Below, in pieces: positions 1 through 36,017 of a DNA stretch of 36,017 nucleotides. Numbering within the stretch: position 1 is the first letter of the stretch; every line of letters starts with the position of its first letter. The translations under genes were made by a program, and so were the position numbers. The DNA comes from a virus: positions 1 through 36,017 of IMG/VR virus record IMGVR_UViG_3300021375_000087, one strand, 5' to 3'. The notes beneath the pieces are model-generated. The model worked only from the letters and a program-made list of their open reading frames with translations, was not told the origin of the DNA and ran no database searches.

Positions 1-499
1 CATTTACTACCCACTTGATCGGCATAGTCTTCATTGGATACAATCCACCGATGACATCAACGTCTCTGTTTAATAATACTAGTAAGTGCCAAGGTTCCCA
101 ACCAATGTCTGCATCAATAAACATTAAATGTGTTGCATCTGGCATATGTAAGAATTTAGCAGTCAATGTATTTCTTGCTCTACTAATCAATGATTCATTA
201 ACCATTGTCTCTAATGTCCAATCAATGTTTAATTGACGTGCGGTGTTTGCCCACTTGATGAATGACATGAATGTAGATTCAGTCAGCATTCCACCATAGC
301 AAGGCATTGCTATATGTACTTTAGTTGTGCGTAGAAAATCTACATTAACTTGTACTTGTCCTTCTTGTGGTGCAGGAGGCGCCTCATTAATTTCTTCAAC
401 TGCTTCTTTCAGTTGATCTAATGGGATATTAGCCTCTTCTTTCTTTTTTGTAACTTTCTTAGACGCCTTCTTAGGGGCGGGTTTTTTGCGACTTGGCAT
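1..499 (-). CDS. Putative glycosyltransferase (GT-A-like), C-terminus cut by window edge
   Basis: The reading frame starts at ATG 497-499, preceded by an AGGAG ribosome site at about 13 nt, and runs off the left edge, so only the first ~166 residues are visible. The first ~45 residues are Lys/Ala/Pro/Glu-rich and probably disordered. A globular domain follows with IAMPCYGG, then a segment around LISRARNTLTAKFL, then MFIDADIGWEP. An aspartate pair at the end of a hydrophobic strand (D-A-D) is the metal and sugar-nucleotide binding signature of GT-A glycosyltransferases, and GGLYP downstream fits that fold. It would transfer a sugar from a nucleotide donor to an unknown acceptor, such as DNA, a virion protein or host surface glycan. 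The family is inferred from the motif and fold pattern only. The catalytic C-terminal half is outside the window. Confidence 0.6.
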   Translation of the reverse strand, partial: MPSRKKPAPKKASKKVTKKKEEANIPLDQLKEAVEEINEAPPAPQEGQVQVNVDFLRTTKVHIAMPCYGGMLTESTFMSFIKWANTARQLNIDWTLETMVNESLISRARNTLTAKFLHMPDATHLMFIDADIGWEPWHLLVLLNRDVDVIGGLYPMKTMPIKWVVN

Positions 500-548
500 T
501 GTTTATAACTCCTAATATTAAATGTAGTTGCTTGTATATAACTACTAT

Positions 549-555
549 TATTTAC
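549..555 (-). promoter_or_regulatory. Possible late promoter motif (GTAAATA)
   Basis: On the minus strand this reads GTAAATAATAG, about 50 nt upstream of the glycosyltransferase start. It departs from the better late motifs by G for A/T at the second position of the octamer. The position fits but the match is weak. Confidence 0.3.
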
Positions 556-575
556 TGTAGGAATGCCTGGTCAAA

Positions 576-2696
576 TTATTTTTCTTCGATATAATCAGCA
601 GTTTCGGATAAATCAATCGTGTTCCAAAATGCTTTAGGAGTCAGTTTAGGAGTCTGCTGTCTTAGTACTCTAGGTGCTTGTGTATCTCTCCAACCACCAA
701 AGTATTCTTTAAGTTGAACTGTTTTAACCTGTAGTTTTTCTACTAAGTCATCTCTATCAAATGGAAAATCATCATCGTCTGGATTGTAATCTTCAATGTA
801 TTGAATAAGTTCTTTTGTTTGCTCAAATGCATCTTTCATTGCTATAGGCATCAAACCTAACTGTTCCAGTTCAGCAAATTCTTCATGCAATCCGAATAGA
901 GTATTTTGTATTACTTTTAAATAGTTTTCTTGTTGTTCTCTACGTCTAGTGTATATGCCTTGACGAGCAGATTTATATTCTCTCTGCCTATCTAAATCGA
1001 TTACATTGCTTTTTTTGTCTGGGAAGTTAAGAACATTGTCTTTTTCTTCTTCAAAGAGTTCAAACAATTTACGATGTAAGTCAACTGATTTAGATTTTTT
1101 ATCATCGTCAGTTTCTTTAATCATGTTACGAATTTTATCTATACTTTCGTTGTATCTATATCTACCTTCTGTTTGCATCATTTGAGCAAGAACAGCATTA
1201 ACAATTGATCCTTTATTATCCATGTTCAATCCTAATGGCTCTCCCATAAAATAATCTAATTTTTGTGTACCAAGATCGTCATGGCTAACACCTTCTAATG
1301 CTCTATAAAGTTCATCATAATCTAAATCAGGACGACTAGTTGCTAAATCTAATAACCATTCATATGCGGCAACTGCAATATCTTTTCTTTCTTCGCCTTC
1401 ATTGAATCCTTGTCTTCTACCGTTTAAGTTTGGTTTATCTGTTAATGGCATTTCAATTTCTCCACCTACTCCTACTTTTTGTGCATCATGGTTCCAATAT
1501 TGCTTTGATTGATCTGGACTTACAAATGCTTCTCTGAGAGGCTCATCATTTAATTCTCCTTTCATTACTCCATGAACATTTATATAATTGCCTTGACCAG
1601 TAATAGTTACTCTAGGTGCATCTAACATCACCTGAATTTCATTTGCATCTTCTTGTGTAAATGCTGGAACTCCTTCAGGACCCCAATTTTGAAGTACATG
1701 GCGATCTGCTATAACAGTAAGATTTTTTCTTGGCTTTTTACCTTGCGTAAGAATCCTCTGTATAGGAATTTCTTTTTCTTGGCAGTATCTTCTTATCATT
1801 TTATTTGCTTGTTTTGTATTATACTTTGCTACTGGCTTATCTTCATTAATAGGTTCTTGGTATGCCTGTTGTATTAGTTTACCCATAGCATCATCTACTG
1901 AAACAGTATACTTTCTTCCTTTCTTATCTACTATATCGATGTTATTAATTTTATCATCAACGTCTACTTTATATCCTTTAGATTGTAACGTTGCTTTAGT
2001 ATATCTGTCTCTGTCATTAAACCAATCAATTACTAAATCTTCAATATCTGTAGGCAAATCAGGTCTTGTATAATCTACTCTGTTACCTTTATCATCGATG
2101 TATGCCAAACCTTCGTTTAAAGACATACCCTTACTTAATAACTTTACTACGTTTTTAATTAATTTATCATTGCCTTTAATATTAGGGTAGATGTGAGTTA
2201 CAAATTCTTCTCGTTGTTCATCATTAAGACTAGGCCATGTCTCTCTGATTTGTGTAGCACTAGTAATGCCTGCAAACTCTTTGACTGGTAAGTAATCCAT
2301 GTAACCTACTTTACTTAAAGGCTGTAAACCTTGATCAGTTATATGTTGAAAGTATGCCGGTGATCCGTCTTTCTTTGTCATGCCTGGCTTTGGATATTCA
2401 TTGCGATCTTTTTCACTACGTACAAAAACGATTGAATCTTTATCAGGGTCATATTTGTCTGTGATTTCTTTTGGTACAAACGGAGATTTAACTTGTACAA
2501 ATTCACCAGGCTGTACACCTGATATCTGTGCTAATTTTTCTTTAATTTTAAAGGGGAAAGGTCTTTCTTTTTGATTGTTACTAGCGGCCACATAGACATC
2601 ACTATTGCCATACTTTTCTTTTATAGCATTATACAGTGCGGCGTGCCCTGCATGAAATGGGTGAAAACCCCCGGGCATAATAACAATATTCGCCAT
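576..2696 (-). CDS. Cytidylyltransferase-like domain protein with large C-terminal extension
   Basis: 706 residues. Residues 1-160 look like a nucleotidyltransferase of the HIGH superfamily: GGFHPFHAGH at 9-18 supplies the H-x-G-H signature (H15, H18), and TSATQIR at 145-151 matches the second S/T-x-x-x-x-R signature of that fold. Such domains transfer an NMP from a nucleoside triphosphate, as in pantetheine-phosphate or glycerol-3-phosphate adenylyl/cytidylyltransferases. The remaining ~540 residues are charged and unrelated to those enzymes; they end in helical, Gln/Glu/Lys-rich sequence (about residues 560-680). Marine T4-like phages carry comparable large proteins often listed as virion or internal proteins (from memory). 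The ATG lies 1 nt after the preceding stop, indicating translational coupling. Substrate and virion location are unknown. Confidence 0.65.
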   Translation of the reverse strand: MANIVIMPGGFHPFHAGHAALYNAIKEKYGNSDVYVAASNNQKERPFPFKIKEKLAQISGVQPGEFVQVKSPFVPKEITDKYDPDKDSIVFVRSEKDRNEYPKPGMTKKDGSPAYFQHITDQGLQPLSKVGYMDYLPVKEFAGITSATQIRETWPSLNDEQREEFVTHIYPNIKGNDKLIKNVVKLLSKGMSLNEGLAYIDDKGNRVDYTRPDLPTDIEDLVIDWFNDRDRYTKATLQSKGYKVDVDDKINNIDIVDKKGRKYTVSVDDAMGKLIQQAYQEPINEDKPVAKYNTKQANKMIRRYCQEKEIPIQRILTQGKKPRKNLTVIADRHVLQNWGPEGVPAFTQEDANEIQVMLDAPRVTITGQGNYINVHGVMKGELNDEPLREAFVSPDQSKQYWNHDAQKVGVGGEIEMPLTDKPNLNGRRQGFNEGEERKDIAVAAYEWLLDLATSRPDLDYDELYRALEGVSHDDLGTQKLDYFMGEPLGLNMDNKGSIVNAVLAQMMQTEGRYRYNESIDKIRNMIKETDDDKKSKSVDLHRKLFELFEEEKDNVLNFPDKKSNVIDLDRQREYKSARQGIYTRRREQQENYLKVIQNTLFGLHEEFAELEQLGLMPIAMKDAFEQTKELIQYIEDYNPDDDDFPFDRDDLVEKLQVKTVQLKEYFGGWRDTQAPRVLRQQTPKLTPKAFWNTIDLSETADYIEEK

Positions 2697-2697
2697 A

Positions 2698-3066
2698 TTA
2701 GTAACTAATCTTTACGTATTGGACTACACCGTTATTGAAGGCTTCAAGTTTTGCTCTCATATATGTAAAGTTGCCTGTAATATTCGTATAGGTATTTGTA
2801 TTTGAATTTACATTAGATGAATTGTTTGCTGTTGTATGAAAAACTTCAAACCAATCTCCGTCAGCAGGAGTTGATGCTAATGTTCCTTCTATTATAAGAT
2901 TACCTGTAACTTCTGAGAAGTTATATGTTAATGTTTGTAGGTCTTGACCACCTAAAATGTATCCGGCTGCCTGAACTGAATTACCAGTTACACTATATGC
3001 ATTACCAGTACCATCATTGTTATATGGTGTCTGTGGCAATAATGTTAAAATTGTTGATTGTGACAT
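2698..3066 (-). CDS. Small Asn/Thr-rich hypothetical protein, probably virion-associated
   Basis: 122 residues, rich in Asn, Thr, Gly and Tyr, with short alternating segments suggesting an all-beta fold. There is no signal peptide, membrane segment or catalytic motif. The run of N-S-N-T-N-T-Y-T in the middle resembles loops of phage fibre or decoration proteins. Its start is 2 nt after the stop of the 54-residue gene upstream, with AGGGGA as a strong ribosome site inside that gene's end. Its own stop is 1 nt before the nucleotidyltransferase-domain gene, so the three form one coupled cluster. I do not recognise the family; a virion role is inferred from composition and neighbours. Confidence 0.6.
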   Translation of the reverse strand: MSQSTILTLLPQTPYNNDGTGNAYSVTGNSVQAAGYILGGQDLQTLTYNFSEVTGNLIIEGTLASTPADGDWFEVFHTTANNSSNVNSNTNTYTNITGNFTYMRAKLEAFNNGVVQYVKISY

Positions 3067-3068
3067 TA

Positions 3069-3233
3069 TTATCCCCTTACTAATTCTACAATAACTGCTT
3101 CGCCAACTAACTCTTGTGCAACTGCTTCTAATTGTGATGCGATTTCATCAGTTATGATTGGTGAATCAGGAGCATCATCTTTTGCGATTTTGCTTAACTT
3201 GATTGCGACCATGTCTTCGACTATCTTAGCCAT
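3069..3233 (-). CDS. Small conserved-looking acidic protein, 54 residues
   Basis: ATG at 3231-3233 is preceded by GGAGATAATT, a good ribosome site, and the frame ends TAA at 3069-3071. The product begins MAKIVEDMVAIKLSKIAKDD and ends EAVIVELVRG. It looks like a compact alpha/beta mini-protein with no cysteines, membrane segment or known motif. A late-type motif lies 22 nt upstream and the following gene begins 2 nt after its stop, so it heads a three-gene late cluster. I recall similar tiny proteins in other marine T4-like phages but cannot assign a function. Confidence 0.7.
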   Translation of the reverse strand: MAKIVEDMVAIKLSKIAKDDAPDSPIITDEIASQLEAVAQELVGEAVIVELVRG

Positions 3234-3255
3234 AATTATCTCCGTGTTATTAGAG

Positions 3256-3262
3256 TATTTAT
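3256..3262 (-). promoter_or_regulatory. Late promoter motif (CATAAATA)
   Basis: The minus strand reads GCATAAATACTC. This differs from the T4 late octamer TATAAATA only in its first base. It lies between the clpA-type gene and the 54-residue gene. Transcription should begin about 6 nt downstream, leaving a leader that carries GGAGA before the ATG. Confidence 0.6.
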
Positions 3263-3285
3263 GCTTATCTAGTCTGTAGTTAAGA

Positions 3286-5571
3286 TTATGATGAGTTAGG
3301 GTTGTCTTCTACTTCGATAATACCATCATCGCCTACTTGTGCAATTTGTTTTTGAGTTGCCGCAAATGCAATTTCTTTAGTTTCATCGTCAATTAAACAC
3401 ATAACATTTGCATCTTTGATTTGCTCAAATAAAATCTTCTTACTTAGAGGTACTCTAATAAGTTCATCGATCTTTCTTGCTAGTGGTCTTGCACCTAATT
3501 TTGCATCATAACCAACTTTTGCAAGATGTTCTATTGCATTTTCATCAAAGTTAAGAGTGATGTTATGTTTATCAATCAATGCTGTCTGTAGGTCAGCAAC
3601 AAATTTAATAACAATCTTTTTAACAGATAATTGATCAAGTTTACCAAACTTACAAACCATGTCAAGTCTATTTCTAAACTCTGGCTTGAAGAAGTTCTTC
3701 ATTGCTTTTTCATCTTCGCCTACTTTGTCTGTATCACCGAATCCAATGTTTGAACGTTCACCGTCTGCACTACCTAAGTTAGATGTGAGAATAATTAAAC
3801 AGTTCTTACATGATACTTGCTTACCATTAGACCCAGTAATCGTACCTTCGTCTAACATTTGTAAGAAGATATTAAAGATATCAGGATGTGCTTTCTCAAC
3901 TTCATCAAACAACATGATTGAATGAGGTTGCTTACTCAAATCTGATATTAAACGTCCGCCTTGTACTTGTGAATCACTGAATCCTACATAACCCGGGGGA
4001 GGTCCTATCAAACTGCTTACACTGTGCTTCTCTGAATACTCGGACATATCGTATTTGAGTAGTGGCATATCTAAGTTACTAGACAGCAATTTAGCCAATT
4101 CTGTTTTTCCCGTGCCTGTCGGTCCTAAAAATAAGAAACTTGCGATAGGTTTAGTTTCGTTGCCGATTCCTGCAAACGATACATAAACTCTTTCGATTAC
4201 GTTATCAACTACATCATCTTGACCATATAACTTACTTTTAACATTTACGTCTAAGTTCGTAATACGATCTACGTTGTCCCCTTTAAGTTTGTCAGCAGGG
4301 ACGCCTGTGAACTTCTCTACTTGATCTAAGATTAAAGACTTAGTTATCTCTGCGCCTTTGTTCTCTGCTACACGTTGTTTTGCACATGCGGCATCAAGTA
4401 AGTCAATAGACTTATCTGGATTCTTTCTTTCATGTATATATCTGTCAGCCATTTCAACTGCGGATTCGATTGCTTCTTCTGTGATATTAACTTCGTGGAA
4501 GTCATTTAATCTTTCTGATAAGCCACGTAAAATTCTAACTGTAGTATCATGTGAAGGTTCATCAATTGTTACACGATAGAATCTACGCATTAATGCTCTG
4601 TCTTTCTCAAATGATTCGTAATACTCTTCCCATGTTGTTGATGCAATAACTTTAAGTGTGCCTTTAGTAATAGCAGGCTTAATCATGTTTGCAAAATCAA
4701 CTGATCCATTTGATGTTGATCCTGCACCACCCATAGTGTGTGCTTCATCAATGAATAAGATACAATTCTTTTTAACTTCTAAAGCCATAATGACTTCTTT
4801 AACTTTTTCTTCAAACTCGCCACGATACTTTGATCCAGCAAGTAAGTTACCAATCTCTAATGAATAAACTTCATGTCCTTCTAAGAACTCTGGTACTTCT
4901 TGGTTAACAACTGCTGATGCGATGCCTTCTGCGATTGCAGTTTTACCTACACCTGGGTCGCCTACCATCAATACATTTGCTTTAAATCTTTTTGCTAGAA
5001 CATTAATGATATCATCAATTTCACTTACACGACCTATGACAGGCTCTAGTTTATCGTCTCTAGCCATTTGAGTCAAGTTAGTTGTGTATTCTTCTAAGAT
5101 TTCGTCTGCTTGTTCTGCACCGATTTGTTGCGAATCTTGGTGTCGATAATGCTTCTGCCAAAAGTCAATAAACTGAGCCTTAACTACGCCATACTTTAAT
5201 AAGAAGTAATGTGCATGAGTATTGCCTTCAGTTGCTATCGACAAATATAAATCGATAGTAGTAACTTGTCTACGTCCTGTAAATAGAACCTGAGTGACAC
5301 CTCTGTTCATTACACGTTCTAATGAATTTGTTTTCTTAGGTACGCACTCTGGATCTTTAGACTCAATAGCATGTAGTCCATTAAGATATGCTTCTATCTC
5401 TCCGATCATTAAATCAGTATCAACATTAAACTGACTTAATACTTTCTTAAATGGTGGGTGTGTTACTAATGCATGTAGTAAATGCTCTATAGTAACATAT
5501 TCATGGTTGAAAGACTTTGCCTTCTCAACTGCCTTAGAGATAATGTTTTCGATTTCTGGTGATGTGTTCAA
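3286..5571 (-). CDS. clpA: ClpA-type AAA+ unfoldase with ClpP-docking IGF loop
   Basis: 761 residues, close to the usual length of ClpA (about 758). An N-domain of two Clp repeats spans residues ~1-145. The first AAA+ module has Walker A GDPGVGKT at 204-211 and Walker B LFIDEAH. The second has GPTGTGKT at 483-490, LFDEVEKAH, and the FKPEFRNRLD sensor region. There is no ClpB-type coiled-coil M domain between the modules. The tripeptide IGF at 609-611 sits where ClpA and ClpX carry the IGL/IGF loop that docks on ClpP, which ClpB lacks. The protein should unfold proteins with ATP and feed them to the host ClpP peptidase; no clpP is in the window. The start is TTG, chosen because the N-domain begins there and AGAGGAAC lies 9 nt upstream; the next Met is about 50 residues in. 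It lies directly downstream of dnaJ. Confidence 0.93.
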   Translation of the reverse strand: MNTSPEIENIISKAVEKAKSFNHEYVTIEHLLHALVTHPPFKKVLSQFNVDTDLMIGEIEAYLNGLHAIESKDPECVPKKTNSLERVMNRGVTQVLFTGRRQVTTIDLYLSIATEGNTHAHYFLLKYGVVKAQFIDFWQKHYRHQDSQQIGAEQADEILEEYTTNLTQMARDDKLEPVIGRVSEIDDIINVLAKRFKANVLMVGDPGVGKTAIAEGIASAVVNQEVPEFLEGHEVYSLEIGNLLAGSKYRGEFEEKVKEVIMALEVKKNCILFIDEAHTMGGAGSTSNGSVDFANMIKPAITKGTLKVIASTTWEEYYESFEKDRALMRRFYRVTIDEPSHDTTVRILRGLSERLNDFHEVNITEEAIESAVEMADRYIHERKNPDKSIDLLDAACAKQRVAENKGAEITKSLILDQVEKFTGVPADKLKGDNVDRITNLDVNVKSKLYGQDDVVDNVIERVYVSFAGIGNETKPIASFLFLGPTGTGKTELAKLLSSNLDMPLLKYDMSEYSEKHSVSSLIGPPPGYVGFSDSQVQGGRLISDLSKQPHSIMLFDEVEKAHPDIFNIFLQMLDEGTITGSNGKQVSCKNCLIILTSNLGSADGERSNIGFGDTDKVGEDEKAMKNFFKPEFRNRLDMVCKFGKLDQLSVKKIVIKFVADLQTALIDKHNITLNFDENAIEHLAKVGYDAKLGARPLARKIDELIRVPLSKKILFEQIKDANVMCLIDDETKEIAFAATQKQIAQVGDDGIIEVEDNPNSS

Positions 5572-5577
5572 ATTTTT

Positions 5578-5585
5578 GTTCCTCT
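5578..5585 (-). promoter_or_regulatory. Ribosome binding site supporting a TTG start
   Basis: The minus strand reads AGAGGAAC, with GAGG ending 9 nt before TTG 5569-5571. It decides the start of the clpA-type gene, which would otherwise lack its N-domain. Confidence 0.7.
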
Positions 5586-5590
5586 ATATA

Positions 5591-5597
5591 TATTTAG
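5591..5597 (-). promoter_or_regulatory. Late promoter motif (CTAAATA) between dnaJ and clpA
   Basis: The minus strand reads AACTAAATATA, overlapping the TAA stop of dnaJ. It would give the unfoldase gene its own late transcript with a leader carrying AGAGGAAC, in addition to read-through from the sigma70 promoter ahead of dnaJ. Confidence 0.5.
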
Positions 5598-6424
5598 TTG
5601 TCTTTCAAGTCTTGTATATCTTTATATTTTGTAATGGCATCTATAACACCTTGCTCTATTGTATCTGGAATGATACCTTTTAGCAAGATTAATTGGTCAC
5701 CAAATTGCCCAGAAGTTATACTAGGTCCACGTGGATCACCAATAGGCATACCTTGTCCTGCCAACTTGATTTGTGTATTTGGTTGTGTTCCTCCTGCTAT
5801 TTTCACTTTCATTACTTTTCCAGAGATAGTAGTAAAGTTAAATGTTGTTCCTACAATCAAATCTAATACAGAAATATTATGCGAACATACTAAATGATGT
5901 CCATGTCTTTCAAACCAAGAGTCAGGCATAACATTAAAATCAATAACCATTGTACTGTTCGGTTGTACTAGATTATCATACTTTGTTTGTTGTCCAGTCT
6001 GTACACCCTTTGGTATATTAACGTTGACTACTTTTTTACCTTGCGGCGTATTAAGTTCTAATGTTTGACTTCCACCTGTATATGCTTGACGTAATGTAAC
6101 ATTTAATGTTGTTCTATACATTGGTCTTTGTGGTTGACGTGGCTGTCTACGTTGACCAAAGATATCACCAAAGATATCACCGAATGGGCTGTTGTCCCCA
6201 AATGGATTTCCACCTTGTTGAAATTGATTGAATGGATTTGGATTGTCATACTCTGCTCGTTTCTGCGGGTCACTTAGAGTATCATATGCTTTTTGAATCT
6301 TTTTAAATTCTTCTTGGTCACCACCTTTATCAGGATGATGTTTGGACGCAAGTTTGCGATATGCAGTTTTAATTGCTTTAACATCGGATTGAGGCGTGAC
6401 GCCTAATGTTTGATAGTGGTCCAT
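5594..6424 (-). CDS. dnaJ: DnaJ-like (Hsp40, type II) co-chaperone
   Basis: 276 residues. The J-domain occupies residues 1-62, beginning MDHYQTLGV, with the HPD tripeptide at 30-32 that stimulates Hsp70 ATPase. A Gly/Phe/Gln-rich linker (about 65-100, including [18 protein letters not shown]) follows, then two beta-rich substrate-binding domains (about 103-260). There is no cysteine-rich zinc domain, so it resembles CbpA/type II proteins, and it is somewhat shorter than cellular DnaJ. It would deliver clients to host DnaK or redirect DnaK to phage needs. The next gene downstream is the clpA-type unfoldase, so the two probably share a message. A near-consensus sigma70 promoter ends 5 nt before the ATG, so the transcript is predicted to be leaderless; no ribosome site is visible. 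Confidence 0.93.
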
Positions 6425-6429
6425 GCTAT

Positions 6430-6458
6430 ATTATAACAGCCACATGTGCAGAAGTCAA
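6430..6458 (-). promoter_or_regulatory. Strong sigma70 promoter of dnaJ, predicted leaderless
   Basis: On the minus strand the -35 is TTGACT (6453-6458), the spacer is 17 bp and the -10 is TATAAT (6430-6435). Only five bases (ATAGC) separate the -10 from the ATG, so initiation 6-7 nt downstream falls on the start codon. The close match to the bacterial consensus suggests host RNA polymerase use early in infection. Confidence 0.85.
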
Positions 6459-6473
6459 TTGTTTATTTGCCCG

Positions 6474-7016
6474 TTAGATGCCGGCTGCGGCTTGAATGCT
6501 TTTGATATATTCGTCTTTAGGTTTATCAGATTCTTTGTGATCTAAGCCGGCTTTAAGTCTCATTTCATTGAGTTCTTCATCGACATTTTTTTCGATTTCA
6601 TATTTGGCTGGGTTTAAGATAATTTTTTGTTTCATAATATCTAACTCTAGTGGGTAATCTTCACCATCAATGTTAAGAGTATAATCTTCGACAGGCATAC
6701 CTGTTAATGTTTCCATGTCTCTAATTAATCCTAACAATCTACGTGCTACCCATGAACGTCTTTCCATTTCAACAAAGACTAACCATTTGTTAGGTTCAAG
6801 TTCGCCTTCACTAATACTTGCATCTAAGATATAATCATAGCCTCTTTCAAACCATGTCACTAAATCTTCTGCTACTAATTTTGATTTAACCATGAATGTT
6901 ACTGTAACTATGTCTTCATCACTACCCATCTTAGCGGCATATTCATCAACAGAAACAATAGGAAAAACTTGATTTTCCATATCTAAGTAGTTTAAACTTT
7001 CAGTAATTATAGTCAT
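6474..7016 (-). CDS. Conserved-type hypothetical protein, 180 residues
   Basis: Soluble, acidic alpha/beta protein with no signal peptide or membrane helix. A segment around SWVARRLLGLIRDMETLTG (about residues 95-113) looks helical and amphipathic, and the last 40 residues are Lys/Glu-rich. The start codon overlaps the stop of the upstream gene by one base (TAATG), indicating tight translational coupling. The pair probably works together. I recall similar pairs in marine T4-like phages without an assigned function and see no catalytic motif. It is separated from dnaJ downstream by a new sigma70 promoter, so it belongs to the late unit starting near 7.65 kb. Confidence 0.75.
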   Translation of the reverse strand: MTIITESLNYLDMENQVFPIVSVDEYAAKMGSDEDIVTVTFMVKSKLVAEDLVTWFERGYDYILDASISEGELEPNKWLVFVEMERRSWVARRLLGLIRDMETLTGMPVEDYTLNIDGEDYPLELDIMKQKIILNPAKYEIEKNVDEELNEMRLKAGLDHKESDKPKDEYIKSIQAAAGI

Positions 7017-7651
7017 TAGATTTGAAATGCTCCGCCATCATTTGGTGCGCCTGCTGTCATATCATCGTCTGCCATCATGTCATCTGCGCCTGCATCGTCT
7101 TCTGATTTTGTTTGCTCTAAATCATTGTCATATGCATCTTCAATTTCTGATAGATCGATTGTGTCTTCTGCAATGTCAACACTTCCTTCTTTAATGTCAT
7201 CCATCAATTCAAAAGGTATTTCGATTTGCATAAACCAAACTTTGTTTTCTTGCATTTTAGGATAACGACTTCCTGATTGAAAGTCTTCATATGATGTGAC
7301 TGCTACAGGAACTTCAATCTTAGATTTCATCATTTTAACATTACAACCTATAGTTGCAAGTCTTAATGTTGCTCTTGGATCAGGCATAAGTTTGTAAGGC
7401 CACATAAAAGAACATTTACATGTGTAACGTCCAACATCGGGTCCTTGCACTAACTCACCATTGATCCAGTTTTTGTAAGCATAAATATCTGCTTCATCTA
7501 AAACTCTTTCAAAATCCAATAGAGTATTCATCGATCCATCAGACATGTAGATGTTCTTAATCGTATCTACGATGCTAATAAAGTCAATGTCTTTGAAGAA
7601 TGAATCTGCTTGTTTCCTAGCAAGATTGTCGCCTGTAATTGCTTTAGTCAT
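7016..7651 (-). CDS. Conserved-type hypothetical protein with acidic tail, 211 residues
   Basis: I place the start at ATG 7649-7651 (MTKAITGDN), not at an in-frame GTG at 7718-7720. The 5' extension would encode two copies of the late promoter motif and has little protein character. The body has Trp- and Cys-containing strands (KCSFMWPYKLMPDPR). The last ~40 residues are almost entirely Asp/Ala/Met/Gly, a disordered acidic tail typical of DNA-mimic or scaffold-interacting segments. Its stop overlaps the next start (TAATG). It heads a late operon with the 180-residue gene. The function is unknown, and no catalytic residues stand out. Confidence 0.72.
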   Translation of the reverse strand: MTKAITGDNLARKQADSFFKDIDFISIVDTIKNIYMSDGSMNTLLDFERVLDEADIYAYKNWINGELVQGPDVGRYTCKCSFMWPYKLMPDPRATLRLATIGCNVKMMKSKIEVPVAVTSYEDFQSGSRYPKMQENKVWFMQIEIPFELMDDIKEGSVDIAEDTIDLSEIEDAYDNDLEQTKSEDDAGADDMMADDDMTAGAPNDGGAFQI

Positions 7652-7656
7652 ACTAG

Positions 7657-7664
7657 TATTTATC
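7657..7664 (-). promoter_or_regulatory. Late promoter motif (GATAAATA), 5 nt before ATG
   Basis: The minus strand reads GATAAATACTAGT then ATG. With T4 late spacing (+1 six bases after the octamer), the A of the start codon would be the first transcribed base. The 12-bp core recurs exactly 54 bp upstream. Confidence 0.65.
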
Positions 7665-7710
7665 TCTCCGAGATCGCAAAAGAATTTTACGATACTTTGC
7701 TGGATGCTAG

Positions 7711-7718
7711 TATTTATC
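7711..7718 (-). promoter_or_regulatory. Second late promoter motif (GATAAATA), tandem copy
   Basis: The minus strand reads GATAAATACTAG, identical over 12 bp to the motif 54 bp downstream. A transcript from here would have a leader of about 54 nt containing CGGAGAG some 14 nt before the ATG, so the two promoters would give leadered and leaderless versions of the same message. Confidence 0.55.
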
Positions 7719-7767
7719 ACAAAGTCGTATTTCCTAATCCATTGACTCTTTACTCACCGTTATCCGG

Positions 7768-7777
7768 TAAATATTTA
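7768..7777. promoter_or_regulatory. Palindromic TAAATATTTA, possible bidirectional late motif
   Basis: A perfect 10-bp palindrome lies in the divergent region between phoH (plus) and the 211-residue gene (minus). Read on either strand it contains TAAATA in a late-like context (GGTAAATA plus, ACTAAATA minus). It is the best candidate for the phoH promoter; TTGACT at 7743-7748 has no -10 at a usable distance. Confidence 0.4.
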
Positions 7778-7779
7778 GT

Positions 7780-7803
7780 GAGAACAATTTACATTTTGTT
7801 CTC
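7780..7803 (+). repeat. 8-bp perfect inverted repeat in the phoH leader
   Basis: GAGAACAA and TTGTTCTC flank an 8-nt loop, 27 nt before the phoH ATG. There is no T-run after it, so it is not a standard terminator. It may be an operator half-site pair or a leader hairpin. Confidence 0.5.
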
Positions 7804-7830
7804 TAATTTAAATCACATAGGAACAAATTT

Positions 7831-8616
7831 ATGAGTAAACGCAAAACTGGAGCACTTAGGAAAAAACATGAACCATACAGACACAGGGAAACTCAAAACA
7901 GCGCCGAGGACACATTCTACATGAACTCCTCAAAATCCATCGACTTTAGCAAGTATAGAAAAAAGCAACAGTCACGTAGACCAATCGAATTAATACCTCA
8001 GAGTATAAATCAGGAAAAATATATTATAGCATTAAATGACCCTGAAACAGATATCGTTATGGCTAGTGGCCCTGCTGGAACAGGTAAAACCTACTTAGCA
8101 ATGTTGGCGGCAATGAGAGCATTAAGATCGGGTCAGTGCGATAAAATACTATTAACACGCCCTGCTGTTGCTGTAGATGACGAAAAACATGGATTTTTAC
8201 CAGGTGACTTAAACTCAAAAATGGAACCGTGGGTAAGACCTTTATTTGACGTAGTACGTGAATACTATTCACAGAATGAAATCGAATATATGTTAAAGGA
8301 ACAAATAATTGAAATAACACCTTTAGCATTTTGTCGAGGCAGAAACTTCAAACACTCTTGGATTATACTAGATGAGGCTCAAAACGCAACACCGTCACAA
8401 ATAAAAATGTTAATGACAAGGATTGCTGAGGGTAGCAAAATCATAATCAATGGTGATGTTGAACAGACTGACCGAAAAACATATGATAATGGGCTCCTCG
8501 ATTTACAAGACAGAATCGATCTACACAAAGTACCAGGCATGAAAGCATGTACATTTGATCGAAAAGACATACGGAGACACAAGATTATTGAACACGTATT
8601 AAAGATGTATCAATAA
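7831..8616 (+). CDS. phoH: PhoH-like P-loop ATPase
   Basis: 261 residues, one of two plus-strand genes. A basic N-terminal extension (1-50) precedes the PhoH domain: Walker A GPAGTGKT at 80-87, the TRPAVAVDDEKHGFLPGD segment diagnostic of PhoH, Walker B IILDEAQNA, and a NGD sensor (IINGDVEQTD). PhoH proteins are ATPases linked to phosphate starvation in bacteria and are common in marine phages. Biochemical work on the family points to RNA helicase or nuclease-coupled roles, but the phage function is unsettled. The start is supported by AGGAA 7 nt upstream. It is divergent from the 211-residue gene and ends before a strong bidirectional hairpin, so it forms its own transcription unit. Confidence 0.95.
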   Translation: MSKRKTGALRKKHEPYRHRETQNSAEDTFYMNSSKSIDFSKYRKKQQSRRPIELIPQSINQEKYIIALNDPETDIVMASGPAGTGKTYLAMLAAMRALRSGQCDKILLTRPAVAVDDEKHGFLPGDLNSKMEPWVRPLFDVVREYYSQNEIEYMLKEQIIEITPLAFCRGRNFKHSWIILDEAQNATPSQIKMLMTRIAEGSKIIINGDVEQTDRKTYDNGLLDLQDRIDLHKVPGMKACTFDRKDIRRHKIIEHVLKMYQ

Positions 8617-8641
8617 TTTCATAGGTCCATATAAACCAAAA

Positions 8642-8665
8642 GAAAGGGCCGTTTTAGGCCCTTTC
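8642..8665. terminator. Bidirectional stem-loop terminator between phoH and the methyltransferase gene
   Basis: A perfect 9-bp stem (GAAAGGGCC / GGCCCTTTC) encloses the loop GTTTTA, 25 nt after the phoH stop and 19 nt after the end of the convergent minus gene. On the minus strand it is followed by a T-rich stretch (TTTCTTTTGG). The T-run on the plus side is short. Confidence 0.8.
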
Positions 8666-8684
8666 ACTCTGAATGTATTTGCCC

Positions 8685-9470
8685 CTACAAGGTCTTTAAT
8701 TTTCTATTCAGAACACTTTCAGCATATGCTGGATATGCAAGATAAGGATGTGTAACTTGCTTTTCAATTTCCCATGAGTTTTGTTTCTTAACAAAACTTG
8801 AATAATACTCGTCATTAAATCCTGCTTCAAAATAAGTGTGCGTTCCAGTAGGCTCAAATTTTAAATCTAATAGATCAAAAATATTACTATCAAAGATTGT
8901 TTCTTTATCACTAATCGTATAGTTTGTATTATATAGATAGCGGTTAGGATCAATTTTTTTATTGTTTAATTTAAAATAATCAATTAAATGTTTATCCATT
9001 TTACTATCATCAAAGTCTTCTAATGTGACTGGCTTTTGCTGTAAGTGTTGCATCTTACATGATATAAGTTTTAAATTATTAGGAAAAATATTATGTATTT
9101 GTTGTTTTTGACAATTATCTAAGAAAAATAAAAGCCCTTCAGTCAATGCACAATGACCAAATAACTCATGTATATAAATATCTCCTTTTGGTAATTCGTC
9201 ATTAAAGATATCTATGTTTAACACTTCAACTTGATCTGTAGTTCTGTATTTGTTTCGTAAGAAGTTATAGGATTGATAGTTTAACTCACAACTATAAATC
9301 TTCGTTGCACCATATAATATACTTAACCAAGTAAAGAAACCTGATCCTGCGCCGCAGTCAACTACAACTTTGTCTTTGACGTTTTCCTTAATGTACTTTA
9401 TATATGCGTTTGTTCTATTGCTATCTAATAGCATTTCCCAAACATACATATTGGGTACAAAATCATTCAT
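8685..9470 (-). CDS. SAM methyltransferase resembling protein arginine methyltransferases
   Basis: 261 residues. Residues 10-26 (VWEMLLDSNRTNAYIKY) match the N-terminal helix of PRMTs (E-M-L-x-D-x-x-R-x-x-x-Y). Motif I is VVVDCGAGSGFF at 35-46. Acidic C61-E62 ends the next strand for ribose binding. HELFGHCALTEGLL at 101-114 reproduces the PRMT double-E loop: E102 and E111 are nine apart, as in PRMT1, with the intervening G and C conserved. The C-terminal half lacks an obvious THW loop, so arginine specificity is not proven. It would methylate a host or phage protein, or possibly a nucleic acid. It starts 1 nt after the preceding 90-residue gene, in the operon headed by gene 44. The SAM-methyltransferase call is firm; the PRMT subfamily is inferred from motifs. 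Confidence 0.75.
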   Translation of the reverse strand: MNDFVPNMYVWEMLLDSNRTNAYIKYIKENVKDKVVVDCGAGSGFFTWLSILYGATKIYSCELNYQSYNFLRNKYRTTDQVEVLNIDIFNDELPKGDIYIHELFGHCALTEGLLFFLDNCQKQQIHNIFPNNLKLISCKMQHLQQKPVTLEDFDDSKMDKHLIDYFKLNNKKIDPNRYLYNTNYTISDKETIFDSNIFDLLDLKFEPTGTHTYFEAGFNDEYYSSFVKKQNSWEIEKQVTHPYLAYPAYAESVLNRKLKTL

Positions 9471-9471
9471 T

Positions 9472-9744
9472 TTATTTTTTCTTTGATTTCTTTTCGATTG
9501 GTGCTTCTTTCTCTAACTGCTCAATCAGTTTAGGATAGATTCTTTTGTAGTATTCAGACATCTGCTCAAATGTAGTATCATGGTTATTACCTTCGATTAC
9601 ACATTTATGAATAGAATTATCAGAATAATCCATAATCACATTTTTAGTGTTCATGTCTGACTTTTTAAGTTTACGTGAAGTTTGCACCAATTCGTCAATC
9701 TGACCATTTGGTTTGCGAATGTATTGTATTAATAAGTATCTCAT
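9472..9744 (-). CDS. Small basic hypothetical protein after gene 44
   Basis: 90 residues. The N-terminal half reads as beta strands (MRYLLIQYIRKPNGQIDE), the middle has a KCVIEG strand, and the end is a charged helix finishing with a Lys-rich tail. It occupies the place where T4 carries gene 62 (clamp-loader small subunit), but it is half that length and I see no convincing similarity. I recall comparable ~90-residue proteins in marine T4-like phages with no known function. A canonical TATAAATA lies 6 nt before its ATG, giving a predicted leaderless late transcript. It is also co-transcribable with gene 44 (17 nt gap) and with the methyltransferase gene (1 nt gap). Confidence 0.75.
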   Translation of the reverse strand: MRYLLIQYIRKPNGQIDELVQTSRKLKKSDMNTKNVIMDYSDNSIHKCVIEGNNHDTTFEQMSEYYKRIYPKLIEQLEKEAPIEKKSKKK

Positions 9745-9750
9745 ATCAAA

Positions 9751-9758
9751 TATTTATA
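9751..9758 (-). promoter_or_regulatory. Canonical T4-type late promoter TATAAATA
   Basis: The minus strand reads TATAAATATTTGAT then ATG. All eight bases of the T4 late consensus match. The motif lies between gene 44 and the 90-residue gene, and the six-base spacing puts initiation at or next to the start codon. Confidence 0.7.
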
Positions 9759-9761
9759 CAG

Positions 9762-10685
9762 TTAAGAAGTCAACTCAACTAAAGTTGCGGCAAGTGATAT
9801 CTCTGGGATACCTACTAAGGGTAAATTTGCTAGACCGTTTCTAATGACAATAATATTTGCATCACGTTCTTCATTACTTGCACCGAACAAGTCTAAGTTA
9901 TCATACATCCAACGATATGTATCTTCAATACGAGTAGGATACAATGCAATATATTGCATCAATTGTTGTCTTGCTTCGATTAAATTACCGCTTTTAAACA
10001 GATTTGTTGCTTCTACTAAGAGTTCATCTTCACTCTGTCCTGCACTCTGAGGGGGCCTGAGAGCGCCGGAACCGCTGTTTACTTGCAATTGATTGAGACA
10101 CTTACGTAAGTCAGGATAAGTTGCACGAACAAATGTATCTAATACATCTAATTCAAACTCAACATTTTCTGTGACTAACACAGTTGCCGCTCTTGCTGTA
10201 AACTCTGTCATATCAGGCTTTGCAATATGATACTGATGACAACGAGACTTGAGTGCAGGAATGATCTTATGGGCATAGTTACATGTGAGAATGTATCTTA
10301 CAGTCTCATGGTATGACTCCATATCATTTCTTAAGGCTGCCTGCGAGGGCTGAGTTAAATAGTCAGCCTCGTCTAACAACACCACCTTGAACTTGCCAAA
10401 CGGCATAGTCTGCACAAAGCCATTGATCTTTTCACGTAGCATGTCTATACCATTCTCACGTGAAGCATTGATCGTTAGCACATCATATTCTTCAACACCT
10501 AACTCATGTATAAGCAATTTTGCTAGTGTTGTTTTACCAGTACCCGGATCACCTGACATCAATAAATGAGGGAAACTACCTTCACTAATCCAGTTTTCTA
10601 CTTGATTCTTTTGATTTTCATCAGTAAAGACATAGCCGTCTACTGTTTTAGGACGATACTTTTCTACCCACAATTGATTCTTCAT
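9762..10685 (-). CDS. 44: Clamp-loader large subunit, gp44-like (RFC-type AAA+)
   Basis: 307 residues, near T4 gp44 (319). It opens with the RFC box WVEKYRPKT (residues 6-14). Walker A is GDPGTGKT at 45-52, Walker B is VVLLDEADYL at 101-110, and the SRC arginine-finger motif is at 147-149. Domain III helices follow (from ~230). With gp62 it forms the ATPase that loads the gp45 sliding clamp on primed DNA for gp43 polymerase and for late transcription. The ATG at 10683-10685 is preceded by AGAGGT. A perfect sigma70 promoter lies upstream, bounded by a terminator, so it heads its own early unit with the 90-residue gene and the methyltransferase gene. No gene 62 or 45 is in the window. Confidence 0.95.
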   Translation of the reverse strand: MKNQLWVEKYRPKTVDGYVFTDENQKNQVENWISEGSFPHLLMSGDPGTGKTTLAKLLIHELGVEEYDVLTINASRENGIDMLREKINGFVQTMPFGKFKVVLLDEADYLTQPSQAALRNDMESYHETVRYILTCNYAHKIIPALKSRCHQYHIAKPDMTEFTARAATVLVTENVEFELDVLDTFVRATYPDLRKCLNQLQVNSGSGALRPPQSAGQSEDELLVEATNLFKSGNLIEARQQLMQYIALYPTRIEDTYRWMYDNLDLFGASNEERDANIIVIRNGLANLPLVGIPEISLAATLVELTS

Positions 10686-10717
10686 TCATACCTCTTAGAA
10701 TTTAAGTTATTACAGAT

Positions 10718-10746
10718 ATTATACAGGATTAATGAATAGATGTCAA
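10718..10746 (-). promoter_or_regulatory. Perfect-consensus sigma70 promoter of gene 44
   Basis: The minus strand carries TTGACA (10741-10746), a 17-bp spacer and TATAAT (10718-10723): twelve of twelve consensus bases at optimal spacing. Initiation near 10711 leaves a leader of about 26 nt with AGAGGT before the ATG. This implies strong use by host RNA polymerase. Confidence 0.92.
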
Positions 10747-10761
10747 TCATTAATTGAGTAA

Positions 10762-10783
10762 AAAGGGCAACAATGTGCCCTTT
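10762..10783 (-). terminator. Rho-independent terminator after the exported-protein gene
   Basis: An 8-bp stem (AAAGGGCA / TGCCCTTT) encloses a 6-nt loop and is followed on the minus strand by CTTTTTAC. It starts 4 nt after the stop at 10787 and ends 16 nt before the -35 of the gene 44 promoter, insulating that unit. Confidence 0.8.
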
Positions 10784-10786
10784 ATT

Positions 10787-11167
10787 TTAGCCTTCCCAAC
10801 CTGCATCATCTTCGTCATAAACACCGTCATTGTTTGAATCACAGGCACGTTGCCAAGATATCATACCAAAAGTCAATCCTTCTGACCATGGGATATATGC
10901 ACTACACCAAGCATGTGATCCAACAGCCATATCATCATCAGTTCCGTTATCTACTTGAACATAGTCTCGTTGACTAGTTTCTGGAAACACTTTAAACTGA
11001 ATAGTTCTACCGTTACTGTAAGTTCGTTGCTGATACAACTTACCTTTAGTAACATGAATCATTTCTCCTTCTTTAAGGGTCAATGTAGAACCGTCTTCAT
11101 AGTTAATAACAGTTTGAGCAGTAGCACCGAATGAAACTAGTGCTAGGGTAAAAATAAAAAATTTCAT
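10787..11167 (-). CDS. Exported small protein with EF-hand-like calcium loop
   Basis: 126 residues. Residues 1-18 form a signal peptide: one Lys, a hydrophobic core (FFIFTLALVSFGA), then ATA before Q19. The mature part has short strands ending KGKLYQQRTYSNGRT, then C88 and C109, which could form a disulfide in the periplasm. A loop DSNNDGVYDEDD at 110-121 has acidic or amide residues at EF-hand positions 1, 3, 5 and 12 and Gly at 6. Export plus calcium binding points to a role in the periplasm or at the membrane during infection, or to secretion into the envelope. AAGGAG, a strong ribosome site, precedes the ATG. No homologous function is known to me. It lies between the GroES-like gene and a terminator. 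Confidence 0.8.
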   Translation of the reverse strand: MKFFIFTLALVSFGATAQTVINYEDGSTLTLKEGEMIHVTKGKLYQQRTYSNGRTIQFKVFPETSQRDYVQVDNGTDDDMAVGSHAWCSAYIPWSEGLTFGMISWQRACDSNNDGVYDEDDAGWEG

Positions 11168-11229
11168 ATAGTCTCCTTTAATTTTTCAATTGTATATTCA
11201 CATGAACATACACCTCAAAAACCTGAAAA

Positions 11230-11607
11230 CTATGCTCCTTCTTTATCTCCGTATGCCATGTTCTGTTGCGGTTCATCACTAACTAGCATACAGTCTTTAA
11301 GGTCTACACAACGAATTGTTTTTTCACCTTCTTCATCTACAATGTTAATACCACGTGTCCAACGACCATGTCCAACAAGAACATACTGACCTACTTTAAG
11401 TTCAGTCATTGCGTTTGGTCCTATTGAATAGACTTGTGCCCAACGAGGCTTGATGCCTGCTGATTTCTTATCATCGTCCATTAAAATGATTCCAGACTTA
11501 AGTGTTTGTCCACCGAAGTCCATACCATGTACGATAACTTTATCGTTAATTGCTTTTAATGATTTGCAATGAATACGATTGATATTAGATTTAAGTCCTA
11601 TAGCCAT
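11230..11607 (-). CDS. GroES/gp31-like co-chaperonin
   Basis: 125 residues. The order of elements matches GroES: a first strand LKAINDKVIVHGMDF, a flexible Gly/Ser segment GGQTLKSGIILMDDD where the mobile loop that binds GroEL sits, then RWAQVYSIGPN and VGQYVLVGHGRWTRG, equivalent to the VLAVGNG and VGDIVIFNDGYG strands. It is longer than host GroES (about 95), as T4 gp31 also is. In T4, gp31 replaces GroES so that GroEL can fold the major capsid protein; that role is inferred here. It starts directly after the stop of the 226-residue gene (TAAATG), with AAGGG upstream. It adds a second chaperone system to the DnaJ and ClpA-type genes. Confidence 0.82.
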   Translation of the reverse strand: MAIGLKSNINRIHCKSLKAINDKVIVHGMDFGGQTLKSGIILMDDDKKSAGIKPRWAQVYSIGPNAMTELKVGQYVLVGHGRWTRGINIVDEEGEKTIRCVDLKDCMLVSDEPQQNMAYGDKEGA

Positions 11608-12288
11608 TTACTTTTTACCCTTCTTAGTAGATTTTGGTTTTTCTGTTACAATATTTTCTAATGCCGCTTTTTTAATTGCTTCGATATCAAAGTCTTCTTC
11701 GAGTTCTGCTAATTCAGCCTCTTCAGGATGAAGTTCACCTTCTGCTGGAAAACTATCTGGAGCCTCATCTGCTGATTTCATTACAAATTCTTCAGGCTCT
11801 ACTGGGGGAATAGGAGCAATTTCTGCTTCGATAGGTGCTACATATTCTTCTACACTTTCTTGCGCCACTTCTGCTACTGGTTCGACAGTTTCTTGCACTT
11901 GCGGTGTTGATTCTTCTACTAACTTGTTTAACATCGGTGTCTCTGGATGTGCTTCGCCCACTGTTTTAGTATTTTTTTCTTTTTCTAATGCTTCAAGTTC
12001 TCTCTTTTGTTTAGGAGATAAAGGAGCATTTGGATTAGCACTCTTACTAATGTTAGGATTCTCAGGGCGTTCTTGTAAAGTTACTGCACCTTGAGTTCCC
12101 ACTTGTGATGCATATGACTCTGCTACTCTTTGAGTATTTGGTCTTACTATATTGCCAGCCTGATCAATTTCATCTCCACGAGAATTAATTGCATTAATAT
12201 TACTAACAGCACGTGTCTTTTCTTGTTTAGCAATCAAAGACGCCATGTCTAACGTTTTGCCTCTTGCTGTTTTGTATGTTCTTCCCAT
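11608..12288 (-). CDS. Acidic Pro/Glu-rich hypothetical protein, 226 residues
   Basis: The N-terminal ~75 residues (MGRTYKTARGKTLDMASLIA) are moderately basic and probably the ordered, conserved part. Residues ~105-205 are dominated by Glu, Pro, Ala and Val with no predicted fold, and the C-terminus is Lys-rich (PKSTKKGKK). There is no signal peptide or catalytic motif. I recall proteins with the same start in other marine T4-like phages, sometimes found in virions, but no function. AGGA lies 8 nt before the ATG, inside the gap after the DnaE-like fragment gene. The last codon is followed directly by the GroES-like gene, so the products may be needed together. Confidence 0.72.
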   Translation of the reverse strand: MGRTYKTARGKTLDMASLIAKQEKTRAVSNINAINSRGDEIDQAGNIVRPNTQRVAESYASQVGTQGAVTLQERPENPNISKSANPNAPLSPKQKRELEALEKEKNTKTVGEAHPETPMLNKLVEESTPQVQETVEPVAEVAQESVEEYVAPIEAEIAPIPPVEPEEFVMKSADEAPDSFPAEGELHPEEAELAELEEDFDIEAIKKAALENIVTEKPKSTKKGKK

Positions 12289-12297
12289 AATCTTATC

Positions 12298-12804
12298 CTA
12301 TTTTAAAAATTCTTCGACATCTAAATCGTAGTAGATACTATTTATACGGTGAATACCGATCAAAAACAAAACAAAACTAGAGACACTTGAGCCTCTACCT
12401 ACTCCCCATACAATATTGTTTTCTCTCATTAAATCAACAAGATATTTCATATACTGCAATAGTAAGAACTGTCCTCGTTTTTGATATAATAACAATTCTT
12501 TACCTACACGTTGAAATTCTTCTTCATGTTTGCATTGTTCTAATAACCATTTAGCAATATCTAATTCTCTATATTTTTGAGGCATATGCCATTTACTTCT
12601 CATTTCTTCATCAAAATCTGCAACTGACATTTGTGCTAGTGTATGTTCTATGAGATGCGGAGCATTTTCGATTTCTAATGTAGGATCGATTTCTATCTTT
12701 TTATCTGTAAAAGTATTGTTTAACTTTTGTTTGGGATTCTTCATATAGATATCTACTAAATCTCGTTCAGTATAGATAGGACATCCGTAGTAATCGTTAA
12801 TCAT
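12298..12804 (-). CDS. DnaE-like (bacterial DNA polymerase III alpha) fragment protein
   Basis: 168 residues. The C-terminal part, NNIVWGVGRGSSVSSFVLFL then GIHRINSIYYDLDVEEFLK, aligns with the start of the DnaE palm: the G-x-G-R-G-S-x-x-x-S motif, the LGI turn, and the F-D-x-x-x-E-R-F-L segment. In DnaE the catalytic aspartates (P-D-F-D-x-D) come about ten residues later, but this frame stops exactly there with TAG. The preceding helical region (50-125) may match the part of DnaE before the palm. It cannot be a polymerase on its own. It could bind nucleotide phosphates, regulate host Pol III, or have another fixed role. A sigma70-like -10 lies 7 nt before the ATG, so the message is probably leaderless. 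Confidence 0.7.
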   Translation of the reverse strand: MINDYYGCPIYTERDLVDIYMKNPKQKLNNTFTDKKIEIDPTLEIENAPHLIEHTLAQMSVADFDEEMRSKWHMPQKYRELDIAKWLLEQCKHEEEFQRVGKELLLYQKRGQFLLLQYMKYLVDLMRENNIVWGVGRGSSVSSFVLFLIGIHRINSIYYDLDVEEFLK

Positions 12805-12811
12805 ATGATAT

Positions 12812-12839
12812 ATTATACATTAATATGTGTGAAATACAA
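12812..12839 (-). promoter_or_regulatory. Sigma70-like promoter of the DnaE-like gene, predicted leaderless
   Basis: The minus strand has TTGTAT (12834-12839), a 16-bp spacer and a perfect TATAAT (12812-12817). The -35 matches consensus at only three bases. ATATCAT separates the -10 from the ATG, so initiation falls within a base or two of the start codon. No ribosome site is seen. Confidence 0.55.
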
Positions 12840-12849
12840 GTGAAAAGGA

Positions 12850-13419
12850 TCAATGATTTTGTTGTTTTTTACCCTTTTTAAAATGAAGTTCAAGTTTTTC
12901 CCAATCGTCATTGTCAAAGAGTTTTACGATATTATTATCATCATCGATTGGCTTAGGTGTTTCAATACACAAAGAATTACAATTCCACCATTTGTGAGTA
13001 TCATTATCTATATGATTTTCTGCTACTTCTGCTACTGTACAGAATCTAACTCCGTCACTTAGATTAGATCCTAGAGTACAGTCAGTTACTTTGAGACGAC
13101 CTTCTGTAATAGAGTTAAACTTTTGTAGCAAAGTCATCGAAATAATTTGATCTACTGGATCTTCTGGTAATGTACAAACTCTAATGCCTGCATTTTTGTA
13201 TTTTTTAATTGATGCCTCATCATTTTGATTAATAAGAAGACAGTTGTTTAACACATACATAACAAAGTGTAGTATTCTTTCTAGTGCTATATTCTGTTCC
13301 TTATAATCGTCGGTTTCGACTAGAATAGATAAAGTCATAATGTATTCATTAAGAAGGAATTGATCTGCAAAATGTATTGCAGTCGAAAAGCCTAAATCTC
13401 TTTCGATTCTGGTACTCAT
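12850..13419 (-). CDS. Conserved-type hypothetical protein, 189 residues
   Basis: Mostly helical N-terminal half (STAIHFADQFLLNEYIMTL and following), with a middle that reads as short strands (GIRVCTLPEDPVDQIISM). The C-terminal end is charged and finishes in a Lys/Gln/His tail. Cysteines occur singly, with no metal-binding pair. There is no membrane helix. The start is 1 nt after the stop of the 79-residue gene, so the two are coupled. I recall the family from marine T4-like phages without a role. It ends just before the promoter region of the DnaE-like gene and is probably the last gene of the fibre operon. Confidence 0.72.
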   Translation of the reverse strand: MSTRIERDLGFSTAIHFADQFLLNEYIMTLSILVETDDYKEQNIALERILHFVMYVLNNCLLINQNDEASIKKYKNAGIRVCTLPEDPVDQIISMTLLQKFNSITEGRLKVTDCTLGSNLSDGVRFCTVAEVAENHIDNDTHKWWNCNSLCIETPKPIDDDNNIVKLFDNDDWEKLELHFKKGKKQQNH

Positions 13420-13420
13420 T

Positions 13421-13660
13421 TTATTTCCTATCTACTTTTATATTGTCGCCAATATCTTTGTCAGCAAATAATTTATCTAACTTTTTCTTTTGTTCATCTT
13501 TGTAACTATTCATAATCATGTCTAGTTGATTAATCATAGGTCCATTTTGTGTTCTATGGGCAAAAGTTATTTTTGATGTAAGATCGGCGATTGCTTCTTG
13601 CAAATCTTCAATGCTCTTGTCTGAAAGATCACTTATAAATGGATGATGCATGCCTGACAT
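13421..13660 (-). CDS. Small helical hypothetical protein, 79 residues
   Basis: Two predicted helices (KSIEDLQEAIADLTSKITFA and a second around INQLDMIMNSYKDEQKKKL) joined by a short turn give it the look of a helical-hairpin or coiled-coil adaptor. Charged residues dominate. It is preceded by GAGGTAGG and starts 11 nt after the stop of the 437-residue fibre-like gene; its stop is 1 nt before the 189-residue gene. This suggests a structural or assembly accessory of the fibre block, but I do not recognise it. Confidence 0.72.
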   Translation of the reverse strand: MSGMHHPFISDLSDKSIEDLQEAIADLTSKITFAHRTQNGPMINQLDMIMNSYKDEQKKKLDKLFADKDIGDNIKVDRK

Positions 13661-13671
13661 AGCCTACCTCA

Positions 13672-14985
13672 TTAGAATGAGTCGAGTGTGACTCGTTTCC
13701 AGATATCATTTCCTTGATTGTATACTGTAGCAGTTACGTTTCCAGCAAAAGAACTTACAGTTCCTAGAGTTACATTTGCATCTGCTACCCCATTTGTGCG
13801 AGTACGACTGATTGACATCTTAAGATTTGCTCCGCTGTTGTCTAAACTTTTAACATAGTATGTTGTATTTGCTTGAATGTTAGTATTAGCAGTGTCTATA
13901 GTAGCTCCTGCAAATACTACTGGTTGATTTAGTCCATTGTCGAATATAGTTGAATTTTGAGAATTAAATTCAACTTGATCTGCTGTAGCAGTCGTTGAAA
14001 TAATACTATCTACAGTCGCAGTGCTATTATAAGTACCAACAGACATGTATACATATGATACTGGTTTTGCCTGCATTGTTCCTGTTGCATCGGCTAATGC
14101 AAAATCTCCACCACCGAGTGTAGAACTGATAGTGAATGAAGTATTAGCAACAATAGTTCTTACATAGTAAGTTGTTCCTGCTACAATATTACCAAACACA
14201 ACTCCATAGAATTGAATAGGCATACCTAAATAGAAACCTGCTGTTGATGACGTTGTTAAGGTGTCACCAGCGGCTTCTGAAGCAGTAACTGTAACTGGTT
14301 GTACTGAAGATTCAACTGCAATGTCGCCATTTCTATCACCCTGATAGCCTGTTGGTGTCATTGCTACTCTTTCTTCAATTTGAGATGTTTGATAACTTCT
14401 ATTAGTAGGTGTTATTAAAATTGAATTACCACAATCAATAGTAGATAAATCATATACTAGTTGACCTGCGTTATAAGGTGCAGTAGCAATTACTAGATTA
14501 CCGTTTATATCTTGTGTATTGTTCTCTAATATGTTTTCACTTTGACTTACTTCACTAGGAAAATTTATATTTGCAGTAGTATTTGCAATTGTTAAATCTA
14601 ATGTGATCGTATGTCTAGTAGCAGTAGGGGCCCAACCTGCAAATTGAAACGTTGTATCACCTGTGATAGTTGCAGTTTGTACGTCACCTAATGTACAATT
14701 AACGATGACAGTTCCAGATACATTGTTACCTAAGTTATACATTGTATTACGGAACGTTCTAATAGCGGCATTACTAATTAAAGTATTAGCCATATTATTG
14801 TCTAACGTAAGATTGTTTAAGCCCTGTTTAAGTACAGCCTTATCCTGCAGTTCTGTAATTTCAGTACTAGCAGTATTTAAATTAGTTTTAATAGCCGTGA
14901 AGTTATTTCTGAACCCTTCAGAACTATTGTTTTGTCCCGGAGTCGGATAATTTCCGTCTATTCCGTTTGTATTAATTGTACTCAT
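13672..14985 (-). CDS. Fibre-like virion protein, 437 residues
   Basis: The N-terminus (STINTNGIDGNYPTPGQ, then FRNNFTAIKTNLNTASTEI) is of the type found at the particle-attached end of marine myovirus fibres: a short spacer followed by a helix carrying N-F-x-x-I. The rest is Asn/Thr-rich beta sequence. Residues ~240-305 form a module (F-x-G-x-I-x-x-G-T-x-Y-Y-V, then TFTISST, then G-T-M-x-A) also present in the 874-residue protein upstream, and a degenerate copy follows at ~335-400. There is no enzyme motif. It probably contributes to host adsorption or baseplate decoration. A late motif lies in the 40-nt gap before it, so it can be transcribed separately from the Ig-like gene. Confidence 0.75.
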   Translation of the reverse strand: MSTINTNGIDGNYPTPGQNNSSEGFRNNFTAIKTNLNTASTEITELQDKAVLKQGLNNLTLDNNMANTLISNAAIRTFRNTMYNLGNNVSGTVIVNCTLGDVQTATITGDTTFQFAGWAPTATRHTITLDLTIANTTANINFPSEVSQSENILENNTQDINGNLVIATAPYNAGQLVYDLSTIDCGNSILITPTNRSYQTSQIEERVAMTPTGYQGDRNGDIAVESSVQPVTVTASEAAGDTLTTSSTAGFYLGMPIQFYGVVFGNIVAGTTYYVRTIVANTSFTISSTLGGGDFALADATGTMQAKPVSYVYMSVGTYNSTATVDSIISTTATADQVEFNSQNSTIFDNGLNQPVVFAGATIDTANTNIQANTTYYVKSLDNSGANLKMSISRTRTNGVADANVTLGTVSSFAGNVTATVYNQGNDIWKRVTLDSF

Positions 14986-15009
14986 AATTTATTTAATCTC
15001 TCAATATAC

Positions 15010-15017
15010 TATTTATC
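15010..15017 (-). promoter_or_regulatory. Late promoter motif (GATAAATA) before the 437-residue fibre gene
   Basis: The minus strand reads TTGATAAATAGTA in the gap between the Ig-like gene and the fibre-like gene. Initiation would fall near 15004, giving a leader of about 19 nt with GAGAG before the ATG. Confidence 0.6.
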
Positions 15018-15025
15018 AACACAAA

Positions 15026-17650
15026 TTATCCAGATACATTTCTTTTATCTGGTAAGATAGTGCGTCTGGGAAACAAGACATGAAAATCTTCAGAGTCAAT
15101 TGGATTAGGTTCCGGAGAAGCACTCGGTAGTCCTGTCCATGCGGGCGGACTAACGTTATTATCAAAGTCGAATGTAATTGATTTATCTACTGTTATTCTG
15201 TCTAACTGAAAGTTAATTGTGTTTAGTGTATATGGTGTGCCTAAAGGATCTACCCATAATGTTTCAATATTGTTTTTAATTGTATCAGCAGTTCCTGGTT
15301 TACAATATGCAATGACCCAAGCCGGAGTATATCCTAATGTTGAGCCGTTTGCTTGTTGACTAGTCATCCATCCAGGTAGCAATCTAAAGTCAAATTCTTG
15401 TCCTAAGTTTGTTCCTGTTCTATCTCTCATATTTGGTAGTGAGTTGGGGAATAAATTTCTAGCAAACCCCGGCGTTAAACTTGTATAGTATCCCGGCTGA
15501 CTTGTTTCTGTCAATAAAGGCAAACTATTTTCACTAGATATTAATTGATCTTCAAATGTTTCTTCTGTCTGTAACTGTTGTCCTTCTGGTGTTGTATTAA
15601 CATAACTTGTGTAGATATCAGTTACACTTGTATACCATGGCCCTTTGTTTAATGGTATGTTTCTTGGCCAAACAATTTCTTCACTGACACTTTTGCCTTT
15701 AGGATTAATTAAGTTGTCTTGTACTTCAGAATAAACAACTTCATAGACAACTTCTCCGGCCGCATTCTTAGCAACTGCTGTTTTTAATTGTCCTAAAGTA
15801 ATATATCTCCAATAGTGATTTTTATCGATAGCCGCTACATATTCATCAAAGTCACTAGCATAAATTCCATATGCATGTTCGTAAGTAATATTAGATGCTT
15901 TACCAAAATTTACATCTTCAGGTCTATATAAATCTGCTAGAGGGAAAATTGTAGTATTATCAAGTAATCCTTTAATTATATTTCTGTCTGCAATACCTGG
16001 AACACATCTAATATACAATGTGTCTGTAGGTTGCGTAAACTCTTGTACAATAGTTAATTTAAATGTTCTTGTTGCATTCACAACTGGATAAAGAGGTGAG
16101 AATGCTTCGATTGTAAAATCAAATTCTGTTTCTGTGTCAGGATTTGTAAATGTATCATTCGGTTGATATGATACTGTGCCTGATAACTCTCCATTATCTA
16201 GTAATTTTAAGTTAGGAGGTAGTGTTCCACTAGTTACTCTGTAGTTAAGTGTAACATCTGATGTTGCACTAACAGATAATACAGATGTTTCACTGTTATT
16301 CATCTTACCAAGATCACTAGGTGTTACCCAAGTAACTGTTCCTAATATATTATTAGAAACTGTCATTTGAAATTTAAATACTGAACTCTGTATGTTAGTA
16401 AAACTAGCCTTTCTTACGTTCACACTAAAAGAATAGTTAGAAATACTGTCAGATGCGATTGTAGGCGTTCCTGTGATCCATCCTGTAGTAGAATCTCCTA
16501 CTAAACCTAAGGGTAAATCTATAAATTGATATTCTAATGCATCTCCATCAAAGTCTTGACCTAACATTCTCCATGAAAAATACTCTCCACTTGGATATGA
16601 TCCTATGTTTGCTTCTGTACTAGGAGAATATGTAGTATTAATGTCATTATTAGGAAAAACATAGTAACCATAGTTAGTTGGATCATTTTTTGCAACGTCA
16701 AATGTTGCAGGTCTTGTGTTTAGAACACTAGGTATTCTACTGTTGCCTGGAAAACCAGGACCACCTGAACTAATCGGAGCATTTTGATTTGCAACAACAA
16801 TGTTATATGATTCTAGTGCGTTTCCTAATGGTGATGTTAATTCTAATGTAAATGAATATGTTTGTACTGTTGGTTCACCTGTTTGAATCTGTGGTAAAGA
16901 TGCGGCAAATGTGCCTACTCCGTCAATAAGAACTTCTTCGGTTCCCCCACGTGTACTTGATATTGTAAATGTAGTTGCACTTAAAATATCCTTGACATAA
17001 TATGTTCTATTTGCTACAATATCTCCGTAAACTGTGCCAGTAAAGTTAATAGGTCTTTCTTTAACAAAGCCTGTTGTACTTAATACTGTTAAAACATTAG
17101 TTGATATTGCTAATACCGATGTAGTGATAGCACTATAATTAATACTGATGACTGGTGGACTAGGATAACCTCTAATTAATCCTTTATCATTAATTTCTAA
17201 TCCAGGAGGCAAACTACCTTGTATTCTTCTGATCGATATTGGATTAGATGTAACTGGATTAGTATATTCTATTTGCAGTTCTCGCCATACACTATCATTC
17301 GTATTTAAAATTGTTCCTGTTGGGGTAGTAAATGTAGGAATAGCAACACCACTTATGATTGTACTAAACGTTCTATCTGCTATTTGTTGTTCATCACCTA
17401 TATAATCATCTGTTGCTCTTACAGCAAAGTTATATGTAGTATCACTACCAACAATGCCTGGAGTTCCTGATAAAACACCCGTCTCACTGTTTAGTGTTAA
17501 GCCTGTAGGTATTGTCCCACTCAATACAGTATATGTAATTGCAGTTGCCGGAAGTTTTGGAGTTGCTTCAAACGTAAAGGTCATAGGAACTTGAGAAGGA
17601 AATGTGCCGATACTTCCTGCAGTAGTTACCCAGTCTGGATGATTACTCAT
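15026..17650 (-). CDS. Large virion protein with repeated putative Ig (He_PIG) domains
   Basis: 874 residues. At least four copies of the He_PIG-type signature are seen: P-x-G-L-x-L-(N/D)-x-x-T-G-x-(L/I)-x-G-T-P near residues 45-65, 145-160, 375-395 and 475-490, each followed by a strand such as YNFAVRATD. Such domains adopt Ig-like folds common on phage tails and capsids, where they bind carbohydrate. Between the first two and the third lies the F-x-G-x-I-x-x-x-T-Y-Y-V / TFTISST module shared with the 437-residue neighbour (about 180-250). The C-terminal third (550-874) is unrelated, contains many Trp/Tyr/Pro residues, and may be the baseplate or fibre interface. Its ATG overlaps the M15 peptidase stop (ATGA), so fibre, lysin and this protein are translated in series. 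Confidence 0.8.
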   Translation of the reverse strand: MSNHPDWVTTAGSIGTFPSQVPMTFTFEATPKLPATAITYTVLSGTIPTGLTLNSETGVLSGTPGIVGSDTTYNFAVRATDDYIGDEQQIADRTFSTIISGVAIPTFTTPTGTILNTNDSVWRELQIEYTNPVTSNPISIRRIQGSLPPGLEINDKGLIRGYPSPPVISINYSAITTSVLAISTNVLTVLSTTGFVKERPINFTGTVYGDIVANRTYYVKDILSATTFTISSTRGGTEEVLIDGVGTFAASLPQIQTGEPTVQTYSFTLELTSPLGNALESYNIVVANQNAPISSGGPGFPGNSRIPSVLNTRPATFDVAKNDPTNYGYYVFPNNDINTTYSPSTEANIGSYPSGEYFSWRMLGQDFDGDALEYQFIDLPLGLVGDSTTGWITGTPTIASDSISNYSFSVNVRKASFTNIQSSVFKFQMTVSNNILGTVTWVTPSDLGKMNNSETSVLSVSATSDVTLNYRVTSGTLPPNLKLLDNGELSGTVSYQPNDTFTNPDTETEFDFTIEAFSPLYPVVNATRTFKLTIVQEFTQPTDTLYIRCVPGIADRNIIKGLLDNTTIFPLADLYRPEDVNFGKASNITYEHAYGIYASDFDEYVAAIDKNHYWRYITLGQLKTAVAKNAAGEVVYEVVYSEVQDNLINPKGKSVSEEIVWPRNIPLNKGPWYTSVTDIYTSYVNTTPEGQQLQTEETFEDQLISSENSLPLLTETSQPGYYTSLTPGFARNLFPNSLPNMRDRTGTNLGQEFDFRLLPGWMTSQQANGSTLGYTPAWVIAYCKPGTADTIKNNIETLWVDPLGTPYTLNTINFQLDRITVDKSITFDFDNNVSPPAWTGLPSASPEPNPIDSEDFHVLFPRRTILPDKRNVSG

Positions 17651-18108
17651 TTGTTAAGACCTAGAGAATAATGTGTTCTCCCATCGACTTTAGATGCTGT
17701 CAATGATTTCCCTCTGTTACCTTCTACATTGTAAGTTACATGTACCCAACCTGAATCAGGGACACCGGGAGTATAAAATTCTAAAATTACTTGATCGAAA
17801 TCAGTATTCTTTTCAATCCATTTAGCAAGATCATAGTTAGATACACTATGTATTTCTATGTCTGCCGCTTGTCCTTTACAATGCTGTGACTTAGCACTTC
17901 CACCTACTGCTGAATTAAGAGCAGATCCACGATATCCACTATTAATAATGACAGGTCCGTAATGATCTCTAACTTTTTGTAATACGTTTTCACATAATGC
18001 TTTTGCATTATCTAAATGTTCTTCAGGCATAGTGTTATCTAAACCCTGACGTATTGCTGTTTGACTTTTTTCAAACTCTGTTAATGTAAAATTCTTTGAT
18101 AATCTCAT
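17647..18108 (-). CDS. M15-type peptidoglycan peptidase (endolysin candidate)
   Basis: 153 residues from ATG 18106-18108 (MRLSKNFTL), the start favoured by AAGGAT 10 nt upstream and by the usual beginning of this family. An alternative ATG at 18136-18138, overlapping the previous stop, would add ten residues. Zinc-site motifs of peptidase M15 (D-Ala-D-Ala or L-Ala-D-Glu endopeptidase fold) are present: S-Q-H-C-K-G-Q-A-A-D gives H and D ligands, and G-W-V-H-V-T-Y gives the last His. INSGYRG is the conserved strand before them. It should cut peptide stems of peptidoglycan. It could be the lysis enzyme or a tail-associated lysin; its place between fibre genes slightly favours the latter. No signal peptide or holin is seen next to it. 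Confidence 0.9.
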   Translation of the reverse strand: MRLSKNFTLTEFEKSQTAIRQGLDNTMPEEHLDNAKALCENVLQKVRDHYGPVIINSGYRGSALNSAVGGSAKSQHCKGQAADIEIHSVSNYDLAKWIEKNTDFDQVILEFYTPGVPDSGWVHVTYNVEGNRGKSLTASKVDGRTHYSLGLNK

Positions 18109-18137
18109 CTGTTTCTTATCCTTAGAGATGCAAAACA

Positions 18138-21100
18138 TTATGCATATGTTGCGCCAACACTATACCATTGTGATGCACTGTGGGCTACAAATTGAATCTG
18201 TCCCTTCGCTCCTATAACGATTGGGGCATTTGTTCCGTTCTCATCAATAGCATCGCCTGATGCAGGATATACTTTTAATAGATTAGATCCTGATAAGTTT
18301 TTAACGTATATACATAAACCTGCCGCCGCCGGCATTAGTCTAACACCGTTGTTACTCACGTTTACTGTAACTGAAAATATATCTGCGTTTAATAATGCGG
18401 CTGCACCTGCTTGATCTGTACCAGAGGCTGTTTGTGTACTCACATCTTTAATAATGTGAGTCTGATTAGTTATATTACCGGATACTGTTAAACTAGTTAA
18501 TGTACCAAGTGATGTTATGTTCGGTTGCGGTCCACCTGTAATATCTAATGCTAGTGCCGCACTACCTGCACTTGTCGCATATGTTGCATTTGCTACTGTT
18601 CCAGAGATATTAGCGGCTACTACATTAGATAGTCCTCCACCGTCTCCGTTAAATAATCCTGTATTTGCTGTAAATGATTGTGCTGTGACAATTCCATTAA
18701 CACCTAACACTGTCATTGTACCAACAGATGTAATGTTTGGTTGTGCTGAAGTAGACACTGTACCTGCTGTAGTTGCTAATGCAACTGTACCTGAAACATT
18801 TGCACCAGCAACTGCGTTTGCTGTTGTTGCTGTTGTTGCTAAAGTTGCTAAAGGAACTTCACTAACATTTGCACCTGCGATAGCAGATAAATTTGCTCCG
18901 TCTCCAGATACATATGTAAAGACACCACCTGTGCCTGATACATTCCCTGCAGACACATTACCAGTGACTGATAATGATGACAATGAACCGACACTAGTGA
19001 TGTTTGGTTGACTTGCTGTTGTTACAGTACCAGCAGTTGTTGCTGATGTAGCACTTGTTGCTAATGATACTGCTCCTGAAACGTTAGCACCTGCTACTGA
19101 ATTTGCTACTTGTGCAAATGGAACTTCTCCACTTACATTAGCACCCGCTACTGCATTAGCAGTTGCGGCATTAGTAACTTCACCTGAGACATTTGCACCA
19201 GCAACTGCGTTTGCTGTTGCGGCATTTGTTACTTCACCAGTTACATTTGCTCCAGCAATTGCTGATAATCCAGCACCTGAACCTTTAAATGTTCCTGTAC
19301 CTGCTGATATCTCAATGTTACCTGCGTTAGTAATAATATCTGAGTTAGTATTTAAAGTACCACCTAAGATTAATGAAGTTAAAGTACCAAGTGATGTTAT
19401 GTTTGGTTGAGCATTAGTTACAAGACTTCCACCTAATGTTGTACCAGATACTTTACTAGCACCTATTAAGTTACCAGGGACATCTAAATTTCCTGTTGTC
19501 TTGTTAAATGTAAATCCTGTGTTACCTGCATATGCACCGCTGTCATTAAAAATAATTTGTGTGTCTGCACCTTGTGTTGGTTGAACAGTTCCAGTGTTCC
19601 AAGTTAATGTACCTGCTCCATCTGTATGTAAGAATGCTCCACTAACACCACCAGTAATTGTTACATTACCTACTGGGCCTAAGTTAGAAGTACTGTTGAA
19701 GTTAATATTGTTATCGATTCCACCTGATACAGACATTGAGCCTGTTACTTCTACTTCTGTTCCTGTGTTTTTAACTATTAATACGTTTGCTGTTCCACCA
19801 GATGTAACTCTGAATGGTCCAGAAGCATCAAGTCTTGCTTCACTTGTACCGTTTTCGATATATGAACCTGTTGATACTGATATGTTTGTTAAGTTGGCTC
19901 CGTCTCCAGATACATATGTAAAGACACCACCTGCACCTAATACATTTCCACCTGTAATATTACCAGTTGCTGATACTACTCCAGTAGTATTTAAATTTCC
20001 TGAGTCAGTATTACCTGTTACAGCAACAGATGTTAAAGTACCTGTAGATGTAATGTTTGGTTGTGCGGCAGTTTCAACTGTACCTGATGTGTCTGCGTAT
20101 GTTGCATTTGCTACAGTACCTGTAACGTTTGCTCCAGCAACTATATTAGCAGTTCCTGCAAATGCTACTTGACCACTTACATTTGCACCTGCTACTGAAT
20201 TTGCTACTTGTGCAAATGGAACTTCTCCTGTTACATTTGCTCCTGCTACTGCGTTAGCACTATCTGATGATACTGCATGTGTAGCATTTGCTACTGCACC
20301 TGAGACATTCGCTCCGGCAACACTATTTGCTGTGCCTGCAAAACTAACTTCACCTGATACATTTGCACCGGCTACTGAATTTGCTACTTGGGCAAAAGGT
20401 ACTTCTCCGCTTACGTTAGCACCTGCTACAGCATTTGCTGTAGTTGCAAAACTTACTGCACCTGAGACATTTGCACCAGCAACTGCGTTTGCTGTTGCGG
20501 CATTAGTAACTTCACCTGAAACATTTGCTCCGGCTACTGCGTTAGCAGTTGTTGCGAATGATACTGCACCACTTACATTACTACCTGCGACTGCATTAGC
20601 AGTTGCGGCATTAGTAACTTCTCCACTTACATTAGCGCCGGCTACAGCATTTGCTGTAGTTGCGAATGGTACTGCGCCAGTTACATTAGCGCCTATGATG
20701 TTTGATAGTCCACCTGCATCACCAGTAAATAAACCAGTGTTTGCGGTGAATGCTACAGCAGTTACTGTTGACTGAACACCTAGTCCAGTTAGTGTACCTA
20801 CTGTTGTTATGTTTGGTTGAGATGCAGTTACTAAAGAACCTTCTAAAGTTGCTCCTTTAACTGTACCTGAGTTAGCATATAGATTGCCTGCTACTATAGG
20901 ACCTGCTGTAATCTGTCCTGTGCTTACATTTAGATTACCTGCTGTAATATTACCTGTTACTGATAGAGTATTAGATAATGATGCATTATTACCAATAATA
21001 TTACCATTACCAGATGATGCATTTGCTAATACATAACCGAAATCACCTGATACATTACCAATGATTGCGTTTCCTTGCACAGAATTTGATACTATAACAT

Positions 21101-21455
21101 CACTGATGTTTGCCACAGTGTTAGGCATATCAATATATAATGTTTGTGTAGAGTCTGTGATAGTTGCACTACCACCTGGAGATCCGTTTCCGGGTGCGTC
21201 TCTGCTTAATGATAGAGTAGTTGTAGTAAACTGTACGCAAGAGATGTTAGCACCTAATACTACGTTCCCTACTGGGGAGCCGTTCACTAAGTATACACCA
21301 GGACCTGCTGTTTTGTTAACTGATACTACTGCTTGATCGCCTAGTCCTGCAAATACTTCTGTAAAATTTAACTGAACTTTCTCAAATGCCGATCGTATAG
21401 CATCTGCATCTGGATCGTCTGGGAATGCTCCGAAGTCAATATTTCTTTGTGCCAT
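18138..21455 (-). CDS. Very long repeat-built tail fibre protein
   Basis: 1105 residues. The N-terminus (MAQRNIDFGAFPDD, then IRSAFEKVQLNFTEVFAGL) resembles the attachment end of the 437-residue protein. About residues 252-450 consist of an 18-residue unit, AGANVSGEVxxAxTANAV, repeated roughly eleven times. A second group of about five follows near residues 730-890. In between and after come repeats of QPNITSxGTLTSLxVxGN. Ala/Gly/Val/Asn/Thr make up most of the protein, consistent with a long trimeric beta-rich shaft. The C-terminal ~110 residues (from about DIFSVTVNVSNNGVRLMP) are non-repetitive and are the likely receptor-binding or trimerisation tip. A late promoter and AGGAAAG precede the ATG. 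Repeat number probably varies by recombination. Confidence 0.85.
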   Translation of the reverse strand: MAQRNIDFGAFPDDPDADAIRSAFEKVQLNFTEVFAGLGDQAVVSVNKTAGPGVYLVNGSPVGNVVLGANISCVQFTTTTLSLSRDAPGNGSPGGSATITDSTQTLYIDMPNTVANISDVIVSNSVQGNAIIGNVSGDFGYVLANASSGNGNIIGNNASLSNTLSVTGNITAGNLNVSTGQITAGPIVAGNLYANSGTVKGATLEGSLVTASQPNITTVGTLTGLGVQSTVTAVAFTANTGLFTGDAGGLSNIIGANVTGAVPFATTANAVAGANVSGEVTNAATANAVAGSNVSGAVSFATTANAVAGANVSGEVTNAATANAVAGANVSGAVSFATTANAVAGANVSGEVPFAQVANSVAGANVSGEVSFAGTANSVAGANVSGAVANATHAVSSDSANAVAGANVTGEVPFAQVANSVAGANVSGQVAFAGTANIVAGANVTGTVANATYADTSGTVETAAQPNITSTGTLTSVAVTGNTDSGNLNTTGVVSATGNITGGNVLGAGGVFTYVSGDGANLTNISVSTGSYIENGTSEARLDASGPFRVTSGGTANVLIVKNTGTEVEVTGSMSVSGGIDNNINFNSTSNLGPVGNVTITGGVSGAFLHTDGAGTLTWNTGTVQPTQGADTQIIFNDSGAYAGNTGFTFNKTTGNLDVPGNLIGASKVSGTTLGGSLVTNAQPNITSLGTLTSLILGGTLNTNSDIITNAGNIEISAGTGTFKGSGAGLSAIAGANVTGEVTNAATANAVAGANVSGEVTNAATANAVAGANVSGEVPFAQVANSVAGANVSGAVSLATSATSATTAGTVTTASQPNITSVGSLSSLSVTGNVSAGNVSGTGGVFTYVSGDGANLSAIAGANVSEVPLATLATTATTANAVAGANVSGTVALATTAGTVSTSAQPNITSVGTMTVLGVNGIVTAQSFTANTGLFNGDGGGLSNVVAANISGTVANATYATSAGSAALALDITGGPQPNITSLGTLTSLTVSGNITNQTHIIKDVSTQTASGTDQAGAAALLNADIFSVTVNVSNNGVRLMPAAAGLCIYVKNLSGSNLLKVYPASGDAIDENGTNAPIVIGAKGQIQFVAHSASQWYSVGATYA
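20100..20700 (-). repeat. In-frame 54-bp repeats of the tail fibre gene
   Basis: Roughly eleven direct 54-bp units encode AGANV(S/T)G(E/A/Q)V-type 18-mers. Units differ by synonymous and a few conservative changes and often alternate between TNAATA and SFATTA variants. A smaller block of the same unit lies at about 18780-19260. The repeats are coding throughout, not CRISPR. Confidence 0.85.
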
Positions 21456-21477
21456 AGCAATTCTTTCCTAATATTAG

Positions 21478-21485
21478 TATTTATT
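21478..21485 (-). promoter_or_regulatory. Late promoter motif (AATAAATA) of the tail fibre operon
   Basis: The minus strand reads GAATAAATACTAA, directly after the terminator of the 1226-residue gene. Initiation near 21472 leaves a short leader with AGGAAAG before the ATG at 21453-21455. Confidence 0.65.
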
Positions 21486-21513
21486 CTTTTTAAAACTTAA
21501 TCAGCAGATAAAA

Positions 21514-21538
21514 AAATACCCGACTAAGCCGGGTATTT
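21514..21538 (-). terminator. Strong rho-independent terminator after the 1226-residue gene
   Basis: A 9-bp stem (AAATACCCG / CGGGTATTT) encloses a 7-nt loop and is followed on the minus strand by an uninterrupted T-run (TATTTTTTTATC). It lies 25 nt after the stop at 21563 and just ahead of the fibre promoter. Confidence 0.9.
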
Positions 21539-21562
21539 AAACGGGTATAACGTTTTCTGTTA

Positions 21563-24500
21563 TTATTTGATGCTATCTAATTTGTTTAAAATAGTTGCAA
21601 AACCATCTGATGACATTACAGAACCTTCTTTAACTACGTCAGCACCATTGTATCCCATTCTGTCTTCTTGACCAGCAATAACTGGGATAGTAGTTTGACC
21701 TGTTGATTTCTGTTTGTTAAGTCCACCAGAGATTACTTTAGTCATAAAGTCAATATCTTGTTCAAATGAAGTATCGGTGCCGTTTTTACCTGCATCGTTA
21801 GCCCATTCATCAAGTTTTTCTTCTTTATCTTCTTTTTCTGCTACAGTGAATTCTCTTTGATCATCAGTTTGTACTTCTGTGATTTCTTCGTTCTCACCGT
21901 CGTTTACTGAGTCCTTAGGAGCATCCTCTGCGCCTTCTTTCGTTAAGAGTCTCTCATCATCATGTTGTGATAACGGCTGAGTAGGTTCTTCTGAAGACTC
22001 TGCTCCTACTTCTGCTAGTAAGTCTAAAGTTTTAAGATTTTCTTCTAAAGATACATGTCTGTCTTCTTTATCTCTCTTACCAAACTTGCCATATGAATCA
22101 TCTCTACGATCTTTCATACTTTGTTTCTTATCAGACTCTTTTCCAGTTCTCATTCCTAATGACTCGTCTTCTTTGTCATCATAGCCTTGATCTTCTTCCA
22201 TGTGATGTCTATCTTTATAGTCATCATATTCTAAATCTTTAACAACATCTTCTCCATCTCTTTTTGAATGCTTACGACCGTCGTAATGTGCATCACGTGC
22301 AACTTCTCTTCCTGCACGTTCTGCATGATCGTCTCTTTCAGCATCAGATTCTTCGTCAATGCCTTTCTTAGCAACTGTAGATGCGTCCCAATCATACTTG
22401 TCATATGTTCCTGCATCTTTTTCTTGTTCTTTGATGTCTCTATGTTCTTCGTCACGTTTGCCGAACTTTCCATATGAATCATCTCTACGGTCTTTCATAG
22501 ATTGTTTTTTACTTGATTCTTTGCCAGTACGCATTCCTAATGACTCGTCTTCTTTGTCATCATAGCCCTGACTCATTTCATCAATCATGTTCATCATTTC
22601 TTCTAATGATTTTTCTCTATGCTCTGAATCTCTTTTACCAAACTTTCCGTAAGAGTCATCTCTACGTGCTTTGTCTGATTGTTTGTGATCTGATTCTTTA
22701 CCAGTTCTCATACCTAAAGATTCGTCTTCTTTGTCATCATAGCCTTGATCTTCATGCATATCGTCTGCTTGAGGTTTAACATCGTGGTCATCTTCATACT
22801 CTTTGATGTCTCTATGTTCTTCATCTCTCTTACCGAATTTTCCGTAAGAGTCATCTCTACGATCTTTCATGGATTGTTTCTTATCAGACTCTTTTCCTGT
22901 ACGCATACCTAAAGATTCATCTTCTTTGTCATCATAGCCTTGGTCTTCAGAAAACTTGAGAGGTTTCTCAGAATCGTCACCTCTTTCTTTGTCTCCTCTG
23001 CCACCAAGAGCACCATGATTATACCCATGTGATTTGTCATTCATGCCATAGTTGTCATGTTTTTCATCATCTTGGTCAAAGTCTTTGTTGATATCAACGT
23101 CTTCTTTAGAGATGTCTCTGTGTTCTTCATCTCTCTTACCGAATTTACCGTAAGAGTCATCTCTGCGATCTTTCATTGATTGATGCTTGCCTGATTCTTT
23201 ACCAGTTCTCATGCCTAATGACTCGTCTTCTTTGTCATCATAACCTTGATCTTCATATGCTTTGTCGCCACATGCTTCGTCCATGTCATCTACTTGTACT
23301 GCGATTTCATCATCTGAACCGCAAGATCCAGGTGCTTCTACTTCGTCTTCAAAGTCGCCGTTACCCATATCGACAATACCCATTAATTTGAGCATGTCAT
23401 CGTGTGAACTCATTGGTTCTTCACTTTGATCTGGTTGACCATAGAATGATACGTCTGCTACTTCACCAGGTGCATCTAAAACTTCTGCATCACCATAGTT
23501 ACCTAATCCAACATCTTTAACAAATTTAATTAACTTGTCTGCTTCTGCATCTGTTGCATTAACACTAACTCTGTCTGGTTGATTTTGTTCTCCTTGAGTG
23601 ATAGACATTGTATAGCCTTCATCAAGTTTTCTTTTGTTTGATTTTTTACCTTCATTCAAATGGGATTGTAAACCTTTTTCTAAAGATTCAAATGTCCACT
23701 CATCTTCTTCTAAGTATGCATCTTCTGTAGTTTTTGTGAATTCTTTTCCACCTACTTCAAACTTATCACCTGTATGTGCTTTTGCAAGTGCGCCTGAGAA
23801 TGCGTTACCTTCTTCAAATTCGTCTTCATCAATGCCTTTCTTAGCAACTGTTTGTGCGTCCCAATCATATTTGTCATATGCACCGTCATCATCTGCACCA
23901 ACGTTTCCGTCTGGAGAAGATTCTGCTTCGCCCATTGCACCGTATGATGCCATAGTGTCTACGACTTCTGCTTCAGGCTCCTCTTGAACCATTCCTGTAA
24001 TTGGTGCTTGTCTAATACCCATGCCTTCTGCATCAGCACTGAAACCATCATTAGCATCTTCATAAGCATTCTTCATACCACATGCTTCATCAAGACCTGT
24101 CTTGTAGCCCTCGTGGTATGCTCTAGCACCTTCAGAACCTGCATCATGTGGACATGCATAAGATCCTTTACATAAACCATGAGATTTACCCATGTGCTTC
24201 GCGGCTTTCAGAATGTGTTCTGCGCCTTCTTTTAAGTTTGTTTTAGTATTTTTAATCATAATATTAAGTTCTTGTTTATTGCATTTAGGATGCAGTTGTT
24301 GTATTTGTGATGTAGATAAGCCTTCTGAACACATAGATTTCACTTTAGAAATACTAGGTAGTTTACTAGATTTGCTTACCTTACCCTTAGCCTTTTCTTT
24401 TACAAGTTGAGGAGTATCAGAATCATTGGCTGCCAAAGCGGCGTTTGCCGCGGCGTTGCCTTTTTCATCGTTAGTTGAATTTGGAGACCCATCGTCTGCT

Positions 24501-25243
24501 GGATATTGAGCGCCTTCTTTTACTTTACCTGAAATTACACTTTGAGTATTAGATCCATTGTCGCCCATCTTTGGTGTGATTTCTGGAAGTTTAATTGCTT
24601 CTTTTATTTTTGATGAACGTTGTGTATCATATGAAAGTGGAGATTGTCCACCATATGAACCAGATCCGTCACTTTCTCTCATGTTACCACCTGATATAGG
24701 TGATGTTAAATCCATTGAAGATTCAGGAGGAGTATCAGTTTCTTTCATCTTACTAAATGTTTTAGCAAGGTTTGCTCTTTTTTCTGTTTTAGCATTAAAC
24801 TTGTCTTTGTTTGCTAGTACATGTTTTGCGAATGCTGATGTAGACATTCCTGCTCTTTCTGCTTGTGCTTTAAAAGCACCTGGCTTCTTAACTGCTTTAT
24901 CAATCCAATCTTCGGCTTCTTGTATTTCTTCTTCACCAATAGTTAATTCGCCTTTAGCCATTGCTTGTTGCATTTGTTGAGCAACTTGTGGATTCGATAC
25001 AGAACCGATTGCTTGACCATCTTTGTGAATTTCTTGTGCACCAGGCTTTGCTGGCTCTAATGATAGTTCTTCAAAGACATTCTTTAATGAGGGAAGTTTT
25101 AATTCATTTGATACTGGCTCAGCAACTTCTGCTGATTCAGTTAACATATTACTAGGTCGAGTTTTCTTTTTCTCATCTAATAATTTGTTGTCTTCTTTTT
25201 CAGTGACTTTATCAAATTGTGTTAAGATGTCTTTAAAATCCAT
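21563..25243 (-). CDS. Giant charged repeat protein (1226 residues), probable virion or internal head protein
   Basis: I start at ATG 25241-25243 (MDFKDILTQFDKV) with AAGGA 7 nt upstream; an in-frame ATG 54 nt earlier overlaps the previous gene and lacks a ribosome site. Residues ~110-165 form a Lys-rich helical unit (W-I-D-K-A-V-K-K-P-G-A-F, then RAGMS, then KRANLAKTFSKM) of a kind I recall in other marine phage virion proteins. Residues ~290-350 hold a Cys/Lys-rich helical stretch with C-x-x-x-x-x-x-C pairs. From ~664 to ~1060 a ~46-residue unit (QGYDDKEDESLGMRTGKES, then DRRDDSYGKFGKRD) occurs five times. YDKYDWDAxTVAKKGIDE occurs twice. Composition is extreme in Asp/Glu/Lys/Arg, so much of it is likely disordered. 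A scaffold, internal head or decoration role is inferred from its place after the terminase; it could equally be a DNA-binding protein. Confidence 0.75.
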   Translation of the reverse strand: MDFKDILTQFDKVTEKEDNKLLDEKKKTRPSNMLTESAEVAEPVSNELKLPSLKNVFEELSLEPAKPGAQEIHKDGQAIGSVSNPQVAQQMQQAMAKGELTIGEEEIQEAEDWIDKAVKKPGAFKAQAERAGMSTSAFAKHVLANKDKFNAKTEKRANLAKTFSKMKETDTPPESSMDLTSPISGGNMRESDGSGSYGGQSPLSYDTQRSSKIKEAIKLPEITPKMGDNGSNTQSVISGKVKEGAQYPADDGSPNSTNDEKGNAAANAALAANDSDTPQLVKEKAKGKVSKSSKLPSISKVKSMCSEGLSTSQIQQLHPKCNKQELNIMIKNTKTNLKEGAEHILKAAKHMGKSHGLCKGSYACPHDAGSEGARAYHEGYKTGLDEACGMKNAYEDANDGFSADAEGMGIRQAPITGMVQEEPEAEVVDTMASYGAMGEAESSPDGNVGADDDGAYDKYDWDAQTVAKKGIDEDEFEEGNAFSGALAKAHTGDKFEVGGKEFTKTTEDAYLEEDEWTFESLEKGLQSHLNEGKKSNKRKLDEGYTMSITQGEQNQPDRVSVNATDAEADKLIKFVKDVGLGNYGDAEVLDAPGEVADVSFYGQPDQSEEPMSSHDDMLKLMGIVDMGNGDFEDEVEAPGSCGSDDEIAVQVDDMDEACGDKAYEDQGYDDKEDESLGMRTGKESGKHQSMKDRRDDSYGKFGKRDEEHRDISKEDVDINKDFDQDDEKHDNYGMNDKSHGYNHGALGGRGDKERGDDSEKPLKFSEDQGYDDKEDESLGMRTGKESDKKQSMKDRRDDSYGKFGKRDEEHRDIKEYEDDHDVKPQADDMHEDQGYDDKEDESLGMRTGKESDHKQSDKARRDDSYGKFGKRDSEHREKSLEEMMNMIDEMSQGYDDKEDESLGMRTGKESSKKQSMKDRRDDSYGKFGKRDEEHRDIKEQEKDAGTYDKYDWDASTVAKKGIDEESDAERDDHAERAGREVARDAHYDGRKHSKRDGEDVVKDLEYDDYKDRHHMEEDQGYDDKEDESLGMRTGKESDKKQSMKDRRDDSYGKFGKRDKEDRHVSLEENLKTLDLLAEVGAESSEEPTQPLSQHDDERLLTKEGAEDAPKDSVNDGENEEITEVQTDDQREFTVAEKEDKEEKLDEWANDAGKNGTDTSFEQDIDFMTKVISGGLNKQKSTGQTTIPVIAGQEDRMGYNGADVVKEGSVMSSDGFATILNKLDSIK
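22065..23254 (-). repeat. Five copies of a ~140-bp coding repeat
   Basis: Copies lie at about 22065-22195, 22436-22572, 22615-22752, 22804-22948 and 23111-23254. They encode QGYDDKEDESLGMRTGKES and DRRDDSYGKFGKRD nearly without change, while the linkers between copies differ in length and sequence. Confidence 0.85.
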
Positions 25244-25253
25244 AATATAATCC

Positions 25254-25880
25254 TTAATACCCTGCTGAAGTTTCAGGCTTAGGGCCTCTTTTAACATCAG
25301 TCATAGGACTTTTTTGACCTTTAATTGAGTCATCAGTCCAAGGCTTCCAAGGATCAAATGAATCTTTAGTGTTCTTTTGATCAGCAGGCAAACCTACTTT
25401 ACCAACGTTCTTATATTCTGCATGTTTGTGTATGCTATCTAAATACTTATCACCATATTCTTTGCTGGCTTCTTTTCCATTGTCATTCATTTCTTCATGT
25501 TGTAACAAAGGAGTATCTTTCATTTCATTTTCATATCCAACCATTTCGTTGTCAATGCTGTCATCAAATGCACTATTAACCATTCTTACATAGTTAATGT
25601 TATGTCCTAATAGTTGTGCTAGTTGTTGAACCATCGGCTCAGTTACGGGATAAGCAAATTGACATTTAAATATATGTACTGGTTCGTTTGAAAGATTGGG
25701 GAAACCATATGGTGATTTCATAATCGGTGTTGATGTTGGGCCTTTGATTTCTTTAGGCTCAAACTTGTTTAAGTTATGTTTGAATAACTCTAAGAAATTT
25801 TTGCTACAGTCACCAGCAACTTTGATTGTACAATCATAAGTATGAACCGATTCTGCAATGTAATGTTTTAAACTTTTCAT
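25254..25880 (-). CDS. Conserved-type hypothetical protein downstream of the small terminase
   Basis: 208 residues from ATG 25878-25880 (MKSLKHYIAESVHTYD). A longer frame reaching 25931 would encode the late promoter and is rejected. The first ~115 residues look like a compact alpha/beta domain: TYDCTIKVAGDCSKNF, then GPTSTPIMKSPYGFP, then VHIFKCQFAYPVTEPMVQQL. The next ~90 are charged and Asp/Lys/Pro-rich. I recall the same order (small terminase, then this protein) in other marine T4-like phages, with no function assigned. It has its own late promoter at the end of the terminase gene. It is followed after 10 nt by the 1226-residue gene, suggesting a common role in head assembly or packaging. 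Confidence 0.72.
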   Translation of the reverse strand: MKSLKHYIAESVHTYDCTIKVAGDCSKNFLELFKHNLNKFEPKEIKGPTSTPIMKSPYGFPNLSNEPVHIFKCQFAYPVTEPMVQQLAQLLGHNINYVRMVNSAFDDSIDNEMVGYENEMKDTPLLQHEEMNDNGKEASKEYGDKYLDSIHKHAEYKNVGKVGLPADQKNTKDSFDPWKPWTDDSIKGQKSPMTDVKRGPKPETSAGY

Positions 25881-25902
25881 ATTGTATAGTTCCCGTATAA
25901 TA

Positions 25903-25910
25903 TATTTATC
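25903..25910 (-). promoter_or_regulatory. Late promoter motif (GATAAATA) at the end of gene 16
   Basis: The minus strand reads GATAAATATATTATAC, overlapping the last codon of the terminase gene. The octamer ends 22 nt before ATG 25878-25880, leaving a leader of about 17 nt with GGGAAC. It fixes the start of the downstream gene. Confidence 0.6.
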
Positions 25911-26394
25911 ATTCCTCTGTGTTTTTCCCACTTAAAACTCGTAGTAATTCGTTGCGATCTAAGTTTTGAGCACCATCACCTAAAGGAATATTATCAATCT
26001 TCTCGTCTTGTTTTGCTTGACGTTGATCTAATGTTGCTTTCTTTAACTGTAGATCAATCATCTTTAATTTTTTGTTTAACTTTGCTGTCTTAGCGGTTAT
26101 AGCATGATTTAACATATTACTAGCAACACTAAAGATATCACCACTAAAACGAGAATCAACTTGCATACCCAAGTCCATCAAATCTTGGAAACTTGTCTCT
26201 GCTTTTTGGCTCAGTTCATCCATCTCTCTATCAGATGCTTCTAGTCCTCTGACTGTAGGTAAAGCAGTTTCAATCTTTTCTAAATTACTTAATGCTTCTT
26301 TAGTAACTTCTTGTGCTACACCTGGAATAGGCTCATTCAGTTCGTTTTCATCACTGGATGCGATATCAAATAATTCTTCAAGTTTCTTTGTCAT
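25909..26394 (-). CDS. 16: Small terminase subunit, gp16-like
   Basis: 161 residues, close to T4 gp16 (164). The N-terminus (LEELFDIASSDENEL) is acidic and flexible. A long helical centre follows (residues ~45-125), including GLEASDREMDELSQKAE, then DLMDLGMQVDSRF, then HAITAKTAKLNKKLKMIDLQ, consistent with the central coiled-coil that drives ring formation in gp16-type subunits. Small terminases regulate the gp17 motor and recognise DNA for packaging. The large subunit gene, adjacent in T4, is not in this window. A CTAAATA motif ends 5 nt before the ATG and no ribosome site is present, so a leaderless late message is predicted. The assignment rests on length, helix pattern and resemblance to marine phage gp16 as I remember it. 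Confidence 0.75.
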   Translation of the reverse strand: MTKKLEELFDIASSDENELNEPIPGVAQEVTKEALSNLEKIETALPTVRGLEASDREMDELSQKAETSFQDLMDLGMQVDSRFSGDIFSVASNMLNHAITAKTAKLNKKLKMIDLQLKKATLDQRQAKQDEKIDNIPLGDGAQNLDRNELLRVLSGKNTEE

Positions 26395-26399
26395 ATATC

Positions 26400-26406
26400 T
26401 ATTTAG
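26400..26406 (-). promoter_or_regulatory. Late promoter motif (CTAAATA), 5 nt before the terminase ATG
   Basis: The minus strand reads AACTAAATAGATAT then ATG. It overlaps the stop codon region of the gp4-like gene. Late spacing places +1 on the start codon. Confidence 0.55.
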
Positions 26407-26853
26407 TTACTTTCTACTTCCGTTATAGAAAAGATCGTCTTCTGTAACTACTCTAAATTTAATACCTTGTGCTTTGCAAAATGCTTTTGCTGAATGCCAT
26501 TTAGCATGATTGATTGCAATGACTGCTTGTTGTCTTGCATTTTTAACTTTTTCTGTTATAATACTTTCTGCTTTAGGTTTAATTTCTATTAATTCTGCTT
26601 TAGTTACACCAAACTTATCTTGGTAAACAATAAAAAAGTCTGGTATATAATTAGTACGTTTGCCTTTAAAAGGATGCATATAAGGGATAACTATTGATTC
26701 ACTTGCCCATTTGATTATCTTGTCATTTGTATCACAAAAAATCATAAATGTAAGTTCCCAACCAGATCGATATTTAGGCTTGCCTTTACCTACATACTTG
26801 TGTTGATTTTTTACAGTATAGATACCCTGTGCGTATTTTTTTCTACGAGGCAT
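26407..26853 (-). CDS. gp4-like head completion protein (TnsA-type nuclease fold)
   Basis: 148 residues, the size of T4 gp4 (150). The pattern matches the TnsA/restriction-type nuclease fold: KYRSGWELTFMIFCD with a conserved E in helix 1, then IIKWASESIVIPYMHP, then NYIPDFFIVY with the catalytic-type P-D, then AELIEIKPK supplying the E-x-K. The E..D..E-K set is therefore complete. T4 gp4 acts late in head maturation, before tail joining, and may trim packaged DNA ends. The basic N-terminus (MPRRKKYAQ) would suit DNA contact. It is translated from AAGG upstream and ends into the promoter of the terminase gene. The family call is moderately firm; the head role is by analogy with T4. Confidence 0.72.
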   Translation of the reverse strand: MPRRKKYAQGIYTVKNQHKYVGKGKPKYRSGWELTFMIFCDTNDKIIKWASESIVIPYMHPFKGKRTNYIPDFFIVYQDKFGVTKAELIEIKPKAESIITEKVKNARQQAVIAINHAKWHSAKAFCKAQGIKFRVVTEDDLFYNGSRK

Positions 26854-26862
26854 TGATTAACC

Positions 26863-27240
26863 TTAAGGTAATACGTTACGTTGTACGGCTTGATTAGGAG
26901 TGGGAACGTTTGATACTCCGTACAATGCTGTTTTTGACTTTAATAAATTGAGATAAAAAGCCATTTCTGTGTTTACTTGAACTGAAGTCTCTGCATTAGT
27001 TCTAAAGTAATCCATAAAGATATTAATGTTTGTTCCAGTTTCCTGTGCAATTCTAAACAAAACAGTTGCAAATTGAGCCGCTGTTTTTTTAGTTCTTTCA
27101 TTTTCAGAATTACCTTTAAGTACACCTAAAAAATAAGAATAAACTGCGTCCCATTCTCCTGAGTTTATAGTTAATGATTCTGCATAAAAAGTATCAAATA
27201 CTTCTAATGTGTTTTCTCTTTCTGTTATTTGTAATGCCAT
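26863..27240 (-). CDS. Small hypothetical protein in the tail operon
   Basis: 125 residues, nearly all helical: EVFDTFYAESLTINSGEW, then WDAVYSYFLGVLKG, TAAQFATVLFRIAQETG, and a final helix before the Pro/Asn-rich end. There is no cysteine, membrane helix or catalytic motif. Its ATG overlaps the stop of the gp54-like gene (TAATG), so it is made in step with that baseplate protein. The size and context suggest a tail or baseplate assembly factor. I recall similar proteins in marine T4-like genomes without a name. Confidence 0.7.
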   Translation of the reverse strand: MALQITERENTLEVFDTFYAESLTINSGEWDAVYSYFLGVLKGNSENERTKKTAAQFATVLFRIAQETGTNINIFMDYFRTNAETSVQVNTEMAFYLNLLKSKTALYGVSNVPTPNQAVQRNVLP

Positions 27241-28439
27241 TATGCAAGTCCGCCTGTTTGCTTTCCAGCATTTACAGCATCTGCTATTGCAGTACCGTCG
27301 TCTGCTGATTGGGGTACAGTAGTCTTGTTATTGTTTGCGGCAGTTACAATACCTTGATTAGCAATGTTGATCATTGCAGGAGTTGCCGCATCAGTTGGGA
27401 ATAGTGCTGACGTATCTGTTTCCCCTCCACCAAATAGTTTATTCATCACTGCTTCTTTTGCCGCATCTTTAATTGCTTTCTTTGCACTGTCTACTATATT
27501 ATCACTATTTTTATAAAGTTCATATGCTGCCTGAATATCATCTCTATTGAGATCTCCATCAACAAAACCTTTCATATCTTTGAAAATATCTACTGGATTG
27601 TTTCCTCCTTGTTCTAAAGGACTTGTTGCATTATCATAATTTGCATCTTCTTTGAAGCCAGTAACTAATGACCCTGCTTCTTCGTCATCAATTTTACCTG
27701 AATTGTAAACTACAGTTTCATAGTTGATAGTCATTCTATTCTGCATTGTGCCGCCACCGTCAGCATAATCATATGTATCGTGGTCCATTGTAGTAATGAC
27801 AGGATTAATTAAAGTATATGCAATAAAGTTTCCTGCCCACATGCCGTATATTGTAATGTTATTAAAGAAAGGAACTTTTTCTCCTTGTACTTCTCTAGCA
27901 TCTGCACCGCCTTGACCTCTAGCATCTCCCCTATAACCATATTCAATATCACCTGATATTGATGGATCGTAAATATTACGTCTATTAAAATTCTTTATTG
28001 CTGTAGAACCTGAAAAAGGATCAACAGTAGGGTTCCATGCATCTGCATAGTTATATCTATAGTATGCGTCCCACAATGCAGTAATCTGTGATGCGTTATC
28101 ATCATGGAATGTAATATCAATTGGTTGATATTTAATTTTTGATTGAATCAATCGTTTTCTATTGTACTGATTCATTTCTTGTACGTCTATATTAAACGTA
28201 GGTAGTTTAACTGATTTAACTAACAGTCCATAGTTTTCTCCTGTCGGCGGAGAATATGCTTGTTCGTTAATAGAAAAGTAAGTATGAAAGGTAAACTTAA
28301 CTTTACCTGCGTTACCTTGCCCACCAGGTAAGAACGTCTTGGCCGCATGTTGCCAATCACGTAAGTATACTCTACCCGTAAGTGCATCTAATATACCCTG
28401 ACCGGTTTGCTGTAAAAAATCTTTTGCTGTCTGAGACAT
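27240..28439 (-). CDS. Tail-tube-like baseplate protein (gp54/gp48-type)
   Basis: 399 residues. Residues ~45-260 have tube-protein features: KFTFHTYFSINEQAYS, then GLLVKSVKLPTFNIDVQEMN, then RLIQSKIKYQPIDITFHDD, then LWDAYYRYNY, and NRMTINYETVVYNSG as the closing strand. This parallels the gp19 strand order but is longer, as expected for the tube initiator (gp54) or cap (gp48) that seats the tube on the baseplate. The C-terminal 130 residues are Ala/Asp/Asn-rich and helical. I cannot separate gp54 from gp48 by eye. It follows the tail tube gene but is cut off from it by a terminator. Its own late motif ends 5 nt before the ATG, so its message is predicted to be leaderless. Confidence 0.65.
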   Translation of the reverse strand: MSQTAKDFLQQTGQGILDALTGRVYLRDWQHAAKTFLPGGQGNAGKVKFTFHTYFSINEQAYSPPTGENYGLLVKSVKLPTFNIDVQEMNQYNRKRLIQSKIKYQPIDITFHDDNASQITALWDAYYRYNYADAWNPTVDPFSGSTAIKNFNRRNIYDPSISGDIEYGYRGDARGQGGADAREVQGEKVPFFNNITIYGMWAGNFIAYTLINPVITTMDHDTYDYADGGGTMQNRMTINYETVVYNSGKIDDEEAGSLVTGFKEDANYDNATSPLEQGGNNPVDIFKDMKGFVDGDLNRDDIQAAYELYKNSDNIVDSAKKAIKDAAKEAVMNKLFGGGETDTSALFPTDAATPAMINIANQGIVTAANNNKTTVPQSADDGTAIADAVNAGKQTGGLA

Positions 28440-28444
28440 AATAG

Positions 28445-28452
28445 TATTTATC
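28445..28452 (-). promoter_or_regulatory. Late promoter motif (GATAAATA), 5 nt before ATG
   Basis: The minus strand reads GATAAATACTATT then ATG. It lies between the gp19 terminator and the gp54-like gene, so it is the main visible promoter for this operon. Initiation is predicted on the start codon. Confidence 0.7.
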
Positions 28453-28472
28453 TATCCTGTAAGTCCATAAAA

Positions 28473-28492
28473 AAACTGGCCGAAACCAGTTT
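28473..28492 (-). terminator. Rho-independent terminator after the tail tube gene
   Basis: A 7-bp stem (AAACTGG / CCAGTTT) encloses a 6-nt loop and is followed on the minus strand by a T-run (GGCCAGTTTTTTTATGG). It begins 24 nt after the gp19 stop. Confidence 0.85.
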
Positions 28493-28516
28493 CTTTATTT
28501 AAATCTAAAATGATTC

Positions 28517-29161
28517 TTATGTTGAGTTGCCGCCACCTGGGAATGTTTGTAGACCTGATTGTCCTACACCTGCTCCCGGTACGCCGTTGATATCTCCACC
28601 AGCATTTGTCTGGATTGCGTTATCGTAACGTAAAGTCATAGCAATAGTCACTGCATCAGATGTACCATAGTTAAGTTGCTGATAGTTTGCTTGTTGTAAG
28701 AAACAACCTGCTAATGACCAGTTTTCTAATACTGTTGGTGTATTGATACCGTTACCACCGTCTAAGATTTGAATTTCAGTTTGGAATTTATAATCTCCAC
28801 CTGCTGCCGCTGAAGACTGCTCGTAGAAATCTAATTGACGTTGTAACTGAGCACCAACTGCTTTTGATACATTACCAGAAGCATCATCTCTGACGTTGAT
28901 AGCAAGTGTTTGCCATGTGTGCTTACCAGCAAGATAGACACGTGAGTTATACACGTTCATAGTGATTTCATCAAACTGAACTTGTGGTCTCGCACAATCT
29001 ACGACTTGTCTTGTAAGTATAAGTGAAGAATCATCGTCAAAACCAAAATTAATAAAGTTCACACGGAATCTATATTGAAGTTTTGGCATCAACAAGTTTT
29101 GGTTAGCGCCTCCCTCAGGTTGAACCGAAAGTTTTGCTAATGTATCTGAGGCTGTTGCCAT
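28517..29161 (-). CDS. 19: Tail tube protein, gp19-like
   Basis: 214 residues, longer than T4 gp19 (163). The family pattern is clear: KLQYRFRVNFINFG as the first strand, RQVVDCARPQVQFDEITMNV, then NSRVYLAGKHTWQTLAINVR, a helix with QLQRQLDFYEQSS, LENWSLAGCFLQQANYQQL, and the closing strand AVTIAMTLRYDNAI. Hexamers of this protein stack inside the sheath and form the DNA channel. The extra length is mainly the flexible N-terminus and a Gly-rich C-terminal tail (about 190-214). The ATG is preceded by GGAGA and a late promoter, and the gene is flanked by a UUCG hairpin on one side and a T-run terminator on the other. That allows the high, separate expression expected for a major structural protein. 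Confidence 0.93.
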   Translation of the reverse strand: MATASDTLAKLSVQPEGGANQNLLMPKLQYRFRVNFINFGFDDDSSLILTRQVVDCARPQVQFDEITMNVYNSRVYLAGKHTWQTLAINVRDDASGNVSKAVGAQLQRQLDFYEQSSAAAGGDYKFQTEIQILDGGNGINTPTVLENWSLAGCFLQQANYQQLNYGTSDAVTIAMTLRYDNAIQTNAGGDINGVPGAGVGQSGLQTFPGGGNST

Positions 29162-29194
29162 TGTTAATCTCCTGTTTTAATATATCTTAATATA

Positions 29195-29202
29195 TATTTA
29201 TC
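29195..29202 (-). promoter_or_regulatory. Late promoter motif (GATAAATA) of the tail tube gene
   Basis: The minus strand reads AGATAAATATATATTAAG. A leader of about 30 nt follows, ending with GGAGATTAACA before the ATG at 29159-29161. Confidence 0.65.
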
Positions 29203-29212
29203 TTTTTAATTC

Positions 29213-29232
29213 AGTGAGGCCGAAGCCTCACT
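29213..29232 (-). terminator. cUUCGg hairpin between sheath and tube genes
   Basis: On the minus strand a perfect 8-bp stem (AGTGAGGC / GCCTCACT) closes on TTCG, giving the extra-stable C(UUCG)G tetraloop that is common between genes of T4. It lies 10 nt after the sheath stop. No T-run follows, so it may act as an mRNA 3'-end stabiliser or weak terminator. Confidence 0.7.
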
Positions 29233-29242
29233 TAATATCTTT

Positions 29243-32200
29243 TTACGATCCTGATAACTCACCAGTGTTGAATATTCTGACTGGAACGTAGATAAACTCA
29301 GCGGCTTTCACGGGCTCTACTGCTATGTCAATCCAAAGTTCATTTCGATCAATTCTTGCTGGAGTGTTGTTAGAATCATCACAGACTACTGAGTAGTCAT
29401 ATAATCCACGTTTTGAAACTAGATCCTGGAACAATGTTTCTACTACTGCTTTAATAGACTTTCTTGTTTGTGGGTCATTAGGTTCAAATACGAATGGTCT
29501 CGCGGCTAAGATCAATTGTCTACGTATGTAAGCAATTAAACGTGCTACGTTTACTCTATCTAACGCAGATGATGAATTGAATGAAGTTTTGTTACCATAG
29601 TTCAATAATCCATTACCTGTGAAGAATACCATTGGGTTAATAAAGTTAGTGTATAACACATCTCTAATACCAATACGTGTTCTGATTGAGTTGAATTCTC
29701 CTTCTGCATCAATGTAACCAATGCTTGTAGCATTATCAATAATACCACGTCTAGTTCCTGCTGGAGCTAACCAAGGATAAGCAATATTATCATTACGCAA
29801 CATTGTTCTTGTCATCATGTGTGATGATGGTACAGCAACTAAGTTACCAGATAGATCACTAGTGATACCTGATGGATAGAATAGACCCATGTAAGTATTT
29901 CTAGTTACAAGTCCATCTTCACCTGTTGTTACTGCGCCTGCAGTGTTAGTTGCCCATGCTTGAATTTCAGTTGCATCGTCTTTTAATCTCATTGGTGTAT
30001 CACCAACGATGTAAGAAGTTTCGCCTCTATCAGAGTTCAATGCTACCATGTTAGGCTGTAGTTCAGGATAACCTGGAGTTGCTTGTAAGTTGAAGTAGTT
30101 ATCTTCGTCTCTAATTGCAACGTTAGTGTCAATTGCTGAACGTAATGCTTTAGTTACCATTGCTCTTTGTGCTTTACGACCTGCGTACATTGCACCGTTT
30201 GCTTGATCACCTGAAGCAGTTACCCATGCATCTTTTTGTGTTGGTAAAGAAGCAGTTGGGAATCTATCAGCATTAAAGTAATTTACACGATACTGTTTAA
30301 CATTGTATGAGTTACGTCTTGTGTTCCACATCAACATACCTTGTGGGTAATTTGATGATGAAGGAGCATCAACGTCTAAGTAATCACTTGCTAGTAATGA
30401 TGCAATACTTGGTATCGGATCATTTGCTGGATTAGTTGTTCCGTTAGTTGCCCAACGTGCATCTTTAAATAAGATACCAGCTGGTGTAGTTTGATCAGTG
30501 TTGTCGATTAAGACCCACTTATCAGTAGCACTACCGCCACCTACTGCTGGAACTGACTGCCATCTATAAAGATTTGGGTAAGTTTCTAAGTCTGTAGTGT
30601 CTAACCAAAGATCACCATATACTAATGCTGTTAAATCAGATTGTGTAGTCGGCTCAGTTGCACTTACAATTGGTCCTTTAGGATCAGTTGCGTTTGCGAC
30701 TGCTGGACTAGGTAATCCGTTTGAATCATATCCTTGTGATTTATAACCTTTCCAAGCACCGTTATAATTCATCATAATGTCTACTTGATCAGTTGAAGAA
30801 TAGAACCAGTTAGTAAAGTTAGTTGGTATTGCTGTTGGTGCACCTTCATTTGCTGTTAATGAGTTTGCTCCACTTGTTGTTAATGAGAATTCTCTCCAGT
30901 TAGATAATTGAGTCGTAAACATATCTACGCCTTTACCTGAATTCCATGTATAAGATGTAACAACACCGGCTGTAACACTAGAAACTGTGACTTTTAAGTC
31001 GTTTCCTGGAGTTGCTCCTCCCATGTCTGCACCTGAGAAAGTAACAACATCGCCTACTGCGTGTCCACTACCACCGTTTACTACTGCATCAGGATCAAAG
31101 TCATAATTACCGTAGTCATTAGTTACTTTAATTTGTAATGCTGTACCAGAACCTGTTGTAGCAGTTTGAGTTACTGAGAATTCAATGTCATCTCTGAATG
31201 GGCCTATTTTACAACCTGTTGTTGCTGTTGTAAAACCTGCTTCTGTAAATACTCCAGTTGAAACACCGTTTACACTGCTGTATTCATCTAAAACTATAAC
31301 TCCACCTGAAGTGTGTTGTAGTTGAATAGAACCGTCATCATTAACTGATGCACTTGTGTAAGGTATGTTCGCCGCTGACCATGCAGTTACAAAGTCAGAT
31401 GCATCTGTTGCATCTGCTAAGTTGAATGGATAAGGGCTACTTAATGTTGTTGAGCCAGGAGTTGAAATTTGAACTCTTGCTACATAAGGACCTGCTTGAA
31501 AGTCTGGTGCAGTGTTTGTACCGTTAATTACTGTAGCGCCTGTTGCCGCTCTATAGAAGTAATAAACTGGTGCTCCTTCATATTCACCGTCAAAGTTATA
31601 TTGTGCATAAACACTACCTGCCGCTATTGCTTGTCCACCTGTTGTGTCTGCTGAATAGATTTGACTCCAATCAGAAGTTGCAAATGTTGGTGTTTTAGAT
31701 GTGTAAGATGCCGCTACTGAATCATATTGAGAAATTACTGGTTGTAATCCTGTTCCGTTAACCTTGATCCATACAGACCCAGTTGGAGCCGGCTCTGCTT
31801 GTCCTGATTGCCATAATGGTTGTTGAGCAGATGTGCCCCAGAATCCTCTTGGTTGAAATCCAGTTACTGTAGATCCTGTGAAACCTAAGTCTGTAAAGAT
31901 TGTTCCAGTTGCTCCAGTTAATCTAATAAAGAAATTTGGATTACTAGCATTATCTCCACCTGTTTGTGCAGAATAGATTTCAAGTTTATTATTAACTACT
32001 GCCGCTGACACATAGTTAAAGCCTAATGCATTAATATCTGCCGCTAACTGAGTAATTGTGTTATTCGGAGCCGCCGCTACTGTAAGAGTTGCAAGGTTTG
32101 TGCTGTTAATAATTAAATTAATAGTATCACCTTGAGTCAAAGTAGGATTAGAAGTAGGCGCTGTTAATGTTGGCCACGAGAACATCCATTCAGGTGAATC

Positions 32201-32848
32201 TACACTTACCCAAGTATTAGCACTATTTTTGTACCAATATGAGGGAGCATTTGCATTGTTAGGATTTCTATAATTAGGAATCGCAACAACTGCATAGTCA
32301 CCGATGTTTCCTACTGATGTAAGAGGTGTACCTACTGATACTAATGCCGCATCAGAAATAACTATTGGTGTCTTCGATGTAAATACGCCAGTAGTTTCAT
32401 TAAACTCATTAATTCCCCATGTAGAAGAAGTTGTGTTTAACCAGTAAGAATCATTTGTTGGTGCTCCTGTTGGACGACCTGTTGATCCTACTAAACTTGC
32501 TAGATCGACATCTGCTCTTAAAACAAATACTTGATTTGAAATACCAAGTGCAGAGTATGCCGCTAGTAATCCATATTCATTTAATTCATAGCCCTGTAAC
32601 GGAGTACCGTTTGATGCTGTGTAAAAGAATGGGTTACCGTATAAAGAAACAAGATCACGTTGAGAAGTGACTCTGTATAATTTACCTGCATTCGCAGACG
32701 TTGTTGCCGCCGCTGTTGCAGTTGATGTTGGGTCCGCTTTGTCTTGTGCTGTTGCTAACAAGAAGAACGGGATTGATGCTGTTGCGCCTGGTAAATATTG
32801 ACTTTCGTCAATGATGCTTACTTCTACGCCTGGTGATGTTAGTGCCAT
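29243..32848 (-). CDS. 18: Tail sheath protein, gp18-like, strongly enlarged
   Basis: 1201 residues against 659 in T4 gp18. The N-terminus (SPGVEVSIIDESQYLPG, then IPFFLLATAQDKADP) and the C-terminal ~350 residues (from about GETSYIVGDTPMRL through NPMVFFTGNGLLNYGN, ARLIAYIRRQLILAARPFVF and ELWIDIAVEPVKAAEFIYV) carry the sheath polymerisation core and linker strands. In between, residues ~130-830 are an Asn/Thr/Ser/Gly-rich insertion containing repeated aromatic units such as YWLNTTSSTW, YWYKNSANTW and DLWLDTTD...LYRW. Such insertions would project outward from the contracted or extended sheath. The protein contracts to drive the tube through the envelope. A late promoter, a short GGGTGTAACCC leader hairpin and AAGGAAT precede the ATG. 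Confidence 0.93.
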   Translation of the reverse strand: MALTSPGVEVSIIDESQYLPGATASIPFFLLATAQDKADPTSTATAAATTSANAGKLYRVTSQRDLVSLYGNPFFYTASNGTPLQGYELNEYGLLAAYSALGISNQVFVLRADVDLASLVGSTGRPTGAPTNDSYWLNTTSSTWGINEFNETTGVFTSKTPIVISDAALVSVGTPLTSVGNIGDYAVVAIPNYRNPNNANAPSYWYKNSANTWVSVDSPEWMFSWPTLTAPTSNPTLTQGDTINLIINSTNLATLTVAAAPNNTITQLAADINALGFNYVSAAVVNNKLEIYSAQTGGDNASNPNFFIRLTGATGTIFTDLGFTGSTVTGFQPRGFWGTSAQQPLWQSGQAEPAPTGSVWIKVNGTGLQPVISQYDSVAASYTSKTPTFATSDWSQIYSADTTGGQAIAAGSVYAQYNFDGEYEGAPVYYFYRAATGATVINGTNTAPDFQAGPYVARVQISTPGSTTLSSPYPFNLADATDASDFVTAWSAANIPYTSASVNDDGSIQLQHTSGGVIVLDEYSSVNGVSTGVFTEAGFTTATTGCKIGPFRDDIEFSVTQTATTGSGTALQIKVTNDYGNYDFDPDAVVNGGSGHAVGDVVTFSGADMGGATPGNDLKVTVSSVTAGVVTSYTWNSGKGVDMFTTQLSNWREFSLTTSGANSLTANEGAPTAIPTNFTNWFYSSTDQVDIMMNYNGAWKGYKSQGYDSNGLPSPAVANATDPKGPIVSATEPTTQSDLTALVYGDLWLDTTDLETYPNLYRWQSVPAVGGGSATDKWVLIDNTDQTTPAGILFKDARWATNGTTNPANDPIPSIASLLASDYLDVDAPSSSNYPQGMLMWNTRRNSYNVKQYRVNYFNADRFPTASLPTQKDAWVTASGDQANGAMYAGRKAQRAMVTKALRSAIDTNVAIRDEDNYFNLQATPGYPELQPNMVALNSDRGETSYIVGDTPMRLKDDATEIQAWATNTAGAVTTGEDGLVTRNTYMGLFYPSGITSDLSGNLVAVPSSHMMTRTMLRNDNIAYPWLAPAGTRRGIIDNATSIGYIDAEGEFNSIRTRIGIRDVLYTNFINPMVFFTGNGLLNYGNKTSFNSSSALDRVNVARLIAYIRRQLILAARPFVFEPNDPQTRKSIKAVVETLFQDLVSKRGLYDYSVVCDDSNNTPARIDRNELWIDIAVEPVKAAEFIYVPVRIFNTGELSGS

Positions 32849-32906
32849 AATAATATTCCTTTTGTATGATTTTGAGGGTTACACCCTGATTGTTTTTTCA
32901 TACTAT

Positions 32907-32914
32907 TATTTATC
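32907..32914 (-). promoter_or_regulatory. Late promoter motif (GATAAATA) of the sheath gene
   Basis: The minus strand reads GATAAATAATAG about 58 nt before the sheath ATG. The leader it creates contains AGGGT-GTA-ACCCT (32875-32887), a small hairpin, before AAGGAAT. Confidence 0.65.
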
Positions 32915-32941
32915 ATGTATTACAAAAAACAACGGATTAAG

Positions 32942-32957
32942 ATACCTTCGAAGGTAT
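32942..32957. repeat. 16-bp perfect palindrome next to a late promoter
   Basis: ATACCTTCGAAGGTAT is its own reverse complement and ends 3 nt before TATAAATA of the plus-strand gene. As RNA it could fold into a short hairpin, but no gene lies upstream on the plus strand. It looks more like a dimeric protein-binding site, or a barrier between the divergent promoters. Confidence 0.55.
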
Positions 32958-32959
32958 TT

Positions 32960-32967
32960 TATAAATA
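32960..32967 (+). promoter_or_regulatory. Canonical late promoter TATAAATA, 5 nt before ATG
   Basis: The plus strand reads TATAAATACTAGT then ATG. All eight consensus bases match and no gene lies upstream on this strand, so it is the clearest example in the window of a predicted leaderless late transcript. Confidence 0.75.
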
Positions 32968-32972
32968 CTAGT

Positions 32973-33323
32973 ATGAGTTTACCTAGACCAATATGTAAAA
33001 TTTGCAACAGAAAAGTCTGTGCTGTGAACTATATTAAGAAAGGCAAACGTCATTACCGAAGCATGTGCGATCAATGCGGTAAAGTAAACCGAACAAGAAA
33101 GCCTATATATCTCTGGCAAAAAGCAGGATATCAAAAAGATGATACATGTTTCTTATGTGGATTTAAAAGTCTGTACCCTACACAAATGGTTGTATATCAT
33201 ATAGATGGAAAGCCTCAGAATGTAGACTTTCAAAATTTAAGAACGATATGTCTAAATTGTATTGAAGTTGTAAAGAAAAAAGAAATTGTATGGGTTAGAG
33301 GAGACTTAACTGTTGACTATTGA
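32973..33323 (+). CDS. Zinc-finger HNH-like protein on the plus strand
   Basis: 116 residues from ATG 32973; upstream in-frame codons would translate the promoter and are rejected. Four C-x-x-C pairs (C8/C11, C32/C35, C59/C62, C93/C96) can hold two zinc ions. Between the last two, YHIDGKPQNVDFQNLRTIC carries H76 and N88 in the spacing of an HNH/McrA-type finger. Basic residues are frequent (KKGKRHYR), fitting DNA binding. It could be a homing-type or packaging-linked nuclease, or a non-catalytic zinc-finger DNA-binding protein, since the first His of the H-N-H set is not obvious. It lies as an isolated plus-strand gene between the sheath and dNMP kinase genes, overlapping the latter tail-to-tail by 18 bp. 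I recall similar proteins near gene 18 in marine T4-like phages. Confidence 0.75.
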   Translation: MSLPRPICKICNRKVCAVNYIKKGKRHYRSMCDQCGKVNRTRKPIYLWQKAGYQKDDTCFLCGFKSLYPTQMVVYHIDGKPQNVDFQNLRTICLNCIEVVKKKEIVWVRGDLTVDY

Positions 33324-33926
33324 TTCCATTGCTTTATGCAATTCATCAATCGTACCATTGTTTTTAATCGTGTGATCATAGTCTAAACCAACACTACTAT
33401 ATTCACTAGCATGTACATTTAATTCAGTTAAACGTGCTAGTGCTTGTGGATTCTGATAATAATTATAGTCAACTGCATCTGGTAACCATATAGGTTGCTC
33501 CCCTCGTTCTACTCTAATCGTAGTTCCACCTGCATTTTTAATCGCATCGACTTCATTTTTAAATCTACAATCAGTAATAACAACATTGTCTTCTATCTTA
33601 CGCAATTGATTCTCAATCGATGATACCCAAATATCATTATGAAAATTACGTCTACCTACTTCAGTTCCCCAATACTGCAAGACCCAACGAGGAGTTAAAT
33701 GAGGCATGTCTAATCGTTTTGCCCACCATTCATCGACTTCTTCTCGCCACTCTCTACTAGATTGAGTTGTGCCTTCTAACATTTCTCTGTCCCAACCAAA
33801 GATAGCAGATACACAATCTTTCAATGGTCCTGCATAACTTAATTTTCTAAAGCCGTGAAATCGAATAAGGTAATCTGCCGCAGTATCTTTGCCACTGCTG
33901 ATAAGTCCTGTAATACCTATAATCAT
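33306..33926 (-). CDS. Deoxynucleoside monophosphate kinase (gp1-like)
   Basis: 206 residues. The P-loop GLISSGKDT at 7-15 starts an NMP-kinase fold with KDTAADYL right after it, as in T4 gp1. KLSYAGPLKDCVSAIFGW matches the segment that binds the substrate nucleotide, and VVITDCRFKNEVDAIKNAGG is the strand-helix conserved in the family. It would phosphorylate dNMPs from degraded host DNA to dNDPs for phage DNA synthesis. The length is slightly below T4 gp1 (241). A strong sigma70 promoter lies directly upstream, fitting early nucleotide metabolism, and AGAGG lies before the ATG. It sits within the structural gene block, unlike most nucleotide genes. Its 3' end overlaps the convergent HNH-like gene by 18 bp. 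Confidence 0.88.
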   Translation of the reverse strand: MIIGITGLISSGKDTAADYLIRFHGFRKLSYAGPLKDCVSAIFGWDREMLEGTTQSSREWREEVDEWWAKRLDMPHLTPRWVLQYWGTEVGRRNFHNDIWVSSIENQLRKIEDNVVITDCRFKNEVDAIKNAGGTTIRVERGEQPIWLPDAVDYNYYQNPQALARLTELNVHASEYSSVGLDYDHTIKNNGTIDELHKAMESIVNS

Positions 33927-33954
33927 ATGGGATAATCCTCTAGTTAGATAATCT

Positions 33955-33983
33955 ATTATAAACTAATATAGAGGGGAAGTCAA
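33955..33983 (-). promoter_or_regulatory. Strong sigma70 promoter of the dNMP kinase gene
   Basis: The minus strand has TTGACT (33978-33983), a 17-bp spacer and TATAAT (33955-33960). The -35 lies across the stop codon of the upstream gene. Initiation near 33948 leaves a leader of about 22 nt with AGAGG. Confidence 0.88.
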
Positions 33984-35269
33984 GTGTTTTTGTAATCTAT
34001 TCGCCCATTAAAGAATTCGTCTGGGAGAGTGTGTATGTAATTATGCGTTGGTACTGTAAAAAGTCGTAAGACTTTATGTTTATCAACATGCTTCAACGGA
34101 GGACAAGATCGATACAATAAATCCCATTCTTCTTTTAGCACAGTTTGATGATGTTTATAATTATATTCAATATCTTGTCTTATGCCATCCTGATAATCTT
34201 CCATTTGATGTAAAAAGGAAGTTATTCTTTTGTGTGCTATAGAAATATATTCACTTATACTAACATCTTCATTAATTAAGTCTGGTTCAGATGTATATTT
34301 TCTAAAAGTTTTATATCCTAACCCTTCTAATGTTTTTTCTTGTAAGTCGAATCTACTAATTCCCATAAAAGGTTTTTTAGTAATAATAGGCTTCCAAGTT
34401 TTTTCTGTCGTCGGATAACTATTGTGTTCCCAAAAAGGTCTCATTTCTCCTCCTGGATTATCGAACCATGTTTCTGGCATAATAATTAAAGAAGCATCAT
34501 TCCACTCAGTAGGAAAACAATAATTAGCAATGTCAAAAGAATGCACCTGATTATCTACCATTTCTCCGAACGTATCACCAGGAAGTGTTCTTTGAAATTT
34601 GTTATATAAAGTTGTTAAACTATTAAAGTCTAAGTTAAGATTAAACACTTCGTTCATTATGTCTACTACATGTTCATAAGTCTGTGGGTCTTCTTTATTA
34701 AAATCAGATCCTTGTGCTGAATAATTTAATTTAGATGTTAAACTATAATCTAATTGATCTAAATTTTTAGAGTCAGCAAATTTATATAGTAGTGGAAACT
34801 TATGCGGTCTATTAGAAACATCTCCTATTAACCATAATGCTTTAGGATCAACTGCATTCCCTCGCCAAGACTTAAATCTGTTTAGTCCAACACTTCTTTT
34901 TTTGGTCCCTTCTGATCGTAGTAAAAAATATCTAGTATTATGTCCAAAGACCATATAATGATTAGGTAGTTCTGAAACAGAAACTTTAGTGTATTCATGT
35001 AGCAAATATACATTCTTTAGATTTGGAAACAACTGAGTTTCATGCAAATACTCTAAAGTCTGTTTTGTCCACTCAGTAAAATCATGTGCAATTTGAGGTT
35101 CATAAAGCATAAAACCAATAATTAAATGCTCAATGTTTTGTGTGTCATAGGACTCTAATGAATTTATATGTCCTTGATATGGTGGTATGTTGTTTGGATT
35201 AGCAGAACACTCTACATTAATACACCAAATAGTTTCAGTAAACTGATTGCTATGAACGATACCATTCAT
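33980..35269 (-). CDS. Hypothetical protein with glycosyltransferase-like C-terminal motif
   Basis: 429 residues, soluble, rich in Tyr, His, Asn and Trp. Around residues 288-305 the segment TEKTWKPIITKKPFMGIS, followed by LEGLGYKTF, resembles the donor-binding end of GT10-like or exostosin-like glycosyltransferases (T-E-K-x-x-x-P-I, then P). Marine viruses carry many proteins with this ending that are annotated only as hypothetical. The N-terminal half shows alternating strands and helices (HLIIGFMLYEPQ, then VYLLHEYTKVSV, then HYMVFGHNTRYFLL), compatible with a Rossmann-type fold. There is no signal peptide. The start is 9 nt after the neck gene stop with no clear ribosome site, so it may rely on coupling. 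Glycosylation of virion or host surface is a guess based on this motif and the truncated glycosyltransferase at the left edge. Confidence 0.6.
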   Translation of the reverse strand: MNGIVHSNQFTETIWCINVECSANPNNIPPYQGHINSLESYDTQNIEHLIIGFMLYEPQIAHDFTEWTKQTLEYLHETQLFPNLKNVYLLHEYTKVSVSELPNHYMVFGHNTRYFLLRSEGTKKRSVGLNRFKSWRGNAVDPKALWLIGDVSNRPHKFPLLYKFADSKNLDQLDYSLTSKLNYSAQGSDFNKEDPQTYEHVVDIMNEVFNLNLDFNSLTTLYNKFQRTLPGDTFGEMVDNQVHSFDIANYCFPTEWNDASLIIMPETWFDNPGGEMRPFWEHNSYPTTEKTWKPIITKKPFMGISRFDLQEKTLEGLGYKTFRKYTSEPDLINEDVSISEYISIAHKRITSFLHQMEDYQDGIRQDIEYNYKHHQTVLKEEWDLLYRSCPPLKHVDKHKVLRLFTVPTHNYIHTLPDEFFNGRIDYKNT

Positions 35270-35278
35270 GCAATATGA

Positions 35279-36017
35279 TTAGCCCTGTATCCAAGTAAGA
35301 GGTTGTGAGTAATCTACGTAGTCTCTGAGGTCTTTAAGACATTTTTCTTGTCCTGCTATACCTTCTGCCTTCATTGCCGCACCATTTAATGCAGTACCAC
35401 CAGAAGGGCCTGCAATAGTTGAGAATTTTTCACGTGCTTGTCCGATAGAGATTGTAACAGTTGCTAATACAAAGTCTTCTATCCAAGGTGCAATACCTGG
35501 GTCTAACAAGAGTGAAGTTTCTGGACGAGTAATATCAGCCCAGATAAGAATTTGTTCACCAGAGCCTTTAAAGTCTCTTACAAATCTAATTGTTTTAGTT
35601 ACAGGATCCCATGTATAGATAACAAATCCACCAAACATTCTAGCGGCTAGTTCTACGTACCCTGCATAGAAGTCATACGTTGCTAGTCCACCTGCATAGT
35701 TATAGTTTAACAAGTAAGTGTTTAGAATAGCAGATGAGAATGGATCAAATGATGATGCACCAGGACCTGTTTCAAGTCCGATTGTTCTTCTATAACATTG
35801 TCTGACATTAATAAATTCACTAGGTAGTGTATATGTATCTTGGTTCTTATCGACTGTTAACAATGTATAAGACTCTTGTACAGAATTTTCTGCACGTTGT
35901 CTATATGTTTTAACTGTATAGTTGTATGCGGCTTCGTAATGCTCTGGATCTAATTCTAAGTCTACGATGCCGTCGCCCAGCCTATAGCGGATGTTATCAA
36001 ACATAGACTCTTTAAGT
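35279..36017 (-). CDS. Neck protein, gp13-like, N-terminus probably beyond window
   Basis: 241 residues are read from the in-frame ATG at 36002-36004, but the frame stays open to the edge (L-K-E-S before the Met) and the ATG has only a weak AAAGAG 3 nt upstream, so the true start may lie outside. The pattern of IRYRLGDGIVDLELDPEHY, then YRQRAENSVQESYTLLTV, then TYTLPSEFINVRQCYRRTIG matches the head-to-tail neck proteins (gp13) of marine T4-like phages as I know them. AREKFSTIAGPSGGTALNG in the C-terminal part is another family feature. Gp13 with gp14 closes the portal after packaging and provides the tail docking site. In T4, genes 14 to 17 follow; here two unrelated genes come next. Confidence 0.7.
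   Translation of the reverse strand, partial: LKESMFDNIRYRLGDGIVDLELDPEHYEAAYNYTVKTYRQRAENSVQESYTLLTVDKNQDTYTLPSEFINVRQCYRRTIGLETGPGASSFDPFSSAILNTYLLNYNYAGGLATYDFYAGYVELAARMFGGFVIYTWDPVTKTIRFVRDFKGSGEQILIWADITRPETSLLLDPGIAPWIEDFVLATVTISIGQAREKFSTIAGPSGGTALNGAAMKAEGIAGQEKCLKDLRDYVDYSQPLTWIQG

Follow-up and report, generated by a model that had tools for sequence, protein, structure and literature searches.

Late promoters of bacteriophage T4 depend on gp55, gp33 and gp45 and are used upstream of structural genes (PMC2988020, PMC1524935, PMC7892883). They consist of a TATAAATA-type box, of which a CTAAATA variant has been reported for Aeh1. The T4 octamer lies at −13 to −6 from the transcription start (PMC1524935), about one helical turn upstream (PMC2988020), and is followed by a leader with a Shine-Dalgarno (SD) site. 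In Deinococcus-Thermus, a −10 motif located 6-7 bp before the ORF gives leaderless mRNA for a large share of genes, alongside a second class with a ribosome-binding site motif (PMC12340547). That arrangement relies on a cellular sigma system. The cI message of phage lambda also has a 5′-terminal AUG (PMC9031893), but this concerns a single regulatory gene. In the jumbo phage PhiKZ, the late promoter motif TATG overlaps the start site, but transcription is carried out by a phage-encoded RNA polymerase and +1 is the G of TATG (PMC7618050), so that the mRNA does not begin with AUG and PhiKZ was rejected as a precedent. Here, T4-type late octamers were analyzed, of which about a third of the gene-linked ones leave no room for a leader. 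No earlier report of leaderless T4-type late genes was found in the open-access literature searched, which did not cover most subscription papers or any preprints.

The window analyzed is a 36,017-nucleotide virus fragment (IMG/VR record IMGVR_UViG_3300021375_000087). It carries a tail sheath gene, two tail-tube-like genes, a head-closure (gp4-like) gene, phoH and a gp44-like clamp loader gene (9762-10685); tail sheath and PhoH were named from their sequence and from synteny with PA5oct and Phosso. The best cultured matches of its tail tube are jumbo phages of the T4 superfamily, namely Sinorhizobium phage Phosso, the PA5oct group, Agrobacterium phage Atu_ph07 and Salicola phage SCTP-2, and related contigs reach 360 kb. 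Rfam and tRNA searches of the window gave nothing.

A preliminary description had proposed that five genes in this window, in which a late octamer or its variant ends 5-6 nt before the ATG, are transcribed as leaderless mRNAs. All five sites were confirmed, and the observation turned out to be right and understated. On the minus strand, octamer GATAAATA (7657-7664) is located 5 nt (CTAGT) before the ATG at 7651 of a putatively leaderless virion structural protein gene (phrog_12928; 7016-7651), and octamer TATAAATA (9751-9758) is located 6 nt (TTTGAT) before the ATG at 9744 of a putatively leaderless gene (9472-9744) encoding a 90-aa protein of unknown function next to the gp44-like clamp loader. 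Similarly, the octamer variant ACTAAATA (26400-26407, minus strand), containing CTAAATA and overlapping the stop of the head-closure gene, is located 5 nt (GATAT) before the ATG at 26394 of a putatively leaderless gene for a 161-aa conserved protein (phrog_16202; 25909-26394). Octamer GATAAATA (28445-28452, minus strand) is located 5 nt (CTATT) before the ATG at 28439 of a tail-tube-like gene (27240-28439). On the plus strand, octamer TATAAATA (32960-32967) is located 5 nt (CTAGT) before the ATG at 32973 of a putatively leaderless HNH-type nuclease gene (32973-33323; weak phrog_10822 match).

The contrast with neighboring genes, also noted in that description, was confirmed as well. The starts at 11167 (AAAGGAG) and 29161 (CAGGAGA) have well-spaced SD sites. 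The tail-tube gene at 28517-29161 has its GATAAATA octamer at 29195-29202 (minus strand), with a spacing of 33 nt, and a AATAAATA octamer (21478-21485, minus strand) is followed by a spacing of 22 nt with AGGAAAG before the ATG at 21455. The intrinsic terminator between the tail-tube gene and the octamer of 28439 (28467-28498, minus strand) is real, with a hairpin of −15.3 kcal/mol (z −5.7). No recognizable co-directional gene closely precedes 32973, the next one upstream on the plus strand being phoH at 7831-8616. Two refinements were made. The gene at 7651 has a second conserved octamer about 50 nt further upstream (7711-7718), which could supply a leader. Furthermore, the late promoter of the tail sheath gene (32907-32914, minus strand) is followed at gap 5 by a sixth ATG at 32901, which opens a 20-codon uORF (32901-32839) rather than a gene, in a conserved gp18 leader with a hairpin and AAAAGGA; this small hairpin is not unusual against shuffles.

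The number of octamers with up to one mismatch in the window is what shuffled sequences give (99 versus 104), so the motif count alone says nothing and the argument rests on spacing. Four ATG-initiated ORFs occur at gap 4-6 in the window against 0.07 expected (P about 7e-7), not counting the CTAAATA site.

Conservation of the gap was then assessed at orthologous genes from IMG/VR. For 26394, 37 of the 39 distinct upstream contexts listed keep an octamer-like box about 4-6 nt before the ATG, with linkers including GATAT, GATGT, GATGC, CTTGT, GTTGT and CATAT; the other two lack the box and have AAGGAG or AAGGA upstream of an ATT or GTG. For 32973, 27 of 27 octamer-linked copies are at gap 4-5, and for 9744, 9 of 10 are at gap 5-6. 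All orthologues of these two genes that were listed, 7 of them for 9744, keep the short gap, apart from one distant relative of 32973. For 7651, almost all of about 50 divergent contigs keep GATAAATA plus 4-5 nt plus ATG. For these four genes, the gap is kept while the linker sequence changes. Orthologous proteins do not start downstream.

For 28439, 35 related loci were retrieved. Behind the same octamer and a terminator of which the hairpin and U-run are kept in nearly all relatives listed, the orthologues fall into two states, either CTATT-ATG (gap 5, no SD) or CTCTTATAGGAGA or a near variant plus several nt before the ATG (gap 18-21, strong SD), with nothing in between; one sequence, found in two contigs, has neither. 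On a tree of 19 distinct proteins, the state changes 5 times on the best tree (4-5 in bootstraps), and at least 2 changes are forced by well-supported branches. This alternation argues for the claim more strongly than simple conservation.

A gap histogram over 3.2 Mb of loci showed, for GATAAATA, 72 of 353 sites at gap 4-5, 1 at gaps 9-14 and about 140 at gaps 17-26. Control octamers showed no such two-class pattern, only isolated spikes. Because these loci had been chosen by the genes in question, long related uncultivated contigs (designated G001 to G007) and cultured phages were taken, and every NATAAATA followed by an ATG opening an ORF of 60 aa or more was counted, using scrambled or one-off octamers from the same sequence as controls. 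At gap 4-6, observed versus expected numbers were 17 versus 1.07 in G001, 17 versus 1.23 in G002, 24 versus 0.94 in G003, 12 versus 0.91 in G004, 5 versus 0.32 in G006 and 8 versus 0.36 in G007, or 83 versus 4.83 when pooled. Gaps 7-15 were at or only slightly above expectation, whereas gaps 16-30 formed a second enriched class. The ORFs were called mechanically. The genomes are related, so the P values are indicative and overstate independence. In cultured phages, the numbers were 0 (0.56 expected) in T4, 0 (0.25) in Syn9, 1 (0.43) in P-SSM2, 0 (0.86) in Atu_ph07, 2 (1.13) in PA5oct, 0 (1.24) in Phosso and 7 (3.36) in SCTP-2. In SCTP-2, however, all 7 lie at exactly gap 5, where 1.1 is expected (P about 2e-4). 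The layout is thus strong in the uncultivated clade, weakly present in SCTP-2, marginal in P-SSM2 and PA5oct, and absent from T4, Syn9, Atu_ph07 and Phosso. In T4, 24 cases were found at gap 16-30.

A separate scan of IMG/VR was carried out without reference to any gene. Of 114 usable matches to KATAAATACTWKTATGWMWA, 98 begin an ORF of 60 aa or more, against 13 of 114 matches to the similar GATAAATACTATTATG in cellular contigs (Fisher P 5e-32). The cellular hits are scattered over unrelated bacteria and served as a control, although the control pattern was not identical to the viral one. The viral ORFs fall into 36 protein clusters. Most of these are not the families found in the long contigs, and one cluster of 17 matches the T4-like gp3 tail-completion protein, so the layout reaches other T4-like phages. 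Across the window, the six long contigs, PA5oct and P-SSM2, 62 protein families have the short-gap layout (NATAAATA or NCTAAATA), 22 of them in two or more genomes, including large terminase, virion structural proteins and an HNH nuclease. In PA5oct, the annotated start of gp262 (144985) is preceded by TATAAATA-CGTGT with no SD, and the upstream neighbor is on the other strand. The product is annotated as a structural protein with an ESI-MS/MS note, which supports that such a gene is translated, not how.

With the T4 octamer at −13 to −6, a gap of 5 nt would place +1 on the A of the ATG. The base before the ATG at gap 5 is T or C in 91% and never G, against 52% T or C for all long ATG ORFs in these genomes, which fits a pyrimidine(−1)-purine(+1) initiator. 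The start codon at gap 4-6 is ATG in 87 cases, GTG in 6 and TTG in 1. An SD of 4 nt or more occurs in 5 of 83 cases at gap 4-6 and in 93 of 143 at gap 16-30, although its absence at the short gap is partly forced because the octamer occupies the SD region. The SD class needs room for its SD within the transcript, which explains the empty gaps. Regarding the coding start, codons 2-9 of 26394 vary mostly at synonymous positions across 40 distinct sequences, and the in-frame codon five before the ATG is a stop in 32 of 40. In the long contigs, most gap 4-6 ORFs meet a stop before any other start codon when read upstream, but about 30% have another in-frame start codon upstream. Homologues of the late sigma gp55 (phrog_234) were found in four of the seven uncultivated contigs searched (G001, G002, G004 and G005, E about 1e-22) and in PA5oct, Atu_ph07, SCTP-2 and Phosso. 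They were not detected in G003, G006 and G007, which may reflect fragments or divergence.

Taken together, these are most likely gp55-type late promoters placed so that RNA polymerase starts at, or within one nucleotide of, the A of the ATG (probability roughly 0.86). The late mRNA would therefore begin 5′-AUG and be translated as a leaderless message without an SD site. In this T4-superfamily jumbo-phage clade, late genes use one of two discrete layouts behind the same octamer, gap 4-6 (inferred to be leaderless) or gap about 16-30 with an SD site, and individual genes have switched between the two more than once. Without mapped 5′ ends, leaderless transcription remains a strong inference, as the +1 position is carried over from T4, whose own late genes never use this layout (0 of 65 octamers).

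Among alternative explanations, it is possible, though unlikely, that the octamer is a real late promoter but that productive translation comes from longer messages, started upstream by read-through or a second promoter, through translational coupling or AT-rich, SD-independent initiation, the 5′-AUG transcript being a by-product. Indeed, 26394 closely follows the head-closure gene and 9744 follows gp44, so that read-through mRNA could also carry them, and 7651 has its second octamer. However, 28439 sits behind a strong terminator and 32973 has no nearby co-directional gene, yet both have gap 5. In addition, by-product promoters would not need a gap fixed at 4-6 nt with near-chance counts at 7-15, nor alternation with an SD leader at the same promoter. 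Less likely still, the message could carry a very short leader of 1-5 nt because the start site in this clade is slightly upstream of T4's position, initiation then being 5′-proximal rather than strictly leaderless. Gaps of 4, 5 and 6 all occur, so the start site is either flexible or not exactly at A, but gap 5 dominates and the base before the ATG is strongly pyrimidine, as expected if A is +1. Finally, that the ATG is merely an initiator sequence of the promoter, with true starts elsewhere, is suggested only by the gp18 leader, where most relatives keep the gap-5 ATG although the uORF differs in length and sequence, and is very improbable since only 2 of 92 SD-leadered octamers have an ATG at gap 4-6, ORFs follow in 98 of 114 viral cases, and 26394 shows codon-level constraint from codon 2.

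More speculatively, the layout might represent a second, translational control level in late infection, in which the phage shifts the host ribosome towards 5′-AUG messages, possibly with factors such as the S21-like protein found in several relatives, so that leaderless late genes are favored over leadered ones at a set time. This is doubtful. The ribosomal protein S21 gene does not track the layout, being found in G002, G003, G007 and PA5oct but also in Atu_ph07, which has no leaderless class, and missing in G001 and G004, which do.

Leaderless messages are well documented in archaea, actinobacteria and Deinococcus, but in phages, as far as we know, mainly as single cases such as lambda cI. 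Here, a clade of T4-superfamily jumbo phages applies the layout to dozens of genes, including structural proteins and the large terminase. Orthologous genes switch between the putatively leaderless and SD-leadered layouts behind the same promoter, giving matched natural pairs for asking what each mode costs and buys. The layout also gives a simple annotation rule (octamer plus 4-6 nt plus ATG) that would help fix start sites in uncultivated phage genomes.

Upstream of the tail sheath gene, at 32839-32914 on the minus strand of the window, the gp18 leader is conserved and consists of the octamer, 5 nt, an ATG, a small hairpin (AGGGT-GTA-ACCCT / AGGT-GGTAA-ACCT) and then AAAAGGA. Here, the ATG opens a uORF of 20 codons overlapping the gp18 start, while 5-aa or other short ORFs are found in other relatives. 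The ATG at the presumed +1 is kept in most relatives, though the peptide is not. A second octamer is located at 7711-7718 (minus strand), about 50 nt upstream of the octamer of gene 7651. This second octamer, often GATAAATATTAGGCTA, is conserved in nearly all orthologues with a variable stretch between the two, and possibly reflects a short RNA or an alternative leader. On the same strand, the region 21563-25297 encodes a large acidic protein with at least five copies of a repeat like QGYDDKEDESLGMRTGKES..KQSMKDRRDDSYGKFGKRDEEHRD.

The leaderless layout was also observed beyond the genes showing it in the window. The T4-like gp3 tail-completion gene is preceded by GATAAATACTATT-ATG in viral contig L618 and 16 similar viral contigs, representing another T4-like lineage; in L618, a GC-rich terminator lies just upstream. 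In cultured phages, candidate leaderless late genes are PA5oct gp262 (NC_071039, 144985-145854) and seven genes of SCTP-2 (MF360958) at a gap of 5 nt between octamer and start codon, all of which are usable as test systems.

In two orthologues of the 26394 gene (loci L164 and L173), the octamer is lost and AAGGAG or AAGGA is present upstream of an ATT or GTG at the start-codon position, suggesting a non-ATG start once SD-led initiation is available. Finally, the small gene at 13421-13660 (minus strand) has an SD (GAGGT) and no adjacent octamer in the window, but 12 relatives carry it in the leaderless layout at a gap of 5-6 nt, making this another gene that switches between the two layouts.
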